This document shows positions 1-64,000 of a stretch of DNA of 64,000 nt, piece by piece (positions within the stretch are counted from its first letter, which is position 1; every line of letters starts with the position of its first letter). The notes under the pieces are model-generated. The model made no database searches. It had not been told where the DNA came from and was given only the letters and a program-made list of their open reading frames with translations. Origin of the DNA: an uncultured Oscillospiraceae bacterium (GTDB lineage Bacteria; Bacillota; Clostridia; Oscillospirales; Oscillospiraceae). A program made the position numbers and the translations under genes. The stretch spans positions 1 through 64,000 of the forward strand of contig CALXDM010000003.1 of assembly GCA_944387065.1 (NCBI GenBank), written 5' to 3'.

Positions 1-74
1 GATGGATTCGAACCATCGAAGGCAAAGCCAGCAGATTTACAGTCTGTCCCCTTTGGCCACTTGGGTACTCCTCC
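1..74 (-). tRNA. tRNA-Tyr (GTA), 3' end cut by window edge
   Basis: The reverse strand gives a tRNA body starting GGAGGAGTACCC with anticodon GTA in the loop CTGTAAA, a long variable arm typical of bacterial tRNA-Tyr, and a TTCGAATCC T-loop. The acceptor 3' strand lies outside the window. It is probably co-transcribed with the tRNA-Thr just upstream. Confidence 0.95.
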
Positions 75-95
75 ATATGGAATAAAAAGTGAAAA

Positions 96-171
96 TGGAG
101 CTGGTGGACGGATTCGAACCCCCGACCTGCTGATTACAAATCAGCTGCTCTACCAGCTGAGCTACACCAGC
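96..171 (-). tRNA. tRNA-Thr (TGT)
   Basis: The reverse strand folds as a 76-nt tRNA. The acceptor pairs GCTGGTG with CACCAGC, the anticodon loop reads TTTGTAA (anticodon TGT), and the T-loop is TTCGAATCC. The CCA end is encoded (96-98). It is the first gene behind the consensus promoter at 204-232 and precedes tRNA-Tyr by 22 nt. Confidence 0.96.
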
Positions 172-203
172 ACACAGCACACTTCACATTTGCAGCGAAA
201 ATT

Positions 204-232
204 ATTATATCAGGAGGGCATGGGCTTGTCAA
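204..232 (-). promoter_or_regulatory. Sigma-A promoter of the tRNA-Thr/tRNA-Tyr unit
   Basis: On the reverse strand TTGACA (232-227) and TATAAT (209-204) are both perfect consensus boxes, separated by exactly 17 nt. Transcription would start about 8 nt before the window's tRNA-Thr leader. Confidence 0.9.
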
Positions 233-300
233 CACTTTTGTGGAGGCGGAGGGAAAAAAGGGGCTGGGGCTCCACAGGGGCGGCAGGGGCGCCGGGCGGG

Positions 301-472
301 GTGCGCTGCGGTCTGTGCCGGGGGGCGCTGTACCAGGGGGAGCCCTATTTTCTGCTGGAGGGGGCAGAAAGTCTGTGAGGTATGCCTGGAGCGGTATGCC
401 CGCCGGCGGTTTGCCCACCGGCTGCGCCGGGTGGGGGAAGGGAAGGAGGAGAGGGAAGATGACCATCTATGA
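301..472 (+). pseudogene. Frameshifted small zinc-ribbon protein
   Basis: One frame reads RCGLCRGALYQGEPYF and ends early at a TGA (376-378). The next frame carries the natural continuation KVCEVCLERYARRRFAHRL and stops at 470-472. Together they give two CxxC knuckles about 25 residues apart, a zinc-ribbon layout. One extra G in the run at 360-364 (GAGGGGGCAG) explains the shift: removing it gives LLEGQKVCEVC. The repaired stop would overlap the ATG of the next gene, so this belongs to the same small operon. The start (GTG 301 or just upstream) is uncertain. It could be a real pseudogene or a homopolymer sequencing error. Confidence 0.6.
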
Positions 473-695
473 GCTGGGGCTGCAGTACGGGGCGGCGGCC
501 ATGGTGCTGCGCGGACGCATTGTGGAGTTGGAGCAGGCGCTGGGCCAGGCGGGGGACGAACTGGCCCGGCAGCAGCTCCAGGGCAGGATCCGCCCGCTGC
601 GCCTGATGTACCGGGAGACCCGGGCGGTGGCCCGGCACTTGCAGCGATACTACCGCCACCACCGGCGGGCAGGCACAGGAAGAGAGGAGGAGTGA
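459..695 (+). CDS. Small helical protein of unknown function
   Basis: This is a 78-residue protein starting MTIYELGLQY and rich in charged and Leu residues, predicted to be mostly helical (ending in a basic RYYRHHRRAG tail). No catalytic motif is visible. The start is chosen because a GGAGGAGAGGG ribosome site precedes the ATG and the upstream frameshifted zinc-ribbon frame overlaps it by 14 nt. The stop overlaps the GTG at 692 of the sigma-like gene. Translational coupling of three small genes suggests one complex or regulatory unit. The function is not known to me. Confidence 0.6.
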   Translation: MTIYELGLQYGAAAMVLRGRIVELEQALGQAGDELARQQLQGRIRPLRLMYRETRAVARHLQRYYRHHRRAGTGREEE

Positions 696-697
696 GC

Positions 698-1015
698 ATG
701 AAGAAGATTTCCTATGACAACACCTTTGGCATGGTGGATTTGGCGGTGTACAGCACCATGATGGCCCAGGACAACCGGGAGCAGATCGGGCGGCTGAAGC
801 GCAACCTGACCCATGCCCTGCGTCAAGACATCACTCCCCGGCAGCGGGAGTACATGATGCTCTACTACGGCCAGAATTTGAGCATGGAGGCCATCGCCCA
901 AAAGCTGGGGGTGAATAAGTCCACCGTCTCCAGAACGCTCAAGCGGGGCAGGCAGCGGCTATACCGCTGCCTGCGGTATGGGGCGGCCAACCTGCTGGAG
1001 CAGGCGGAGTGCTGA
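698..1015 (+). CDS. Sigma-70 region 4-like DNA-binding protein
   Basis: This 105-residue protein has a C-terminal helix-turn-helix (about residues 48-90: ITPRQREYMMLYYGQNLSM, then IAQKLGVNKSTVSRTLKRG), as in sigma-70 region 4 and related small sigma-like regulators. There is no region 2, so it is not a complete sigma factor. ATG 698 is preferred over GTG 692 because AGGAGG ends 7 nt before it. It is the last gene of the small-protein operon and is followed by a strong palindromic terminator. It probably regulates transcription, but its target is unknown. Confidence 0.7.
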   Translation: MKKISYDNTFGMVDLAVYSTMMAQDNREQIGRLKRNLTHALRQDITPRQREYMMLYYGQNLSMEAIAQKLGVNKSTVSRTLKRGRQRLYRCLRYGAANLLEQAEC

Positions 1016-1020
1016 GCGAA

Positions 1021-1057
1021 GGCCGGGGGCCCGGCATATGCCGGGCCCCCGGCCTTT
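1021..1057. terminator. Bidirectional terminator
   Basis: A fully palindromic 34-nt GC-rich hairpin (1021-1054) is followed by a short T run. It sits between convergent genes ending at 1015 (+) and 1056 (-). Confidence 0.8.
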
Positions 1058-1691
1058 AATCCAGATCCTCATTCCCGCAGGCGCCAATGAGCTGCTTGGC
1101 GTAGGGGAGGGTGAGGATGGTATCGCACAGGGTATGCCACTCGGCCAGCTTGTGGTTGCGGCGGGCGAAGTAGATGGTGGCCAGCACCTCGTAGTTGAGG
1201 GAAACGGTGCGCATCTGGTTATAGCTGGCGGGCAGCAGCTGGATCAGGTCATACCAGTCTGCCCGGTCCTTGCCGTCCAGATAGCGTAGGCGGACCTGTT
1301 CCAGGTAGCCGATGAACCCCTCAAACTGTTCCAGGGAGCGGGGGGTCATGTGGTCGGTGCTGAAGTCGGCCAGGGTGAAGGGGGCGGCATGGATCTTGTG
1401 CATGGTGGAGGTGGAGTTGGCAACGGTGCCAACCTTGTAGGTGTCAAACTCCTTCCACCAGTACAGAGGGGCGGTGATGTCCATGGACACCAGGATCTGA
1501 CGGATGAACTTCCGGTGATCGCTGCCCGCCCGGCACAGCCGGACGGCCAGATCCAGGTCATTCTTCCCCAGCACGTACTCCCCCGCGGGGCTGTAGGCAC
1601 TGTCACTTCTGGCCCAGCTGTTCAAGGGGTTGCGAGCCCCCCGCATGGCGTTCTCCAGGTTCATGACGCAGATGTGATCGGTGGTAAGCAT
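1056..1691 (-). CDS. ThyX-like protein of unknown function
   Basis: The protein is 211 residues long. The central segment (DHRKFIRQILVSMDITAPLYWWKEFDTYKVGT, read in two pieces) resembles proteins related to FAD-dependent thymidylate synthase ThyX, in which an Arg/His-rich segment binds dUMP and flavin. The canonical RHRxxSxxxxSxR signature is not seen, so thymidylate synthesis is not claimed. The gene follows the zinc-ribbon/SH3 protein gene by 36 nt on the same strand and probably shares its promoter. Product identity rests on family resemblance I recall, and the function is unknown. Confidence 0.5.
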   Translation of the reverse strand: MLTTDHICVMNLENAMRGARNPLNSWARSDSAYSPAGEYVLGKNDLDLAVRLCRAGSDHRKFIRQILVSMDITAPLYWWKEFDTYKVGTVANSTSTMHKIHAAPFTLADFSTDHMTPRSLEQFEGFIGYLEQVRLRYLDGKDRADWYDLIQLLPASYNQMRTVSLNYEVLATIYFARRNHKLAEWHTLCDTILTLPYAKQLIGACGNEDLD

Positions 1692-1727
1692 GGGTCGCCA
1701 CCTCCTGAAAGTGTGATGGGCTCGTGG

Positions 1728-2825
1728 TCAGGCGGGGGAGAGATACTCCCCCAGCACATAGCCGGTGGTGGTCTCCCCGCCGGGGCCGGAGAAGGTGATC
1801 TCATACCAGCCGTCCCCTGCGTTGGCGGACACGGTGACCCGGTTGCCGTTGAGCAGGCTGGCCAGGATGCCATAGGTGGTGCCCGGGCCGGAGCGCACCC
1901 GCAGACCGCTGTCGGCGTTGACCACCACAGCGTCATCGCCGGGGGCCAGCCCGCTGGGGGCAGGGGTGTTGACGACAGGGGGCTGGGTGACAATAGGAGG
2001 CTGGGTGGCCACCGGGGTGGGAACCACCGGGGGATCGCTGGCTACGACAGCGGCCCCCTGGCAGGTGACGACGCATTGGGTGGTCAGCCCACCGGCCTCC
2101 ACGGTGATAATGGCCTGGCCGCTGGAGGCGGTCTGGTTGACGTTGGTCACCCGGCCGGTGGAGTCCACAATGGCCAGCTGATCATTGGAGGAGGACCAGA
2201 CGGCCACTCCAGCCCAGTCAGCGGGCAGGACGGAGAGGATGAGCTGATAGCTGCCGCCGGAGGACAGGGTGAGCTGGGCGGTGTTGAGGGACAGACTGGC
2301 CAGCCCGGAACTGGGCTGCTGGCTGCTGGAATCAGCGGAGGCCGTCGTCTCGGAGCTCTGGCGCAGCTGGGGATAGATCACGGTAAAGACGATGACCAGC
2401 GCCGCGGCGATGATCACCAGGGAGCACAGGAAGGTGATCAGCCGGGGCCAGTTGATGGGCTCAGGCGCGCGGCGCTCAGACGGCTCGCCTGGACCGGCCG
2501 GTGGGGGCGCGGCGGCCGCCCGCCGGCCAGGGGTGGAGCGAGCCGGCGCCCCAGCGCGGTGGGCGCCGCCGGAGGCCAGGCGCTTGCCCCCCTTTGGTCG
2601 GGGCGGGCGAACGGGGAACGGCTCGTCGTCAAAGGCGCCCTGGCCGTCAAAGACATACCCGCCGTCCTCGCTGTCCATGTCCAGCACGTCGTGGGGCAGC
2701 TCATGGGCAGGATGGGCGGTCTGGGGCGGCTGGCCACAAAAGGGGCAGCGCTTGTAGGTGGCGCTGTAATCTTCCCCGCAGGCGTCACAGTGGAGCAGAC
2801 CTTCCAGGTTGCTTCTTCGGGGCAT
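1728..2825 (-). CDS. Membrane protein with zinc ribbon, Ig-like and SH3 domains
   Basis: This is a 365-residue protein. The N-terminus is a zinc ribbon (CDACGEDY and CPFCGQPP, residues 12-34). A Pro/Arg-rich cytoplasmic linker follows, then one membrane helix near residue 125 (ITFLCSLVIIAAALVIVFTV). An Ig-like segment comes next (LSLNTAQLTLSSGGSYQLIL, bacterial Ig-like group 2 type), then a Pro/Thr linker, and last a bacterial SH3 domain (DSGLRVRSGPGTTYGILA). The architecture suggests an outward-facing wall-binding domain linked to a cytoplasmic zinc ribbon. ATG 2825 is chosen over upstream ATGs because GGAGGG precedes it. Its promoter is at 2863-2891. Confidence 0.8.
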   Translation of the reverse strand: MPRRSNLEGLLHCDACGEDYSATYKRCPFCGQPPQTAHPAHELPHDVLDMDSEDGGYVFDGQGAFDDEPFPVRPPRPKGGKRLASGGAHRAGAPARSTPGRRAAAAPPPAGPGEPSERRAPEPINWPRLITFLCSLVIIAAALVIVFTVIYPQLRQSSETTASADSSSQQPSSGLASLSLNTAQLTLSSGGSYQLILSVLPADWAGVAVWSSSNDQLAIVDSTGRVTNVNQTASSGQAIITVEAGGLTTQCVVTCQGAAVVASDPPVVPTPVATQPPIVTQPPVVNTPAPSGLAPGDDAVVVNADSGLRVRSGPGTTYGILASLLNGNRVTVSANAGDGWYEITFSGPGGETTTGYVLGEYLSPA

Positions 2826-2862
2826 ATGGGATCCCTCCATTGTCGATCGGATCATACTCTTA

Positions 2863-2891
2863 ATACTACACGGTTCGAGCCAATCCGTCAA
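2863..2891 (-). promoter_or_regulatory. Sigma-A promoter of the zinc-ribbon/SH3 gene
   Basis: On the reverse strand TTGACG (2891-2886) and TAGTAT (2868-2863) are separated by 17 nt, about 40 nt before the ATG at 2825. Confidence 0.65.
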
Positions 2892-2947
2892 TCCTTTTTT
2901 ATTATGTCTACCGATGGGGCGGCCGCAGCCCGCGGTGCAGGCGGGGC

Positions 2948-2976
2948 TTGCGCACCGGCTGGGAAGGGGGTATAAT
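2948..2976 (+). promoter_or_regulatory. Sigma-A promoter of the AAA+ ATPase gene
   Basis: TTGCGC (2948-2953) and a perfect TATAAT (2971-2976) are separated by 17 nt. The predicted start of transcription near 2983 makes ATG 3026, not the ATG inside the -10 box, the credible start codon. Confidence 0.8.
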
Positions 2977-3025
2977 GAGGGGCAAAAAGGCGGCCGCCCG
3001 GCGGCCCTGGAAAGGATGTGCGGCC

Positions 3026-4459
3026 ATGGCCCAGCCGATGACCCCAGCCGTTGTGCACAAACAGTATGACGAGGCGATGACTGCTTTCCGCCGCCAGCTG
3101 CGGGATCCCGCCGCCCGGGTTGCCTTTGGACGGGAGTCGGACGGGTTTTTGCGGGACTGCGCCTGCGGGGTGTGGCAGGCCGGCCAGGAGGGGATCACAC
3201 CGCTGTACGTGGAGTGCTACAACGCCATCTACGCCAAGGGCAACCCGGTGCCCACCGCCCTGTTCTGGGAGCTGGCCACGGCGGTGAGCGAATATTCCGG
3301 CTTTGTCTTGCCCGGTTTCTTCCGCAGGATGGTGCGGGCTGACCTGGAGCTGGGCAGCGGGTACAGCCGCCGCTTTGTGGATACCTTCACCCTGATGCTG
3401 CTGCTGTTCGCGGCGGTGGACGGCAAGGTGAGCGAGGGGGAGGCGGGGTTTGTCAACGCCTGCGCCGACTCGCTGAGCGCCTACTGCGACCAGGCGGGGC
3501 TTCCTGGCGGGCGGGGTGAGCTGGATGTGCGGGACTTTGTGACCCGCCCCGCCCCGGATATGCCCGGCCCTGCCAGGCGGCTCCAGCCGGAGGGGCCGGA
3601 CCGGCTGGCGGACCAGGAGGACGCGCCTCCCAAGGAAACGGTGGAGTCGCTGCTGGCCGAGCTGGACGGGCTGTGCGGGCTGGAGAAGGTCAAGGAGGAT
3701 GTGAGGAGCCTGATCAATCTGGTCAAGGTGCGCAAGCTGCGCCAGCAGGAGGGGCTGCCCGTCCCGCCGCTGTCCCTGCACCTGGTGTTCCTGGGCAATC
3801 CGGGCACGGGCAAGACCACGGTGGCCCGGCTGCTGGCCCGGATCTACCACGCCATTGGTGTGCTCAGCAAGGGGCAGCTGGTGGAGGTGGACCGGTCGGG
3901 GCTGGTGGCTGGCTTTGTGGGGCAGACCGCGCTGAAGACCCAGGAGGTGATCCAAAGGGCCCAGGGCGGGGTGCTATTTATCGACGAGGCCTATGCCCTG
4001 GCCAACCAGGAGGCCCCCAACGACTTTGGCCGGGAGGCCATCGAGGTGCTGCTCAAGGGGATGGAGGACCACCGGGACGACCTAATCGTCATTGTGGCCG
4101 GATACACCCGGCTGATGCAGAACTTCATCCACGCCAACCCCGGTCTGGAGAGCCGGTTCAACAAGTATTTCTACTTTGAGGACTACCGGGGGGAGCAGCT
4201 GATGGAAATCTTCTGCGGCCTGTGTGAGCGCAACGGCTATACCTTGGACGAGGACGCGGCCAAGGCCGCCCGGCGGGCCTTTCAGAAGATGTATGACCAC
4301 CGGGACGAGCACTTTGGCAACGCCCGGGACGTGCGCAACGTGTTTGAGACGGCGGTGGCTCGGCAGGCAAACCGGCTGGCGGGGATGGCGGCACCGGGGA
4401 AGCAGGCGTTGATGACCCTCTCGCTGGAGGACCTGGATCTGACCGGGCAGGAGGGGTGA
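3026..4459 (+). CDS. AAA+ ATPase, SpoVK/CbbX type, with TerB-like N-terminus
   Basis: The protein is 477 residues long. The N-terminal part (about 90-160) contains LLLFAAVDGKVSEGEAGFV, which resembles the TerB fold. The AAA+ module has Walker A GNPGTGKT (257-264), Walker B VLFIDEAY (316-323), a sensor-1 region IVIVAGYT and an arginine-finger segment NPGLESRFNKY. This subfamily includes SpoVK of sporulation and the Rubisco activase CbbX, which remodel protein partners using ATP. No Rubisco or sporulation neighbour is present, so the client is unknown. RBS AAGGA precedes ATG 3026. The gene is monocistronic and is followed by the tRNA-Leu promoter. Confidence 0.85.
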   Translation: MAQPMTPAVVHKQYDEAMTAFRRQLRDPAARVAFGRESDGFLRDCACGVWQAGQEGITPLYVECYNAIYAKGNPVPTALFWELATAVSEYSGFVLPGFFRRMVRADLELGSGYSRRFVDTFTLMLLLFAAVDGKVSEGEAGFVNACADSLSAYCDQAGLPGGRGELDVRDFVTRPAPDMPGPARRLQPEGPDRLADQEDAPPKETVESLLAELDGLCGLEKVKEDVRSLINLVKVRKLRQQEGLPVPPLSLHLVFLGNPGTGKTTVARLLARIYHAIGVLSKGQLVEVDRSGLVAGFVGQTALKTQEVIQRAQGGVLFIDEAYALANQEAPNDFGREAIEVLLKGMEDHRDDLIVIVAGYTRLMQNFIHANPGLESRFNKYFYFEDYRGEQLMEIFCGLCERNGYTLDEDAAKAARRAFQKMYDHRDEHFGNARDVRNVFETAVARQANRLAGMAAPGKQALMTLSLEDLDLTGQEG

Positions 4460-4470
4460 GACTTTTTCTC

Positions 4471-4499
4471 TTGCCTTTTTTCCGGTTTTGGGGTATAAT
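4471..4499 (+). promoter_or_regulatory. Sigma-A promoter of tRNA-Leu
   Basis: TTGCCT (4471-4476) and a perfect TATAAT (4494-4499) are 17 nt apart. The tRNA begins 13 nt downstream. Confidence 0.85.
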
Positions 4500-4512
4500 G
4501 CTCCTCGCATCT

Positions 4513-4599
4513 GCCGGTGTGTTGAAATTGGTAGACGAGGTGGATTCAAAATCCATTGCCAGCGATGGCGTGCGGGTTCGAGTCCCGCCACCGGCACCA
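4513..4599 (+). tRNA. tRNA-Leu (CAA)
   Basis: This is an 87-nt class II tRNA. The acceptor pairs GCCGGTG with CACCGGC, the anticodon loop is TTCAAAA (anticodon CAA), there is a long variable arm, the T-loop is TTCGAGTCC, and CCA is encoded at 4597-4599. An AT-rich island starts directly downstream, so the tRNA 3' end is a plausible integration site. I found no second copy of the 3' end to prove it. Confidence 0.96.
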
Positions 4600-4606
4600 T
4601 ATGAAC

Positions 4607-4662
4607 AGAGGGCGAAATTTGGAACTCAAAAATGAGATATCCAAATTTCGCCCTCTTTTTCT
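4607..4662 (+). terminator. Terminator after tRNA-Leu
   Basis: AGAGGGCGAAATTTGG (4607-4622) pairs perfectly with 4641-4656 over 16 bp, with an 18-nt loop and a T run at the end of the stem. Confidence 0.85.
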
Positions 4663-4663
4663 A

Positions 4664-5990
4664 TGCCGAAAACCGAGGATTCAAGCCACGTTTCCGTGGT
4701 CGCCCTCTTTTGTAGAAATAGGACATTCAAAAAGAAAAATGGAAAAACTGAAATGCAAAAATGAAAAAGAGTCAAATCCGAACCCGGAATTCTCATATTT
4801 TTGCGGATTCCTTTTCTTTGATCCAGTAATCCTGCTCTGTCTGTTCCGGAGTTTTATATTGTAGGGTAGAATGAGGACGTTCGGTATTGTAGAAGGCGAT
4901 AAAATGGGCGATTCCACTCATCAGATCCGCTTCCGACGTATAGTGTCTGCGGTATAACTCTTCTTTTTTGAAAATGGAAAAGAACGCTTCCGCAACCGCA
5001 TTGTCATGGGGGCGAGCTGTTCGGGAAAAAGACTGTTCTACTCCAAAGTCCTCCAACAGGTGAACGAACGCATAGGACATATACTGCGTTCCACGATCAC
5101 TATGGAACCTGAGCGCTGCATTTGGTTGCCTATCTGTGTAGGCCTGTTTAAAAGTCTTTGTAAGAAGTTGGGTGCTGCTTTTGTGGGAGATTCGATAGGA
5201 AATCACCTTCCGTGAAAACAGGTCTATGATGACGCAGAGATAATAATACTTGTCATGGAATTTAAAAACAGTGATATCGCTGACCCAGACTTGATTCGGC
5301 CGTTCGGTTCGGAACTGCTGCTGCAGGAAGTTTCTGTTTTGTCCCTTCTCCCATCTTTTGTATTCCTTCTTTGCAGTAGTGCTGACACTGCTGATTCCCA
5401 ACTCCTTCATAAGCTGAGAAACATATTTTTTGCTGGTTTTGACCCCTTGATTTTGGAGAATAGCGGTGATCTTGCCCACCCCATAGATTTGTCCGCTATC
5501 GTCATAAATGCTTTGAATCTGCGTTTTCAACTCCGCCCGCCGCTTAGCTGCAAGTGTGTCGCCTTTCTTATTTCGGAAAATGTGGTTGTAGAAAGTGCCC
5601 CGTGAGACCTCCAGTGCGTCACACAGGGTATGCACGCTGAACTGCCCGTAAAGTGGTTCCATGGCCTTGAGCTTTTCCTGCAAGGGCGAGGAAACCGTAC
5701 AGCTGACCGTCTTCAAGACCTGAATCATATCCTCCAATTTGCTGATCCTTCTTTTTAAGTATAGGAACTCCTGAGGAGTCACTACTGTACCCGTATCGGT
5801 CACAGTTTGTTGATAGGCTTGTATCCAGCGATAGAAGGTGCTGCGGGGAATTTGGTTCTCACTGCAAATTGAAATTACTGTTTCTCCGTCCTGGTAGCGT
5901 TTCACGAAGGCCATCTTCTCTTCTTTGGTGAATTTCATGTGGTTACCTCCTCGTATATTTTATATGGACATGGTAACACGAGGAGTGCAG
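4664..5990 (-). mobile_element. IS3-family insertion sequence, ends approximate
   Basis: The element is defined by its complete transposase gene (4793-5938). I could not find a convincing pair of terminal inverted repeats or a 3-4 bp target duplication by eye, so the limits given are only the non-coding flanks between the tRNA terminator and the next island gene. An inverted CCTCGT / ACGAGG pair lies just upstream of the transposase start (about 5951-5983) and may belong to the element's end or promoter. Confidence 0.55.
4793..5938 (-). CDS. IS3-family transposase (single-frame, DDE type)
   Basis: The protein is 381 residues long. The N-terminal helix-turn-helix (about 1-50) contains ISICSENQIPRSTFYRWIQ. 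A coiled segment and a second HTH (VSRGTFYNHIFRN) follow. The retroviral-integrase-like core has catalytic residues in WVSDIT (D), RFHSDRGTQY (D) and NAVAEAFFSIFKKEEL (E), ending with FYNTERPH. Unlike most IS3 elements, OrfA and OrfB are read in one frame without programmed frameshifting. All three catalytic residues are intact, so it may be active. Its low GC sets it apart from the chromosome. Confidence 0.92.
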   Translation of the reverse strand: MKFTKEEKMAFVKRYQDGETVISICSENQIPRSTFYRWIQAYQQTVTDTGTVVTPQEFLYLKRRISKLEDMIQVLKTVSCTVSSPLQEKLKAMEPLYGQFSVHTLCDALEVSRGTFYNHIFRNKKGDTLAAKRRAELKTQIQSIYDDSGQIYGVGKITAILQNQGVKTSKKYVSQLMKELGISSVSTTAKKEYKRWEKGQNRNFLQQQFRTERPNQVWVSDITVFKFHDKYYYLCVIIDLFSRKVISYRISHKSSTQLLTKTFKQAYTDRQPNAALRFHSDRGTQYMSYAFVHLLEDFGVEQSFSRTARPHDNAVAEAFFSIFKKEELYRRHYTSEADLMSGIAHFIAFYNTERPHSTLQYKTPEQTEQDYWIKEKESAKI

Positions 5991-6363
5991 GAGTTTGAAA
6001 TTACCCAGCCCCTTTACTAAGAAGCAGGCGCAGAGAAATGCTGACAGTTTGAGCGCTGCCGGTGTCTCTCTGTGCCTGCTTTTCTCGTTGAGAAATGGGG
6101 AATTTTGTGGTAAAATGACAATAATTTATCTTAAAGTGTTCTTAGATACAGGAAGGCCGCATGGAGTTATATTACTTATTCATGTTTTATTGGACATTGG
6201 GAATCGGTTTATAACAGCTTCTTCGTTTTTCAAAATGGAAGAGCGAAAATTTGAAAATGGGTTAATACTACTCTTTCAGACGAAATTACAACGAACTATA
6301 AAAGGTTTACAATATACTCCTTATATTATTATGGGAGACGTTCTTATGATTGGAGGTAGCAAA

Positions 6364-7405
6364 TTGATTAATTCAGACTTACCGATTACTAAATCTACCG
6401 AAGACACATTAAATAGATGTGCATTTGCTAAAAGCCTTGCAAAAACAATATTGAATTATTCCTTTCCATCTTCATTCACCATTGGTCTATACGGAGAATG
6501 GGGAAGTGGAAAAACCTCTCTGCTAAATATGGTGTTTGAAACTATCGAGGATATTGACAAGGATGCTGTAATTCTTAGGTTCAATCCATGGTTATGCACT
6601 GATCCCAAGCAACTCATAACCCAGTTCTTTAAACAAATGGCAACTGCAATACAGTTAAAAAAGCCGACAGCAGAAAAGGCGTGGGAATTGATTGATCAGT
6701 ACGCAGATATATTCGATATTACAAGTCTTATTCCTGGTGCAGGGACATTCTTTTCTGCACTAAGTAAATCATTCTACTTCTCGATTTTCATGTATTCGTT
6801 TAGTTTTTGAAGATGAAAGTGTCCAGCCATCGACATTAGCATTATTGCTACAAGATTTTGAAACCCAACTTGGACGATTTACAGAAAATGCATCAATTAG
6901 AGACGATGCTATATTTACCCTGCAAGAAGTTTTAGAATTAGAGACGATTTTTAAAAGACGCTCTGTAGATGCGATAGATTCCGGACTTGCATTGCGACAA
7001 TATCATGGTTTGAACTTTCTTTGGATTTTAGAACAAATAGATCCAGAACTTACTGCTAACAAAAAGAAATCAATTATCACCGATAATACTTCGCTTGTAA
7101 AAGTCATAAGCTATTGCACTTCCCTAGGAACCATAACTACAAAAATAGTTACAAAGACACGAGGAGTGGATCAGCAAGCAATTAAAGAATTTATTAATAT
7201 TGATGAAGCTTATCATCGAATTGAAGCATTCGTTAGCACTGACCAATTCCGTTTGCTTCCTAACGATGACCAAATGAATGCAATCGCATTCTTGCTGATT
7301 ATGGAAAGAGTCGAAGATGGCTCAGGCTTAGGAAATTATATAGCAGAAGATGCTGTAATAAGAATGCTAAATCAATTAGAAAACCAAAAATCTATTGATG
7401 AGTAA
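6364..7405 (+). pseudogene. KAP-family P-loop NTPase, internally deleted and frameshifted
   Basis: The N-terminal part starts at TTG 6364 (GGAGG sits 7 nt before it). It reads INSDLPITKSTEDTLNRCAF and has Walker A GLYGEWGSGKTS and the FNPWL motif typical of KAP NTPases, membrane-linked ATPases often tied to phage exclusion. It ends at about residue 148 with a stop near 6810. A second frame continues from about 6790 (RLVFEDESVQPSTLALLLQDF) to 7405. The Walker B region and the membrane insert are missing, so several hundred bases have been deleted with loss of frame. The gene cannot make a working ATPase. Confidence 0.7.
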
Positions 7406-7960
7406 TGCCTATACTGTAAGTTCGGACATTATGCTCATTTGGGGCCGTAAAGAAGCATTGGTTTTTGAATATAGGTCGAAAATTGAGTTTCAAAAAGTAT
7501 TCCGCGAAAATGAAAACGAAGCTCTTCTGAACCCGAAATTTCTATTTTCAGTGGGTATCTTTTTTGTCAACACAACCCAAACCAATATAATCCGAACTTG
7601 TTTCCGATCGGAGATGGGTTCGGATTATTTGTTTTCTTTGACTGATCCGAAAGCATATGCTTCCGCAACGGGGAAAAGCGCAGGCCTACCTCCAAGGCGA
7701 GAGGACCTCGGAATAAAGAAGTGACCCCATAAACGCAAAAGGACGGGCGAAGATGTCCTTATACTATGGATGGCCTTTGCGCATATTAGAAGTTCAAAAC
7801 ACTCTTTATGAATTTGGTTATATGACATACTGATATAAAGTATAAAGAATTTAATTTATTTCAAGGGGAGCCGGGCTTTTATTTTTTTCTGTCTGCTGTG
7901 GATCGTCTCAACCTTGCCACCTTCGGAGATGTTACACGCAAGGTGAGCAAGCTTTAGGGG
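7406..7960. other. AT-rich stretch without a convincing gene
   Basis: This stretch follows the KAP remnant. An open frame at 7395-7724 has no recognisable motif and no good ribosome site, so I do not call it. The only structure seen is the hairpin at 7587-7632. The rest looks like decayed island DNA. Confidence 0.5.
7587..7632 (+). terminator. Hairpin terminator in island
   Basis: ATAATCCGAAC (7587-7597) pairs perfectly with GTTCGGATTAT (7618-7628) and is followed by a T-rich tract. It may once have terminated the KAP transcript. Confidence 0.55.
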
Positions 7961-8066
7961 AGCTTTTGAGACTGCCATCATTGAGCGGTATCGATGCAGG
8001 GTGGCAACGCCCATTGCGTTCAGATCCAAACCCGACGGCAGAAACGAAAGGCAAATCTTTTCTATT
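7948..8066 (+). pseudogene. Possible relic of an IS256-type transposase
   Basis: One frame reads GAFETAIIERYR followed by a degenerate run ending KPDGRNERQIFSI. The FETAIIERYR piece resembles the N-terminal region of IS256/mutator-type transposases of Firmicutes. The remainder of the gene is absent and there is no start or stop structure. It is short, so chance resemblance is possible. Confidence 0.3.
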
Positions 8067-8097
8067 TGCATATACTGTATGCGAAGGAGGGATTTCC

Positions 8098-8748
8098 TTG
8101 AATAGACATTATCCATTTGAAAACACGCCGCTGCCGTATGCGTATGATGCGTTGGAACCGTACATAGATGAAAAGACTATGCAGCTGCATCATGACAGGC
8201 ACCTGAAAACTTATATAGACAACCTGAACAGCATCTTAAAAAAGTACCCTCAGCTTCAGACATTGACCCTTGAGCAGCTCATTCGTACCGCCGGGCAAAT
8301 GCCGGGGAAGGACTGCGTGGCAATTGCCCGCAATGCCGGCGGAGTATATAATCACCGATTCTTTTTCAATGGCATGTGTCCGGATGGGGAAAAAGCGCCC
8401 TCGGGCGCTTTGGCCGCGGCCATTGACCGCAGGTTTGGTTCCCTGAACGCTTTTCGGGAGAAATTTACAGAGACGGCTTTGTCCGTTTTCGGCTCGGGAT
8501 ATGTTTGGCTGGTCAAGGGCAAGCGGGGGCTTTGCCTTGTGACCACCGCCAATCAGGAAACTCCGGCAGGCGTTGTAAAGCCGCTTCTCAATTTAGACGT
8601 GTGGGAACACGCATATTATTTAAAACACTATAACAAGAGAGCGGACTATATCAGCGACTGGTGGAACGTGGTAAACTGGGACCTGGCGGAGCAGAAGTAC
8701 GGGCGTGGATACACTTCGTTGAAACCGAATACACATAGTTTTATATGA
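8098..8748 (+). CDS. Superoxide dismutase, Fe/Mn family
   Basis: This 216-residue enzyme converts superoxide to oxygen and hydrogen peroxide in the cytoplasm. It has the N-terminal helical hairpin (MQLHHDRHLKTYIDNLN, first His ligand), GGVYNHRFFF (second His ligand) and the signature DVWEHAYYLKHYN with the Asp and His ligands. All four metal ligands are present. The start is TTG 8098 because GAAGGAGG lies 7 nt upstream. The frame continues further upstream but without a ribosome site. AT-rich codon use shows it came with the island. Fe versus Mn preference cannot be read reliably here. Confidence 0.9.
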   Translation: MNRHYPFENTPLPYAYDALEPYIDEKTMQLHHDRHLKTYIDNLNSILKKYPQLQTLTLEQLIRTAGQMPGKDCVAIARNAGGVYNHRFFFNGMCPDGEKAPSGALAAAIDRRFGSLNAFREKFTETALSVFGSGYVWLVKGKRGLCLVTTANQETPAGVVKPLLNLDVWEHAYYLKHYNKRADYISDWWNVVNWDLAEQKYGRGYTSLKPNTHSFI

Positions 8749-9057
8749 TATATAACACTACCTTCCGGATTTTTTGACCAGTGTTCGTTTTACAGGAAAA
8801 TCTAGTCACTGAGTCGCCCGGATATCTTGGGTGGGGAATCGCCTGCGGGTTCCTTCCAACAGGGAGAGCAGAAAGAAAAGCGAGAGATGATTCTCCCCTA
8901 ATGTTAGACCCGATTTGGATATAAAGGGGCGACTGCTGTGAAGCAGCCGCCCCTTTTTCTTAAAATTCATGCGGATTTGCGCATCTTTGGACGAGAAGTT
9001 GGACAACCGGTTTTGCCGTGGCTGCCCAGGCCAAGATCCACTATAAAATCAAACAAA
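8749..9057. other. Intergenic region after SOD
   Basis: Apart from the terminator at 8924-8960, I see no gene here. A short reverse frame (8806-9006) crosses the terminator and has no family resemblance. Confidence 0.5.
8924..8960 (+). terminator. Terminator after SOD
   Basis: AAGGGGCG-A-CTGCT pairs with AGCAG-C-CGCCCCTT around a GTGA loop and is followed by a T run. One internal mismatch is present. Confidence 0.75.
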
Positions 9058-9096
9058 GCGGGGCTTCCGCCTGATGGTTCAGGATAGAAGCCCCGC
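9058..9096 (-). terminator. Terminator of the ferredoxin-ArsR operon
   Basis: GCGGGGCTTC (9058-9067) pairs perfectly with GAAGCCCCGC (9087-9096). On the reverse strand it is followed by a T-rich tract, about 70 nt past the ArsR stop. Confidence 0.65.
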
Positions 9097-9164
9097 AGTT
9101 CATAGCATGGCGCCTGTGATCATGCTGCATGGAGTGATTGTGACGATTCCGGCCAGGGCGCTTC

Positions 9165-9449
9165 TCAATCCTGGCAATACTGTTCCCGCACGGACTCGAT
9201 CAAAGCGATTACCCGTTGATCCTCAATCTGGTAAATGACATTCATCCCCTGTTTCTCAGAGGAAAGAATACCAGCCATCCTCATCTGGTTCAAGTGCTGG
9301 GACAGGGCGGAAGCGGTGATGTTCGGGGTGTACTGGTGGATTTCCCCCACGGTAAGGCTGCCGTTCAGCAGTGCGCACAGGATCAGCAGCCGGTGCTCAT
9401 TGGCCAGTATCCTCAGCAAGCTTGCAATCTGCTTGGCTTTCTCTTCCAT
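9165..9449 (-). CDS. ArsR/SmtB-family transcriptional regulator
   Basis: This 94-residue winged helix repressor begins with IASLLRILANEHRLLILCAL and has a recognition helix ITASALSQHLNQMRMAGIL. The classic ELCVCD metal site of ArsR is absent. The only Cys near the C-terminus is in EQYCQD, so the signal is unclear. It starts at ATG 9449 (AAGAAGG upstream). It overlaps the upstream membrane-protein gene by 53 nt, so the genes are translationally linked. A palindrome over the operon promoter (10248-10275) is a fitting operator, so autoregulation is likely. Confidence 0.85.
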   Translation of the reverse strand: MEEKAKQIASLLRILANEHRLLILCALLNGSLTVGEIHQYTPNITASALSQHLNQMRMAGILSSEKQGMNVIYQIEDQRVIALIESVREQYCQD

Positions 9450-10029
9450 GGATTCTTGCCTTCTTTCCATTCTTCAGTTTGCAAACGCCCTGCGTCATGG
9501 TCCCCATGGGGCAATACACGCACCACGACTGAGGCCGGAACAAGCCCATTGTCACAATGCCCAGGACTGTGGAGGTGAGCATGACGCTAAAAAAGCCGAA
9601 GGCGAACTGGCCAACCCAGGGCGCGACAAAGCTGATGTCCGCCCATTGCCAGGGGAGTTTGAATACCCACAAAAGCGTCACGGTCTGGGACAGGGGTGCG
9701 CCTGTAAACACCTGGTAGGTACTAAATAGCATCAACCCGAACATCGCCATAAAGAAGGTGAGGAACCCGTACCGAAACCATGTGCTGCGCAAGAATTTGG
9801 GAGGGGGCACGTTTCTGGATAGCTTCAGCTTTTCCCCCAACAGCCGCAAAAGCTGCCCGCGCCCGCAATACCGGTTGCAGTAAGCCTTGCTGCCTCCGAA
9901 TATGGCCACAAGCAGGGGGATGGAGAAAAATACCATGCCCAACCACGCAAACAGGATGTTGAACAAGCCTAAAAACAAATAGGACAGCTCAGCGATCCAA
10001 AGATAGTTGACCCATTTCCTCGTCTTCAC
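9397..10029 (-). CDS. NapH-like 4Fe-4S membrane protein
   Basis: This 210-residue protein has about four membrane helices (WIAELSYLFLGLFNILFAWL, MVFFSIPLLVAIFGG, FRYGFLTFFMAMFGLMLF, and a segment near residue 160). A Cys pair occurs in YCNRYCGRGQL and a cluster in WCVYCPMGTM, as in NapH/CcoG-type electron-transfer proteins. It probably passes electrons between membrane quinol and the adjacent ferredoxin. The start is GTG 10029 inside GTGA, overlapping the ferredoxin stop, with GGAGG upstream. The final electron acceptor is not encoded nearby. Confidence 0.75.
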   Translation of the reverse strand: MKTRKWVNYLWIAELSYLFLGLFNILFAWLGMVFFSIPLLVAIFGGSKAYCNRYCGRGQLLRLLGEKLKLSRNVPPPKFLRSTWFRYGFLTFFMAMFGLMLFSTYQVFTGAPLSQTVTLLWVFKLPWQWADISFVAPWVGQFAFGFFSVMLTSTVLGIVTMGLFRPQSWCVYCPMGTMTQGVCKLKNGKKARIHGRESQADCKLAEDTGQ

Positions 10030-10232
10030 AGCACAGCCTCCCTCTCCACAATGTCGATCACCGCAGCAGGACATACTTGCGCGCATTTCCGACAGCCCAC
10101 ACAAAGCTCCGGGTCCACGCAGGCGGAAATTCCCCATGCGATTTGAATGGCTGCTCTCGGGCATACGCGGGCGCAGCAGCCGCAGGCAACACATTCTTTG
10201 CCCACATGGGCGATTCTTAGCGATGCCGTCAT
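10026..10232 (-). CDS. 2x[4Fe-4S] ferredoxin
   Basis: This is a 68-residue protein with two complete cluster motifs, CVACGCCARVCP (residues 14-25) and CVGCRKCAQVCP. It is a small soluble electron carrier. It is first in a three-gene operon with a NapH-like membrane protein (4-nt overlap) and an ArsR regulator. The promoter at 10271-10299 carries a palindrome, so it is probably repressed until the ArsR signal appears. Confidence 0.88.
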   Translation of the reverse strand: MTASLRIAHVGKECVACGCCARVCPRAAIQIAWGISACVDPELCVGCRKCAQVCPAAVIDIVEREAVL

Positions 10233-10247
10233 AGGTCCTCCTTCAAC

Positions 10248-10275
10248 ATATTAGTAATTCAGATATTGCTAATAT
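10248..10275. promoter_or_regulatory. Candidate ArsR operator
   Basis: ATATTAG (10248-10254) and CTAATAT (10269-10275) form a perfect 7-bp inverted repeat with 14 nt between the arms. It overlaps the -10 box of the ferredoxin promoter. The position and AT-rich symmetry fit ArsR-family operators. Confidence 0.6.
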
Positions 10276-10299
10276 ACTAAAATATTGGCGGCGTGTCAA
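10271..10299 (-). promoter_or_regulatory. Promoter of the ferredoxin-NapH-ArsR operon
   Basis: On the reverse strand a perfect TTGACA (10299-10294) and TATATT (10276-10271) are separated by 17 nt. Confidence 0.8.
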
Positions 10300-10413
10300 G
10301 CCCGCAAAAGCTCCAATGCCGCTGGCGCTTCTGACGGGTTGACAACGCGGCGCTTCTACCTTGTCATGCTATGCAAAAACCCTTGGAAGGTTGCAAAGAA
10401 GGGCCGCCCCCCT

Positions 10414-11005
10414 TCAGGCAGGAGCCCGGGCGGCCTCCAGCAGGGAAACGGCAAAATCACGGGCCCGGGCAGCCTTGCCCTCGTCCATAAAGACGGTGTC
10501 ATAGCCCAGGTGCCGCTCGGCCAGCATGCCCAGGTAGCGCAGCTGGGAGTGCTTGCAGTAACGCCGCATTCCCTCCTCCCATAGGTCCGCGCCTGTGGCA
10601 GGCCGGTAGCCACAGGTGGTCACCAGCGCCACCGGCTTGCCCGCCCATAGGGCGGGGCCCTTCTCCCCGCCGTAATACTTGTTCATCCCATAGACCAGCC
10701 GGTCCAGCACGGCCTTCATGGGCGGGGTGCAGAACCAAGAGTAGATGGGGGTGGCCAGCACCAGAAAGGTCGCAGGCGAGGACCTGATCGAACAGCGCCC
10801 CCATGTCATCCCCCTGGGGACAGCCAAAGATGGACCAGTCCCGTTGACAGCACCGGCAGGCGGTGCAGCCGCGCAGGTCTAACCCATACAGCCATACCGT
10901 GCTGCACACATGGCCTCCAGACTCCAGCTCGGCCTGAAAGGGGGCCAACAGCTGGGCGGTGTTCCCCCGCCGGCGGGGGCTGCCCATCAGGATCAAAACA
11001 TGCAT
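10414..11005 (-). pseudogene. NADPH-dependent FMN reductase / flavodoxin-fold protein, frameshifted
   Basis: The N-terminal frame reads LILMGSPRRRGNTAQLL (FMN phosphate-binding loop) and CTACRCCQRDWSIFGCPQGDD. It then loses frame. The continuation in the next frame is FLVLATPIYSWFCTPPMKA, then VALVTTCGYRP. The total span of 592 nt is one base more than 197 codons, and the switch falls at the AAA/GG run at 10765-10769. Removing one base restores a normal protein of about 196 residues. The family reduces flavins or quinones with NADPH. It is either a fresh pseudogene or a sequencing error. Confidence 0.8.
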
Positions 11006-11083
11006 ATGAAAACCCTCCTGAACCTTGGATTCCCAAACACTTACCCCCGGCTTGGGGCCGGGAGCGCCTGGGGGGTGGGGGAG

Positions 11084-11935
11084 TCAGCGGGTGAACAGGG
11101 GCAGGCCGGAAAACAGCTTGTGCAGCTGGTATGCGGCAAAGGGCAGGTACTCGGCGATGGTAAAGCCCACCACGTCCGCACCGCCGGTGACGGTGGCCAG
11201 CACCTCGGCCAGGGCCTGCATGGACAGCTTGCCGCCGCCGGAGCCGTCGCCGGACAGATCGGGGTTGGCAAAGTAGGTGTCGTGGAACCGGTGCTCGTCC
11301 AGCACGTCCACATCCAAGTGGACCAGCACCTGGTCAAAGCGTCCCAGGAAGTCCCGGATCCGGCCCAGGTCCACCGGCCGGTCACCCTGGACCTGATCAG
11401 GGACTCCCATCTGGCGCAGGGACTGCTCCTGATAGGCGTGCATCGGCTGCAGGCCCACATACAGGAGCTGGTCGGGGCGGAAGGGCGGGTTCTTCCGCTG
11501 GTCACAAAGCGGGGGAGCCCCATGGCCCATCAGGGCGCCCAGCACCATGGCGTGGGCATAGGGGTAGCCGTCCTGGACGGTGGAGACGTCTGGATGGGCG
11601 TCGATCCAGACGATCCCCAGCTCCGGGTACAGCCCCTTCAGATAGTCAAAGGGGGCCAGGGATACCAGGCAGTTGCCGCCCAGGGTGATGACCCGGTCAG
11701 GTCGGGCGTCGGCCAGCTTGGCTTGGGCGTCCCGGATGCCGGCCAGCACCTCATCCAGGGCATAGATGCCCTGGGAAACAGCCTTTTCCCGCCCATCCGG
11801 CGGGGGCAGCTCTACCCGTACCAGGGGCTGGTCAGGGTTTGAGGGCAGGATGTGCTGGAGTAGATTGGCCCCGAAGTGATAGGCCTCCAGCCCGCCGCTC
11901 ACGTGGTCGGGGTAGAGTAGGCGAATGGTCTTCAT
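11084..11935 (-). CDS. Arginase-family protein (ureohydrolase fold)
   Basis: This 283-residue protein has WIDAHPDVS and HLDVDVLDE, matching two metal-binding motifs of arginases and agmatinases. The first motif, normally GGDHS, reads GGNCLVS, so a His ligand of the dimanganese site is missing. Hydrolysis of arginine or agmatine is therefore doubtful, and the subgroup's substrate is unknown. ATG 11935 is chosen because GGAGGAACC lies upstream, although the frame is open much further. It has its own promoter at 11987-12015, divergent from the lipoprotein gene. Confidence 0.75.
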   Translation of the reverse strand: MKTIRLLYPDHVSGGLEAYHFGANLLQHILPSNPDQPLVRVELPPPDGREKAVSQGIYALDEVLAGIRDAQAKLADARPDRVITLGGNCLVSLAPFDYLKGLYPELGIVWIDAHPDVSTVQDGYPYAHAMVLGALMGHGAPPLCDQRKNPPFRPDQLLYVGLQPMHAYQEQSLRQMGVPDQVQGDRPVDLGRIRDFLGRFDQVLVHLDVDVLDEHRFHDTYFANPDLSGDGSGGGKLSMQALAEVLATVTGGADVVGFTIAEYLPFAAYQLHKLFSGLPLFTR

Positions 11936-11986
11936 GGGTTTGGTTCCTCCTTCCATCTTGGGCGGTGCGGACCTTCTGTGAGCACT

Positions 11987-12015
11987 ATTGTAGCGCGCCG
12001 GGACGAAAAAGTCAA
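11987..12015 (-). promoter_or_regulatory. Promoter of the arginase-like gene
   Basis: On the reverse strand TTGACT (12015-12010) and TACAAT (11992-11987) are 17 nt apart. Confidence 0.8.
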
Positions 12016-12054
12016 AGCGCCGGCCCTGAGGGCTTGCCAGGGGAGAAACGGGAC

Positions 12055-12083
12055 TTGATTTGAACTGGGGCAGGTCGTATACT
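12055..12083 (+). promoter_or_regulatory. Promoter of the amidase lipoprotein gene
   Basis: TTGATT (12055-12060) and TATACT (12078-12083) are 17 nt apart, about 70 nt before the start codon. It is divergent from the promoter at 11987-12015. Confidence 0.7.
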
Positions 12084-12154
12084 GAAAGAACAGGACCCGC
12101 CCCGGCTCCCAAGGGGGGTGGGGATCCAAAGAAAGGCACGGGAGGCGGCAGGCG

Positions 12155-13477
12155 ATGGAAGCAAGGGCAGGAGAGCGGAACAGGGGGATCACACGGGCGG
12201 GAAGGGGCCGCGCCCGGTGGGCCTTGGCCGGGCTGGCGCTGGCCGGGGGGCTGCTGGGGCTGTTGGCTGGCTGCACCGGTGGGGCTGTGGCCGCGCAGGG
12301 GAGCGGGGTGCCCACGCGGCAGGTCATCGCCCCCCAGACCTTTGCCACCCAGGCCCCCGAGGCCCCGCTGGGGGAGGGGGAGATCGTGTATGAGCAGGGG
12401 GTGGAGGCGCTGAGCCGGGAGCAGGAGGGGCTCATCCACGCCTACATGACCCGGGCCTATGAGGGGCTGGGACGGCTGGAGGAGCCGGACTTTTCAGACC
12501 TGTTCACCGACCAGACCCAGGCCCAGGCCAGCCAGAGCGGCATTGCCCTGCAGATCGGGGCCAGGCAGTTGGTCGACGGGCTGGACTACACCCTGACCGG
12601 CTACCACTACACCCTGTCCTGTATGCGGACCGCTCAGCGGGAGGACGGCACGGTGGAGGTGGGGGCCATCGAGACGGTGGTGCAAAACTTCACCCAACTG
12701 CCCGGGGTGGACTCAGAGCGGTCGGTCGATTTCCACCACTTTGTGCTGGAGCAGGTGGAGGGGCGCTGGTACCTCCAGAGCCACATGCAGTATGACACCC
12801 TGTACGGCCAGCTCATGGAAGAGCTGGAGTCGGACTGGCGGGAGGCGGATCTGGCGGCGGAGTACATCCAGGCGATGCCTGCCTATTTAGAGCAGCTTCA
12901 GGCCGGCCAGGCCCAGCGGGAAGCGCAGCAGGGGCGGGACAGCGCCTCGCCCCAGGCCGACCATCCCTATGACCGGCAGGGTGCGCTGGACTACGCCGAC
13001 GCCTACGCCATGGACCGCAGCTCGGACTGGGCCGATTACAGCTCTGTGGGGGGCAACTGCCAGAACTATGTCTCCCAATGCCTACTGGCCGGGGGGATCC
13101 CCATGGACACGGTGGGGGGCGCGGTGTGGAAGTGGTATGGCAGCACCCCCTCCGGCTCCGCCCAGGCGGAGGGGCGTTCCCCCTCGTGGACGGGGGTGGG
13201 CAGCTTCTTGCGCTACGCCCTGGACAACGACGGCTTCGGCCTGGTGGCCCAGGTGGACGCGCCCTACGACAGCGGGCAGCCTGGGGACCTGATCCAGATG
13301 GGCACCGAAGGGGTGTGGCGGCACGTGGTGATCATCCGGGCCCTGGTGCGGGACGAGGCGGGCAACACGGTGGACTACCTGATCCATTCCAACACCAACG
13401 ACCTGCGCAACTTCCCAGCCAGCCTGTATTGCTATCCCGTCTTTTCCCTGACCCGGATCATCGGCTGGAACGGCTGA
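12155..13477 (+). CDS. Lipoprotein with C-terminal amidase domain
   Basis: The protein is 440 residues long. The N-terminus is a lipoprotein signal: an Arg-rich start, a hydrophobic stretch (ALAGLALAGGLLGLL) and lipobox LAGC near residue 45. The middle region (about 80-255) is unassigned. The C-terminal part (from about 270) matches the amidase_6 type cysteine amidase fold: YDRQGALDYADAYA, GGNCQNYVSQCLLAGG (nucleophile Cys), VWRHVVII (His) and DYLIHSNTND. It is probably anchored outside the membrane and may act on cell-wall peptides. The start has GGGAGGCGG upstream. Confidence 0.75.
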   Translation: MEARAGERNRGITRAGRGRARWALAGLALAGGLLGLLAGCTGGAVAAQGSGVPTRQVIAPQTFATQAPEAPLGEGEIVYEQGVEALSREQEGLIHAYMTRAYEGLGRLEEPDFSDLFTDQTQAQASQSGIALQIGARQLVDGLDYTLTGYHYTLSCMRTAQREDGTVEVGAIETVVQNFTQLPGVDSERSVDFHHFVLEQVEGRWYLQSHMQYDTLYGQLMEELESDWREADLAAEYIQAMPAYLEQLQAGQAQREAQQGRDSASPQADHPYDRQGALDYADAYAMDRSSDWADYSSVGGNCQNYVSQCLLAGGIPMDTVGGAVWKWYGSTPSGSAQAEGRSPSWTGVGSFLRYALDNDGFGLVAQVDAPYDSGQPGDLIQMGTEGVWRHVVIIRALVRDEAGNTVDYLIHSNTNDLRNFPASLYCYPVFSLTRIIGWNG

Positions 13478-13507
13478 GCCAGGAGGTGGGCCGGGGGGTG
13501 CCCGCAC

Positions 13508-13537
13508 TTGACAGGGGGCGGTGGCATCCTGTATACT
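13508..13537 (+). promoter_or_regulatory. Promoter of the DUF368 gene
   Basis: A perfect TTGACA (13508-13513) and TATACT (13532-13537) are 18 nt apart. Confidence 0.7.
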
Positions 13538-13689
13538 GGGCGGCAGAATAAAAAAGGAGAAGGGCGGCGGAGCCCTTGCAGATGAACGCCCCGCTGAGGT
13601 GGACAGGCATGGTCTCTCACTTGGGGATCCGGGCGGCGCGGGACTTGCCTGGGCATTCCGGCAAGCGTTTTGGAAGGCAGGTGGAGGGG

Positions 13690-14502
13690 ATGACCCATCG
13701 GGAAAAGGTGATCACGGCGCTGAAGGGGCTGGTGGTGGGCGGTACCATGTTGGTGCCCGGGGCCAGCGGCGGCTCCATGGCCATGATCCTGGGGGTGTAT
13801 GACAAGCTGGTGTCCTCCGTCAGTTCTTTCCTGAAGCACAAGCGGGCCAGCTTTGTCTTTTTGGCTCTGTTCGCGGCAGGGGGGCTGCTGGGCATGATCG
13901 CCTTTGCCAAGCCGCTGCTGGCCCTCATCGAGCGCTACCCCATGCCCATGCACTACTTCTTCCTGGGGGCGGTGGCGGGGGGCATCCCCCTGATCTTCCG
14001 AGAGGCCCAGGTCAAGCGCTTCTCCTGGCGGCTTCCGGTGTACATCCTGATCGGCGTGGCGGTGGTGGTGCTCATCGGGCTGGTGCCGGTGGGCAGGGTG
14101 CAGTCTGAGATGGAGGCGGGGGTGCTCAGCTTCCTGCTGCTGGTGGTGGCGGGCTTCATCGCGGCGGTGGCCCTGGTGCTGCCGGGCATCAGTGTGTCCT
14201 ACCTGCTGCTGCTCATGGGGCTGTATGACGAGACCATGCGGGCCATCAGCACCTTCTACCTGCCCTTCCTAATCCCCCTGGGGCTGGGGCTGGTGGCGGG
14301 TATTGTGCCCACCACCAAGGTGCTGGAACGGGCCATAGAGCGCCACCCCCATCCCACCTATCTGATCATGCTGGGCTTCATGCTGGGTTCCATGGCAGAG
14401 CTCTATCCCGGCATCCCCGATTGGAGTGGTGTACCCTTGTGCCTGTTCACCTTGGCCGCTGGCTTCTGCATCATCTGGGGCATCTCCCGAAAGACATCGT
14501 GA
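13690..14502 (+). CDS. DUF368 family membrane protein
   Basis: This is a 270-residue polytopic membrane protein with the family's N-terminal motif LVPGASGGSMAMILGVYDKL and a similar later segment LVLPGISVSYLLLLMGLYDE, so it has an internal two-fold repeat. At least eight hydrophobic helices are visible. Members of this family have been shown to recycle undecaprenyl phosphate across the membrane, and that role is inferred here. ATG 13690 fits the family length but its GGAGGGG lies only about 3 nt away. ATG 13582 and ATG 13609 are in-frame alternatives. A perfect terminator follows. Confidence 0.8.
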   Translation: MTHREKVITALKGLVVGGTMLVPGASGGSMAMILGVYDKLVSSVSSFLKHKRASFVFLALFAAGGLLGMIAFAKPLLALIERYPMPMHYFFLGAVAGGIPLIFREAQVKRFSWRLPVYILIGVAVVVLIGLVPVGRVQSEMEAGVLSFLLLVVAGFIAAVALVLPGISVSYLLLLMGLYDETMRAISTFYLPFLIPLGLGLVAGIVPTTKVLERAIERHPHPTYLIMLGFMLGSMAELYPGIPDWSGVPLCLFTLAAGFCIIWGISRKTS

Positions 14503-14506
14503 TATG

Positions 14507-14541
14507 ATACGGCGGACCGCCAGCGGTCCGCCGTATTTTTC
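14507..14541 (+). terminator. Terminator after DUF368 gene
   Basis: A perfect 14-bp stem (14507-14520 with 14523-14536), a 2-nt loop and a T run follow the stop codon by 4 nt. Confidence 0.85.
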
Positions 14542-14571
14542 ATGCTGATTTTTATTGGGCCAGCTCTACCA

Positions 14572-14716
14572 TCACGGCCCGGCAGCGAACTGCCCGGCCT
14601 CCCTGCCGGAGCGCACCACGCAGTGCAGGTTGCTGTATGGGACATAGCGCTCCCCGCTGGGCAGGATCCAGGAGTAGGTAGGAACTGGCGTAGGCGGGCT
14701 GGGCATGGGTGGTCAT
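14572..14716 (-). pseudogene. Small ORF broken by a CCTA tandem duplication
   Basis: The reverse strand starts MTTHAQPAYASSY with GC-rich third codon positions, then loses that bias. The next frame regains it with SWILPSGERYVPYSNLH and a stop at 14572-14574. At the switch the sequence is CCTACCTA (reverse strand, 14682-14675). Removing one CCTA unit joins the two halves into one 46-residue frame. The protein family is unknown to me. The evidence is codon bias and the exact 4-nt duplication. Confidence 0.4.
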
Positions 14717-14820
14717 CTCCTCCAGGTTCAGGCTGTGCGATATGCAAAATGCTTGTCGTGAATTCAAAATAATGCTCAAAAGACATGGAATGGGAGGCGG
14801 AAAGAAATTGTGCCAGGGGA

Positions 14821-14849
14821 TGGACAGAAAGGGAAAGGTTGTGTAAAAT
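14821..14849 (+). promoter_or_regulatory. Promoter of the phosphate transporter operon
   Basis: TGGACA (14821-14826) and TAAAAT (14844-14849) are 17 nt apart, each one base off consensus. Confidence 0.65.
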
Positions 14850-14935
14850 AGAAAAAGCTGCGGAATGGCAAGAGGAGATTTTCCGCCTCATGTGTAATGG
14901 ACTGGTAAAAAGAGTGTAAAGAGAGGGGAAAATCC

Positions 14936-15988
14936 ATGAGCATATCTCTGGGAGACTTCCTGCTCCAGCTGGTGGGCAACCCGGTGTTGGCGGTCACGGT
15001 GCTGCTCACCCTGGGGGTGATCCTGGTCAACGGCTGGACGGATGCGCCCAACGCCATTGCCACCTGTGTCTCCACCCAGTCCCTGTCCCCCCGGGCGGCC
15101 ATCCTGATGGCGGCGGTGTTCAACTTTCTGGGGGTGCTGGTGATGACCCTGGTCAACGCCAGCGTGGCGGCTACCATTTACAACATGGTGGACTTCGGCG
15201 GGGACACTGGCCAGGCACTGGTGGCCCTGTGCGCGGCCCTGTTCGCCATTGTGGCCTGGGCGGTGGCGGCCTGGTGGTTCGGCATCCCCACCAGCGAGAG
15301 CCACGCCCTCATCGCCGGGCTGTCCGGTGCGGCCATCGCCCTGCACGGGGGGCTGGCGGGCATCAACGGCGGGGAGTGGGTCAAGGTGCTCTACGGGCTG
15401 GCTCTGTCCACCGTGCTGGGCTTTGCCCTGGGCTGGATCGCCGTGCGGGGAGTGGAGCTGGTGTGCCGGGGGATGGACCGGCGCAAGACCCTGGGTTTCT
15501 TCCGGGGGGCGCAGGCGGCGGGCGGGGCGGCTATGGCCTTCATGCACGGGGCTCAGGACGGGCAGAAGTTCATGGGGGTGTTCCTGTTGGGCATCTTCCT
15601 GGCCAACGGCCAGGGGAATGTGGGCAGTTTCCGCATCCCCATCTGGCTGATGGTGCTGTGCAGCGCAGTGATGGCGCTGGGCACCTCCATCGGCGGGTAC
15701 CGGATCATCAAGGCGGTGGGCATGGACATGGTCAAGCTGGAGAAGTACCAGGGCTTTGCCGCCGACCTGGCCGGGGCGGGATGCCTGCTGGTGTCCTCAC
15801 TGACGGGGATCCCGGTGTCCACCACCCACACCAAGACCACCGCCATCATGGGGGTGGGAGCGGCCCGGCGGCTGTCCAGCGTCAACTGGGGCGTGGTGCG
15901 GGAGATGGTGATGACCTGGGTGTTGACCTTCCCGGGCTGCGGGCTGATCGGCTTCCTCATGGCCAGGCTGTTCATGTGGCTGTTCTGA
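14936..15988 (+). CDS. PiT-family inorganic phosphate transporter
   Basis: This 350-residue membrane protein has about ten helices. The PiT signature appears twice: VNGWTDAPNAIATCVSTQSL near residue 31, and a second copy around FMHGAQDGQKFMGVF / TTHTKTTAIMGVG. It carries phosphate (with a metal) into the cell driven by protons or sodium. It is followed after 31 nt by a DUF47 (PhoU-like) gene, its standard partner. The operon has its own promoter at 14821-14849. The start is ATG 14936. Confidence 0.9.
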   Translation: MSISLGDFLLQLVGNPVLAVTVLLTLGVILVNGWTDAPNAIATCVSTQSLSPRAAILMAAVFNFLGVLVMTLVNASVAATIYNMVDFGGDTGQALVALCAALFAIVAWAVAAWWFGIPTSESHALIAGLSGAAIALHGGLAGINGGEWVKVLYGLALSTVLGFALGWIAVRGVELVCRGMDRRKTLGFFRGAQAAGGAAMAFMHGAQDGQKFMGVFLLGIFLANGQGNVGSFRIPIWLMVLCSAVMALGTSIGGYRIIKAVGMDMVKLEKYQGFAADLAGAGCLLVSSLTGIPVSTTHTKTTAIMGVGAARRLSSVNWGVVREMVMTWVLTFPGCGLIGFLMARLFMWLF

Positions 15989-16018
15989 CCCGGCGGGAAG
16001 CAGAGAGGAGAGGACACG

Positions 16019-16639
16019 ATGGCGAAAAAGGGAATGAACTATTTTGACGCGTTCATCCAGGGGGTGGAGTTTGGGTGCCAGGCCGCGGCGCTGCTGCGGG
16101 ACTGCTTTGCGCAATATGACCCGGAGCAGCTGCCCCAGCGCATGGAGGAGATGCACCGGATCGAGCACGCCGCCGACGAGATGAAGCACGGGATGATGCA
16201 GAGCCTGCTGCGGGAGTTCCTGCCCCCCATCGAGCGGGAGGACATCATGGAGCTGGCCAACACCATCGACGATGTGACCGACAGCATCGAGGATGTGCTG
16301 CTGAGGCTGTATATGTTCAACATCACCCGGCTGCGCCCGGACGTGCAGGCCTTTGCCGAGGTGATTGTGCGGCTGTGCGCCGCTCTCAAGCAGATGGCCG
16401 GGGAGATGCACAACTTCCGCCGCTCCACCCAGATCCGGGAGCTGGTGATCGAGATCAACCACCTGGAGGAGGAGGGCGACCGGCTGTACAGCAAGGCCGT
16501 GCGCCAGCTGTACGCCGGCCAGGAGGATCCGGTGGCAGTGATGGCCTGGACCACCCTCTATGATCATTTGGAGAAGTGCTGCGACCGGTGTGAGGACGTG
16601 GCCGATGTGGCCGAGCGGGTCATCATGAAGAATACCTAA
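16019..16639 (+). CDS. DUF47 / PhoU-like regulator of phosphate transport
   Basis: This 206-residue all-helical protein has acidic metal-binding style motifs spaced as in PhoU (EMHRIEHAADEMKHGMM near residue 42, and DIMELANTIDDVTDSIEDV near residue 78). DUF47 proteins accompany PiT transporters and are thought to control their activity. RBS GAGAGGAGA precedes ATG 16019. Its position directly behind the PiT gene supports the pairing. Confidence 0.9.
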   Translation: MAKKGMNYFDAFIQGVEFGCQAAALLRDCFAQYDPEQLPQRMEEMHRIEHAADEMKHGMMQSLLREFLPPIEREDIMELANTIDDVTDSIEDVLLRLYMFNITRLRPDVQAFAEVIVRLCAALKQMAGEMHNFRRSTQIRELVIEINHLEEEGDRLYSKAVRQLYAGQEDPVAVMAWTTLYDHLEKCCDRCEDVADVAERVIMKNT

Positions 16640-16643
16640 AAAG

Positions 16644-16673
16644 CAGCGGGGCCGCCCACCGACGGCCCCGCTG
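16644..16673 (-). terminator. Terminator between DUF47 and sfsA genes
   Basis: CAGCGGGGCCG (16644-16654) pairs with 16663-16673. The T run follows on the reverse strand, so it mainly ends the sfsA transcript. It may also stop the forward operon weakly. Confidence 0.7.
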
Positions 16674-16691
16674 GGGACAAGGGAAGAAGGC

Positions 16692-17390
16692 TTACAGGCC
16701 GGGCGGGAAGAGACTGACGGGCACTGGGGCGTCCAGCTCCAGCCGGTCCGGCGCCACCTGGCAGTCCATGGCCAGGACCTGCACCCCTGCTGACGCCGCC
16801 TCCCGCAGGGCTTGGCCGAAGGCGGGATGGGTGCGCTCGTTGGGACAGAACAGGCGGCAGCCCTTCATCTGAAGCACAAGACACACCGTGCAGGCATACC
16901 CCTCTCCCTGGGCCCGGGCCAGCTCCCGCAGGTGCTTGACCCCCCGCAGGGTGGGCGCGTCGGGGAAGAGGGCCAGGCCGTCCTCCTCCAAGGTGCACCC
17001 CTTGACCTCCACAAAGCCCTTTGCCCCGGCGGCGTCCTCCCAGTAAAAATCGAAGCGGGAGGAGCCCCAGGTGGTCTCCGGCCGGAGCAGGGTGAGGTTT
17101 GGGCGGAACCGGCCGGCCCGGGCCCACTCGGCGAACACCTGGTTGGGGGCCTGGGCATCCAGGTTGATGAGCAGGCCGCTCTTGTCCACGGCAATCAGGT
17201 CAAAGCGGGTTTTGCGGTTGGGGTTGCTGCTCTGCTCCAGGTAGACGGTGCGGCCGGGCAGGAGCAGCTCCCGGCAGCGGCCGGTGTTCTTTACATGGAC
17301 CGTCTCTTCCCGCCCGTCCAGCTCCACCCGGGCGATGAACCGGTTGGGGCGGGATTGGAAGCGGGCGGGGCGCACGGCGTGATAGCGCAT
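16692..17390 (-). CDS. sfsA: DNA/RNA nuclease SfsA family protein
   Basis: This 232-residue protein has the SfsA layout: an N-terminal OB-like part (FIARVELDGREETVHVKNTGR, read as two motifs) and a C-terminal nuclease-like part with SSRFDFYWED and GFVEVKGCTLEEDG. The family was named for sugar fermentation stimulation, and its E-x-K type motif resembles restriction-type nucleases. The exact role is unsettled. ATG 17390 has AAAGGAG upstream. The frame is open further upstream but only as antisense to the DUF1643 gene. Confidence 0.9.
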   Translation of the reverse strand: MRYHAVRPARFQSRPNRFIARVELDGREETVHVKNTGRCRELLLPGRTVYLEQSSNPNRKTRFDLIAVDKSGLLINLDAQAPNQVFAEWARAGRFRPNLTLLRPETTWGSSRFDFYWEDAAGAKGFVEVKGCTLEEDGLALFPDAPTLRGVKHLRELARAQGEGYACTVCLVLQMKGCRLFCPNERTHPAFGQALREAASAGVQVLAMDCQVAPDRLELDAPVPVSLFPPGL

Positions 17391-17492
17391 GGAGGTTCTC
17401 CTTTCGGGATGGGTTTCATCCGCAGGCCGCTGGGCAGTGGTGGAGGTGCGCCAAAGGGGAGGGCTATCCCCAGTATAGGAGGAGGGAGCGAG

Positions 17493-18140
17493 ATGCACAT
17501 TCCACAGGGGCCTACCAGTCAGCTGGAGCTGGTGGGCTTCGCCCAGGCGCTGGTCCAGGCCCAGCGGCCAAACCCGGCCTATGAGATTACAAATTGGATT
17601 TATATACCGAATCATTACGAAGAGTATCGTTATATCCTGGGTACCCGGGGAGAAAACCCCTTGATCTGCCTGGGGGTCAACCCGTCCACCGCCACGCCAA
17701 ACCAGCTGGACAACACCCTAAAATCGGTGCAGCGGGTGGCGGGACACAACGGCTTTGACAGCTTCCTCATGCTCAATGTCTATGCCCAGCGGGCCACCGA
17801 TCCCAACCATATGGAGCGGGCGGGCAATCCCCGGCTGCACCGGGAGAATCTGGCAGCCTTTGCCTATGCGCTGGGGTTGGGACGGAGGAAGGCTCCGGCG
17901 GTATGGGCGGCCTGGGGGGCCCTGATTGAGAAGCGGGGCTACCTGGCAGGATACCTCAGGGACCTGGTGGAGGTGGGGCGGGCTCACAACGCCCGCTGGT
18001 ACAGCGCGGGCCCACGCTCTCGGAAGGGACACCCCCACCACCCGCTCTACCTGCGCCGGGACAGCGTGCTGGAGGACTTCCCGGTGGAGGAATACCTGGA
18101 GGGGCTGGGCCAGCCGGCTCCGGCGCTCCAGGTCCGCTGA
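17493..18140 (+). CDS. DUF1643 family protein
   Basis: This 215-residue protein has the DUF1643 signature LICLGVNPSTATPNQLDNTL (residues 54-73), followed by GFDSFLMLNVYAQRATDP and AWGALIEKRG. The family is widespread and its biochemical function is unknown to me. ATG 17493 is fixed by AGGAGGGAG 3-8 nt upstream. The gene is divergent from sfsA, with about 100 nt between the two starts. Confidence 0.8.
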   Translation: MHIPQGPTSQLELVGFAQALVQAQRPNPAYEITNWIYIPNHYEEYRYILGTRGENPLICLGVNPSTATPNQLDNTLKSVQRVAGHNGFDSFLMLNVYAQRATDPNHMERAGNPRLHRENLAAFAYALGLGRRKAPAVWAAWGALIEKRGYLAGYLRDLVEVGRAHNARWYSAGPRSRKGHPHHPLYLRRDSVLEDFPVEEYLEGLGQPAPALQVR

Positions 18141-18163
18141 CCGCTCCCTGGACAAGCTGCCCC

Positions 18164-18190
18164 CAGCCGCAGGCCGCGGCTGAGGGCGTT
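18164..18190 (+). terminator. Weak hairpin after DUF1643 gene
   Basis: CAGCCGC and GCGGCTG enclose AGGCC, with GTTTTCG shortly after. The position fits a terminator, but the T run is short. Confidence 0.4.
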
Positions 18191-18273
18191 TTCGTGCCAG
18201 GCAGGGTCGCGCGAGACCGTATGCCCGCCCTGGGGTGATAACCCGGGGCTTGGGACGGTTCGGACGCTGTGGT

Positions 18274-18954
18274 TTAGTCCAGCCGGGCGGTCTGCTCGAT
18301 GGGCAGGGAGATGACCGCCGCCTGGGCGTCGGTGCGCATCCCGTGGGCGCGGTCGATGGCCTCCATGATGGCGGCCCGTTCCCGGTTGTGGGCCACGATG
18401 GCCACCACCTCCTTCTCCGCCTGGAGGGTGATGCCCACAAACTGCTCTACCTCTCCCGCCTCAGTCCAGCGGGCCCGGATGATGGTGCCTCCCCGGGCGC
18501 CGGCGGCCCGGGCGGTGTCCATGACCGCGTCGGTATAGCCCTGGTTGACGCTCACCAGGATTAAGCTGTGGTGGCAGCCCTGCTCCATACTCTGTTCTCC
18601 CCTTTCCGGATCCATCTGCTCCAGCCGGGACAGGCACACGGCCAGGATGGCGCTCATCCCTGAGATATTCAGGGAAAAGGCGATGCCCTGAGCGTCCAGC
18701 TTGGAGCGATCCTCCTCCTTCAGATGATACATCAGCTGCCGCACCGTGTCCCTGGGGCCGAAGGTGAGCACCACATCCCGCTCCGTGGTGCCAAAACCCA
18801 GGGTGTCCAGCAGGTGGGAGGCCGCTGTGCCACGGCCGGCGGCCTGGTTGTGGTGCAGCAGTTTATAGCCCTTGTAGTGGGCAACCAGATGGGCCCCCTT
18901 CCCCCGCTCCACAATGGAGACCAGAAGCTGCATGGGGCTGATGGTAGGATCCAT
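18274..18954 (-). CDS. PII-like signalling domain protein
   Basis: This 226-residue protein is built from two PII-like halves (first MQLLVSIVERGKGAHLVAHY, second SLILVSVNQGYTDAVMDTARAAGARGG, read as motifs). The second contains the ARAAGARGGTII segment characteristic of nitrogen-regulatory PII proteins. PII domains bind ATP, ADP and small metabolites and gate membrane transporters. The gene lies 3 nt after the DUF1538 membrane-protein gene on the same strand, so a transporter-regulator pair is likely. The ligand is unknown. Confidence 0.8.
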   Translation of the reverse strand: MDPTISPMQLLVSIVERGKGAHLVAHYKGYKLLHHNQAAGRGTAASHLLDTLGFGTTERDVVLTFGPRDTVRQLMYHLKEEDRSKLDAQGIAFSLNISGMSAILAVCLSRLEQMDPERGEQSMEQGCHHSLILVSVNQGYTDAVMDTARAAGARGGTIIRARWTEAGEVEQFVGITLQAEKEVVAIVAHNRERAAIMEAIDRAHGMRTDAQAAVISLPIEQTARLD

Positions 18955-18957
18955 GGG

Positions 18958-20493
18958 TCACACCTCCCAGTATACGACGCCGGCTTCCAGCCCCGCCAGC
19001 TCATCCCGCAGGGCCTGGCGCAGGGCCTTGGCGGCCCGGCGGGCCCGGAGCCTGCCATACAGACCCAGGGCCTGGATGGTGCACAGCGGGGTCATGGCCA
19101 CCAGGGCCACGATGCCAAAGGCGTCGGTGAGTACGTTGCCCCCCACCGCCTCGCAGGCCCCCATGGCCAAGGGGAGCAGGAAGGTGGTGGTCATGGGACC
19201 GGAGGCCACACCACCCGAGTCGAAGGCCACGCCGGTGAACATCTGGGGGACGAAGAAGGTCAGGGCCAGGGCGACGGCGTAGCCGGGGATCAGGAACCAG
19301 AGGATGGACAGCCCGGTCAGGATGCGCAGCATGGCCAAGCCCACGGACAGGGCGATGCCGATGGACAACGCGTGGTTGATGGACTTCTGGGTGATGGAGC
19401 CGTTGGAGATTTCCTCTACCTGGCGGGCCAGCACCCGCACCGCCGGCTCGGCCCGGACGATGAAGTAGCCCACCAGTGCGCCGATGGGCACCAGCATCCA
19501 TGCGGTGCCCCCTGAGGCGATGCCCGCCCCAATGGTGGCCCCGGCGGGCAGAAAGCCCACATTGACCCCCACCAGGAAGAGCACCAGGCCCAGGTAGGTG
19601 TACACCAGCCCCACCAGGATGCGCCCCAGCTGATGGCGCTGGAAGCGGCGGAAGGCCAGCTGGAACAGGGCGAAGATAGCCAGGATGGGCAGCAGAGCCA
19701 CAGCTACCTCGGCGGTGTAAGCGGGCAGCTCATCCAGGAACAGGGCGGCGGCCTGCTGGGTGGAGGCCACTTCGGGGACGACCACAGGGGTGTAGGCCGC
19801 GTCCACGCCGGGCAGGGCCAGCCCCAGCACCATGACGGCCAGGATGGGGCCGATGGAGCAGAGGGCGATCAGGCCAAAGGAGTCGCTGCTGGAGTTTTTG
19901 TCGCTGCGCCGGGCCGCCAGGCCGATGCCCAGGGCCATGATGAAGGGCACCGTGATGGGCCCCGTGGTGACGCCGCCGGAGTCGAAGGCGGCGGGGACAA
20001 AGGTGTCAGGCGCGAAGTAGGACAGGGCGAACACCAGGATGTAAAAGAACAGCAGGGCATAGGACAACGGGATGTTGAGCAGCATCCGCACCTGGGCTGC
20101 CACCAGGAAGAAACCTACCCCCACGGCCACGGCCAGGATCAGGGTCATGTTCTCCACCGAGGGCAGCTGCTCGGCCAGCACCTGCAAATCAGGCTCGGCG
20201 ATGGTGACCACCACGCCCAGTACGAAGCAGATTAGCAGTGGGGTCAGCACCCGCCTGGTCTTGCTGATCTGCACGCCGATGCCGTCCCCCATAGGGATCA
20301 TGGACATATCCACCCCTAGGGAGAACAGCCCCATGCCGAACACCAGGAGGATGGCGCCGAACAGGAACAGCACCATGGTGCCTGGGGTGAGGGGCGCGAT
20401 GGTGAGGCTGATGACCAGCACGATGGCGGTAATGGGCAGTACAGACGCCAGAGATTCTTGTATCTTTTCGAAGAGCAATTTGTTATGCCGCAA
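18958..20493 (-). CDS. DUF1538 membrane protein, duplicated
   Basis: This 511-residue integral membrane protein has about twelve helices. The same motif occurs in both halves, FDSGGVTTGPITVPF and FDSGGVASGPMTTTF, showing internal duplication as in many inverted-repeat transporters. DUF1538 is an uncharacterised family, and substrate and direction are unknown. The start is TTG 20493, with AAAGGGGG five nt upstream. Its promoter is at 20565-20593. Its close partner is the PII-like protein downstream. Confidence 0.85.
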   Translation of the reverse strand: MRHNKLLFEKIQESLASVLPITAIVLVISLTIAPLTPGTMVLFLFGAILLVFGMGLFSLGVDMSMIPMGDGIGVQISKTRRVLTPLLICFVLGVVVTIAEPDLQVLAEQLPSVENMTLILAVAVGVGFFLVAAQVRMLLNIPLSYALLFFYILVFALSYFAPDTFVPAAFDSGGVTTGPITVPFIMALGIGLAARRSDKNSSSDSFGLIALCSIGPILAVMVLGLALPGVDAAYTPVVVPEVASTQQAAALFLDELPAYTAEVAVALLPILAIFALFQLAFRRFQRHQLGRILVGLVYTYLGLVLFLVGVNVGFLPAGATIGAGIASGGTAWMLVPIGALVGYFIVRAEPAVRVLARQVEEISNGSITQKSINHALSIGIALSVGLAMLRILTGLSILWFLIPGYAVALALTFFVPQMFTGVAFDSGGVASGPMTTTFLLPLAMGACEAVGGNVLTDAFGIVALVAMTPLCTIQALGLYGRLRARRAAKALRQALRDELAGLEAGVVYWEV

Positions 20494-20564
20494 AAGGGCC
20501 CCCTTTCTGTCCGTTGACCTGAGCTGGGTTGGCCCAGGCCGGTTGAAGTGTATCGGTTAGTTCC

Positions 20565-20593
20565 ATCTTACCACAGAACTGCCCCGGACACAA
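20565..20593 (-). promoter_or_regulatory. Promoter of the DUF1538-PII operon
   Basis: On the reverse strand TTGTGT (20593-20588) and TAAGAT (20570-20565) are 17 nt apart. Confidence 0.6.
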
Positions 20594-20604
20594 GCCCAAA
20601 CCAA

Positions 20605-20631
20605 CCGGGCCCGCCCAGAGGGCGGGCCCGG
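20605..20631 (-). terminator. Terminator of the psuK-psuG operon
   Basis: A perfect 12-bp GC stem (20605-20616 with 20620-20631) with a 3-nt loop is followed on the reverse strand by a TTGGTTTG tract. Confidence 0.7.
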
Positions 20632-20645
20632 GGGATCGGATCTGC

Positions 20646-21560
20646 TCAGGACTGGGCGGCCAGGCACACCGCAATGCGGGCGGCCAGCCGGGCGTTGTGG
20701 TAGACCAGCTGGATGTTGGATTCCAGGCTGTCCCCCCCGGTGAGCTCCTTGACCTTGGCCAGCAGGAAGGGGGTGGTCTGCTTGCCGTGGATGCCCTGGG
20801 CCTCGGCCTGAGCCACGGCCTCGTCAATGGCCCGGTTGATGGTTTGGGGGTCCATGGCGAACTGGTCGGGGATGGGATTGGTCACCAGCATGCCGCCTAA
20901 GTTCAGCGTGCGGCTGGCCCGGAAGGCGGCGGCGATCTCCTGGGGGGTGTCCATGCGGTAGTCCACGGAATAGCCGCTCTTGGAGGTGTAGAAGGCGGGC
21001 AGCTCGTCGGTGCCGTAGCCCACCACGGGCACCCCCTTGGTCTCCAGATACTCCAGGGTCAGGCCCAGATCCAAGATGGATTTGGCCCCCGCGCATACCA
21101 CCAGCACCGGGGTGTGGGCCAGCTCCTCCAGGTCGGCAGAGATGTCCATGGTGCGCTCCGCCCCCCGGTGGACGCCGCCGATGCCCCCGGTGGCGAACAC
21201 CTCCACCCCGGCCAGGGCGGCGATGAACATGGTGGTGGCCACGGTGGTGGCCCCGTCCGCCCCCCGGGCAACCAGCACCGCCAGGTCCCGGCGGCTGGCC
21301 TTGCTGACGTCCTGCCCTTTTTTGCCCAGGTGTTCGATTTCCTGCTGGGTGAGGCCCAGCTTCAGCCTGCCGCCCAGGATGGCCACGGTGGCGGGCACCG
21401 CGCCGCTGTCCCGGACGATGCGTTCCACCTGCAAAGCGGTTTTCACGTTCTGAGGATAGGGCATACCGTGGGAGATGATGGTGGACTCCAGGGCCACTAC
21501 GGGCTGGCCCGCGTCCAGGGCCTGGCGCACCTGAGGGGCGACGTCCAGATAGCGATTCAT
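20646..21560 (-). CDS. psuG: Pseudouridine-5'-phosphate glycosidase
   Basis: This 304-residue enzyme splits pseudouridine 5'-phosphate to uracil and ribose 5-phosphate. Family motifs are ALESTIISHGMPYPQN, GGRLKLGLT, ATTVATTMFIAALAG (Lys and metal site region), FATGGIGGVHRGAE and GKQTTPFLLAKVKELT. ATG 21560 has GGAGGGATCC upstream. It follows the kinase gene by 50 nt, and together they form a complete pseudouridine salvage pathway. Confidence 0.95.
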   Translation of the reverse strand: MNRYLDVAPQVRQALDAGQPVVALESTIISHGMPYPQNVKTALQVERIVRDSGAVPATVAILGGRLKLGLTQQEIEHLGKKGQDVSKASRRDLAVLVARGADGATTVATTMFIAALAGVEVFATGGIGGVHRGAERTMDISADLEELAHTPVLVVCAGAKSILDLGLTLEYLETKGVPVVGYGTDELPAFYTSKSGYSVDYRMDTPQEIAAAFRASRTLNLGGMLVTNPIPDQFAMDPQTINRAIDEAVAQAEAQGIHGKQTTPFLLAKVKELTGGDSLESNIQLVYHNARLAARIAVCLAAQS

Positions 21561-21610
21561 AGGGATCCCTCCGTGTTTGAATTTTGGCCCCCGGCGGGGG
21601 ATGGGCAAGG

Positions 21611-22699
21611 CTACCGGCTGCCGGCCATGCGTTGGAGCAGGGCCTGCCGGCTCATGGCGGGGTTGATGGTTTCCGGGCTCTCCATGGCCACCGCCCCCGC
21701 GGCCAGGGCGGCCCGGGCGGTGCCCTCCAGATCGGTGCCCTGAAGATAAGCCCAGGCCAGGGCAGCCATGGCGGCGTCCCCACAGCCGGTGGTGTTGGCC
21801 ATCTGCCCGGGATAGCAGGGCAGAAGCAGGCGCTGGCCCAGGTGGTCGGCAGCCAGCAGGCCCCCGGCCCCCAGGCTGATGAACACCCGGTGCAGGCCGG
21901 TGGCCAGCAGGGCGTCAGCCGCGGCATACAGGCTGTCCTGGTCTGTGATGGTCACCCCGGAGAGCAGCTGGGCCTCCATGCGGTTGGGCTTGATGGTGTG
22001 CAGCCTGCCCAGGCAGGGGCGCAGCCGCCCGGCCTTGGCGGTGGACACCGGGTCGGCAAAGATGGGGGGCGTGGCGTGCTGGCACAGCCAGGCGATGGAC
22101 TGCTCCGGGATGTTGGTATCCACCACGATGAGCTGGGCACGATTGAGCACGTTCAGCCGGCTGGCCAGATAGTCGGGGGTGACGTGGCGGAAGATGTCCA
22201 TGTCGCTCACCGCCAGCTCCATCTCTCCGTCCGGCCCGGCCAGGAACAGGTAGGTGGAGCTGGTTTGGCCCGGCACCTGGAGAGCGTGGGAGAGGTCGAT
22301 GCCCAGCTGGCCGCAGCCGGCGGCCACCGCGTGGGCAAACTCGTCGTCCCCCATGGCGGTGAGGAAGGTGACCTCCAGGCCAAGCAGGGCCATGTTATGG
22401 GCGATGTTGCGCCCCACGCCCCCCATGGATATCCGAACCCGGCCGGGGTTGGAATCCCGAGGGACCAGGGGGGATAGGGCGGTGCCGCCGATGTCCTTGG
22501 TCACGCCCCCCACCACAGCCACATAAGGGGCGGTTTGCACCACATAGCCCCGGCCCAGGATGCACCCCTTTTTCATCAGATTGGAGATGTGCACCGCCAC
22601 CGAGGACCGGGTGATACCCGCCCGGCCTGCCAGCTCCTGCTGGGAGATCATGGGGTTTTCCTCGATCCACCGGAGGATCTGCCGTTCCCGCTGGGTCAT
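21611..22699 (-). CDS. psuK: Pseudouridine kinase with N-terminal HTH
   Basis: The protein is 362 residues long. Residues 1-60 form a winged helix-turn-helix (MTQRERQILRWIEENPMIS, then ITRSSVAVHISNLMKKG). The rest is a PfkB-family sugar kinase with GGVGRNIAHNMALLG and ANTTGCGDAAMAALAWA (anion hole and catalytic Asp; the usual GAGD reads GCGD). It phosphorylates pseudouridine for PsuG. The HTH suggests that it also senses substrate and controls its own promoter. A palindrome at 22717-22728 lies just downstream of that promoter. Confidence 0.9.
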   Translation of the reverse strand: MTQRERQILRWIEENPMISQQELAGRAGITRSSVAVHISNLMKKGCILGRGYVVQTAPYVAVVGGVTKDIGGTALSPLVPRDSNPGRVRISMGGVGRNIAHNMALLGLEVTFLTAMGDDEFAHAVAAGCGQLGIDLSHALQVPGQTSSTYLFLAGPDGEMELAVSDMDIFRHVTPDYLASRLNVLNRAQLIVVDTNIPEQSIAWLCQHATPPIFADPVSTAKAGRLRPCLGRLHTIKPNRMEAQLLSGVTITDQDSLYAAADALLATGLHRVFISLGAGGLLAADHLGQRLLLPCYPGQMANTTGCGDAAMAALAWAYLQGTDLEGTARAALAAGAVAMESPETINPAMSRQALLQRMAGSR

Positions 22700-22716
22700 G
22701 GCACATACCTCCTAAA

Positions 22717-22728
22717 TAAATATTTATG
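22717..22728. promoter_or_regulatory. Candidate operator of psuK
   Basis: ATAAATATTTAT is a perfect 12-bp palindrome located between the predicted transcription start and the psuK ribosome site, a good place for a repressor. Confidence 0.45.
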
Positions 22729-22744
22729 ATATAAATCTATGCTT

Positions 22745-22773
22745 ATAATAAGGGGTGAAACGGAAAAAGTCAA
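22745..22773 (-). promoter_or_regulatory. Promoter of the psuK-psuG operon
   Basis: On the reverse strand TTGACT (22773-22768) and TATTAT (22750-22745) are 17 nt apart. Confidence 0.8.
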
Positions 22774-22793
22774 GGGGGGAGAGGAAAAAAGAG

Positions 22794-22822
22794 CCGGGCC
22801 CGCCCAAATGGGGCGGGCCCGG
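22794..22822 (-). terminator. Terminator of the VanZ gene
   Basis: A 12-bp GC stem (22794-22805 with 22811-22822) is followed on the reverse strand by CTCTTTTTTCC. Its core is the same as the hairpin at 20605-20631. Confidence 0.8.
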
Positions 22823-22829
22823 AAAGGGG

Positions 22830-23462
22830 TTATGAGTGGGTGGCCTGAGCGGCGGGGCGGCACCGGACCGTGAAGCGGGGCAGCAGCTTGTCCAGCAGCT
22901 TGTACAGGCCAAAGCCGATGGCGCTGCCCGCCAGGTTGCACAGCACGTCATCGATGTCGCCGCTGCGATCGACCAGGGGCTGAACCAGCTCAATGGCCAG
23001 GGTGGCGGCCAGGCAGGCCAGCCCAACCCGCCACCAGGTATTCCGGCGCAGCACCAGGGGGAGCAGCAGGCCTACGGGGACGAACAGCAGGACGTTGAGG
23101 ATGAGCATGGCCACGCTCCAGCTGGGAAAGAGCGGGGAGTAGTCCACCGCCCACGCGAGCAGGGTGGGCACGAAGTCAAAGCTCCAGCTGGCAAAGAGCG
23201 GGGAGCCGGGGTAGGGGACCCAAACAACCAGCAGGAGGGCGGCGAGATAACACACCAGCAGCGCCCGAGTTCCCTCGTTCCATCCGCGAAACTGCTGACC
23301 TGTCCGCTTCACCCAGAGGTACCGAGCAGCCAGGAAGACGCCGCCCGCCAGCAGGGCGAAGGGCAGATACCGCGCGGCATAGCCCAGATAGGTATCTGCC
23401 AGGAAGGACATGACCTGCTCAAGGGGGGACAGGTCGGAGAAGAATGTGGGCATGGGCATCAC
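22830..23462 (-). CDS. VanZ-family membrane protein (copy 1)
   Basis: This 210-residue protein has five or six membrane helices and the VanZ-type ending RSGDIDDVLCNLAGSAIGFGLYKLL. VanZ proteins can give low-level resistance to glycopeptide or lipoglycopeptide antibiotics, but most family members have unknown roles. The segment RYLPFALLAGGVFLAARYLW is identical in copy 2 (24372-24989), and 126 bp of DNA is shared at about 95% identity. Start ATG 23462 is not certain. Confidence 0.85.
   Translation of the reverse strand: MMPMPTFFSDLSPLEQVMSFLADTYLGYAARYLPFALLAGGVFLAARYLWVKRTGQQFRGWNEGTRALLVCYLAALLLVVWVPYPGSPLFASWSFDFVPTLLAWAVDYSPLFPSWSVAMLILNVLLFVPVGLLLPLVLRRNTWWRVGLACLAATLAIELVQPLVDRSGDIDDVLCNLAGSAIGFGLYKLLDKLLPRFTVRCRPAAQATHS
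23248..23373. repeat. Direct repeat shared by VanZ genes (copy 1)
   Basis: This 126-bp segment matches 24793-24918 with six mismatches counted by eye. It encodes the conserved N-terminal helix region of VanZ. It is much more similar than the remainder of the two genes, which suggests recent gene conversion. Confidence 0.85.
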
Positions 23463-23495
23463 GCTCCCAGATTGGATGGTTTGGGTGGATGGGGC

Positions 23496-23837
23496 TCAAT
23501 TCCCTTGCTGGATCAGCCGCTCCCACTCAAGATAATCCTCCAGGGGATTGAGGTCGATGGCCCTCTGGATATAGTGCAGAGCCAGGGGGCAGGAGCCCGG
23601 CGGGGTGATGAGCATAAAGAGATCGTAGGACATCAGGAAGGCCAGGTGGGCGGCCAGTTCCCGGCGGCCTCGGTCCAGGTGATGGTGATAAGAGGTCAGC
23701 AGCATGAAGAAGTTGATTTCATCCAATTCTTTGATGGGGGTGCAAAGATCGTTCAGGTTACAGGGATGGAGGGACTCCGCCTCTTCTTGGGAGAGGATGG
23801 GGTGTCCAAACATGCGCTCTGGGGTGAGTTCGATCAT
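23496..23837 (-). CDS. Hypothetical acidic protein paired with HicB-like gene
   Basis: This 113-residue protein is Leu- and His-rich (INFFMLLTSYHHHLDRGRR) with no membrane segment and no motif I recognise. Its ATG overlaps the stop of the HicB-like gene in ATGA, so the two are translationally coupled. The pair lies between two VanZ paralogues. It is not HicA: there is no small double-stranded-RNA-binding fold with a GSH motif. Function unknown. Confidence 0.65.
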   Translation of the reverse strand: MIELTPERMFGHPILSQEEAESLHPCNLNDLCTPIKELDEINFFMLLTSYHHHLDRGRRELAAHLAFLMSYDLFMLITPPGSCPLALHYIQRAIDLNPLEDYLEWERLIQQGN

Positions 23838-24160
23838 GGGGATTCCTCCGGATAGGGGAAGTAGTGAAACTTATTTCTGTCTACAGCCTCGGGGCTGTAA
23901 GGGATCAGGACCGCCCGCTCTCCGGCTTTCAGCGGGATGTCGGCCAAGGGTGTGGGGGTGGGGAACTCTCCTTCGTCCCGGTCCAGCAGGCACAGATGAA
24001 GGACGTCCACGGCCATTTCATATCCCTCCCGGTCATTCCGGGCACAGGTGTTCGCCTCCGGCAGGTCAGGGAACAGGATGGAGATCCCATACTTCCGTTC
24101 CGTTTTGTCATACTGGTCATAGTTGAAGACAGCGTAGTAAGCAATGGGCAAGGAGATCAC
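23834..24160 (-). CDS. HicB-like antitoxin-fold protein
   Basis: The protein is 108 residues long. The N-terminal half (YYAVFNYDQ, then KYGISILFPDLPEANTCARN and EGYEMAVDVLHLCLLD) matches the partial RNase-H-like fold of HicB proteins. No DNA-binding domain follows and no HicA toxin is next to it. Instead the coupled downstream gene encodes a 113-residue protein of unknown family. It could be a solitary HicB-like regulator or half of an unrecognised two-gene module. Confidence 0.6.
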   Translation of the reverse strand: MISLPIAYYAVFNYDQYDKTERKYGISILFPDLPEANTCARNDREGYEMAVDVLHLCLLDRDEGEFPTPTPLADIPLKAGERAVLIPYSPEAVDRNKFHYFPYPEESP

Positions 24161-24199
24161 CTCGTTTTACTTCCAACCGGCCTGTCGCCAAATATGATT

Positions 24200-24334
24200 T
24201 CATATCTCAATTTGCAAAGGCCATTTTAGGATGGTGGCAGACAGACCGATAAAGCACACCAGTGCAAGTGCAATTAAAAGTCTATAGGTTCGTATGAAAA
24301 CCACGCTCCAAATTTCTCGTACAAACGCTAACAC
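24200..24334 (-). CDS. Possible 44-residue membrane peptide
   Basis: The reverse strand between the HicB-like gene and VanZ copy 2 encodes a short frame from GTG 24334 with one clear membrane helix (LLIALALVCFIGLSATIL) flanked by Arg and Lys residues. The ribosome site is weak and an internal GTG could be the true start. The hydrophobic pattern with basic flanks is unlikely by chance, but expression is unproven. Confidence 0.4.
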   Translation of the reverse strand: MLAFVREIWSVVFIRTYRLLIALALVCFIGLSATILKWPLQIEI

Positions 24335-24371
24335 ATGGAAAATCTTCGGGGGGATTGGGTACAAGGGGGCT

Positions 24372-24989
24372 TTATGACCGGGCGGCCTGGCCGTCGGGGG
24401 CAGTGGGCCTGCCTTTCTTCACGAAGGCGGGGAAGAGCTTTTCCATGGTTTTATACAGGCCAAAGCCGATGGCGCTGCCCGCCAGGTTGCACAGCAGGTC
24501 GTCTGCGTCACCGCTGCGGCCCACAATCGGCTGGACAGCCTCGATAGCCAAGATGGAGATCAGGCAGATCAGCATCACCCGCCACCAGGCATTCCGGCGC
24601 AGCGCAAAGGGGAGCAGCAGGCCCACAGGGACGAACATCAGGGTATTCAGTGCGAACATGGCATAGACCCACGGCCCAATGGTCACCAGTCCGGCAGCCA
24701 GCTGGACAAAGGTGGGCACAAAGCTGTAACCTCCGGTGAAGAGCAGGCCGGGGCCGGGTGGGAGCAATGCCACCTGAAAGATACCCGCGCAGTAACACAC
24801 CAGCAGCGTCCGGATTCCCTCGTTCCATCCGCGAAACTGTTGACCTGTCCGCTTCACCCAGAGGTACCGAGCAGCCAGGAAGACGCCGCCCGCCAACAGG
24901 GCGAAGGGCAGATATCGCACCACATACTGGAAATAGGTGCCGGTGATCAGGGACAGAAAATGTTCCAGAAGTTCCATGAAGCGGCACAT
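24372..24989 (-). CDS. VanZ-family membrane protein (copy 2)
   Basis: This 205-residue paralogue of the protein at 22830-23462 has the same helices and the ending RSGDADDLLCNLAGSAIGFGLYKTM. The shared helix region is nearly identical at DNA level while the middle part (GIFQVALLPPGPGLLFTGGY) has diverged. ATG 24977 is an alternative start. Both copies flank the HicB-like pair and the tiny membrane peptide, giving a compact locus read in one direction. Confidence 0.83.
   Translation of the reverse strand: MCRFMELLEHFLSLITGTYFQYVVRYLPFALLAGGVFLAARYLWVKRTGQQFRGWNEGIRTLLVCYCAGIFQVALLPPGPGLLFTGGYSFVPTFVQLAAGLVTIGPWVYAMFALNTLMFVPVGLLLPFALRRNAWWRVMLICLISILAIEAVQPIVGRSGDADDLLCNLAGSAIGFGLYKTMEKLFPAFVKKGRPTAPDGQAARS
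24793..24918. repeat. Direct repeat shared by VanZ genes (copy 2)
   Basis: This is the second copy of the 126-bp segment at 23248-23373, in the same orientation about 1.5 kb away. Recombination between the two would delete the HicB-like pair. Confidence 0.85.
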
Positions 24990-25022
24990 CCTAACCTTGA
25001 AATGAATCCAGCCAGAGTACCA

Positions 25023-25580
25023 TTACGAGGGCTGATAATCATCCACAATGGCCTGACAGCTAATGGCTTTATTGCTCAAATAGCTGTTGCTGGAAACATT
25101 TTCGAAGAGAATAAAATAAAACTTGTTGGGATCAAGATTATTGAAGATTGCCCAGCGTGTGGTAGAAGCGGTGCTGAAAGAAACCGTTCTGCTGTCAATC
25201 TCCCTTCCGACTTCCAATGCTGTGTTTTTCTGATACAGATGGATGGTCAGCTTTCGATCTGTTTGCTGAGTGGTCCCGGCTCTCTCTAAAGACATCTTAA
25301 CATAGATAGAACCGGTCCCTGTGGCAAAATAATAATTGGTGTAAACGCCTCGATCTGCAGAGAGATCATAAAAAGTTGCAGTATAGCGATTATTTCCTCC
25401 GAGATTATAAAATTGGGTAGGACGGTTTGCACCGCGGGTGGTGATAGGAGATGTGTCCAGCATATCATAGATAGGCCCGGTGAGCTCCCCGGTTACGGCT
25501 GCCGAGGCGGACGCACTAGCCAAGGTGAAGCACATCGTAACACTCAAAAAGGCTGCGATCAATTTTTTGAGCTTTATCAT
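25023..25580 (-). CDS. Secreted protein of unknown function
   Basis: This 185-residue protein has a clear signal peptide (MIKLKKLIAAFLSVTMCFTL, cut after ASASA near residue 27). The mature part is rich in Tyr, Thr and Asn and predicted to be beta-rich (NRYTATFYDLSADRGVYTNY; KFYFILFENVSS), without a family I recognise. GC is lower than in the neighbours, suggesting transfer. A near-consensus promoter (25660-25688) and RBS AGGA support expression. It is divergent from the PadR gene. Confidence 0.7.
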   Translation of the reverse strand: MIKLKKLIAAFLSVTMCFTLASASASAAVTGELTGPIYDMLDTSPITTRGANRPTQFYNLGGNNRYTATFYDLSADRGVYTNYYFATGTGSIYVKMSLERAGTTQQTDRKLTIHLYQKNTALEVGREIDSRTVSFSTASTTRWAIFNNLDPNKFYFILFENVSSNSYLSNKAISCQAIVDDYQPS

Positions 25581-25659
25581 AAAATCCTCTTGTCAAAAAT
25601 GTTTGAAGGTACCGGGTTGACAGCTGTCAAAGTTACTTCCCCCTGAGGAATCTGCCTTT

Positions 25660-25688
25660 ATTATATAGAAAAATATATTATATGTAAA
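25660..25688 (-). promoter_or_regulatory. Promoter of the secreted-protein gene
   Basis: On the reverse strand TTTACA (25688-25683) and a perfect TATAAT (25665-25660) are 17 nt apart. Confidence 0.75.
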
Positions 25689-25749
25689 TAAAATACAATA
25701 TATTGAAAATATTTTTATTGTGATAAAAAGGGAAAAAGGAGGAAGCATC

Positions 25750-26073
25750 TTGGGAGAAGCCGGACACGATTTTGTATCTTACTATAAGCGGGCGACCAGT
25801 CCGCTGGTGGTGCTGCGCCTGCTCTGGGACCGGGTGATGTACGGCTATGAGATATCCCAGGCCATGAAGGAAAAGAGCGGAGACCGCTTTACGATTGCCG
25901 TGCTCTATCCCATCCTGTACCGATTGGAGGAGCAGGGCTATATCCGGGTGGACCGGACGGAAGTGGTGCATAACCGGGCACGGAGCTATTATGCCATCAC
26001 CCCGGCGGGGCGGGCCCATTTGGAGCAGACCACCTCGACGTCTCGGGCTGGACGCAGGGGGCCTTACTATCTC
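25750..26073 (+). pseudogene. PadR-family regulator with lost 3' end
   Basis: The start is TTG 25750, with AAAGGAGG 7 nt upstream. Residues 1-100 are a good PadR winged helix: SPLVVLRLLWDRVMYGYEIS, FTIAVLYPILYRLEEQGYI and SYYAITPAGRAHLEQ. After about 26030 the frame has no PadR character. It runs into the antisense of asnS and stays open to 27489, so the natural stop and terminator are gone. This looks like a deletion or recombination junction between the PadR gene and the end of asnS. The truncated DNA-binding domain might still fold, but it would carry a long antisense tail. Confidence 0.65.
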
Positions 26074-27468
<1,395 letters not shown>

Positions 27469-27498
27469 AGGCGTTTCCTCCACTCTTGAATAATGCGG

Positions 27499-27520
27499 GC
27501 CGGCCGGGGGCCCGGCCGGC
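27499..27520. other. GC-rich hairpin in the asnS leader
   Basis: GCCGGCCGGG and CCCGGCCGGC face each other across two bases in the region between the asnS promoter and start codon. It is not followed by a T run in the asnS direction and is not a T-box. It could affect mRNA stability or translation. Confidence 0.45.
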
Positions 27521-27535
27521 GGCAGGTTCCCTGAT

Positions 27536-27563
27536 AGTATACCATGTCTCCCGGATTTTGCAA
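27536..27563 (-). promoter_or_regulatory. Promoter of asnS
   Basis: On the reverse strand TTGCAA (27563-27558) and TATACT (27541-27536) are 16 nt apart. Confidence 0.6.
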
Positions 27564-27598
27564 GAGGTGGGCCTGAGCGGAAAATTTCTGCCCGCCCC

Positions 27599-27627
27599 TT
27601 GACAACCCGGGGAGAATATGGTAGGTT
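27599..27627 (+). promoter_or_regulatory. Promoter of the DUF3793-flavodoxin operon
   Basis: A perfect TTGACA (27599-27604) is 17 nt from TAGGTT (27622-27627). The -10 is weak but is preceded by TGG (extended -10 type). A palindrome lies just downstream. Confidence 0.6.
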
Positions 27628-27638
27628 TATCTCAGAGG

Positions 27639-27654
27639 GTTAGCAATAGCTAAC
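27639..27654. promoter_or_regulatory. Operator candidate 1, GTTAGC palindrome
   Basis: GTTAGC-AATA-GCTAAC is a perfect inverted repeat starting about 5 nt after the predicted transcription start. GTTAG/CTAAC symmetry is typical of sites for DtxR/IdeR/MntR-type metal-dependent repressors. The assignment is inferred from resemblance. Confidence 0.6.
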
Positions 27655-27688
27655 AACGCGGGCGATTTGCCCGTGTTACCTTTCGGTT

Positions 27689-27710
27689 GGAGTTAGCATA
27701 TACTAACTCC
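27689..27710. promoter_or_regulatory. Operator candidate 2, GGAGTTAG palindrome
   Basis: GGAGTTAG and CTAACTCC form a perfect 8-bp inverted repeat with 6 nt between the arms. It shares the GTTAG-N6-CTAAC core with site 1, 50 bp away (about five helical turns). It overlaps the region just before the ribosome site. Confidence 0.6.
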
Positions 27711-27728
27711 TGGAGAGGAGGGAAGCAG

Positions 27729-28289
27729 ATGGATCAGCGAGCCTGGCGGCTGGAACGCACCCTGGCCTATCACTGTGCCCCGTCCCTGTCTGGGGTGAAG
27801 CCGGCCGACCTCATCTCCTGGCGGGAGAGCGGGACAGGGGACGGTCCCCTGCTGTGCAGATACATCCGCCTGCTGGCCGGCCAGGGGGTGCGGCTGCGGG
27901 TGCTCAATCGGCGGGGCGGGCGCTGCTTGCTGCTGGTCTATCGGCCGGAGCTTCTGCGCAGGTGCCTGGCCCAGCCGGCGGTGGCCGGGATGCTGGCCCG
28001 GGCGGGCTATCCAGGGGAGATGGAGGGGCAGCTGAGGATGCTGGCCAGCCGGTTGGGCCGAGCGGAATTCCCCCACGAGGTGGGGCTGTTCCTGGGCTAT
28101 CCCCCAGAGGACGTGGCGGGCTTCCAGCGGGAGGGCGGACGCAACTGCAAGCTGGTGGGGCCGTGGAAGGTCTACGGCCCGGTGGAGGAGGCCGTCCGCC
28201 GCTTCCGGCTGTTTGGCCGCTGCCGGGAGCAGCTGTGCCGGGGGATGGACGAGGGGAATACCTTGCTCCAGATGCTGGCGGCGGTGTGA
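27729..28289 (+). CDS. DUF3793 family protein
   Basis: The protein is 186 residues long. Motifs include the start LERTLAYHCAPSLSGVKPADL, a central LVYRPELLRRCL, and the conserved ending EFPHEVGLFLGYPPEDVAGF / GPWKVYG. The family is uncharacterised and in Clostridia is often found beside iron-transport and flavodoxin genes, as far as I recall. Here it is followed after 78 nt by flavodoxin. GAGAGGAGGG precedes ATG 27729. Two GTTAG palindromes upstream suggest metal-responsive control. Confidence 0.8.
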   Translation: MDQRAWRLERTLAYHCAPSLSGVKPADLISWRESGTGDGPLLCRYIRLLAGQGVRLRVLNRRGGRCLLLVYRPELLRRCLAQPAVAGMLARAGYPGEMEGQLRMLASRLGRAEFPHEVGLFLGYPPEDVAGFQREGGRNCKLVGPWKVYGPVEEAVRRFRLFGRCREQLCRGMDEGNTLLQMLAAV

Positions 28290-28367
28290 GCCGCCGCCCG
28301 TGCCCGGGGTTTGCAGGCAGTTGGCGGCTTGAGGTCAAAAATTTAGAATGTGAACGGAGGGAAACAC

Positions 28368-28796
28368 ATGAAGAAAGTAGCGGTTGTCTATTGGTCCATG
28401 GGGGGCAACACCGCGGCCATGGCGGAGGCGGTGGCCGCCGGCGCCCAAGCGGCGGGGGCGGAAGTGCTGCTCCGGCAGGTGAGCGAGACCACCACCGAGG
28501 AGGTGCTGGCCTGCGACGCCATCGCCCTGGGCTGCCCAGCCATGGGGGCCGAGGTGCTGGAGGAGGCCGAGTTTGAGCCCTTCTTCACCCAGCTGGAGGG
28601 CAGTCTGGGCGGCCGGGAGGTGGCCCTGTTCGGCTCCTATGGCTGGGGGGATGGCCAATGGATGCGGGACTGGTGGGAGCGTGCCCAGGGCTCCGGCGCC
28701 CTGCTGGTGGGGGACGAGGGTCTGATCGTCAACGAGGCCCCGGACGCGGACGGACTGGAGCAGTGCCGCTCCTTGGGGGCCAGCCTGGCCAAGTGA
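28368..28796 (+). CDS. Flavodoxin
   Basis: This 142-residue electron carrier has the FMN phosphate loop VVYWSMGGNTAAMA (residues 6-19), the isoalloxazine-binding loops LGCPAMGAEVLEE and FGSYGWGDGQW, and the usual length. Flavodoxin replaces ferredoxin under iron limitation in many bacteria. That fits the shared control with DUF3793 from the palindrome-bearing promoter. GGAGGG precedes ATG 28368. Confidence 0.93.
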   Translation: MKKVAVVYWSMGGNTAAMAEAVAAGAQAAGAEVLLRQVSETTTEEVLACDAIALGCPAMGAEVLEEAEFEPFFTQLEGSLGGREVALFGSYGWGDGQWMRDWWERAQGSGALLVGDEGLIVNEAPDADGLEQCRSLGASLAK

Positions 28797-28807
28797 GCAA
28801 CGAGCAG

Positions 28808-28846
28808 GAAGGGGGGCCGTTCCCATGGGGACGGCCCCCCTTCTGT
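28808..28846. terminator. Terminator between flavodoxin and cysteine desulfurase genes
   Basis: GAAGGGGGGCCGT pairs with ACGGCCCCCCTTC around TCCCATGGGG. It lies between convergent genes. T runs are short on both sides. Confidence 0.6.
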
Positions 28847-29991
28847 CAGGAGCGGGCGGGGAGGATGGTGTGGCTGAGCCGCTCCAGGGCCTGGGCCAGC
28901 CGGTCGGCCTGGGCCTGGGTGGTGTTGGGGGAGAAGGACAGGCGCAGCACGCCGGACAGCCAGGGGCGGGGCAGGCCCATGGCGGCAAAGACATGGCTGG
29001 GCTTGCCTCGGTGGCAGGCGGAGCCGGAGGACAGGCAGATGCCCTGATCCCCCAGGGCCCGCACCAGCACCTCACCGGGATAGCCGGGCAGGGTGACGGC
29101 ACAGATGTGGGGGGCGTCCCCGGAGGAGACCACCTCCAGCTGGGGGATGGCCTGCCGCAAGCGATCCAAGGTGTAGGCTTTGATGGCGGCGGTGCGCTCC
29201 AACCGGCCGGGATTGGACCGGGCGGCGTCACAGGCGGCGGCGAAGCCAGCCAGCTGGGCGGTGGCCTCGGTGCCCGAGCGCAGGCCGCCCTCCTGCCCGC
29301 CGCCGGTGAGCAGGGGGGGCAGGCGTAGGCCAGCCCGGATGTACAGCGCCCCCACTCCCTTGGGGCCGCCCACCTTGTGGGCGCTGACGGTGATCAGGTC
29401 GGCCCCGGTGGCAACGGGGGGATCGGGCAACTTCAGCAGGCCCTGGACGGCGTCGCAATGGAAGAGGATGGCGGGGTCGGCGGCCTTGACGGCCTGGACG
29501 CACTCGGCCACGGGCAACACCACGCCGGTCTCATTATTCACCAGCATCATGGAAACCAGGACGGTATCCGGACGGATGGCTGAGCACAGCTGGTCTGCGC
29601 TGATGCGGCCGGCCCGATCTGGGGAAAGATAGGTCACCTCATAGCCCCGGCGCTCCAAGTCCCGGCAGGTCTCCAGCACAGCGGCGTGCTCGATGGCGGT
29701 GGTGACGATGTGCCGGCCCCGTCGGCGGCCCAGCTCCACCCCCCGGCGGATGGCCCAGTTGTCCCCCTCGGTGCCGCAGGAGGTGAAGTACACCTGGTTG
29801 GCGGCGCAGCCCAGGGCCTGGGCCACCGACTCCCGATGGCTGCGCACCGCCTGGGCGGCCTGGCGGGCGTAGGCGTACTGGGAGGAGGGGTTGCCAAACT
29901 GGGTGAGCGCTTGGGTCATGGCGGCCAGCGCCTCCGAACACAGGGGGGTGGTGGCGGCGTAGTCGAAATAGGTCAGCTCCGTCTGGTTCAC
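28846..29991 (-). CDS. Cysteine desulfurase (NifS/IscS type)
   Basis: This 381-residue PLP enzyme takes sulfur from cysteine and yields alanine. Motifs are YFDYAATTPLCSEAL at the start, TSCGTEGDNWAI, EHAAV, the PLP lysine in SAHKVGGPKG (about residue 206), GGGQEGGLRSGTE, and the active-site cysteine in SSGSACHRG (about residue 326). No IscU is adjacent, so the acceptor (Fe-S, tRNA thiolation or other) is open. GTG 29991 is preferred because GCGAGGTG precedes it, while the ATG five codons upstream has no ribosome site. The promoter is at 30072-30100. Confidence 0.92.
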   Translation of the reverse strand: MNQTELTYFDYAATTPLCSEALAAMTQALTQFGNPSSQYAYARQAAQAVRSHRESVAQALGCAANQVYFTSCGTEGDNWAIRRGVELGRRRGRHIVTTAIEHAAVLETCRDLERRGYEVTYLSPDRAGRISADQLCSAIRPDTVLVSMMLVNNETGVVLPVAECVQAVKAADPAILFHCDAVQGLLKLPDPPVATGADLITVSAHKVGGPKGVGALYIRAGLRLPPLLTGGGQEGGLRSGTEATAQLAGFAAACDAARSNPGRLERTAAIKAYTLDRLRQAIPQLEVVSSGDAPHICAVTLPGYPGEVLVRALGDQGICLSSGSACHRGKPSHVFAAMGLPRPWLSGVLRLSFSPNTTQAQADRLAQALERLSHTILPARS

Positions 29992-30071
29992 AACAGCACC
30001 TCGCATGGCCCTGGGCGGTGGCCCCAGGGCGGGGATAGGGCCGCCCCGGGAGGGGCGGCCCGTCTATGCGT

Positions 30072-30100
30072 ATTTTACGGCCCCCGGCCCGGGAAGTCAA
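30072..30100 (-). promoter_or_regulatory. Promoter of the cysteine desulfurase gene
   Basis: On the reverse strand TTGACT (30100-30095) and TAAAAT (30077-30072) are 17 nt apart. A GC-rich hairpin (30038-30061) follows in the leader. Confidence 0.75.
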
Positions 30101-30118
30101 GCCGGGGGCTGAGCGGGG

Positions 30119-30766
30119 TCAGATGAGGCGAGGGCCGGGCTGGGAGGCGGGCAGGGGCTGGGCGGGCGGGATCCAGGCCGCAGCGGCGGCCAGGGCGTCC
30201 TCTCCTGGCAGAGGGACGGAGCTGCCGTCCAGCTCCACCTGGAGGGAAAACCCCTCCCGGTCGCTGCGCAGCACGGGGACGCCGGGCCGGGCAGGCACCA
30301 GTTCGTACCCCATCCGCTCCAGGGCCAGAACCAGACCCTCCGGCCCCTGGGCGCACAGGGGGCCGGATCGACGGACCCGGCCGGCCCGGTGGACGGCCCA
30401 GGCCTGCTCCACCCCCACCAGCAGATCCCACTCCCCGGCCCGAGTGGGGGCGGAGGGGGGCAGGGCGGGGGGCTCAAACAGCCGGCCCCGGCCGTCCAGC
30501 ACCCAGGCGGTCACCTCCCGTCCCTGCTGGCGCAGGAAGAGGGAGGCGGGCAGGCGGTAATATTGGGCCAGCCAGGCGGCACAGGCGGCGCACCGCCCGT
30601 CGTGAAAGCGCACCTCACCCCCGGCCAGGGCTGCGCCCCCGCCGGCGGTGCGGGCCAAGGCATGGGCCAGGGGGCCGCCGGCGCTGCCGATGGCTACTGC
30701 CCCTAGGGCACCCAGCCGCCGTCCCAGTTCGTACATCCTCCGGCCCTGTCGGATTGGATCCTCCAT
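30119..30766 (-). CDS. Unassigned protein, weakly like a phosphohexomutase N-domain
   Basis: This 215-residue protein follows the WYL regulator by 47 nt. Segments such as GAVAIGSAGGPLAHALARTA, RCAACAAWLAQYYRLPASLF and REVTAWVLDGRGRLFEPP recall the first domain of phosphoglucomutase/phosphomannomutase, but the catalytic serine loop (TASHNP) and metal-binding loop are missing. If related, it is degenerate and non-catalytic. Another origin is possible. ATG 30766 has GGGAGGTG upstream. The regulator gene next to it may control it. Confidence 0.5.
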   Translation of the reverse strand: MEDPIRQGRRMYELGRRLGALGAVAIGSAGGPLAHALARTAGGGAALAGGEVRFHDGRCAACAAWLAQYYRLPASLFLRQQGREVTAWVLDGRGRLFEPPALPPSAPTRAGEWDLLVGVEQAWAVHRAGRVRRSGPLCAQGPEGLVLALERMGYELVPARPGVPVLRSDREGFSLQVELDGSSVPLPGEDALAAAAAWIPPAQPLPASQPGPRLI

Positions 30767-30813
30767 AGGGCACACCTCCCATCTCTGGAAAGTATGCCCC
30801 CAACAGGATGGGG

Positions 30814-31800
30814 CTAATCCTTCTTTGGATAGCGGGCCAGCAGCTGCTCCAGCTGGGTGCGAAACTGCTGGGCGGCCCACTGGGGGGAGAGGATCTCCAC
30901 CCCGTCTCCCAAGGAGAACAGCCAGCCCCACAGGGGTGGGCTGACCACCAGGTCCAGGGTGACGGTAAAGGCGTTCTCCCCCTGGGGGACAAGGATGGTG
31001 TCCTGGCCGAAGCGGTCCAGCACGACGCCGGCCAAGGGGGCGGCGCAGCGCAGGGTGAGGCGGCAGTCCCGGCCGGCGTACATGCCGAAGTGGCGGCGGG
31101 TATAGCCCTCCGGATCCCAGCCATCCCGGCTGGAGCCGGGGATGCCGGTGATGACGATGTCATCCATCTTGTCCACCCGGTAGTGGCGCAGATCCCCCCT
31201 GATCTCGTCCCGGCCGGCCAGGTAGTAGTTCTCGCTGTCCCAGATCAGGCCGAAGGGGGTGACTCGATAGCGGGATCCCTCCCGGCGGTAGAGTTTTTGC
31301 TTGTGCATATTGTACTCAAAATAGCAAAAGCTCACCACCCGGTTGGCGGCAATGGCCGCGTGGAGCTTGTCCACGTTGTAAAAGATGCGCTCGTTCATGG
31401 TCTTGACCCGGCGGTCCACATAGACCTGGCGCTGGAGCTGCCGAGCTTGATGGGCGGAGGCCAGGGATTCCAGCTTGCGGATCAGGCTGCCGCTCTTGCG
31501 CTGGGTGAGAAAGCGGCTGGAGGCCACCGCGTCCACCAGCAGCTTCAGTTCGGCCAGCTCAAAGTCCCGCTGGCCGACGAACCAGCCCCCCTGCTTGCCC
31601 TTGCGCACCTGCACGTCCAGGCCCAGCTGGCGCAGCTGCTCCATATCGTCATAGATGCTCTTGCGCTCGGCGGGGATGCCCCACCGGCCCAGCTCCTGGG
31701 TCATCTGGGCCACCGAGATGGGATGCTCCTCATCACTGGCCGACAGCAGCAGCTTGGCCAGGATGGGCAGCTTTTTCTTCTGGTTGGCGCCCCGCGCCAT
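30814..31800 (-). CDS. WYL-domain transcriptional regulator
   Basis: The protein is 328 residues long. The N-terminal winged helix (KLPILAKLLLSASDEEHPIS, then GIPAERKSIYDDMEQLRQLG) binds DNA. The central WYL domain has VSFCYFEYNMHKQKLYRREG and RVTPFGLIWDSENYYLAGRD, and a WCX-like C-terminal domain follows. WYL domains sense ligands such as nucleotides or nucleic acid and often control defence or stress genes. A perfect 11-bp inverted repeat over its own promoter (31881-31910) implies autoregulation. ATG 31800 has GGGAGGTG upstream. Confidence 0.9.
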   Translation of the reverse strand: MARGANQKKKLPILAKLLLSASDEEHPISVAQMTQELGRWGIPAERKSIYDDMEQLRQLGLDVQVRKGKQGGWFVGQRDFELAELKLLVDAVASSRFLTQRKSGSLIRKLESLASAHQARQLQRQVYVDRRVKTMNERIFYNVDKLHAAIAANRVVSFCYFEYNMHKQKLYRREGSRYRVTPFGLIWDSENYYLAGRDEIRGDLRHYRVDKMDDIVITGIPGSSRDGWDPEGYTRRHFGMYAGRDCRLTLRCAAPLAGVVLDRFGQDTILVPQGENAFTVTLDLVVSPPLWGWLFSLGDGVEILSPQWAAQQFRTQLEQLLARYPKKD

Positions 31801-31880
31801 GGCATCACCTCCCTGGGGTTTCGGGCCGAAAGGATCGGCCCGAATGGGATGTAGGATCTCTGCTCGACCCACTGTACCAC

Positions 31881-31910
31881 AATAAAAGTCCCATAGAGTG
31901 GACTTTTATT
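31881..31910. promoter_or_regulatory. Operator candidate of the WYL regulator
   Basis: AATAAAAGTCC (31881-31891) and GGACTTTTATT (31900-31910) form a perfect 11-bp inverted repeat with 8 nt between. It covers the -10 box edge and the transcription start of the WYL operon. Confidence 0.7.
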
Positions 31911-31936
31911 ATAGCATGGCGGGGATGAGGGCGCAA
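31908..31936 (-). promoter_or_regulatory. Promoter of the WYL regulator operon
   Basis: On the reverse strand TTGCGC (31936-31931) and a perfect TATAAT (31913-31908) are 17 nt apart. Confidence 0.8.
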
Positions 31937-31949
31937 GCGGGGAAAAGGA

Positions 31950-31979
31950 CCAGGGGCCGCCTGCCTGGGCGGCCCCTGG
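31950..31979 (-). terminator. Terminator of thrS
   Basis: CCAGGGGCCGCC (31950-31961) pairs perfectly with 31968-31979. On the reverse strand TCCTTTTCC follows. Confidence 0.75.
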
Positions 31980-31990
31980 TCCGTGATCCA

Positions 31991-33751
31991 TCAGGTCAAG
32001 GCCTTGCGGTCCACTTCCTCCCGCAGCCGGGCGGCAAAGTCATCCAGGGTCATGGCCCCCAGATCCCCTTGGGCGCGGTGCCGGGGGGAGACGGTGCTGT
32101 TTTCCATATCCCGGTCGCCCACCACCAGCATATAGGGGACCTTTTCCAGCTGTCCCTCCCGGATCTTCTTGCCGATCTTCTCGTTGCGGTGGTCCACCTC
32201 CACCCGGAAGCCCATGGCCTCCAGCTGAGCGGCCGCCTGGTCGGCATAGTCCGCCGCCCGGTCGGTGACAGGAAGCAGCTTGACCTGCACGGGGGCCAGC
32301 CAGGCGGGGAAGGCGCCGGCAAAGTGCTCGGTGATGACGCCGATGAATCGCTCGATGGAGCCCAGCACCACCCGGTGGAGCATGACGGGCCGGTGCTTCT
32401 CCCCGTCCTCGCCCACATACTCCAGCTGGAAGCGCTCGGGCAGCTGGGAGTCCAGTTGGACGGTGCCGCACTGCCAGGTGCGGCCCAGCGAGTCGGCCAG
32501 GTGGAAGTCCAGCTTGGGGCCGTAGAAGGCCCCGTCCCCCTCATTGATGGTGAAGGGCTTGCCCATCTCGGTGATGGCCTGCTTGAGGATGTCCTGGTTG
32601 TGCTCCCACTGCTCCACGGTGCCAATGTGGTCCTCGGGCATGGTGGACAGCTCAATCTGGTAGGGCAGGCCGAAGACGGAATAGACCTCGTCAAAGAGCT
32701 TGACCACGTTCTTGATCTCGTCCTTGAGCTGGTCCTGGGTCATGAACAGGTGGGCGTCGTCCTGGGTAAAGCAGCGCACCCGGAACAGGCCGTGGAGGGC
32801 GCCGGACAGCTCGTGGCGGTGGACCAGGCCCAGTTCGCCCACCCGCAGGGGCAGGTCCCGGTAGGAGTGGGGCTGGCTGGCGTAGACCATCATGCCCCCA
32901 GGGCAGTTCATGGGCTTGACGGCGTAGTCCTCCCCGTCGATGACGGTGGTGTACATATTGTCCTTGTAGTGGGCCCAATGGCCAGAGCGCTCCCACAGCT
33001 GCCGGTTGAGAATGACGGGGGTGGAGATCTCCACATAGCCGTAGCGCTTATGCACCTGCCGCCAGTAGTCGATCAGGGTGTTTTTCAGCACCATGCCGCG
33101 GGGCAGGAAGAAGGGGAAGCCGGGCCCCTCCTCGGTGAGCATGAACAGGCCCAGCTCCTTGCCCAGCCGCCGGTGATCCCGGCGCTTGGCCTCCTCCAGC
33201 TTGGCCAGGTAGGCGTCCAGCTCCTCCTTCTTGGGAAAGGCGATGCCGTAGATGCGCTGGAGGGTTTGTCGGCTGGAGTCCCCCCGCCAGTAGGCGGCGT
33301 TGCAGGCGGTGAGCTTGATGGCGTTGCCCTTGACCCGGCCAGTGGAGTCCAGGTGGGGGCCGGCGCACAGGTCGGTGAACTCTCCTTGCTTGTAAAAGGA
33401 GATCACCGCGTCCTCTGGCAGACCGTGGACCAGCTCCACTTTGTAGGGTTCTCCCTTGCCCTCCAGCAGTTCCAGCGCCTGCTCCCGGGGCAGCTCGAAG
33501 CGCTCCAGCTTCAGCTTCTCCTTGCAGATCTTGCGCATTTCAGCTTCCAGCTCGGCCAGCTGATCCTCGGAGAAGGGCTCGGGGGTGTCAAAGTCGTAGT
33601 AGAACCCGTTCTCGATGGCCGGGCCGATGGCCAGCTTCACCTCGGGGTGGAGCCGCTTCATGGCCTGGGCCAGGATGTGGGAGCAGGTGTGCCAGTAGGT
33701 TTTGCGGTACTGCTCGTTCTCAAAAGAATACTGATTGTTTTCTTCGGGCAT
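31991..33751 (-). CDS. thrS: Threonine--tRNA ligase without TGS domain
   Basis: This 586-residue class II synthetase lacks the roughly 60-residue N-terminal TGS domain of typical ThrRS and begins directly at the second domain. The editing domain has HILAQAMKRLHP (first zinc-like His site) and TDLCAGPHLDSTG. The catalytic core has NCPGGMMVYASQPHSYRDLP, the motif 2 region LFRVRCFTQDDAHLF and a motif 3 region HRVVLGSIERFIGVI. The anticodon domain ends with HRNEKIGKKIREGQ. ATG 33751 has GGAGG upstream. Expression is controlled by the T-box leader at 33785-34025. Confidence 0.96.
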   Translation of the reverse strand: MPEENNQYSFENEQYRKTYWHTCSHILAQAMKRLHPEVKLAIGPAIENGFYYDFDTPEPFSEDQLAELEAEMRKICKEKLKLERFELPREQALELLEGKGEPYKVELVHGLPEDAVISFYKQGEFTDLCAGPHLDSTGRVKGNAIKLTACNAAYWRGDSSRQTLQRIYGIAFPKKEELDAYLAKLEEAKRRDHRRLGKELGLFMLTEEGPGFPFFLPRGMVLKNTLIDYWRQVHKRYGYVEISTPVILNRQLWERSGHWAHYKDNMYTTVIDGEDYAVKPMNCPGGMMVYASQPHSYRDLPLRVGELGLVHRHELSGALHGLFRVRCFTQDDAHLFMTQDQLKDEIKNVVKLFDEVYSVFGLPYQIELSTMPEDHIGTVEQWEHNQDILKQAITEMGKPFTINEGDGAFYGPKLDFHLADSLGRTWQCGTVQLDSQLPERFQLEYVGEDGEKHRPVMLHRVVLGSIERFIGVITEHFAGAFPAWLAPVQVKLLPVTDRAADYADQAAAQLEAMGFRVEVDHRNEKIGKKIREGQLEKVPYMLVVGDRDMENSTVSPRHRAQGDLGAMTLDDFAARLREEVDRKALT

Positions 33752-33784
33752 ATCAATTCCTCCTTGTTTTGGGGGAAACAGAAA

Positions 33785-34025
33785 ACGCCTCACCCCTGAG
33801 TTGGCCAGGGGTGAGGCGCAAAGGATGCACACCACGGTTCCACCCTGCTTGCGGTTTCCCAAAAACCGCCGCTTTGTGTCCTCCTGTAATGGGAAGGGCC
33901 CATCCCGGTCGTCCCGGGCGGCTCGGGAGTGGTACCGCCCGCCGCGTGCCGTAAGGCCCTTTCACCAGGGGGGCCTCTCTCTGACCGGGGCTTTGCGGGC
34001 TCTTCTCCGTCCATGCCGTTTTGAC
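33785..34025 (-). promoter_or_regulatory. T-box leader (Thr, specifier ACC) of thrS
   Basis: On the reverse strand the leader has an AGAGAGAG K-turn motif, an apical GGTGAAAG loop region and a specifier segment with ACC (33933-33931, in GGTACCACTCCCGAGC). The T-box bulge is AGGGTGGAACCGTGG (complement 33846-33832). A terminator hairpin (33785-33819, GCCTCACCCC paired, then GTTTTC) completes it. Uncharged tRNA-Thr should stabilise the antiterminator and switch thrS on. Confidence 0.9.
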
Positions 34026-34031
34026 GAGGGT

Positions 34032-34060
34032 AGTGTACCACCCTGGCCGGGGCTTGTCAA
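34032..34060 (-). promoter_or_regulatory. Promoter of the thrS T-box transcript
   Basis: On the reverse strand a perfect TTGACA (34060-34055) and TACACT (34037-34032) are 17 nt apart. Confidence 0.85.
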
Positions 34061-34083
34061 GTGAAATGACTGCCAGCCCGCCC

Positions 34084-34185
34084 TCACTCGCTCAGGGGGT
34101 GGGCAACCCGGCAGACCAGCCACAGGAGCAGCAGGGCACACAGGCGCAAGAGGGGCAGCAGGAGGGTTCTCATCGGTCTGGGCAT
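34084..34185 (-). CDS. 33-residue hydrophobic peptide (small membrane protein)
   Basis: The reverse-strand frame starts MPRPMRTLLLPLLRLCALLL and ends HPLSE: a basic start, one Leu-rich membrane helix and a short polar tail. GGGAGGGAGAG lies upstream. A perfect-consensus promoter (34233-34261) points straight at it about 50 nt away, and a palindrome overlaps that promoter. The divergent XRE regulator gene is the obvious controller. It could be a small membrane regulator, a type I-toxin-like peptide or a leader peptide. Family unknown. Confidence 0.55.
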   Translation of the reverse strand: MPRPMRTLLLPLLRLCALLLLWLVCRVAHPLSE

Positions 34186-34229
34186 CGGGGGCTCTCCCTC
34201 CCGGTTTGGATTCGCTATCTTGGCGTAAT

Positions 34230-34244
34230 CCGATTATAAATCGG
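34230..34244. promoter_or_regulatory. Operator candidate for the XRE regulator
   Basis: CCGATT-ATA-AATCGG is a perfect 6-bp inverted repeat that overlaps the -10 box of the small-peptide promoter. A further AATCGG half-site lies at 34279-34285 toward the XRE gene. Confidence 0.6.
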
Positions 34245-34261
34245 AAAAAATCATATGTCAA
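34233..34261 (-). promoter_or_regulatory. Consensus promoter of the small-peptide gene
   Basis: On the reverse strand a perfect TTGACA (34261-34256) and a perfect TATAAT (34238-34233) are 17 nt apart. Such a strong promoter normally needs repression, and a palindrome covers the -10 box. Confidence 0.85.
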
Positions 34262-34348
34262 GATGGAATTTTGACGTTCAATCGGTTTATAACAGGAAGG
34301 GGTGGCATATGATGGAGGTATGCGGATCAAAGGCTTGGAGGGGAGACA

Positions 34349-34678
34349 ATGAGGATTGATTACAAAGAGATCGGCAGGCGCGTTGCCCGGCGGCGGAAGG
34401 CGCTGGGGCTGAAGCAGTTTGAGGTGGAAGAGCGGGCCGACATCGGATACAAATACCTCTCCAACATCGAGCGGGGGATCTCCATCCCCTCCACCGAGGT
34501 GATTCTGCGCCTGGCCATCGCCCTGGACACCACCCCGGATGAGTTTCTGGTGGGCGCCGCCCGGCAGGAGGGGGAGGGTTGGAAAAACGTGGCCGAGTTG
34601 CTGCGCACCATGGACGAGGGCAAGCTGGCCCTGGCCCGCTCCTTTCTGCAATGGCTTACGGAGCAGGAGATGAGATAA
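34349..34678 (+). CDS. XRE-family transcriptional regulator
   Basis: The protein is 109 residues long. Residues 5-65 form a Cro/CI helix-turn-helix: IGRRVARRRKALGLKQFEVE, then IGYKYLSNIERGISIPSTEVIL and ALDTTPDEFLVG. The C-terminal 40 residues are helical (NVAELLRTMDEGKLALARSFL) and may dimerise. GGAGGGGAGACA precedes ATG 34349. It is divergent from the 33-residue peptide gene, whose promoter carries a palindrome, so it probably represses that gene. Confidence 0.85.
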   Translation: MRIDYKEIGRRVARRRKALGLKQFEVEERADIGYKYLSNIERGISIPSTEVILRLAIALDTTPDEFLVGAARQEGEGWKNVAELLRTMDEGKLALARSFLQWLTEQEMR

Positions 34679-34712
34679 AACCGCTGCCACCCTTGGGTGA
34701 CAGCGGTTTTCT
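34677..34712. terminator. Bidirectional terminator after XRE and rpiB genes
   Basis: AAAACCGCTG pairs with CAGCGGTTTT, with an inner CACCC/GGGTG stem. It has A and T runs on both sides, suiting both convergent genes. Confidence 0.85.
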
Positions 34713-34734
34713 GATTGGGAAAGGGGAAATCTTC

Positions 34735-35175
34735 TCACAGCCCCTCCGTCTCCATGACCAGTTCCACCCGGCGCTGGTGGCGTCCTCCTTCAAAGGAGGT
34801 GCCCAGGAAGGCGTCCACCAGGCGCTCGGCCTCGAAGGGGCCGGTGAAGCCGCCGGCCAGGGCCATCATATTGGCGTCGTTATGCTGGCGGGTGAGCTGG
34901 GCGGAAAGCAGGTCCCGGCACAGCGCGCACCGCACCCCCCTGACCTTGTTGGCCACCACGGATACGCCGATGCCGGTGGTGCACAGCACGATGCCCCGCT
35001 CACATTCGCCGCTGGCCACCTGCTGGGCGGCGGCCCGGGCATAGATGGGATAGTCGCAGCTGTCGGTGGAATCCGTGCCGCAGTCCACCACATTGTGGCC
35101 CTGCCGGGTGAGATAGCCTTTCAGGTGTTCCTTCAGGGCGAAAGCCCCGTGGTCACAGCCCAGAGAGATGTTCAT
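34735..35175 (-). CDS. rpiB: Ribose-5-phosphate isomerase B
   Basis: This 146-residue enzyme interconverts ribose 5-phosphate and ribulose 5-phosphate in the pentose phosphate pathway. Motifs are CDHGAFALKEHL at the start, the catalytic loop GIVLCTTGIGVSVVANKVRGVRC (Cys and Thr, read in parts), and RQHNDANMMALAG. The length is standard. It is the last of three genes (PMT, PHP, rpiB) on the reverse strand with about 40-nt gaps. Confidence 0.93.
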   Translation of the reverse strand: MNISLGCDHGAFALKEHLKGYLTRQGHNVVDCGTDSTDSCDYPIYARAAAQQVASGECERGIVLCTTGIGVSVVANKVRGVRCALCRDLLSAQLTRQHNDANMMALAGGFTGPFEAERLVDAFLGTSFEGGRHQRRVELVMETEGL

Positions 35176-35214
35176 GGTTTGCGCCTCCTAATCCAATGGG
35201 CCGCCGAGGCGGCT

Positions 35215-36030
35215 TTAGAGTTTGTGGGGAACGGGCTTGCGCTGTTCATAGGTGGTCACGTAGCGGAAGCCCGCCTGCTCCAGCAGCTGAAGGGCGTCGG
35301 CCAGCCCTTTGCCTAAGCTGTTGGTGCGGTGGGCGTCCGAGCCCAGGGTGACATACTCCCCGCCGCACTCCCGGAACCAGCGCAGCAGGGGCAGCCACTC
35401 GCCCACGGTGCGGCCCTGATAAGTGTTCAGTTCCAGAGCGTGGCCGGTCTGGGCAATCTGGGTGAAGATGTCCCGTACGGGCTGCTCATAGTCGGCCAGG
35501 CTGAGCTCCAGCCCGTCCCGGCGGATATAGCGCAGGGGATAGACGATGTGGGCCAGGCTGTCGTAGCAGTCTGGGCAGTCCTTGACCAGGGACCAGGTGT
35601 TGGCCAGGCAGTGCTCCACGCAGTGGCGAGCCAGGGCGAGGTCGCCGGTGAAATCGGTGAAATACAGATCCAGATTGTCCCGCGCTCCCAGCCAGTTGTG
35701 CAGGGAGCCCAGCACGAAGTCCAGCTCGGGTTCCCCCTGGGCCAGGATGCGCCGGGCGGCATCCGGGTCGTACACCGCCGAGCCCAGCTCCAGGCCCAGG
35801 CGCAGGGTGAGCCGGCCGTCCACCAGGGCGCGTACCTGGCGATATTGGGCCTTGGCACCGGGCCAGTCAAAGGAATCCACCGGCTGGCCTTGGTCGTCCA
35901 CCAGGTCGCAGTGGTCGGTGACGCACAGCTCAGTCACCCCCAGGGCCATGGCCTGGCGAGCCATCTCCTCCAGAGGAGTGTCGCTGTCCGGGGAAATCTG
36001 GGAGTGGGTGTGGAAGTCGCACAGGTACAT
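35215..36030 (-). CDS. PHP-domain phosphatase (histidinol-phosphatase-like)
   Basis: This 271-residue protein has the PHP metal motifs DFHTHSQISPDSD (residues 5-17), VTDHCDLVDD, GLELG, FVLGSLHNW and LGSDAHRT, giving a complete trinuclear metal site. HisJ-type members remove phosphate from histidinol phosphate, but no his genes are nearby, so the substrate is inferred only from family. It lies in the probable PMT-PHP-rpiB operon. Confidence 0.85.
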   Translation of the reverse strand: MYLCDFHTHSQISPDSDTPLEEMARQAMALGVTELCVTDHCDLVDDQGQPVDSFDWPGAKAQYRQVRALVDGRLTLRLGLELGSAVYDPDAARRILAQGEPELDFVLGSLHNWLGARDNLDLYFTDFTGDLALARHCVEHCLANTWSLVKDCPDCYDSLAHIVYPLRYIRRDGLELSLADYEQPVRDIFTQIAQTGHALELNTYQGRTVGEWLPLLRWFRECGGEYVTLGSDAHRTNSLGKGLADALQLLEQAGFRYVTTYEQRKPVPHKL

Positions 36031-36068
36031 AGGGTCACCTCAGGGGGATGGGATGTTTTTGGGCGGAT

Positions 36069-38138
36069 TCAAAGGGGCCAGCTGGGCAGCCAGCGCAGGA
36101 AGGCCTGGCTGTACCACAGGGGCATATACAGGCCGGTGAGGGCGGGATAGAACAGGGCGTACAGCCCCACGGCGCACCCGGTGAAGCCGTATACCGCCGC
36201 CCGGCAGCCTCTCCGCCGGCGGGTGAGCATATCATTCATCAGGTAGGCGATGGCGAACACCAGGAATAGGACGGTGGGGAAGTAGTGGTAGGCGAACAGG
36301 ATGCGCCCAATGAACAGCCAGGGGACGAATTGGGACAGGATGGCGATGAGCAGGAACAGTCCCCGGCCGCTCTTGCGGCGGATGGTCTGGATGAGCACCC
36401 CGAAGAAGGCCAGCAGCCCTCCCCAGGACACCAGGGGATTGTTGAAGGAGGCAAACAGGCTCTTGACGCCCAGGGTACCGGCATAGTCCAGGTCCCGGTA
36501 GTACAGGATGGGGCGGGCGTCCAGGATCCACTGGTACCAGTAGGACTCGTAGGGATGGGGGGTGTGCACCCCCTGGTGATAGGTGAGCATGAACACCTGG
36601 TTGTCCCACACGATGGAAAGCAAGCTTTGCAGGCTGGGCTGGGTTCCGTCCCGGGCTGCCGCGGCAAAGGCATAGGGCAGATAGGTGGCCACATAGATAC
36701 AAACGGGAATTAATACGAAGAAAATAACAGATAGGATTACAGTGCCCGCCGCGTAGGGGCCAAACTGGGGCCGGGCGGCAGGGGGGGTGTTCTCACCGTC
36801 TGCCACGGCCAGCCTGCGCCACTCCCGGCGCTTGAACAGCAGGCCCAGCAGCCACAGCAGAGCAAGCCCCACCCCGGCGTAGACCACCGTCCACTTGCAG
36901 GCGCAACCCACCCCCCAGAACAGCCCGCTCAGGAACAGGGAGGGGACAGACCGGCGCAGCTTGGACCCGGCGGGCACGGTCAGCCACCGGTACAGGAAGT
37001 AGTAGGCCAACAGGATGAAGAATACCCCATAGGTGTCGATGGTGGCGATGCGGGTCTGCACCAGGTGCATGAAGTCGAAGGCGAACAGGCAGGTGCCGCA
37101 CACGGCCACCGGGGTTTTGCCGAACAGGTTTTTGAGAAACACATAGAGGATGGGCAGCATGAGCACGCCGAACAAGGTGCCCATGAACCGCCAGCCAAAG
37201 GGGGTCATGCCGAACAGGGAGATGCCCGCGGCGATGATCAGCTTGCCCAGAGGCGGGTGGGAGACCTCGTAGGGATAGATGTTGTTCAGGTGCTCCAGGG
37301 CGGTGCGAGGGTGATAGATCTCGTCAAAATAGGAGGAGTTCAGGTAGGTGGCCTTGTCCGCCCAGACGTCCGATTCGTCAAACAGGGTCTGGCCGCCGTC
37401 GGACACATACTGGGGGACCAGCGCCTCCCCCTCCCGCCACAGGGCCAGCTCGGCCAGCCACAGACCCTCATACCGCTGCACGTTGCCTGCGGAGATGCGC
37501 CAGGTATCAGCGGTGATCACACCGGGGGCCTGTTCCCCCTCCTGGACCGGCTGGGTCAGGTTCACCACCTCCCACTTGAGCAGCGCGTCATAGGGCTGCT
37601 CCAGAGTCAGGCGCTGCCAGCTCTGCCCGCCGTCAGCGGAGTACTCTAGGAGGTAGCTGCCCGAGCCAAGGGCGGTGTAATAGGAGATCTTGTCCACCTG
37701 CACCGGCTGATTGAAGGAGAAGGTGAAGGAGGTGCCGTCCTGAAAGACGGTGTAGCGCTGGGGCACGTCCAGGTCACCCAAGCGGAAGAAGGCGGTGGCG
37801 GCATAGGCCAGGGTGATCACCAGCATGGGCAGCACGTCCTTGCGCTGGAAGGGGTGGCGGCGCAGGGTGAGGGTCATCCGCCGACTGCGGGTCCTGGCCT
37901 CGGCCATGGCGATCCACTCCAGGGTATAGGGCCGGGGGGTGAGACAATACCAATAGTAGAGGAAGAAGGCCAGGCAGACTGCCAGGGCTACGGGTACCCA
38001 AATGGCGGCGGGGGCCAGGTTCTGGAAGAACCAGGACAGGCCGTAAGAAATGGAGTCCCACACCGAGCCGCCGCCCTGGGCAGCGGAGGGCGATGCGGCC
38101 AGGGCAAGGCCAGTCAGGGGAAGGGTCAAAGGGGTCAT
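36069..38138 (-). CDS. PMT-type glycosyltransferase with inserted beta domain
   Basis: This 689-residue membrane protein of the protein O-mannosyltransferase (GT39) class transfers a sugar from a lipid carrier. It has the catalytic acidic motif DEIYHPRTALEHL (Asp272, Glu273) and SHPPLGKLII, followed by about ten helices. Between the first helices and this motif is an extra beta-rich segment (about residues 128-262: FTFSFNQPVQVDKISYYTAL, YLLEYSADGGQSWQRLTL) that looks like a discoidin / F5-8C-type carbohydrate-binding fold. The N-terminus could be signal-like. It is the first gene of the operon. Confidence 0.85.
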   Translation of the reverse strand: MTPLTLPLTGLALAASPSAAQGGGSVWDSISYGLSWFFQNLAPAAIWVPVALAVCLAFFLYYWYCLTPRPYTLEWIAMAEARTRSRRMTLTLRRHPFQRKDVLPMLVITLAYAATAFFRLGDLDVPQRYTVFQDGTSFTFSFNQPVQVDKISYYTALGSGSYLLEYSADGGQSWQRLTLEQPYDALLKWEVVNLTQPVQEGEQAPGVITADTWRISAGNVQRYEGLWLAELALWREGEALVPQYVSDGGQTLFDESDVWADKATYLNSSYFDEIYHPRTALEHLNNIYPYEVSHPPLGKLIIAAGISLFGMTPFGWRFMGTLFGVLMLPILYVFLKNLFGKTPVAVCGTCLFAFDFMHLVQTRIATIDTYGVFFILLAYYFLYRWLTVPAGSKLRRSVPSLFLSGLFWGVGCACKWTVVYAGVGLALLWLLGLLFKRREWRRLAVADGENTPPAARPQFGPYAAGTVILSVIFFVLIPVCIYVATYLPYAFAAAARDGTQPSLQSLLSIVWDNQVFMLTYHQGVHTPHPYESYWYQWILDARPILYYRDLDYAGTLGVKSLFASFNNPLVSWGGLLAFFGVLIQTIRRKSGRGLFLLIAILSQFVPWLFIGRILFAYHYFPTVLFLVFAIAYLMNDMLTRRRRGCRAAVYGFTGCAVGLYALFYPALTGLYMPLWYSQAFLRWLPSWPL

Positions 38139-38378
38139 GGGGCACAGCCTCCTATCACTACCGCGGCAGCGGCTGAGTTCGGAGCCGGAGGGGTGCGAGG
38201 GCAGCAGGGGACGTTCTCCGGGACAAACCTTAGCACCATCATACTACGAAATGAGCAGAAAGGAAAGTATTTCTTTCCGTCCTGGCGGAGCCTGTTAGCA
38301 ATCGGCGGGCCTTGGTGCGAAAACTGGGGGGTACTTTTTTCACCGGTAAACATTCACATTTCGTTTACAACTGCCCTA

Positions 38379-38407
38379 TTGACATTCTGCCCGGCAGGTG
38401 GTACATT
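38379..38407 (+). promoter_or_regulatory. Promoter of the hrcA-grpE-dnaK-dnaJ operon
   Basis: A perfect TTGACA (38379-38384) and TACATT (38402-38407) are 17 nt apart. The CIRCE element follows 5 nt later. Confidence 0.8.
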
Positions 38408-38411
38408 ATCT

Positions 38412-38438
38412 TTAGCACTCGGATAGCAAGAGTGCTAA
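38412..38438. promoter_or_regulatory. CIRCE element, HrcA operator
   Basis: TTAGCACTC-N9-GAGTGCTAA is a perfect match to the CIRCE consensus, placed at the predicted transcription start of hrcA. Confidence 0.97.
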
Positions 38439-38461
38439 ACCGAGAAGGGGAGGGGCCGGAT

Positions 38462-39526
38462 GTGGAGCTGACCGAACGCAAGAAGAAAATTTTGCGGGCT
38501 GTGGTGGAAAGCTATATCCGCACGGCGGAACCGGTGGGTTCCAAGGCCATCCTGGAGCTGGCCGGGCTGAACGTGTCCTCGGCCACCATCCGCAATGAAC
38601 TGGCCGACCTGACCGAGCAGGGCTATCTGGAACAGCCCCACACCTCCGCCGGGCGCATCCCCTCCCCCAAAGGCTACCGGTTATATGTCAATGAACTGAT
38701 GCAGGAGCAGAGGCTGAGCTTGGAGGAGACCAGGCAGATCAACGAGGCGCTGCACCTGAAGATGCAGGAGCTGGACAAGGTGATCGACCAGGCCGGGCGC
38801 ATGGTGTCCCAGTTGACCAACTACCCGGCCTTTGTCTTGGCGGGCAACGCCCGCCGGGCCACCATCCGCCGCTTTGAGCTGATCCTGGTGGACGGCAGCT
38901 CCTTCATCGCGGTGGTCCTGACGGACAGCAACGTGGTGCGCAACAAGCTCATCCGCCTGCCCGTGGACCTGTCCGAGCCCCAGCTGCAGCTGCTGACCAC
39001 GCTGCTCAACACCTCCTTTGTGGGCAAGACGTTGGAGGAGCTTACCCCTGAGCTGATGCGGGTGGCTGAGCACGCGGCGGGCAGTTCCTACGGGCTGATC
39101 TCCCTGGTGGTCTCCTTTGCCATGGAGGTGCTGGAGAGCCTGGGGCACAGCGCGGTGGCCACCGCAGGGACCAGCCATATCTTAGATCACCCGGAGTATC
39201 GGGACGTGGGCAAGGCTCAGAAGCTGATGAGCTACCTGTCCGAGGAGCAGGCTCTGGCCCAGTCTCTCCCCCTGCCCGCCCTGGGGGACGAGAACACCAA
39301 GATTCTCATCGGCCCGGAAAACGTGGCCGAGGAGTTGAAGGATACCAGCGTGGTGCTGGCCAGCTACGACATCGGGGACGGCATGAAGGGCGTCATCGGT
39401 GTGGTGGGACCCACCCGGATGGACTACGCCAAGGTGGCCGCCAAGCTGTCCTATGTGGCCGACGGGCTCAGCAAGCTGTTTGGGCAGGCCGAGCTGCCGC
39501 CGGGCAAACCGGAAAAGGAGGAATAG
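38462..39526 (+). CDS. hrcA: Heat-inducible transcription repressor HrcA
   Basis: This 354-residue repressor of class I heat-shock genes has an N-terminal winged helix (LTERKKKILRAVVESYIRTA, SSATIRNELADLTEQGYLEQ, HTSAGRIPSPKGYRLYV) and a C-terminal GAF-like dimerisation domain (VVASYDIGDGMKGVIGVVGPT region). The start is GTG 38462, 24 nt after the CIRCE site with AGGGGAGGGG upstream. Longer upstream frames would cross the operator. It should also regulate hsp20 at 51729. Confidence 0.96.
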   Translation: MELTERKKKILRAVVESYIRTAEPVGSKAILELAGLNVSSATIRNELADLTEQGYLEQPHTSAGRIPSPKGYRLYVNELMQEQRLSLEETRQINEALHLKMQELDKVIDQAGRMVSQLTNYPAFVLAGNARRATIRRFELILVDGSSFIAVVLTDSNVVRNKLIRLPVDLSEPQLQLLTTLLNTSFVGKTLEELTPELMRVAEHAAGSSYGLISLVVSFAMEVLESLGHSAVATAGTSHILDHPEYRDVGKAQKLMSYLSEEQALAQSLPLPALGDENTKILIGPENVAEELKDTSVVLASYDIGDGMKGVIGVVGPTRMDYAKVAAKLSYVADGLSKLFGQAELPPGKPEKEE

Positions 39527-39532
39527 CAGCCC

Positions 39533-40126
39533 ATGTCCGAGAAGAAGAAAGACAGACAGAAAGCCGCCGCCCAGCAGGCGGCCCCGGAGCAGGCCGCCGA
39601 CCCCCAGCAGGCCGCCGGCGCCCAGCCGCCGGCGCCGGAGCAGGCGTCCGTCCCGCCTCAGGAGGGGCAGGAGGGATTGGGCCAGGAATCCGAGCTCCAG
39701 CAGGCCCAGGCGGCGCTGGCCGACCAGCAGGAGCAGTACCTGCGCCTGGCCGCGGAGTATGACAACTACCGCAAGCGCACGGCCAAGGAGAAGGAGTCGG
39801 CCTGGGTCCAGGCCCGGGCGGACACGGTGGCCGCTTTCCTGCCCGTTTACGACAACCTGGAGCGGGCCTTGAAGCAGCAGACCCAGGACGAGGCGTACGC
39901 CAAGGGCGTGGAGATGACCATGAAGGGGCTGCAGGACGTGCTGGCCAAGCTGGGCGTGGAGCAGATCCCCGCTCTGGGCGAGCGCTTTGACCCCAACTGC
40001 CACAACGCGGTGATGCATGTGGAGGATGAATCGGTGGGGGAGAGCATCGTGGTAGAGGTCTTCCAGCAGGGCTTTGCCTGCGGGGACAAGGTTATCCGGG
40101 TCGCCATGGTCAAAGTGGCCAATTAG
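39533..40126 (+). CDS. grpE: Nucleotide exchange factor GrpE
   Basis: This 197-residue co-chaperone releases ADP from DnaK. A long Gln/Ala/Pro-rich N-terminal tail (about 50 residues) is followed by the coiled coil (EYDNYRKRTAKEKESAWVQA) and the C-terminal signature (PALGERFDPNCHNAVMHVED, VVEVFQQGFACGDKVIRVAM). It starts 6 nt after the hrcA stop with GGAGG upstream. Confidence 0.96.
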   Translation: MSEKKKDRQKAAAQQAAPEQAADPQQAAGAQPPAPEQASVPPQEGQEGLGQESELQQAQAALADQQEQYLRLAAEYDNYRKRTAKEKESAWVQARADTVAAFLPVYDNLERALKQQTQDEAYAKGVEMTMKGLQDVLAKLGVEQIPALGERFDPNCHNAVMHVEDESVGESIVVEVFQQGFACGDKVIRVAMVKVAN

Positions 40127-40210
40127 GAATGGACGCGGACGGACAATCGGAAGCCCGTCTTTACAAGTTAACGATATCTATACCATCTTTCAAAATTGGA
40201 GGGATCTATC

Positions 40211-42055
<1,845 letters not shown>

Positions 42056-42068
42056 CGGCTTTGGGATC

Positions 42069-42100
42069 CGCGCGGGCGGGGCAGCGCCCTGCCTGCGCGG
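42069..42100 (+). other. Stem-loop between dnaK and dnaJ
   Basis: CCGCGC-GGGC-GGGGC faces GCCCT-GCCT-GCGCGG around a short loop, without a T run. It may stabilise the dnaK part of the transcript or set the dnaK:dnaJ ratio. Confidence 0.5.
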
Positions 42101-42216
42101 TATCTTGCCCCTGAGCCGGTTTGGGACGCGCGCTTGAGGGCCCGGATAGGGCTGGGCGCCCCGGCGGCTGCGCATCCCGGGACTCCTTCTTCCAAATTGG
42201 AAAGTTGGTGAAGCAT

Positions 42217-43383
42217 ATGCCAGGACAAAAACGAGACTACTATGAAGTGCTGGGGGTACCCCGCACCGCCACGGACGAGGAGCTGAAGAAGGCCTACCGC
42301 AAGCTGGCCAAACAGTTCCACCCGGACATGAACCCGGGCAACCAGGAGGCCGAGGCCCGCTTCAAAGAGGTCAACGAGGCTTACGAGGTGCTGTCCGACC
42401 AGGAGAAGCGAGCCAAGTACGACCAGTTTGGCCACGCGGGGGTGGACCCCAACTTTGGCGCGGGAGCCGGGGGCGGCTTTGGCGGCTTTGACATGGGGGA
42501 CATCGACCTGGGGGACCTGTTCGGCTCCTTCTTTGGGGGTGGATTTGGCGGCTTTGGCGGTCAGCGCCAGGCCAACCCCAACGCGCCCAAGCGGGGGGCC
42601 TCCCTGCGGGCCAATATGACCATCTCCTTCCAGGAGGCCATGTCCGGGGTAGAAAAGGAGATCAGTCTGACCCGAACGGAGGGGTGCGAGACCTGCCGGG
42701 GCAGCGGCTGCGCCGCGGGCACCACGGCGGAGATCTGCCCCGATTGCCACGGCAGCGGACAGGTGCGCATCCAGCGGGGAGGCGGCGGGTTTGCCTTCAC
42801 CACCACCGCGCCCTGCTCCCGCTGCCGGGGGACGGGAAAGCTCATCCATCAGCCCTGTCCCGACTGCCATGGGGAGGGCCAGGTGCGCCGCCAGCGCAAG
42901 CTTAAGGTACGTATCCCGGCGGGCATCGACGACGGGCAGACCATCTCCATGCGGGGAGAGGGCAACAGCGGGGCCAACGGTGGCCCGGCCGGTGATCTGC
43001 TCATCAACATCTCGGTGCGCCCAGACCCCCGCTTCCAGCGGGAGGGGGCCGATCTGTACCTGGAGCAGCCGGTGTCCTTTTCCCAGGCGGCCCTGGGGGC
43101 CCAGCTGGAGATCGACACCATTGACGGAAAGGTCAAGTACAGCCTGCCCGCCGGCACCCAGACGGGCACCACCTTCCGCCTGCGGGGCAAGGGCGCGCCC
43201 CTGCTCAATGGCCGGGGTCGGGGGGATCAGTACGTCACCGTGCGGGTGCAGGTGCCCACCAACCTCACCGAGCAGCAGCGCCAGGCGCTGCAAAGCTATG
43301 CCAAGGCCATGGGGGAAGGGATCCCCGCGCCGGCCACGCCGGTGAAGGACTTTTTTGAAAAAAAGCGCAGGAAGAAAAGCTGA
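42217..43383 (+). CDS. dnaJ: Molecular chaperone DnaJ (Hsp40)
   Basis: This 388-residue co-chaperone has a J domain with [15 protein letters not shown] (HPD motif), a Gly/Phe region, and four zinc-finger CxxCxGxG units: [27 protein letters not shown] and [11 protein letters not shown]-terminal substrate-binding domain follows. ATG 42217 is taken as the start. GTG 42208 is an alternative. It is followed by a terminator. Confidence 0.97.
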
Positions 43384-43392
43384 GCCACGCCC

Positions 43393-43430
43393 AAAGGGCC
43401 GACCTCCATCTGGAGGCCGGCCCTTTCTTT
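43393..43430 (+). terminator. Terminator of the dnaK operon
   Basis: AAAGGGCC pairs with GGCCCTTT, with an inner ACCTCC/GGAGG stem, followed by CTTT. Confidence 0.8.
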
Positions 43431-43484
43431 CCTGTGGGAAGATGATTTTAGGCGCTGCCGGCGGCTGTACCCGCGGCCGGGGCT

Positions 43485-43892
43485 TTAGCAGTCCACGGTG
43501 ATGTTGTCGGTGCCGTGGGCTTCAAACTCGTCGATATAGGCGTCGATGCGCCGATTGAGTTCCTCTAAGTTGCTCTCGTCGATGGGCACATCGTCCATGT
43601 CCCGGCGGGCCAGGTCCTCAGCCAGGATCTCAAAAAACACGTTGTTCTCATACTCCATGATGGCCTCGTGAATGCCCCCCTCGGCAAAGGCTCGGGAGGG
43701 GATCACATCCCCCTGATACAGCTCGGCCAGGGTGGGCATCCCCTCTATGGCTGCCCTGCCGAACAGCAGGCTCTCCACTTCGTCATAGTCCTTGAACCGG
43801 TCCTCGCCCCGGGTGGAGTTGAGGATCCAGTTGCCGATGTAAACCAGGTCCAGCAAGCGGCGAAACTGCTTGCGGGTCAGTTCCAGTTCCAT
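43485..43892 (-). CDS. Hypothetical acidic protein
   Basis: This 135-residue protein is rich in Asp and Glu (ILAEDLARRDMDDVPIDESN) with an N-terminal helix (LTRKQFRRLLDLVYIGNWIL). No catalytic motif is recognised, but similar short proteins of unknown function are common in Clostridia. ATG 43892 has AAGGAGGG upstream. It is divergent from the SSB-like gene. A promoter with perfect TTGACA lies at 43959-43988. Confidence 0.75.
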   Translation of the reverse strand: MELELTRKQFRRLLDLVYIGNWILNSTRGEDRFKDYDEVESLLFGRAAIEGMPTLAELYQGDVIPSRAFAEGGIHEAIMEYENNVFFEILAEDLARRDMDDVPIDESNLEELNRRIDAYIDEFEAHGTDNITVDC

Positions 43893-43958
43893 GCTCGAAG
43901 CCCTCCTTGTGGCTGGGTTCTTGAGGATTGGGCAGGATGGCTGCCAGGCTCGCACCTT

Positions 43959-43988
43959 ATTTTATACAGCTTTCCGTCGGTTTGTCAA
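43959..43988 (-). promoter_or_regulatory. Promoter of the hypothetical gene at 43485
   Basis: On the reverse strand a perfect TTGACA (43988-43983) lies 18 nt from TAAAAT (43964-43959), or 16 nt from the overlapping TATAAA. Confidence 0.7.
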
Positions 43989-44043
43989 TGGGCATACTTA
44001 CCGGTTCAGAAACATATATTCAGACAGCTTGACTGGACGGAGC

Positions 44044-44670
44044 GTGATACCATTGGCGGAATACACAGGGGAGAACCGGATCATCCTGCGGGGGGAGGTG
44101 GCCGCTCCGCCGGCCTTTTCCCACCGCAACCACGGGGTGGATTACTACACCGTCGCCCTGCGGGTGCCTCGGCTGTCCGGGGCGGAGGACCTGCTCAACC
44201 TGATCACCGCCGATCCGGATCCCACCCTGTGGCGGCCGGATCAGTGGGTGCAGGCGGAGGGAGAGGTGCGCTCCTACAACAACCGCACCGGGGTGGGCAG
44301 CCGGCTGGTGATCACCGTGTTGGTGCGGACGGCCCAGGGCGTCCCGCCGGGGGAGGGGGAGAACCGCCTGACCCTGTCCGGCGCCCTGTGCAAGCTGCCT
44401 GTGCGCCGGCGCACTCCCCTGGGGCGGGAGATCTGCGACCTGCTGCTGGCGGTCAACCGGCCCTATGGCCGGGCGGACTACCTGCCCTGTATCGCCTGGG
44501 GCTCGTTGGCGATGCTGTGCGGCGGCATGGGGGTGGGCGACCGACTGCGCCTGGAGGGGCGGCTGCAGAGTAGGCAGTATCGCAAGGTGGTGGACGGGCA
44601 GGACACCATCCGCACGGCCTACGAGGTGTCGGTGATGAATCTGCTGCCCCCGCCGGAGGCGGAGGAATAG
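44044..44670 (+). CDS. SSB-like protein with two OB-type halves
   Basis: The protein is 208 residues long. The first half (NRIILRGEVAAPPAFSHRNH, VDYYTVALRVPRLSG) and the second half (NRLTLSGALCKLPVRRRTPL, REICDLLLAVNRPYG, DYLPCIAWGSLA) both follow the SSB OB-fold pattern, so it looks like a tandem OB protein rather than a normal SSB with an acidic tail. It may bind single-stranded DNA in repair. The start is uncertain: GTG 44044 or TTG 44053. Confidence 0.7.
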   Translation: MIPLAEYTGENRIILRGEVAAPPAFSHRNHGVDYYTVALRVPRLSGAEDLLNLITADPDPTLWRPDQWVQAEGEVRSYNNRTGVGSRLVITVLVRTAQGVPPGEGENRLTLSGALCKLPVRRRTPLGREICDLLLAVNRPYGRADYLPCIAWGSLAMLCGGMGVGDRLRLEGRLQSRQYRKVVDGQDTIRTAYEVSVMNLLPPPEAEE

Positions 44671-44699
44671 CCGGGAAGGGGCTGCCCACCCCAGTGGAG

Positions 44700-45269
44700 T
44701 TAGTAGGTGTGGTCGCACACCTGGCGGATGCGGGCCCGGATGGAGCGCAGGTCAGCAAAGGTCTCCGGCCGCTTACTCGGATCCCGGAGCAGGGCGGCGG
44801 GGTGGTAGATGGCGGTGTAGCACACCCCGTTGCGTTCCACCCACTGGCCATGCTCCCGGGTGATTTTGTAGTCGTCGTGGATCAGCCGGTTGGCGGCGAT
44901 GCGCCCCAGGCAGACGATGAGCTTGGGGCGCAGCAGGGCGATCTGCTCCCGCAGGTAGCCGATGCAGGCGTCCTGCTCGGTGTTGAGCGGGTCCCGGTTC
45001 CGGGGCGGGCGGCACTTGACGATGTTGGCGATGTAGAAGTTTTTGTCCCGGTACAGCCCGATGAGGGAGAGCATCTCGTCCAGCAGCTGGCCGCCCCGGC
45101 CCACGAAGGGTTCCCCTTGGAGATCCTCGTGCTCCCCTGGGCCCTCCCCCACGAACAGGACCTCTGCGTCCCGCTGTCCCGTGCCAAACACCACATGGGT
45201 ACGGGTATCGGCCAGGGCGCAGCGCTGGCAGGACAGGCACCGCTGCTCCAATTCTTCCCAATCTGTCAC
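44700..45269 (-). CDS. Uracil-DNA glycosylase, family 4 ([4Fe-4S])
   Basis: This 189-residue enzyme removes uracil from DNA. Cluster cysteines appear in RCLSCQRCALADTR and in ANIVKCRPPRNRDP and EQDACIGYL. Active-site motifs are VGEGPGEHEDLQGEPFVGRGG (read in parts) and AIYHPAALLRDPSKRP. The start is GTG 45269 with AAGGGGG upstream. It is convergent with the SSB-like gene, with 29 nt between the two stop ends. Confidence 0.93.
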   Translation of the reverse strand: MTDWEELEQRCLSCQRCALADTRTHVVFGTGQRDAEVLFVGEGPGEHEDLQGEPFVGRGGQLLDEMLSLIGLYRDKNFYIANIVKCRPPRNRDPLNTEQDACIGYLREQIALLRPKLIVCLGRIAANRLIHDDYKITREHGQWVERNGVCYTAIYHPAALLRDPSKRPETFADLRSIRARIRQVCDHTY

Positions 45270-45585
45270 AGTCCATTCCCCCTTTCCCGATCTATTTGAG
45301 GTTATGATAGCACAAACGGGCGGGAAAGGCCATGGGGAAATGGGTGCGGGCCGCCCTGGAATGGGGTGGCCCGTGTTTGCTGCTGGGGGAATCGGGAGAC
45401 TGCACAAAAAACATGGGAAGAACAAGAAAAAACTAGACAAAAATTTTTCGGTGTAGTATGCTGAAATTGCCACAAAAGGGAAGCGGCCAGTTGGGATGGG
45501 AAGAAGATCCAGGCAGGACACGGCTGACCCGTGGAACGAGGAAGAAGCTTGCAGTGAGAGAAGCGAGAGAAAAGAAGGTCTCAAG
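45270..45585. other. Intergenic region with one promoter
   Basis: No gene is seen except the promoter at 45434-45462. The remaining sequence is GC-rich up to 45400 and then AT-rich, probably leader of the small frames that follow. Confidence 0.5.
45434..45462 (+). promoter_or_regulatory. Promoter ahead of small ORFs
   Basis: TAGACA (45434-45439) and TATGCT (45457-45462) are 17 nt apart. It drives the region with the two small frames at 45586 and 45680. Confidence 0.55.
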
Positions 45586-45708
45586 ATGAAAAAGAGATCA
45601 CCATTGCAACGGCAATTGAAGTCTTTTCACCTGGAATGCGCAGTTGGCGCCCTGCGGTTGGAAAGATTCGGTGGCAGTCATGAAACGAAAACGAAGTATG
45701 ATAAGTAA
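45586..45708 (+). CDS. Possible 40-residue basic peptide
   Basis: It starts MKKRSPLQRQLKSFHLECAV with GAAGG 7 nt upstream and is rich in Lys and Arg. It overlaps the next small frame by 29 nt. No family is known. It may be a leader peptide, and expression is uncertain. Confidence 0.3.
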   Translation: MKKRSPLQRQLKSFHLECAVGALRLERFGGSHETKTKYDK

Positions 45709-45859
45709 GATTGTCGCCAGCGGCGCTGTGCTCGGCCTGCTGGTGCTGTACACGCTGCACTGGATTTCCGCGCCGGTTTACGCGGCCCTGACAATGGCGG
45801 TGCTGCTCTGCTTCTGGCGATTCAGCCCCAAGGATGACAACCGCCAAAGGGGCGCTTGA
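45680..45859 (+). CDS. Possible 59-residue membrane protein
   Basis: It starts MKRKRSMISKIVASGAVLGL. Two hydrophobic segments (IVASGAVLGLLVLYTLHWIS and YAALTMAVLLCFWRF) with basic ends suggest a small two-helix membrane protein. The ribosome site is weak. It lies behind the promoter at 45434-45462 and before the Asn T-box. Confidence 0.45.
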   Translation: MKRKRSMISKIVASGAVLGLLVLYTLHWISAPVYAALTMAVLLCFWRFSPKDDNRQRGA

Positions 45860-45985
45860 GCCCGCTGATCGCCTGTGAGGGGGAACGGCACCTCCGGGGT
45901 AGCGCCGCCGGCCATTTGGAGTTTTCCTGCAAAAAATGGGGTTGCAGCTGGGGAAACCCTGGGCAGAACGCCAGAAAAATTGCCA

Positions 45986-46014
45986 TTGACTTTGCCCTGT
46001 TTCTGGGGTACAAT
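45986..46014 (+). promoter_or_regulatory. Promoter of the aspS-gatCAB T-box transcript
   Basis: TTGACT (45986-45991) and TACAAT (46009-46014) are 17 nt apart. Confidence 0.85.
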
Positions 46015-46020
46015 ACCTTC

Positions 46021-46303
46021 AATCCAATCAAGTAAAGGCATCGACGAAGACCGCCCCCCACGGCGTCCGACAGAGAACGCGGGCCACCGACTGAGAGCCC
46101 GCTCCGGAAAGACGGGATGGCGCAACGCTTCCGAGCCGGCGGTTCGAACCCCCAAAGGCGGTGTGGTGTAGGGCTGCCCGTCCTCCCCACGTTACCGGGG
46201 CTCGAGAGAGGTCCCTTGTTGGAGGGGCAACGCGGGTGGTACCGCGGAAATCATGGTTGACTTCCGTCCCGGATTGTACAAACGTACAATCCGGGACGTT
46301 TTT
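46021..46303 (+). promoter_or_regulatory. T-box leader (Asn, specifier AAC) of the aspS-gatCAB operon
   Basis: The leader has an ACAGAGAA K-turn motif, an apical stem GCGGGC/GCCCGC and the specifier segment CGCAACGCTTCCGAGC. That segment aligns with the thrS leader so that AAC (46124-46126) falls on the codon position. The T-box is GGGTGGTACCGCGG (46229-46242). The terminator GTCCCGGATTGTAC pairs with 46284-46297 and is followed by TTTTT. Uncharged tRNA-Asn should turn the operon on. Confidence 0.88.
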
Positions 46304-46338
46304 ATGTCAAAAAAACAATCTGAAAGGACTGAGAGATT

Positions 46339-47658
46339 ATGCAGTTCGTCACTGGCGAGATCAAAACCACCATTCCCTATCAGCGCATCGCGGAGGGCGG
46401 GCTGAACAATCAGTCCGTCACCGTCCACGGCGCGGTCCATGCCCTGCGGGAGATGGGGGGCATCGCCTTCCTCACCCTGCGCATGGCCGACGGGGCAGTA
46501 CAATGCGTTTGCCCGCCCGGGCTGCTCCCAGAGGGGCTGTGCCAGGAGTGCGCGGTGGAGCTGACCGGCACGGTGCGGGCAGAGCCCCGGGCGCCGGGGG
46601 GCTGGGAGATCGGGGTGGAGGATATGGCGGTGCTGTCCCGACCGGCCTCCCCCATGCCGGTGGCACTGGGCAAGCGGAAGCTGGGTCTGCACTTGGACAC
46701 CGAGCTGCCCCTGCGCCCGGTGGTGCTCCGGGACCTGCGCCGCCGGGCAGTGTTCAAGATCCAGGAGGGGCTGGTGCGGGCCTTCCGGGAGCACCTGGGC
46801 CAGGTGGGCTTCACCGAGATCCACACCCCCAAGATCGTGGGGGCGGGGGCGGAGGGAGGCTCCAACATCTTCCGACTGGACTACTTTGGCAAAAAGGCCT
46901 ACCTGGCCCAATCCCCCCAGATCTACAAGCAGACTATGGTGGGGGTGTATGAGCGGGTCTTTGAGGTGGGGCCCGTCTTCCGGGCGGAGAAGCACGCCAC
47001 GGCCCGTCACCTAAACGAGTACACCGGTCTGGACTTGGAGATGGGCTATATCCAGTCCTTCTACGACGTGATGGAGGTGGAGGCCGGCTTCCTGGCCCGG
47101 GCCATGCAGCTGCTGGGCGGGGCGTATGCCCGGGAAGTGGAGCTGCTGGGGGTGAGCCTACCGGACGTGTCCCGCATCCCCTGCCTGCGCTTTGACCAGG
47201 CCAAGGCGATGGCCGCCCAGCGGTACGGCTACCAGATCCGGGACCCCTATGACCTGGAGCCGGAGGAGGAGGCCCACATCGGGCAGTACGCCCGGGAGGA
47301 GCTGGGCAGCGACTTTGTGTTCATCACCCACTACCCGTCCAAAAAGCGGCCTTTCTATGCCATGGACGACCCGGAGGATCCCCGATACACCCTATCCTTC
47401 GACCTGCTGTTCCGGGGGCTGGAGGTGAGCACCGGCGGGCAGCGCATCCACGACTACCACCAGCAGGTGGATAAGCTGGAGCGCCGGGGGATGGACCGAG
47501 CGGACTTTGAAAGTTACCTGATGATCCACAGGTGCGGCATGCCGCCCCACGGAGGGCTGGGTGTCGGCCTGGAGCGGCTGACCATGCAGCTGTGCGGTTT
47601 GGACAACATCCGGGCGGCCAGCCTGTTCCCTCGGGATCGTAGCCGGCTGGACCCGTGA
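46339..47658 (+). CDS. aspS: Archaeal-type aspartate--tRNA(Asp/Asn) ligase
   Basis: This 439-residue class II enzyme of the archaeal/short AspRS type lacks the bacterial GAD insertion. It has an N-terminal OB domain, then GAEGGSNIFRLDYFGKKAYL, AQSPQIYKQTMVG, motif 2 FEVGPVFRAEKHATARHLNE and motif 3 GLGVGLERLTMQLCGL. Such enzymes are usually non-discriminating and place Asp on tRNA-Asn, which GatCAB then amidates. The three gat genes follow directly and the leader is an Asn T-box, which strongly supports that role. Confidence 0.92.
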   Translation: MQFVTGEIKTTIPYQRIAEGGLNNQSVTVHGAVHALREMGGIAFLTLRMADGAVQCVCPPGLLPEGLCQECAVELTGTVRAEPRAPGGWEIGVEDMAVLSRPASPMPVALGKRKLGLHLDTELPLRPVVLRDLRRRAVFKIQEGLVRAFREHLGQVGFTEIHTPKIVGAGAEGGSNIFRLDYFGKKAYLAQSPQIYKQTMVGVYERVFEVGPVFRAEKHATARHLNEYTGLDLEMGYIQSFYDVMEVEAGFLARAMQLLGGAYAREVELLGVSLPDVSRIPCLRFDQAKAMAAQRYGYQIRDPYDLEPEEEAHIGQYAREELGSDFVFITHYPSKKRPFYAMDDPEDPRYTLSFDLLFRGLEVSTGGQRIHDYHQQVDKLERRGMDRADFESYLMIHRCGMPPHGGLGVGLERLTMQLCGLDNIRAASLFPRDRSRLDP

Positions 47659-47695
47659 GGGGCAAACATATAACCAGAAGAAAGGAAGGGATCCC

Positions 47696-47983
47696 ATGAA
47701 GATCACCACCGAACTGATCGCCCACATCTCCCAGCTGTCCCGGCTGTCCCTGCCCGAGGGGGAGCAGGCGGCCATGGCCGCCCAGCTGGAGCGCATCGTG
47801 GACTATATGGACGTGCTCAGCCGCCTGGACACCGGGGACATCGAGCCCATGAGCCATGTCTTCCCCGTGCGCAACGTGCTCCGGGCGGACGAGGAGCAGC
47901 CCAGCTGCGACCGGGAAGCACTGCTGGCCAACGCGCCGGCCCGGGATGAGGAGAGCTTCCTCACCCCCAAGAGCGTGGAGTGA
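47696..47983 (+). CDS. gatC: Asp-tRNA(Asn)/Glu-tRNA(Gln) amidotransferase subunit C
   Basis: This 95-residue small subunit wraps GatA and GatB together. It has the family pattern ITTELIAHISQLSRLSLPEG, then QLERIVDYMDVLSRLDTGDI and MSHVFPVRNVLRADE. GAAAGGAAGGG precedes ATG 47696. It is 37 nt behind aspS and 13 nt before gatA. Confidence 0.95.
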   Translation: MKITTELIAHISQLSRLSLPEGEQAAMAAQLERIVDYMDVLSRLDTGDIEPMSHVFPVRNVLRADEEQPSCDREALLANAPARDEESFLTPKSVE

Positions 47984-47996
47984 GGGGGGCGGGGAG

Positions 47997-49463
47997 ATGG
48001 AACTGAGACAACTCACCGCCTTGGAGCTGGGGGCGGTCATCCGCAGGGGCGAGGTGTCAGTGGCCGAGGCGGCCCAGGCGGCGCTGGCGGCCATCGAGGC
48101 GGAGGACGGGGCGCTCAACAGCTTCATCACCGTAGAGGGGGAGCGGGCGCTGGAGCGGGCGGCCCAGCTGCAACCAGGGGTGAAGGAGGCCCAAAGCCCG
48201 CTATACGGCGTGCCCATGGCCCTGAAGGACAACATCTGCACCAAGGGGATCAAGACCACCTGCGCCTCCAAGATCCTGGGGGACTTCCGCCCCCCCTATG
48301 ACGCCACCGTGGTGGAGCGGCTGGCGGCGGCGGGGGCGTTGGGGCTGGGCAAGCTGAACCTGGACGAGTTTGCCATGGGTTCCACCAGCGAGACCTCTTG
48401 GTACGGCCCCACCCGCAACCCCTGGGATCCGGACCGGGCCCCCGGAGGCTCCTCCGGCGGGGCGGCGGCGGCGGTGGCGGCGGGGCTGAGCTGGTATGCC
48501 GTGGGGTCGGATACCGGCGGCTCCATCCGGCAGCCAGCGGCCCATTGCGGCGTCACCGGGATCAAGCCCACCTATGGCACCGTCTCCCGATATGGGCTGG
48601 TCGCCTACGCCTCCTCCCTGGACCAGATGGGCCCGGTGTGCCGGGACGCGGGGGACTGCGCGGCGGTGCTGGATGTGCTCCAGGGCCGGGACCGGCGGGA
48701 CGCCACCAGCCTGGACGGGGACTACGGCCACCTGCTGGAGAGCCTGAGCGGCGACGTTCGGGGGCTGCGGGTGGGCCTGCCGGCCGAATGTTTCGGGGAC
48801 GGCCTGGACGGCCAGGTGCGCCAGGCGGTGCTGGCGGCGGCGGACGTGCTGAAAAGCCGGGGGGCCCAGCTGGTGGAGTTGTCCCTGCCGGCGCTGGAGT
48901 ACGGGGTGCCCGCCTACTATATCATCGCCGCGGCGGAGGCCTCCTCCAACCTGGCCCGGTTTGACGGGGTGAAGTACGGCTGGCGGGCGCAGGGGTACGG
49001 GGACCTGTCCGAGCTGTACCACAAGACCCGGACCCAGGGGTTCGGCCTGGAGGTGAAGCGGCGCATCCTGCTGGGCTCCTTCGTGCTCAGCGCCGGATAC
49101 TACGAGGCCTACTACCGCAAGGCCCTGCAGGTGAAGGCGGTGATCAAGGGGGCCTTTGACGAGGCCTTTGCCCGCTGTGACCTGCTGCTCACCCCGGTGG
49201 CCCCCGCCACCGCCCCCCGCCTGGGGGAGAGCCTGGGCGACCCGCTGGAGATGTACCTGGGGGATGTGTACACTGTGCCGGCCAACCTGGCGGGGCTACC
49301 CGGACTGTCCATGCCCTGTGGTTTTGACCGGCAGGGGTTGCCCATCGGGGCCCAGCTCATCGGCCCCCACTTTGGAGAGGGCAGGCTGCTCAACGCCGCC
49401 TATGCCTTCCAGCAGGACACCCACTATCACAAGCAGACGCCGAAAGGGGGGCAGCGGGCATGA
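47997..49463 (+). CDS. gatA: Asp-tRNA(Asn)/Glu-tRNA(Gln) amidotransferase subunit A
   Basis: This 488-residue amidase-signature subunit releases ammonia from glutamine for the transamidation. It has the catalytic Lys in MALKDNICT (Lys77), the Gly/Ser loop PGGSSGGAAAAVAAG and the cis-Ser/Ser pair region GSDTGGSIRQPAAHCG. ATG 47997 has GGGGAG upstream. It overlaps gatB by 4 nt. Confidence 0.97.
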   Translation: MELRQLTALELGAVIRRGEVSVAEAAQAALAAIEAEDGALNSFITVEGERALERAAQLQPGVKEAQSPLYGVPMALKDNICTKGIKTTCASKILGDFRPPYDATVVERLAAAGALGLGKLNLDEFAMGSTSETSWYGPTRNPWDPDRAPGGSSGGAAAAVAAGLSWYAVGSDTGGSIRQPAAHCGVTGIKPTYGTVSRYGLVAYASSLDQMGPVCRDAGDCAAVLDVLQGRDRRDATSLDGDYGHLLESLSGDVRGLRVGLPAECFGDGLDGQVRQAVLAAADVLKSRGAQLVELSLPALEYGVPAYYIIAAAEASSNLARFDGVKYGWRAQGYGDLSELYHKTRTQGFGLEVKRRILLGSFVLSAGYYEAYYRKALQVKAVIKGAFDEAFARCDLLLTPVAPATAPRLGESLGDPLEMYLGDVYTVPANLAGLPGLSMPCGFDRQGLPIGAQLIGPHFGEGRLLNAAYAFQQDTHYHKQTPKGGQRA

Positions 49464-50893
49464 ACTGGGAGACGGTCATCGGCCTGGAGACCCACGTGGA
49501 GCTGGCCACCAAGAGCAAGATCTTCTGCGGCTGCACCACCCGCTTCGGGGGCGCGCCCAACACCCATTGCTGCCCGGTGTGCACCGGGATGCCCGGGGCG
49601 CTGCCGGTGCTCAACCAGGCGGTGCTGGAGTATGCGGTGCGGGCGGGGGTGGCGCTGAACTGCCACATCACCCGGTACAGCAAGTTTGACCGGAAGAACT
49701 ACTTCTACCCCGACCTACCCAAGGCCTATCAGATCAGCCAGCTCTACCTGCCCATCGCCGTGGGCGGCCGGGTGGAGCTGTCCACCCCGTCAGGGACGGT
49801 GTCGGTGGGCATCCACGAGCTGCACATGGAGGAGGACGCGGGCAAGCTGGTCCACGACCCCTGGACGGATCAGACCCGAGCTGATTACAACCGCTGCGGG
49901 GTGCCCCTGATCGAGATCGTCACCCAACCGGACTTTCGCACCGCCGACCAGGTGATCGCCTACCTGGAGCAGCTCAAGGAGACCTTGCAGTATCTGGGGG
50001 TGTCCGACTGCAAGATGCAGGAGGGGTCGCTGCGCTGCGATGTGAACCTGTCCGTGCGCCCCCTGGGCAGCCGGGAACTGGGCACCCGCACGGAGATGAA
50101 GAACCTCAACTCCTTCAAGGCCATTGCCAGGGCCATCGACTATGAGGCCCGGCGGCAGATTGAGCTGCTGGAGCAGGGGGGACGGGTGGTGCAGGAGACC
50201 CGGCGGTGGGATGAGAACAAGGACGCCACCTACGCCATGCGATCCAAGGAGGACGCCCAGGACTACCGCTACTTCCCTGAACCCGACCTGCCTCCCATCG
50301 AGCTGGATGAGGGCTGGCTGGCCCGGCTGCGGGCGGCCCAGCCGGAGCTGGCCCCGGCCAAGCGGGCGCGCTACCAGGCCGACTATGGCCTGCCCGCCTA
50401 CGACTGCCAGATGATCACCTCGGACCGGGTGCTGGCCCAGTTCTTTGAGGGGCTGGTGGAGCTGGGCGCCCCGGCCAAGCAGGCGGCCAACTGGATCATG
50501 GGCGAGGTGCTGGGCGCGCTGAGCGCCAGGGGAATGGAGCCCCGAGAGATGTGCCTGTCGGCGGGCACCCTGGCCCGTCTCATCGCCCTGGTGGAGGAGG
50601 GGAAGCTGAACCGGAACACCGCCGTCAAGGTGTTCGAGGCGGTCTTTGACCAGGACGGCGATGTGGATGCCTATGTGCGGGCGCATGGCCTGGAGCAGGT
50701 GAACGACGCGGGCGTGGTGCAGGCCGCGGTGGAGCGGGCCATCCAGGCCCACCCTCAGTCGGTGGCCGACTTCCGGGGGGGAAAGGAGAAGGTTTTCGGA
50801 TTCCTGGTGGGCCAGGTGATGCGGGAGCTGAAGGGCAAGGCTGACCCCAAGCTGGTCAACACCCTGCTGCGTCAGGTTTTGGGCGGGACATGA
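49460..50893 (+). CDS. gatB: Asp-tRNA(Asn)/Glu-tRNA(Gln) amidotransferase subunit B
   Basis: This 477-residue subunit activates and amidates the mischarged aminoacyl-tRNA. Signature segments are GLETHVELATKSKIFCGC, HCCPVCTGMPGALPVLN, FDRKNYFYPDLPKAYQISQ, and the YqeY-like C-terminal helical tail for tRNA. Cys residues of the zinc site (CGC and CC-VC) are present. The start overlaps the gatA stop in ATGA. Confidence 0.97.
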   Translation: MNWETVIGLETHVELATKSKIFCGCTTRFGGAPNTHCCPVCTGMPGALPVLNQAVLEYAVRAGVALNCHITRYSKFDRKNYFYPDLPKAYQISQLYLPIAVGGRVELSTPSGTVSVGIHELHMEEDAGKLVHDPWTDQTRADYNRCGVPLIEIVTQPDFRTADQVIAYLEQLKETLQYLGVSDCKMQEGSLRCDVNLSVRPLGSRELGTRTEMKNLNSFKAIARAIDYEARRQIELLEQGGRVVQETRRWDENKDATYAMRSKEDAQDYRYFPEPDLPPIELDEGWLARLRAAQPELAPAKRARYQADYGLPAYDCQMITSDRVLAQFFEGLVELGAPAKQAANWIMGEVLGALSARGMEPREMCLSAGTLARLIALVEEGKLNRNTAVKVFEAVFDQDGDVDAYVRAHGLEQVNDAGVVQAAVERAIQAHPQSVADFRGGKEKVFGFLVGQVMRELKGKADPKLVNTLLRQVLGGT

Positions 50894-50996
50894 GGGGAAA
50901 AGCGCTGGAAAACCCGGAGCGGATATGATAGAATTTGCAGGAGACGGGCAGCCGCCCGACTCCTGCAAGCCATGGGTTGAGAGAGGGGGAAGGGCC

Positions 50997-51650
50997 GTGC
51001 CGGTCTGCTATATTTTCGGCTCCGGGGAATATGGAGCCCAATGGCCCCGGATGGGGCTGGACGACCTGGTCATCGCCGCCGACGGCGGCTATGCCCAGCT
51101 GGAGGGGCGGGGGGTGAGCCCCCATCTGCTGGTGGGGGACTTTGACTCCCTGGGCTATGTGCCCGACCACCCCCGCATCGTGCGCCATCCAGTGGTTAAG
51201 GACGACACGGATACCGCCCTGGCCATCCGGGAGGGCTGGGCGCGGGGGCTGCGGGAGTTTCACATCTATGGCGGGATGGGCGGCCGGCTGGACCACACCC
51301 TGGCCAACCTGCAGCTGCTGGTGGGGCTGTCCCAGCAGGGGGGCGCGGGCTTCCTGGTGGGGGAGCGAGAGGTGGCCACCGCCCTGACGGCGGGTGCGCT
51401 GCGCTTCCCGGCGGGCTACCAGGGCACCCTGTCCGTCTTTGCCGCGGGCGGCCCCGCCGAGGGGGTGACTCTGACGGGATTGCGCTACCCCCTCCGGGAG
51501 GGGCGGCTCACCGGCGGGGTGCCGCTGGGGGTGAGCAATGCCTTCCTGGGCGGGCCGGCCACAGTGGCGGTGGCGGCGGGGACGGTGCTGGTCCTGTGGC
51601 TGCCCCATCCGGAGCTGCCTTTGCCGGAGCGCCGGCTGGCCGGACAATAA
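50997..51650 (+). CDS. thiN: Thiamine pyrophosphokinase
   Basis: This 217-residue enzyme makes thiamine diphosphate from thiamine and ATP. It has VIAADGGYAQLEGRGVSPHL, VGDFDSLG, KDDTDTALAIREG and YGGMGGRLDHTLANLQLL, and a C-terminal beta domain with SNAFLGGPATVAV. The start is GTG 50997 with GAGAGGGGGAAGG upstream. The in-frame ATG at 50925 lacks a ribosome site. It probably has its own weak promoter near 50928 or reads from gatB. Confidence 0.9.
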   Translation: MPVCYIFGSGEYGAQWPRMGLDDLVIAADGGYAQLEGRGVSPHLLVGDFDSLGYVPDHPRIVRHPVVKDDTDTALAIREGWARGLREFHIYGGMGGRLDHTLANLQLLVGLSQQGGAGFLVGEREVATALTAGALRFPAGYQGTLSVFAAGGPAEGVTLTGLRYPLREGRLTGGVPLGVSNAFLGGPATVAVAAGTVLVLWLPHPELPLPERRLAGQ

Positions 51651-51659
51651 CAAATGGAA

Positions 51660-51705
51660 AACCCCCTGCCCGGGCTTTTGGCCCGGGCAGGGGGTCCGTT
51701 TTATT
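51660..51705. terminator. Bidirectional terminator between thiN and hsp20
   Basis: ACCCCCTGCCCGGGC pairs perfectly with GCCCGGGCAGGGGGT around TTTTG. A T run follows on the forward strand, and GGTTTTCC on the reverse strand. Confidence 0.85.
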
Positions 51706-51728
51706 TCGCGGCGGGGCGCCGCCCCGGA

Positions 51729-52172
51729 TCAGTCGATGGCCACAGCGGTGCTTTTGGGCAGCTCCCGCTGGGCCTGCTTGGGCAGGGTGAGGCGCAGGAT
51801 GCCGTGCTCATATTTGGCCGTCACGTCGGTGGGCTCCATCTGGCCCACATAGAAGCTGCGGCTGCAAGCGCCAGAGTACCGCTCCTGGCGGAGATACTTG
51901 CCGTCCTGGCCCTTCTGCTCCCGCTCCAGCCCCTTGGCGGCACGGACGGTCAGATAGCCGTCCTTCACGTCCACGTGGATCTCATCCTTCTGGAAGCCGG
52001 GCAGGTCGATGTCCACCTCATAGGCGCCCTCCGTCTCCCGCACGTCGGTCTTCATCAGGTGCTTGGCCCGCTTGCCATACAGGGGATTGCGGCCAAACCA
52101 GGCCGGAAAACGCATAAAATCATCGTCAAAGAACTCGTCAAATAGGTTCTCGCTCCATACGCTGGGCAGCAT
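51729..52172 (-). CDS. Hsp20 / alpha-crystallin small heat-shock protein
   Basis: This 147-residue protein is an ATP-independent holdase that binds unfolding proteins. The alpha-crystallin domain (about 38-140) contains MKTDVRETEGAYEVDIDLPG, RSFYVGQMEPTDVTAKYEHG and the conserved GILRLTLPKQ. An Asp/Phe-rich N-terminal arm is present. The promoter overlaps a CIRCE element, so HrcA should repress it along with the dnaK operon. Confidence 0.95.
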   Translation of the reverse strand: MLPSVWSENLFDEFFDDDFMRFPAWFGRNPLYGKRAKHLMKTDVRETEGAYEVDIDLPGFQKDEIHVDVKDGYLTVRAAKGLEREQKGQDGKYLRQERYSGACSRSFYVGQMEPTDVTAKYEHGILRLTLPKQAQRELPKSTAVAID

Positions 52173-52252
52173 AAATCATTCCTCCATTCCAAACGGCTGC
52201 TTCTGGGTGTGGGGTTGGGCCCCGACCGGGCCCTTTCCCTTGGGACACCTTT

Positions 52253-52280
52253 AGTATAGCACGAAAATTAGCACTGTCAA
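52253..52280 (-). promoter_or_regulatory. Promoter of hsp20
   Basis: On the reverse strand a perfect TTGACA (52280-52275) and TATACT (52258-52253) are 16 nt apart. The -35 box lies inside the CIRCE element. Confidence 0.8.
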
Positions 52281-52294
52281 TCGGAGAGTGCTAA
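52268..52294. promoter_or_regulatory. CIRCE element of hsp20
   Basis: TTAGCACTG-N9-GAGTGCTAA differs from the CIRCE consensus in one base (G for C at 52276). The change lets the spacer carry the TTGACA box. Confidence 0.92.
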
Positions 52295-52338
52295 TGTTTA
52301 CAAAAGAACCCATGTTTGTTCACAAAACATCTGATTTT

Positions 52339-52366
52339 GCCCCGCCCTGCCGGAGCAGAGCGGGGC
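52339..52366 (-). terminator. Weak terminator of the LysR gene
   Basis: GCCCCGC and GCGGGGC form a stem just past the LysR stop. No proper T run follows, so termination may be poor. Confidence 0.35.
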
Positions 52367-52370
52367 AGGG

Positions 52371-53264
52371 TCAGCGGCTCAGCTGGGCAAAGTGGCCGCA
52401 AATGTGTTCAAAGAGCTGGGCGGAGGCGAAAGAGTGGTAGCCCTGTTTGCGCCGGATGATGGCGATGTCCCATTGCAGGCGGGGCTCCAGGGGGACGATG
52501 GCCAGCTTGTCGGTCAGGTTGTGCTGGATGAGGGGCCGGGGCAGCAGGGCGATGCACTCCTGCATCTCCACCATCTTGAAGGTGAAGCCGGGCATGAGGC
52601 TCTTGTAGGCGATGCGGGGGGAGAAGCCGCTGGCGGCGCACATCTGGATGAAGGTGTCGTGGAGGGTGGCCGTCTCGCTGAAGGTGAGGATGCATTGGCC
52701 CTCCAGGTCCCGGATATGTACGCTGGGCATATAGGCGAAGGGGTGATCCTTCCAAACCACCAGCTGGCACACGTCCCGCACCAGCACATGGGTCTCAAAC
52801 CGGGTGGGGTTCTCCACCGGCAGCATCACCAGCCCCAGGTCTGCCTTACCCGAGCCCACGGAACTGGCCACCAGCTTGGAGCCTTCCTCCACCACGCTGA
52901 TGTCAATGCCGGGGAATTTTTGGTGGAAGTCGGAGAACAGGGCGGGGAAGTACATATCCAGCAGGACGCCCGGGATGTTCAGCCGGACCTCCCCGGTCTT
53001 GATGGAGCGCACATCGGACATGACCTGAAAGATCTCGTCGTACTGGATGAGGAAGGCCTGGGCCCGCTCGTACAGGGCGCGGCCCGCGTCGGTCAGGTGG
53101 AAGCTCTTACTGGTGCGCTCGATGAGCAGGATGTTCAGCGATTCCTCCAACTGCTTGATGGCCCGGGTCAGCATGGGCTGGGTCACATACAGCTGGGCGG
53201 CGGCCCGGGTGAAGCTCTCCTGCTGTACTACGGCGACAAAATATTTCAAGTGTTGAATTTCCAT
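52371..53264 (-). CDS. LysR-family transcriptional regulator
   Basis: The protein is 297 residues long. The N-terminal winged helix MEIQHLKYFVAVVQQESFTR, then LYVTQPMLTRAIKQLEESLN, is typical LysR. The ligand-binding domain has IPGVLLDMYFPALFSDFHQK and VSSVGSGKADLGLVML-type segments. ATG 53264 matches the family start, and ATG 53276 is an alternative. It is divergent from the CoA-transferase operon with a 363-nt gap holding several palindromes, so it probably activates that operon in response to its substrate. Confidence 0.88.
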   Translation of the reverse strand: MEIQHLKYFVAVVQQESFTRAAAQLYVTQPMLTRAIKQLEESLNILLIERTSKSFHLTDAGRALYERAQAFLIQYDEIFQVMSDVRSIKTGEVRLNIPGVLLDMYFPALFSDFHQKFPGIDISVVEEGSKLVASSVGSGKADLGLVMLPVENPTRFETHVLVRDVCQLVVWKDHPFAYMPSVHIRDLEGQCILTFSETATLHDTFIQMCAASGFSPRIAYKSLMPGFTFKMVEMQECIALLPRPLIQHNLTDKLAIVPLEPRLQWDIAIIRRKQGYHSFASAQLFEHICGHFAQLSR

Positions 53265-53297
53265 AATGGCATCCATACCCTTTTTTCATATAGCTCT

Positions 53298-53303
53298 ATT
53301 ATA
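53298..53303 (-). promoter_or_regulatory. Likely -10 box of the LysR gene
   Basis: A perfect TATAAT on the reverse strand lies 34 nt before the LysR start. No good -35 box is seen at 17 nt, which is common for regulated LysR promoters. Confidence 0.45.
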
Positions 53304-53379
53304 TCTGCAAGATGCATAAAAAGCACAGAAAAAAATCAACAAAATTTGATTGATAAAATTGTCTAAATGGGGCAAAAGG

Positions 53380-53416
53380 ATAACCAGAGAGGAATGCTTC
53401 CATTTTTTCTGGTTAT
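53380..53416. promoter_or_regulatory. Nested inverted repeat in LysR/CoA-transferase intergenic region
   Basis: ATAACCAGA (53380-53388) pairs perfectly with TCTGGTTAT (53408-53416), and GGAA-TGC-TTCC lies inside. TATAAT (53414-53419) overlaps the right arm. It may be a regulator-binding site or a stem-loop in the leader. Confidence 0.5.
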
Positions 53417-53445
53417 AATGCTATCAAAAAGACACAAAAAATGAA

Positions 53446-53478
53446 AATATAATTGTTATATTCTGTGCAATCTATAAT
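53446..53478 (+). promoter_or_regulatory. Palindrome and -10 box upstream of the CoA-transferase operon
   Basis: AATATAA-TTG-TTATATT (53446-53462) is a perfect inverted repeat. It is followed by a perfect TATAAT (53473-53478). There is no consensus -35, and the palindrome sits where the activator would touch polymerase, fitting a LysR-activated promoter. Confidence 0.5.
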
Positions 53479-53627
53479 ACTTTCGCAAGATACCAGACCA
53501 ATTTGGTGATTTTACAAAGGAAACGCCCGGGGAGTATACTCAAACCAAAGGCACGGAGAAGGAACACCTGGGCCCGTGCCTTCCCCGGGAGGGGAATCCA
53601 AATCTAAATCGGAAGGGGAGTGGTGGA

Positions 53628-55178
53628 ATGCCAAAGATCCTATCGGCGCGGGAAGCGGTTCGCCAGTATATTCAGGACGGCGCCACGGTCGCGTTCGGCG
53701 GGTTCGTAGGGGCCATGGTTCCAGAAGAGGTGAACAAAACCATCCAAGAGCTGTTTTTGGAAGAGGGCTCGCCCAAGGGATTGACCGCGATCTACGCGGC
53801 CGGACAGGGCGACTCGGACACCAGGGGACTCAACCATCTGGGAGAGGAAGGTCTGGTGGAGCGGGTCATCGGCGGGCACTGGGGCCTTGTTCCCCGGCTG
53901 CAAAAGCTGGCGCTGGAGAACAAGTGCGCGGCCTACAACTATCCCCAGGGCGTGATCTCCCAATGCTTCCGGGACATCGCGGCGGGCAAGGTGGGCGTGG
54001 TCACCCATGTGGGCCTGAAGACCTTTGCCGACCCCAGGCTGGAGGGCGGGATGCTCAACGAGAAGGCCCGCCAGGCCGGCCCCCTGGTGGAGCTGATCCA
54101 AATCGCCGGCCAGGAACGGCTGCTGTACAAGGCCATTCCCATTGACGTGGCGGTGATCCGCGCCACCTATGCTGACACCCACGGCAACTGTACCTTCCAC
54201 AAAGAAGGGGCCTTCTCCGAGACGCTGGCCATCGCCCAGGCGGCCCGCAACAGCGGAGGCAAGGTCATCGTCCAGGTAGAGCAGGTGGTGGAGTACGGTA
54301 ACCTGGATACCCGCCTGGTGCGCCTGCCCGGCATCTATGTGGACGCCATCGTGGTGGCCGACCCGGCCAACCATATGCAGACCTTCGGCACCCAGTACAA
54401 CCCCGCCTACTCTGGTGAGGCCCGAGTGCCTGTCAGTTCCCTGAAGCCCATGGAGCTGGATCAGCGCAAGATCGTGGCCCGCCGGGCCGCCATGGAGTTG
54501 GTGCCAAACGCCATCACCAACCTGGGCATCGGAATGCCTGAGGGGGTGGCCTCCATCGCGGCGGAGGAGGGGCTGGAGGGCATGGTGCTCACCACCGAGG
54601 CCGGTACCATCGGCGGCATCCCCGCCGGCGGCAAGGACTTTGGCGTGACCACCAACCCAGACTGCCTGCTGGACCAGCCCTCCCAGTTCGACTTCTACGA
54701 CGGGGGCGGGCTGGACGTGGCCTTCCTAGGTCTGGCCCAGGCCGACAAGCAGGGCAACATCAACGTGTCCAAGTTCGGGCCCAAGATTGCCGGCTGCGGT
54801 GGCTTTATCAACATTACCCAGAACGCCAAAAAGGTCATCTTCTGCGGTACCTTTACCGCTGGCGGGCTGAAGCTGGGGGTGGAGAACGGCCAGCTGCGCA
54901 TCCTGCAGGAGGGCAAGTCCAAAAAGTTCCTGGACCAGGTGGAGCAGGTCACCTTCTCCGGAGAGTACGCCATGGAGAAGGGGCAGCCTGTGCTGTATAT
55001 CACCGAGCGGGCGGTGTTCCGGCTCACCGACCAGGGCATGGAGCTGATCGAGGTGGCGCCCGGCGTGGATCTGCAGAAGGATGTGCTGGACCTGATGGAT
55101 TTCAAGCCTATCGTCCGGGACGTCAAGCAGATGGACCCGCGCATCTTCCGGCCCGAGCCCATGGGCCTGACCCTGTGA
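53628..55178 (+). CDS. Acyl-CoA:acetate/3-ketoacid CoA-transferase (propionate CoA-transferase type)
   Basis: This 516-residue single-chain enzyme joins the alpha and beta halves of family I CoA-transferases. It has GATVAFGGFVGAMVPEEV near the N-terminus, GMPEGVASIAAEEG, and the catalytic glutamate in VLTTEAGTIGGIP (Glu324). It moves CoA between short-chain acyl-CoA and free acids. GGAAGGGGAG precedes ATG 53628. It is followed by a GntP-type permease and a MaoC hydratase. The exact acid is unknown. Confidence 0.92.
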   Translation: MPKILSAREAVRQYIQDGATVAFGGFVGAMVPEEVNKTIQELFLEEGSPKGLTAIYAAGQGDSDTRGLNHLGEEGLVERVIGGHWGLVPRLQKLALENKCAAYNYPQGVISQCFRDIAAGKVGVVTHVGLKTFADPRLEGGMLNEKARQAGPLVELIQIAGQERLLYKAIPIDVAVIRATYADTHGNCTFHKEGAFSETLAIAQAARNSGGKVIVQVEQVVEYGNLDTRLVRLPGIYVDAIVVADPANHMQTFGTQYNPAYSGEARVPVSSLKPMELDQRKIVARRAAMELVPNAITNLGIGMPEGVASIAAEEGLEGMVLTTEAGTIGGIPAGGKDFGVTTNPDCLLDQPSQFDFYDGGGLDVAFLGLAQADKQGNINVSKFGPKIAGCGGFINITQNAKKVIFCGTFTAGGLKLGVENGQLRILQEGKSKKFLDQVEQVTFSGEYAMEKGQPVLYITERAVFRLTDQGMELIEVAPGVDLQKDVLDLMDFKPIVRDVKQMDPRIFRPEPMGLTL

Positions 55179-55238
55179 GGGGGATTGCCTGCTGATCTGA
55201 GCGCGGAGAGAAATTCTAATTCAGAGGAGGAAAGACGC

Positions 55239-56573
55239 ATGAGTTTGTTTGGTATCGTTCTGGGTCTTGTCCTGCTGATGGTGCTGGCCTATCGGGGCTA
55301 CTCCATCATCTGGGTAGCCCCTGTGTGTGCCATCGTGGTGGCCGTGTTCAGCGGCTACGCCATCCTGGACGCCTACATCGGCGACTACATGGCAGGCATG
55401 GCCGACTATGTGCTGCAGTGGTTCCCCGCCTTCTTCCTGGGGGCGGTGTACGGCAAGGTGATGGACATGACCGGCTCTGCCCGCAGCCTGGGCAACGCCT
55501 TGGTCAAGCTCATCGGCTCCCGGTTCGCCGTAGCGGCGGTGGTCATCCCCTGCCTGGCCATGACTTACGGCGGCATCTCCCTGTTCGTGGTGGTGTTCGT
55601 CATCTACCCCATGGGCTACTCCATCTACCGGGCTGCCGACCTGCCCCGTACCCTGCTGCCCGGCGCCATCGCCACCGGTGCGTTTGGCATCACCATGACC
55701 GCCATCCCCGGCACGCCCCAGATTCAGAACATCATCCCCACCGAGTACTACGGAACCAACGCTATGGCGGCCCCTCTGCTGTCCATCGTGGCTGTGATCG
55801 TGATGTTCGTCCCCGCCTATGCCTATCTGGAGTGGCGTGCCCACAACGCCCGGAAGAAGGGCATGCACTTTGTGCCAGACCCCAAGCATAAGGAAGTGGA
55901 TCACGACGAAAAGGACCTGCCCTCCTGGCACTGGGTCACCGGCCTGATCCCGCTGATCGTCGTGGTGCTGATGCTCAACCTGTTCCCCTACCTGATGCGG
56001 GAGTACGCCGGCATCGACTTCACCACCAGCCAGTCCATGGTCATTGCCCTGGTGTGCGGCATCCTGGTGGCCTGTCTGCTCAACCTCAACCAGGTTAAGA
56101 CTCTGCTGCCCGCCATCAACGAGGGAGCCAACGGCTCCATGGGCGCCATCATGAACACCGCCTGCGCGGTGGGCTTCGGCTCCGTGGTCAAGGTGGTGCC
56201 CGGCTTCGCCGTGCTGACCAACCTGACTCTGAACATGCCCGGCTCCATCCTGTTCTCCGAGGCGGTGGCGGTCAACCTGCTGGCCGGCGCCACGGGCTCC
56301 GCTTCCGGCGGTATGTCCATCGCTCTGGAGGCCCTGGGCCCCCGGTTTGCCGAGATGGCCGCGGGCAACCAGGCCATGCTGGAGAACCTGCACCGTATCG
56401 CCTCCATCTCCTCCGGCGGTCTGGACACCTTGCCCCACAATGGCGCGGTGCTCACCCTGCTGGCCGTGTCCAACTGTACCCACAAGGAGTCCTATATCGA
56501 CATCTGCGTGACCACTTGTATCATCCCGCTGGTGGCCTCCCTGTTGCTGGCCCTCATCTGGGGCCTGTTCTGA
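55239..56573 (+). CDS. GntP-family organic acid permease
   Basis: This 444-residue membrane protein has about twelve helices and the start VLGLVLLMVLAYRGYSIIWV typical of the GntP/hydroxybutyrate permease group. It contains AFGITMTAIPGTPQIQNIIP and ATGSASGGMSIALEALG. It imports a small carboxylate with protons. Its place between a CoA-transferase and an enoyl-CoA hydratase suggests a hydroxy acid such as 3-hydroxybutyrate. AGAGGAGG precedes ATG 55239. Confidence 0.88.
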   Translation: MSLFGIVLGLVLLMVLAYRGYSIIWVAPVCAIVVAVFSGYAILDAYIGDYMAGMADYVLQWFPAFFLGAVYGKVMDMTGSARSLGNALVKLIGSRFAVAAVVIPCLAMTYGGISLFVVVFVIYPMGYSIYRAADLPRTLLPGAIATGAFGITMTAIPGTPQIQNIIPTEYYGTNAMAAPLLSIVAVIVMFVPAYAYLEWRAHNARKKGMHFVPDPKHKEVDHDEKDLPSWHWVTGLIPLIVVVLMLNLFPYLMREYAGIDFTTSQSMVIALVCGILVACLLNLNQVKTLLPAINEGANGSMGAIMNTACAVGFGSVVKVVPGFAVLTNLTLNMPGSILFSEAVAVNLLAGATGSASGGMSIALEALGPRFAEMAAGNQAMLENLHRIASISSGGLDTLPHNGAVLTLLAVSNCTHKESYIDICVTTCIIPLVASLLLALIWGLF

Positions 56574-56607
56574 GCAACACAACGTGAAGAAAGGACGGGA
56601 TCATTCC

Positions 56608-57018
56608 ATGACGATTCAAGAACTGAAGGTTGGCGACAGCGCCAGCATGGCCAAGACCGTCACCGAGACCGACGTGTACCTGTTTGCCGGGATCACCGGG
56701 GACCTGAACCCCGCCCATGTCAACGAGCAGGCCTCCAGCCAGACGTCCTTTGGCGGGCGCATTGCCCATGGCATCCTCAGCGCCGGGTTTATCTCCGCAG
56801 TACTGGCTATGAAACTGCCCGGCCCGGGCACCATCTATCTGGGTCAGGAGCTGAAATTCACAAAGCCTGTCCGTTTTGGAGATACGGTGACCGCCACCTG
56901 CACGGTCACTGAGATCGTGGCGGAGAAGAACATTGTCAAGCTGGAGACCGTGTGCACCAATCAGAACGGGGATGTGGTCATCAAGGGAATGGCCACCGTC
57001 ATGCCCCCTAAACCGTGA
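56608..57018 (+). CDS. MaoC-type (R)-enoyl-CoA hydratase
   Basis: This 136-residue hotdog-fold protein has the hydratase motif FAGITGDLNPAHVNEQAS (catalytic Asp and His) and RIAHGILSAGFISAVLA. It adds or removes water between (R)-3-hydroxyacyl-CoA and enoyl-CoA. AAAGGACGGG precedes ATG 56608. It is the last gene of the CoA-transferase operon and is followed by a strong terminator. Confidence 0.92.
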   Translation: MTIQELKVGDSASMAKTVTETDVYLFAGITGDLNPAHVNEQASSQTSFGGRIAHGILSAGFISAVLAMKLPGPGTIYLGQELKFTKPVRFGDTVTATCTVTEIVAEKNIVKLETVCTNQNGDVVIKGMATVMPPKP

Positions 57019-57044
57019 CAAAGGGTGGGGCCTCTGCCCCCATG

Positions 57045-57090
57045 AAAAAGTCGGAGCCCGGGCGCGCAAGCGCCCGGGCTCCGACTTTTT
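57045..57090 (+). terminator. Terminator of the CoA-transferase operon
   Basis: A perfect 21-bp stem (57045-57065 with 57070-57090) with a GCAA tetraloop has A and T runs at its base, so it can act in both directions. Confidence 0.92.
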
Positions 57091-57129
57091 GCCTGACGCA
57101 CCCTCCGGCGGTAGAGGGGAGACAGGGGG

Positions 57130-57158
57130 TTCCCTTTTGGAGGAATTGGCGGTATAAT
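57130..57158 (+). promoter_or_regulatory. Promoter of the transglutaminase-SLH gene
   Basis: A perfect TATAAT (57153-57158) has a weak TTCCCT (57130-57135) at 17 nt. The gene starts about 80 nt downstream. Confidence 0.55.
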
Positions 57159-57239
57159 GGGAAATAACTGGCATAGCGGGGGCCTCCACCCCGGCTCGGC
57201 TGCGCGCCGAGTGCCGGAAAGAAGAAGGGGGACCGTCAT

Positions 57240-59213
57240 ATGAAGAAACAGATGCTTGCCTTATCAGTTGGGTTTGCCCTGCTGCTGGCGCTGTCCACCC
57301 CTGCCATGGCGGCCCAGGCCGCTCCGGGGGAAACTGTCGCGCCCGGTCAGGTGGTGACCGCCGATGTCCGGGGCCTGGCGGCAGCTGCCGGCGGTACAGT
57401 CCAGCTGGCGGCGGGGAACCATGTGCGGTGGATTGACCGGGTGGATCTGCCGGCAGAGGTGGACGACTTCTATGCGAGACTGGTGGAGGCGGTGGACAAC
57501 GACGGGGTGGGCGATTGGTTGATCGACCCGGCCACCTACGGCGAGATGGCAGAAGGGGTAGCGGGCTATCGGGTGGCGGCTGCGCTCACCGTGCAGGGCC
57601 GGCTGAGCCAGGCGGAGGCCACCGCCTATTTGGATAATCTGTGGGCGGCCCTGGGGGCCTTTGACCGGGACGTGCCCGAGGTGTTCTGGCTGTCAGGCAC
57701 CTACACCCTGTTCTATGTGTACAGTGGCGGGAGCACCACCTTTTACCTGGTGCTGTCCAGCGAGGACGGATACGGCATCCTGGACAGGAGCTATCCCACC
57801 GCGGCCCAGCTGCGAGCGGCCATTTCTCAGCGGGACCAGGCGGTGGAGGCCATCCTAGCTGGCACGGTGACGACAGGGGAGGGGGAGGTGCTGCACTATG
57901 ACGCGGGGGCGTCCCGCCAGGCGAACCTGCGCTACTTCAATGCCTGGCTGACCCTGCACAACGAGTACAACACCTCCGCCGGGGCGGATCCCTTCCACGC
58001 CACGGAGTGCCTGAGCGCCTTGACGGGCAGCACGGGGGAGGCCGGCCCGGTGTGCGAGGGCTACACCCGGGCCTTCAAGCTGTTGTGCGACACGGTGGGC
58101 ATCCCCTGCGTGCTGGTTGACGGCCCGGCCTACAACGCGGCGGGGGTGGCCAGCGGGCATATGTGGAACTATGTACAGATGGAAGACGGTGGATGGTACG
58201 GAGTGGATGTGACTTGGAATGACCCGGTGGGGGGCTCCCCGGGGGCGGTCTCAGGCCTGGAGCGGGAGGACTACCTGCTGGTGGGGGCGCAGACGGTGGT
58301 GGGACGGCTGGCCTTTTCCGACTCCCATGTGGAGCAGAACTGGGTTTTTGAGGGCGGGGCCCGCTATCCCAACGGACCTGAGCTGAGCCAAACGGCCTAT
58401 GACCCGGCGGGGGTGGCCGCAGGCTATGCCGTCATGGTGCCTCAGGTGGACTATGGCTGGGTGGAGGCCAGCCCGGCCCTTGCCCCAGCAGGGGCCACAG
58501 TGACCCTGACCGCATATCCAGACGAGGGCTATATGCTGTCCAGCCTGTTCGTGGTGGACGGGCAGGGGCAGCGGGTGGAGGGAGTGAGCCACCCCGACGG
58601 GCGCTATACCTTTGCCATGCCAGCGGTGGCGGTGACGGTCCATGCCGTCTTTGCCCCCGAGGGGACCGATCTGCCCTTCCGGGATGTGGCCGCCGTCCAC
58701 TGGTTCTATGACGAGGTGCGCTATGTGTGGGACAGCGGCCTGATGCAGGGCACCGGGGCGGATCGCTTTGGGCCCGACGTGACCACCACCCGGGCCCAAC
58801 TGGTCACAACCCTATACCGCTTGGCGGGCCAGCCGGCGGTGGCGGGGGCCAACCCCTTTGCCGACGCGACCGCCGCCTGGTATGCCGATGCGGTGGCATG
58901 GGCCAGCCAGAACGGCATCGTGGAGGGGTACAGCGCCACCCAGTTTGGCCCCGAGGACGTTGTGACCCGGGAGCAGCTGGCGGCCATTCTGTATCGCTAC
59001 GCCGGGTGCGCTGGCTATGACCAGACCGGGCTGGGCAGCCTGGCTGGCTTTGCCGACGGGGGCGCGGTGTCCGGGTGGGCGCGGCAGGCCATGACCTGGG
59101 CGGTGGGCCGGGGACTGATCCACGGCGTCGGCAGCTTGGCCGATCCCCAGGGATCTGCCACCCGGGCCCAGCTGGCAGCCGTCCTGACCCGTTTTTGCCA
59201 GGCCTATCCCTGA
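57240..59213 (+). CDS. Secreted transglutaminase-like protein with SLH domains
   Basis: The protein is 657 residues long. A signal peptide (KKQMLALSVGFALLLALSTP, cut near AMAA) is followed by an N-terminal region and then a transglutaminase-like core: Cys in GPVCEGYTRAFKLLCD, His in ASGHMWNYVQM and Asp in WYGVDVTWND. A beta repeat of the InlB/flagellin type (VEASPALAPAGATVTLTAYP, AMPAVAVTVHAVFAPEG) follows. Three SLH domains end the protein (FRDVAAVHWFYDEVRYVWDS; FADATAAWYADAVAWASQNG; FADGGAVSGWARQAMTWAVG) and anchor it to the wall. It probably cross-links or cuts wall proteins or peptides. Confidence 0.88.
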   Translation: MKKQMLALSVGFALLLALSTPAMAAQAAPGETVAPGQVVTADVRGLAAAAGGTVQLAAGNHVRWIDRVDLPAEVDDFYARLVEAVDNDGVGDWLIDPATYGEMAEGVAGYRVAAALTVQGRLSQAEATAYLDNLWAALGAFDRDVPEVFWLSGTYTLFYVYSGGSTTFYLVLSSEDGYGILDRSYPTAAQLRAAISQRDQAVEAILAGTVTTGEGEVLHYDAGASRQANLRYFNAWLTLHNEYNTSAGADPFHATECLSALTGSTGEAGPVCEGYTRAFKLLCDTVGIPCVLVDGPAYNAAGVASGHMWNYVQMEDGGWYGVDVTWNDPVGGSPGAVSGLEREDYLLVGAQTVVGRLAFSDSHVEQNWVFEGGARYPNGPELSQTAYDPAGVAAGYAVMVPQVDYGWVEASPALAPAGATVTLTAYPDEGYMLSSLFVVDGQGQRVEGVSHPDGRYTFAMPAVAVTVHAVFAPEGTDLPFRDVAAVHWFYDEVRYVWDSGLMQGTGADRFGPDVTTTRAQLVTTLYRLAGQPAVAGANPFADATAAWYADAVAWASQNGIVEGYSATQFGPEDVVTREQLAAILYRYAGCAGYDQTGLGSLAGFADGGAVSGWARQAMTWAVGRGLIHGVGSLADPQGSATRAQLAAVLTRFCQAYP

Positions 59214-59631
59214 AAAGACAACCCCACCGGCCATTTGGCCCGGTGGGGAGGGAATAGAAGGACCACCGCGGACACCCGCGGTGGTCTTTTGCTGGTGGAG
59301 CCCAGGTGAGCGTGTATTGGCCTATACCAGCTGGTAATTGCGGGACAGGCCCTGGGAGAGGATGGGATGGGCAAGCCTGAAATACCCGTCAGAATGGACA
59401 GAGGATCAGAGGGAAATTGTATCATTTGCTGAAAATGACTTTAGCTGAAAAAACTGGTTTCAATTTCCTGCTTGCTGCGTTATCATAAATTTACAAGAGA
59501 GAGCAGAAAGAGGACAGTTTCGTTGGGCAAGTTGCCGATCAATCCCTCCATCAGTTACTGCAACGGTTGAAATAGATGATCACCCGTAGCGGCTGGTTTT
59601 CAAAGTATGATTATTTGTGAGGTTAGTTTTG
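59214..59631. other. Intergenic region, terminator only
   Basis: It contains a GC hairpin CCCCACCGG/CCGGTGGGG (59222-59248) and the terminator at 59261-59290. The remaining 340 nt are AT-rich and show no gene or clear promoter. Composition changes at about 59400, marking the start of the lower-GC gene pair. Confidence 0.5.
59261..59290 (+). terminator. Terminator of the transglutaminase-SLH gene
   Basis: GACCACCGCG pairs perfectly with CGCGGTGGTC and TTTT follows. A nearly identical stem occurs at 60685-60714. Confidence 0.85.
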
Positions 59632-60183
59632 ATGAAAAAGCGTCTGGTGAGAGAGGTTTTATCTTTTACTTTATTTTTGGGAATGGTGTTGAGTTGTAAC
59701 AGCTATGCTGGTGCAACGGATAATCGTGCTGCCATAGCAAAAGCAACCAATGTATTGCTGCAGTCTGGATGGACACAGGATGAAATAGATGACCATGATG
59801 TGTATTACATTTATAAAGCTGACTATAAGAAAGGATATGAATCACAAACGCCAACAGGTACATATAAGCGCAACTTAGCACAGGTGGACGTAAAGTATGA
59901 CAGTGGTGGGGTCATCATATCACAGGACTTAGCGACAGGTGCGTGGGGAGCGCCTGGCAGCGGAATTAGCTATTCCAATCATAGGGGCTTCCTCCAGTAC
60001 AGGGGAAAAGTGAATAACGCTGCTGCTACCATGGCTTCTATCCATGTGTTCTATTATCATCAGCAGCATATCTTGAGCGTGTCGCCCAGCGTCTCCTGGC
60101 CACGTTCCGCTTCGCTGAGTGTGAGCCCTGCCAGCAAGTTCAAAGAGATGACCCCGAACCCATATGTATCCTTTGAGGTGTGA
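59632..60183 (+). CDS. Secreted protein of unknown function
   Basis: This 183-residue protein has a signal peptide (KKRLVREVLSFTLFLGMVLS, with SC or AGA cut options near residue 25). The mature domain is Tyr/Ser-rich (WTQDEIDDHDVYYIYKADYK; GISYSNHRGFLQYRGKVNNA) without a family I know. GAGGTTAG lies 8 nt before ATG 59632. GC is low compared with flanks. The stop is adjacent to the start of the next gene, so the two form a unit. Confidence 0.65.
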   Translation: MKKRLVREVLSFTLFLGMVLSCNSYAGATDNRAAIAKATNVLLQSGWTQDEIDDHDVYYIYKADYKKGYESQTPTGTYKRNLAQVDVKYDSGGVIISQDLATGAWGAPGSGISYSNHRGFLQYRGKVNNAAATMASIHVFYYHQQHILSVSPSVSWPRSASLSVSPASKFKEMTPNPYVSFEV

Positions 60184-60185
60184 GT

Positions 60186-60647
60186 ATGAAACTGACTAGG
60201 CAGAAACTGAGTGTGCTGATCATCGCCCTTCTGGCTGTAGGACTGATTGCCTTGGGGGTGGCCTATGGGAAGCTGGCAGAGGAGAACCGATACATCATCC
60301 GCAGCATCGACGACAGGATGACGGGCAGCTTTGTGGACGTGATCCAGTCACGGTTCCATGATGTTGAGGGGATGGATGAGGAGTCCCTGCAGCGCCTATA
60401 TAGGGACAGCGCTGGGAGTGCCTATCTGGCGTTTACCCTGTTTAACATCTCTTCTTATCAAGAGAACCACGAGCTGAACCGGATCTTATACGCCCTACAC
60501 CAGTGGAGCGAAGAGGGGGCGCTCTTTGAGCGGCTGGATCTGGAGACTGCCGACGAGCTCAACCGCTTGGTGGCGCAGAATCAGCTGGACGATCCAGAGC
60601 AGATCCACCGGGCCTACGAGATGATGTTTGGACAAGACGGGACGTGA
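60186..60647 (+). CDS. Membrane-anchored protein of unknown function
   Basis: This 153-residue protein has one N-terminal helix (LSVLIIALLAVGLIALGVAY) and a helical, acidic outer domain (MDEESLQRLYRDSAGSAYLA; YALHQWSEEGALFERLDLET). ATG 60186 has GAGG 7 nt upstream, and GTG 60180 overlaps the previous stop. The coupling with the secreted protein suggests they act together at the cell surface. Function unknown. Confidence 0.65.
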   Translation: MKLTRQKLSVLIIALLAVGLIALGVAYGKLAEENRYIIRSIDDRMTGSFVDVIQSRFHDVEGMDEESLQRLYRDSAGSAYLAFTLFNISSYQENHELNRILYALHQWSEEGALFERLDLETADELNRLVAQNQLDDPEQIHRAYEMMFGQDGT

Positions 60648-60684
60648 GCCAAAATCCCATATCCGGGGACATTGCGCTTTCCTG

Positions 60685-60714
60685 CCACCGCGGGCAACGC
60701 CCGCGGTGGTTTTT
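60685..60714 (+). terminator. Terminator of the 59632-60647 gene pair
   Basis: CCACCGCGGGC pairs perfectly with GCCCGCGGTGG around AAC, followed by TTTTT. Confidence 0.9.
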
Positions 60715-60747
60715 GTCTGTTGGGCCCGGATGGAAGGGCGGGGCCGG

Positions 60748-60877
60748 TCAGGCAAACTTCCGGTCGTAGAGCAGCGCGGCGATGAGTACCACAAAGCAGG
60801 AGCCCGCATTGTGCACCAGTGCCCCGGTGGTAGGGGTCAAAAGCCCCAGCAGGGAGAGCACGATGGCCACCAGGTGC
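60748..60877 (-). pseudogene. C-terminal stub of a heavy-metal P-type ATPase
   Basis: The reverse strand ends LVAIVLSLLGLLTPTTGALV, then HNAGSCFVVLIAALLYDRKF and a stop at 60748-60750. This is the last membrane helix pair of P1B-type metal ATPases (HN-G-S motif included). Only about 42 residues remain. Upstream it is cut at about 60877 by a fragment of the SLH gene, so the rest of the pump has been lost by rearrangement. Confidence 0.65.
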
Positions 60878-60878
60878 T

Positions 60879-61103
60879 ATGCCGGCGGGGGTGGTGACGG
60901 TCCACGCCGTCTTTGCCCACGAGGGGACCGATCTGCCCTTCCGGGATGTGGCCGCCGTCTACTGGTTCTATGACGAGATGCACTATGTGTGGGACAGCGG
61001 CCTGATGCAGGGCACCGGGGCGGATCGTTTTGGGCCCGACGTGACCACCACCCGGGCCCAGTTGGCAGCCGTCCTGACCCGCTTTTGCCAGGCCTATCCC
61101 TGA
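60879..61103 (+). pseudogene. Recombined fragment of the transglutaminase-SLH gene
   Basis: It encodes 74 residues, MPAGVVTVHAVFAHEGTDLP onward, nearly identical to residues about 460-525 of the protein at 57240 and then jumping straight to its last residues (TTTRAQLAAVLTRFCQAYP). The jump falls in a TRAQL sequence that occurs in the SLH domains of the parent, so unequal recombination between SLH repeats explains it. There is no signal peptide or ribosome site. It is a dead partial duplicate joined to a P-type ATPase stub. Confidence 0.8.
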
Positions 61104-61141
61104 AAAGTGACCCAACGCCTTTTGGCCAGCGGTGTGCTTGT

Positions 61142-61172
61142 GCCGAGGTTTTGTCTCAGGCAAAACCTCGGT
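61142..61172. repeat. Hairpin CCGAGGTTTTG
   Basis: An 11-bp perfect inverted repeat with a 9-nt loop lies downstream of the SLH fragment. It could be a terminator but has no T run. Confidence 0.5.
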
Positions 61173-61216
61173 ACAGGTCGCACTTCGCCTGGATATATCA
61201 AATTCTAACCGTAACC

Positions 61217-61254
61217 AGAACGATAGCCACATCTCTGGATGTGGCTATCGTTCT
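61217..61254. repeat. Perfect 17-bp hairpin
   Basis: AGAACGATAGCCACATC (61217-61233) pairs with 61238-61254 without a mismatch, with a TCTG loop. No T run follows on either strand. It may be a terminator for the flippase gene, a REP-like element or a protein-binding site. Confidence 0.6.
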
Positions 61255-61413
61255 GAACATCACTCTGTCACCCCGCAAGAATTCAAACGCAAGGATGGGT
61301 GACAGTAAAGGATTTATACAGAAACTGTTTCATTATTGCCAAACCGCATGTGATCCAGGGGCCGGATACCCAGACCCATTGCGCCAATGGGATTTTCACG
61401 CAAGCGGCGGAAC

Positions 61414-62829
61414 CTATTTTGCGCTTCGCTTGGGCTGTAAACTCTGGATCAGCCCGCTCCGGAGTGCCTTTTGTATCGGGCGAATATGAAGCACTGCAAC
61501 ACCAGCCGCGCAGATATAGGCCCAAACAGCGTGCCCGTATTCAATCATAACACATTGCAGAACCATGGCAGCAATGCTGAAGATAAACCGTGGAATATTC
61601 CACTGGATCCGGATTAGGGTTCTGGAGTGGAATGCACGGGCAAAGAACAGCGCCAAATAGCTGGCACAGGTCGCCACAGCGGCGCCCATCATGCCCCACA
61701 GGGGGATCAGGAGGCTGTTCCCGACCAGATTGACAAGCGCGCCGGCCAAGGCTGTCAACAAAGCCGCAACACTTCTTTTTTCCGTAACATAGACAGAGGA
61801 AAAGAACGAACTCAGGCATGACAAAGCGGTGGATAGAAGTAGGACCGGCGCATAACGCCATGCTTCAAAGTAACCTGGCGCCGCCAGAAACCGCATCAGG
61901 AACGGCGACACAAGAGACAAAAGAGATGCCAGGATCAGCGTGCCGGCCTCATATACGGAAAAAACATTTGTAAAAAAATGTGCCCGTTCCTCTTTTGACC
62001 GATCCTCCGCGGCGGACAGCTGCCATGCGGAGGTAAAAATTCCCGAAGCGATGGACAAAATCGATCCGATCTTATTGGCAACGGCATAGAGCCCTGTGGC
62101 CGCAGCGCCTATCAGATACGAAATGAAATACCGGTCGGATATGTTGATGATCCAGGCGCAGACCGTGACAGGAACCAAGGGAAGGCAATATTGGAACATC
62201 TGTTTTGCCAGCTTGCCCTGTATCTGGGAGAGTCGGATAAACCGGCCCAACCCCGCCGCGAAAAACAGAACGACCGCAGAGACAGCATCCGCCATCACAT
62301 TGGCTAAAATATAGCCTGTGACGCCCATACGCAAGACCGCTAACAGCAAAATGTTGCAGCCCACCGCTATCCCGGTACACAAAATACCGCTGAGGGCGAA
62401 CAGGCGTATTCTTCCCAATATCTGTGAAAACATACCGCACAGAGAATGCAGGTTTGCCATCATGACATAGAGCAAAAGCAGAACCGCGTAGTCCCAGCTG
62501 ATTCCGATATATTGAAATAGAGGAAGGCACAGCGCCAAAATCAGATTGCCCAGCAGGATCACAATCAGTCCGGTGGTGAAGATAGAGCGGGGATCCGGCC
62601 CTTTATCCAATCCAAAGCGCATAACCCCATTCAAGATTCCCATGGATACGATTGGGATCAACAGATTGCCGGTCTGAATCAGAAGGTCTGTCACGCCATA
62701 TTCCGCTTCTGACAAAATGTGCGTATAGAATGGCGTGAGCAGGAAGGTCAGGATCTTTGACCCGAATGTGCTGACGGGAAACAAAAAAGTATCGGACAAC
62801 AGCTTTCTGTAAGGATTCGTAGTCCTCAT
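61414..62829 (-). CDS. Polysaccharide flippase (Wzx/MATE-type)
   Basis: This 471-residue membrane protein has about twelve to fourteen helices and the start YRKLLSDTFLFPVSTFGSKI typical of the polysaccharide biosynthesis / MOP superfamily. It contains LTPFYTHILSEAEYGVTDLL. It moves lipid-linked sugars across the membrane. No glycosyltransferase is next to it here. ATG 62829 overlaps the stop of the decayed response-regulator gene in ATGA. Moderate GC marks it as foreign or newly acquired. Confidence 0.88.
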   Translation of the reverse strand: MRTTNPYRKLLSDTFLFPVSTFGSKILTFLLTPFYTHILSEAEYGVTDLLIQTGNLLIPIVSMGILNGVMRFGLDKGPDPRSIFTTGLIVILLGNLILALCLPLFQYIGISWDYAVLLLLYVMMANLHSLCGMFSQILGRIRLFALSGILCTGIAVGCNILLLAVLRMGVTGYILANVMADAVSAVVLFFAAGLGRFIRLSQIQGKLAKQMFQYCLPLVPVTVCAWIINISDRYFISYLIGAAATGLYAVANKIGSILSIASGIFTSAWQLSAAEDRSKEERAHFFTNVFSVYEAGTLILASLLSLVSPFLMRFLAAPGYFEAWRYAPVLLLSTALSCLSSFFSSVYVTEKRSVAALLTALAGALVNLVGNSLLIPLWGMMGAAVATCASYLALFFARAFHSRTLIRIQWNIPRFIFSIAAMVLQCVMIEYGHAVWAYICAAGVAVLHIRPIQKALRSGLIQSLQPKRSAK

Positions 62830-63412
62830 CCCCCTCTTTGGTTCTTCACGACAGCGACTGGAACAAAGCGGTAGCCAGCGCCTCAAACGGTCTGGATGAA
62901 GCGGGGTCTGGTGGGATTCTGTTCTATCTTTTCCCGCAGACGATTGATATGTACAGCCATCGTAGCGTTATCGCCCATGGCGTCATAGCCCCAGATCCGC
63001 TCGTAGAGAGTCTCCCTGCTGAAGACGATATCCGGATTGGACATGAGAAAGGCCAGCGGTTCATATTCCCTGTTTTTCAGGGCAACCTCTTTCCCATCGA
63101 CAAATACCTGGCGGGAGTCCGTCCGAAGCAGGATATTTCCCATCTCTATTTTCCCCTGGCTTTCGTTTGGACTGTGCCTGAGGCGCTCATACTGGGCGAG
63201 GCTGGCTTTGATGTGCGCCACAAGTGCGCTGGGAGAAAAAGGATTTGTCGCATAGCCGTCCGCGCCCATGCCCAGTCCTTTGATTTTGTCGATGTCCTCC
63301 TGCCTTGCGGTCACCATCAAGATCGGGCTGTCCAGCGCTTCTCTCAGTTTCTGGCATACCATTCGATATTGGCGATCGCCTCATCATCCTCAATAATCAG
63401 AATCCGCTTCAT
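62826..63412 (-). pseudogene. OmpR-type response regulator, decayed
   Basis: It starts at ATG 63412 with KRILIIEDDEAIANIE, then loses frame near 63363 and resumes in another frame at VCQKLREALDSPILMVTARQ. About 45 codons of the receiver, including the phospho-acceptor Asp, are missing. The conserved receiver Lys is Asn (YATNPF). The winged helix (KNREYEPLAFLMSNPDIVFS; HINRLREKIEQNPTRPRFIQ) ends at a TGA (62883-62885) exactly where the family has Trp before GAGYRF. GAGYRF is still encoded after the stop. Three separate lesions make it non-functional. Confidence 0.85.
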
Positions 63413-63526
63413 GCAGCACACGCTTAAATGCCGCGTAAAACAGACTGAAACAGGTTATAAACCGGTGCTTTCCCAATGGCCATTGGAATCATACCTAACG
63501 CTCCCTTCGCTCGATCATCTCCCCAC

Positions 63527-64000
63527 TTACAGGCACTCGCAAAGGATCTCATAGATCTCATCTCTGCCCAGCTCTCTGGGGCCGCTTTTTATGATGTTGC
63601 AGGTATCTGCCACCTTGCTAAGCACTTCGGGGGTGATCTCTACCTTGGAGTGAAGCTGCCCCATTTTTGTGGGAAGTCCGCACTCCTGGATGAAGGCTGT
63701 CAGAGCGTCCAGACCCTCTTGAGCGGTTTCCTTTGCAAACACCTCTTTTGCAAAGCGGGCAAACTTCTCCGGAGCGTCTTTCAGAATGTGCCGGTAGTAA
63801 GCAGGGTGAATCACCGCCAGCCCCTGGCCGTGATTACAGTCGGTGTAGGCGCCCAGCTGATGCTCAATCTGATGGGCCTGAAAATCTGTCAGGCGGCCTA
63901 CCTTGAGGATGCCGTTTTCTGCCATCGCAGAATCCCACATGAGATTGCTCCTTGCCTGCATATCATTGATGTCTGTGAGGAGGCGGCGCATATTGGTGAC
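63527..64000 (-). CDS. Iron-containing alcohol dehydrogenase, partial
   Basis: This is the C-terminal 157 residues of a group III (Fe-dependent) alcohol dehydrogenase. The N-terminal part lies beyond the window. It has FQAHQIEHQLGAYTDCNHGQ with the two C-terminal iron-ligand His positions, GLAVIHPAYYRHI, and the family ending (TPEVLSKVADTCNIIKSGPR). It reduces aldehydes such as butyraldehyde with NAD(P)H. The frame stays open to the window end. No neighbouring partner is visible. Confidence 0.88.
   Translation of the reverse strand, partial: VTNMRRLLTDINDMQARSNLMWDSAMAENGILKVGRLTDFQAHQIEHQLGAYTDCNHGQGLAVIHPAYYRHILKDAPEKFARFAKEVFAKETAQEGLDALTAFIQECGLPTKMGQLHSKVEITPEVLSKVADTCNIIKSGPRELGRDEIYEILCECL

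What the first reader, a model, noticed from the sequence alone, without database searches (positions are those of the whole stretch)
52371..57090. LysR-controlled operon for uptake and activation of a short hydroxy acid
A CoA-transferase with intact Glu324, a GntP-type permease and an (R)-specific MaoC hydratase are adjacent, with a divergent LysR gene. Together they would import an (R)-3-hydroxy acid, attach CoA and dehydrate it to enoyl-CoA, feeding butyrate or similar metabolism. The combination with (R)-specific hydratase suggests 3-hydroxybutyrate or a related product from the gut.
Basis: inference. Interest (0 to 1): 0.55.

Follow-up and report, generated by a model that had tools for sequence, protein, structure and literature searches.

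The report
Likely 3-hydroxybutyrate uptake and activation operon
A small switchable gene set in a bacterium with a butyrate pathway probably takes up a short hydroxy acid, most likely the ketone body (R)-3-hydroxybutyrate, and feeds it into butyrate production, a chemistry already known from other anaerobes.

Summary
A LysR gene diverges from CoA-transferase – GntP-like permease – MaoC hydratase, ending at a strong hairpin at 57090. Catalytic residues are intact (transferase E324, hydratase D32/H37). Many relatives of the transferase, mainly in Clostridia, lie beside this permease type and either MaoC or a FabG/PhaB-like reductase: two ways to process an (R)-3-hydroxyacyl-CoA. Ilyobacter polytropus, reported to ferment 3-hydroxybutyrate to acetate and butyrate, has a MaoC 56% identical to this one in a gene run with CoA-transferase, thiolase, reductase, acyl-CoA dehydrogenase and EtfA; Cetobacterium has a similar set with this permease and transferase type. 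The window's genome has crt-hbd-bcd-etfBA and thiolase-atoDA, but no lactyl-CoA-type dehydratase. Best reading: (R)-3-hydroxybutyrate is imported, CoA-activated, dehydrated to crotonyl-CoA and reduced to butyrate. Substrate, direction and inducer are inferred; there is no assay, and some contexts do not fit. Unexpected: the transferase gene has a different ancestry from its permease and regulator neighbours (one clade rejected, AU p = 2.6e-6), so it seems to have been exchanged in place.

The parts
52371..53276 (-). LysR-type regulator, 301 aa, divergent from the operon; nearest NCBIfam model CidR (240 bits, cut-off 415)
53433..53467 (.). Interrupted inverted repeat CACAAAA...TTCTGTG in the divergent intergenic region; in L141/L142 the arms read GCACAAAA...TTTTGTGC
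   Evidence: reading of the alignment, no significance test
53463..53477 (.). Candidate LysR box (T-N11-A), CTGTGCAATCTATAA; identical in L140, two changes in L141 and L142
   Evidence: the better palindrome ATATAATTGTTATAT at 53447-53461 is not kept in the 98% relative L140
53511..53540 (+). Sigma-70-like promoter TTTACA-18-TATACT; similar TTTTACAAA...GTAT in L140, L141, L142 and L113
   Evidence: 3 sites found in the region, mean 1.4 in shuffles
53628..55178 (+). YdiF/Pct-type CoA-transferase, 516 aa; catalytic Glu324 codon at 54597-54599
55239..56573 (+). GntP-like permease, 444 aa
56608..57018 (+). MaoC/PhaJ-type hydratase, 136 aa; D32 (56701-56703), H37 (56716-56718)
57045..57090 (.). Terminator-like hairpin with A-run before and T-run after (could serve both strands)
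   Evidence: folded 57015-57100: -59 kcal/mol, z -7.25; not listed by the pattern scan

Best explanation
An inducible uptake-and-activation operon for a short (R)-3-hydroxy acid, most likely (R)-3-hydroxybutyrate (a host ketone body and the monomer of PHB). The permease imports it; the transferase moves CoA onto it from acetyl-CoA or butyryl-CoA through a glutamyl-CoA intermediate at E324 (family mechanism, recalled); MaoC removes water to give crotonyl-CoA; the genome's Bcd-EtfAB reduces this to butyryl-CoA, which can donate its CoA to the next molecule and leave as butyrate. Part of the crotonyl-CoA can also go through Crt, Hbd and thiolase to acetyl-CoA, so that MaoC plus Crt join the (R) acid to the (S)-specific butyrate pathway. 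LysR switches the operon on when the acid, or a related one, is present. Shown: genes, catalytic residues, operon architecture, pathway genes in the genome. Inferred: substrate, stereochemistry, direction, inducer.
For: (1) Of 95 loci (80 named relatives, 14 family stretches, the window) 43 hold the GntP-like permease and 23 the MaoC somewhere in the stretch. (2) Among 75 transferase loci with at least 2 kb on each side (of 96, one duplicate dropped), MaoC alone lies within 4 kb in 24, a FabG/PhaB-like SDR alone in 8, both in 0, neither in 43; both enzyme families act on (R)-3-hydroxyacyl thioesters (established knowledge). (3) Ilyobacter polytropus pILYOP01: SCFA transporter, CoA-transferase A/B, thiolase, FabG-like SDR, MaoC (56% identical to the window's), acyl-CoA dehydrogenase, EtfA; this species ferments 3-hydroxybutyrate to acetate and butyrate (PMC3035301, passages). 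Cetobacterium p2: GntP (37%), this transferase type (54%), thiolase, SDR, MaoC (60%), acyl-CoA dehydrogenase, EtfB, EtfA. (4) Transferase and MaoC beside an acyl-CoA dehydrogenase in L008, L015, L018, L120 and beside Etf alone in L014, L083, and both in a Fusobacteria plasmid. (5) Permease relatives sit next to a 3-hydroxybutyrate dehydrogenase in 4 of 13 records viewed from an even spread. (6) Own genome: crt, hbd, bcd, etfB, etfA, thiolase, atoDA. (7) MaoC residues S63, L66, V131 equal those of A. caviae PhaJ; that they set short-chain preference is recalled, not from a call.
Against: No biochemical or expression data. In the spread of permease relatives 8 of 13 viewed records show no hydroxybutyrate gene nearby and 1 shows an alcohol and a semialdehyde dehydrogenase, so at 36-45% identity the permease need not carry 3-hydroxybutyrate. 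The absence of loci with both MaoC and SDR is weak evidence: Fisher p 0.049 at 4 kb and 0.10 at 2.5 kb for all loci (0.007 and 0.024 for those with the permease), related loci are not independent, and Ilyobacter and Cetobacterium carry both. 43 of 75 transferase loci have neither. The genome also has four SDRs related to Ilyobacter's (best 42%), so an oxidative route from (R)-3-hydroxybutyryl-CoA is not excluded. Transferases of this family are broad and reversible. L007's MaoC has E in place of D32.
Confidence: 0.6

Rival explanations
1. Same logic, other acid: the operon serves (R)-3-hydroxyvalerate, 3-hydroxypropionate, crotonate or another short acid, with 3-hydroxybutyrate at best a side substrate.
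For: Broad substrate range in the transferase family (title of a C. necator Pct paper seen in the reference list of PMC6370202); permease relatives beside an iron alcohol dehydrogenase and CoA-acylating semialdehyde dehydrogenase in Acinetobacter; GntP-like, TRAP and SCFA-type transporters alternate around related genes.
Against: Thiolase, SDR, Hbd and Bcd neighbours point to C4 chemistry; the known 3-hydroxybutyrate fermenter has a related MaoC in a matching gene run.
Confidence: 0.22
2. Outward or exchange role: the transferase mainly releases butyrate (butyryl-CoA to acetate), and MaoC with the permease makes and exports (R)-3-hydroxybutyrate from crotonyl-CoA.
For: All steps are reversible; no AcetylCoA_hyd_C domain, hence no But-type enzyme, was found in the genome.
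Against: A thiolase-atoDA locus can already exchange CoA among short acids (function inferred from family); only 4 of 42 genus genomes, own included, have this transferase at 73% or more, which suits an optional catabolic trait better than a core exit step; a dedicated permease and divergent regulator.
Confidence: 0.12
3. Lactate or another 2-hydroxy acid is activated (acrylate-pathway type).
For: Characterised Pct enzymes act on lactate (recalled); the transferase is homologous to that group (one search shows YdiF; Pct itself was not compared).
Against: No 2-hydroxyacyl-CoA dehydratase (PF06050) found in a genome rated 99% complete; MaoC enzymes act on 3-hydroxyacyl, not 2-hydroxyacyl, thioesters (established knowledge).
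Confidence: 0.03

Closest known systems
3-Hydroxybutyrate fermentation of Ilyobacter polytropus (pILYOP01 gene run)
   Same: MaoC 56% identical, acyl-CoA dehydrogenase (68% to the window genome's Bcd), EtfA, CoA-transferase, transporter, thiolase
   Different: There a two-subunit CoA-transferase, an SCFA-type transporter and a FabG-like SDR together; here a single-chain transferase, a GntP-like permease, no SDR in the operon, and the redox genes elsewhere in the genome. That the Ilyobacter run does the fermentation is inferred
Cetobacterium somerae p2 cluster
   Same: Same transferase type (54%), GntP permease (37%), MaoC (60%)
   Different: Adds thiolase, SDR, acyl-CoA dehydrogenase and Etf; a TetR rather than a LysR gene; permease on the other strand
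Proteobacterial GntP permease - 3-oxoacid CoA-transferase - 3-hydroxybutyrate dehydrogenase clusters (Azospirillum, Klebsiella)
   Same: Related permease beside C4 hydroxy/oxo-acid genes
   Different: They probably oxidise the free acid first and then activate acetoacetate; here the hydroxy acid itself must be activated, since MaoC works on CoA esters
E. coli YdiF (PDB 2ahu) and propionate CoA-transferases
   Same: Full-length homology to YdiF, catalytic glutamate
   Different: Characterised propionate CoA-transferases were not compared by sequence; substrate not established here

Membership tests
YdiF/Pct-type single-chain CoA-transferase | CoA_trans domain and fused alpha/beta chain of about 520 aa | tested here: met
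   PF01144 2.1e-31; residues 4-515 align with YdiF 15-525, E 1.2e-139
YdiF/Pct-type single-chain CoA-transferase | Catalytic glutamate | tested here: met
   E324 aligned with YdiF E333; the role of that residue in Pct is recalled
Staphylococcal FadX (NF052271) | Curated score cut-off 750 bits | tested here: not met
   404 bits
MaoC/PhaJ-type (R)-specific enoyl-CoA hydratase | MaoC domain with Asp-His catalytic pair | tested here: met
   PF01575 86 bits, cut-off 27; D32 in 32 of 33 and H37 in 33 of 33 aligned rows, near-duplicates included
MaoC/PhaJ-type (R)-specific enoyl-CoA hydratase | (R) stereospecific hydration of C4-C6 enoyl-CoA | not testable with these tools
   Residues S63, L66, V131 equal 1iq6; no assay
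GntP permease family | Pfam PF02447 above gathering score | tested here: met
   24.8 bits, cut-off 22.5; PF03553 scores slightly better; no NCBIfam model matched
LysR-type regulator | HTH_1 plus LysR_substrate domains | tested here: met
CidR equivalog | Curated score cut-off 415 bits | tested here: not met
   240 bits
Ilyobacter-type 3-hydroxybutyrate gene run | MaoC with SDR, thiolase, acyl-CoA dehydrogenase and Etf side by side | tested here: not met
   These genes are not in the window operon; bcd, etf and thiolase lie elsewhere in the genome. It may work like the reductive half without being this gene run
Acrylate (lactate) pathway | 2-hydroxyacyl-CoA dehydratase | tested here: not met
   PF06050 gave no match in the own genome

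The most novel reading that the evidence does not exclude
The operon makes (R)-3-hydroxybutyrate a terminal electron acceptor: the transferase recycles CoA directly from butyryl-CoA onto incoming (R)-3-hydroxybutyrate, MaoC dehydrates it, and electron-bifurcating Bcd-EtfAB reduces crotonyl-CoA, so each ketone-body molecule removes reducing equivalents at no ATP cost and comes out as butyrate. A gut bacterium would thus turn a host ketone body into butyrate by a dedicated, inducible reductive branch, with the transferase gene exchanged among relatives while permease and hydratase stay.
Probability: 0.3. Interest if true: 0.65.

Novelty: new variant of a known kind. Interest (0 to 1): 0.4.

Why it matters
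If true, some butyrate producers can convert (R)-3-hydroxybutyrate, supplied by the host in ketosis or by PHB breakdown, to butyrate. Butyrate screens that follow the acetyl-CoA, lysine, glutarate and succinate semialdehyde routes (those named in PMC13106387, passages) would not look for it. The three-gene module gives a genomic marker for the trait, and the substrate question is testable with two purified enzymes.

Tried and rejected
Fusion hypothesis: 35 transferase ORFs of relatives exceed 600 aa; their extra C-terminal residues (about 130) did not match the window's MaoC, so this is no fusion evidence. Chance adjacency: rejected, conserved order in relatives. Perfect palindrome at 53447-53461 as the LysR site: set aside, not kept in L140. 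Lactate route: disfavoured. Strict MaoC/SDR exclusion as proof of substrate: weakened by p = 0.10 at 2.5 kb and by Ilyobacter and Cetobacterium, which have both. The Ilyobacter EtfB gene is not among the listed annotations; not pursued. Literature: nine searches; no listed title or abstract start describes this gene set, but several lists were capped (20 of 256, 12 of 27, 12 of 71, 15 of 18) and the library holds open-licence papers only, so this is no proof of absence. Six papers were seen as passages, the others as search listings. The A. caviae pocket-residue paper was sought and not found, so that point is recalled. Structure prediction and fold searches were not used.
Full report
What is there. 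Four genes lie at the stated coordinates: a LysR regulator (52371-53276, minus), and on the plus strand a 516-aa CoA-transferase (53628-55178), a 444-aa permease (55239-56573) and a 136-aa MaoC protein (56608-57018). The unit ends at a 21-pair hairpin flanked by A- and T-runs, 57045-57090 (z -7.25); the pattern scan did not list it. A promoter-like site (53511-53540) and a T-N11-A box (53463-53477) lie in the 351-bp A+T-rich divergent region (38% GC against 62% for the window) and are similar in close relatives.

Residues. E324 aligns with E333 of YdiF. MaoC D32 and H37 align with PhaJ of A. caviae (1iq6); the three positions I recall as chain-length determinants (63, 66, 131 in the chain with its Met) are identical to PhaJ. 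That recollection was not confirmed in the library. The permease belongs to the GntP group only distantly: 24.8 bits against 22.5 for PF02447, slightly better to PF03553; 14 of the 15 best plasmid homologues, of 101, are annotated GntP family permease.

Genome. The window lies in a 1.79-Mb assembly rated 99% complete. A search with each window protein found one transferase of this kind besides the two-subunit pair on C4, one MaoC and one permease. The genome holds crt, hbd, bcd, etfB and etfA together on C1 (L132), a second acyl-CoA dehydrogenase on C11, and a thiolase on C4 whose gene ends about 0.24 kb upstream of an atoDA-type pair. No 2-hydroxyacyl-CoA dehydratase and no AcetylCoA_hyd_C domain were found. 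Four SDRs related to Ilyobacter's were found, the best 42% identical. So crotonyl-CoA made by MaoC has a reductive way to butyryl-CoA and, through Crt and Hbd, an oxidative way to acetyl-CoA.

Neighbourhoods. With 14 family stretches and the window, 43 of 95 loci hold the permease type somewhere, 41 a sigma-54 activator, 23 the MaoC and 18 an SDR of any sort (flanks differ in length). In Clostridia a recurring order is sigma-54 activator, transferase, permease, then MaoC (L015, L018, L019, L021, L026, L027) or a FabG-like SDR (L013, L020, L023, L024). The two clostridial SDRs tested match FabG models best, with acetoacetyl-CoA reductase also scoring high but under its cut-off; a desulfobacterial one matches 3-hydroxybutyrate dehydrogenase best, also under its cut-off. 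Of 98 stretches, L121 has no transferase and L115 was dropped as a copy of L012; 75 of the remaining 96 had at least 2 kb on each side. Within 4 kb: MaoC only 24, SDR only 8, both 0, neither 43; among the 38 with the permease 20, 6, 0, 12 (Fisher p 0.049 and 0.007). Within 2.5 kb, 82 loci: 22, 9, 0, 51 (p 0.10); with the permease, 42: 19, 6, 0, 17 (p 0.024). Near-duplicates such as L140/window, L141/L142 and L015/L018 were kept and inflate these numbers.

The link to a known fermenter. The window MaoC's plasmid homologues include Ilyobacter polytropus pILYOP01 (56%). Its neighbourhood reads SCFA transporter (other strand), TetR, CoA-transferase A and B, thiolase, FabG-like SDR, MaoC, acyl-CoA dehydrogenase, EtfA. 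I. [quoted passage not shown] equation 2 3-hydroxybutyrate to 2 acetate and butyrate in PMC10096456, passages). That this gene run is responsible is my inference. Cetobacterium somerae p2 has the same enzymes with the permease and transferase type of the window, and a Fusobacteria plasmid has transferase, enoyl-CoA hydratase, permease, MaoC, acyl-CoA dehydrogenase, EtfB, EtfA. In this light the window operon is the reductive half, without the SDR.

Permease context. From 101 plasmid records with a permease homologue, 14 were drawn at even steps; 13 were viewed, one (H49) was not fetched. A 3-hydroxybutyrate dehydrogenase homologue lies beside it in 4 (L151, L152, L156, L157), an alcohol and a semialdehyde dehydrogenase in 1 (L154), nothing of the kind in 8 (L143, L153, L155, L158-L162). 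L152, L155 and L157 carry no annotation and were judged by the few proteins searched. Best-ranked records viewed besides: Azospirillum and Variovorax with 3-hydroxybutyrate dehydrogenase, Paracoccus with this transferase type directly downstream, Acinetobacter with the two dehydrogenases, Mycetohabitans without.

Distribution and mosaic ancestry. In the genus, 11 of 42 genomes have a transferase match at E 1e-20 or better, 4 of 42 (own included) at 73% identity or more. L140, L141 and L142 share the position after gatA-gatB-thiamine pyrophosphokinase-Hsp20 (gene names by reading except Hsp20). Against L141/L142 the window is 92-93% identical in the permease, 92-95% in MaoC, 78-80% in LysR, but only 73% in the transferase; L141, L142 and L005 are nearer in the transferase (77-79%) to L012/L114, whose permease is another type at 26-28%. 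A tree of 29 transferases rejects window, L140, L141, L142 and L005 as one clade (p-AU 2.6e-6; with L113 and L007 added 3.4e-4), while the permease tree groups the window, L140, L141 and L142 at 99/99 and adds L005 at 86/99, the LysR tree the five at 94/99, and the MaoC tree is unresolved (the permease tree's outgroups are very long branches). The groups were chosen after seeing identities, so the p values are generous. L141 and L142 are 99-100% identical over window positions 53256-54305 but 75-97% elsewhere apart from a 98-100% stretch in gatA at about 48000-48900, which suggests recombination over promoter and N-terminal transferase. So the activating enzyme seems to have been exchanged in place while importer and regulator stayed.

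Verdict. Gene content and arrangement are certain. That the unit handles an (R)-3-hydroxyacyl-CoA is well supported; that the acid is (R)-3-hydroxybutyrate is likely (0.6). The chemistry is known, the gene set is a variant. Interest 0.4.

Noticed in passing
53256-55178, compared with L140, L141, L142, L005: The CoA-transferase gene has another ancestry than the adjacent permease and regulator genes (73% against 78-93% identity to L141/L142); L141 and L142 are 99-100% identical over promoter and N-terminal transferase, otherwise so only in part of gatA.
   Followed up: partly
58613-58822 and 60875-61084; 59158-59217 and 61048-61107: The 3' part of the 657-aa gene at 57240-59213 (transglutaminase/S-layer type by reading) is partly duplicated about 2 kb downstream, 90-97% identical, apparently as a truncated remnant.
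   Followed up: partly
L022, L031, L050, L064 and others (35 ORFs over 600 aa): Many relatives of the transferase outside Clostridia carry about 130 extra C-terminal residues that matched none of the four window proteins.
   Followed up: no
L163 16749-18742 and L164 7228-8254: CidA/LrgA and LrgB genes lie near the 3-hydroxybutyrate-type gene runs of Ilyobacter and Cetobacterium, and the window's LysR scores best against CidR (under the cut-off): a possible shared link to short carboxylates.
   Followed up: no
G000 and the 41 other genus genomes: Genome sizes in the genus run from 1.7 to 5.8 Mb; the window's genome (1.79 Mb, 99% complete) and its nearest relative with the operon (G251, 1.8 Mb, 98%) are at the small end.
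   Followed up: no
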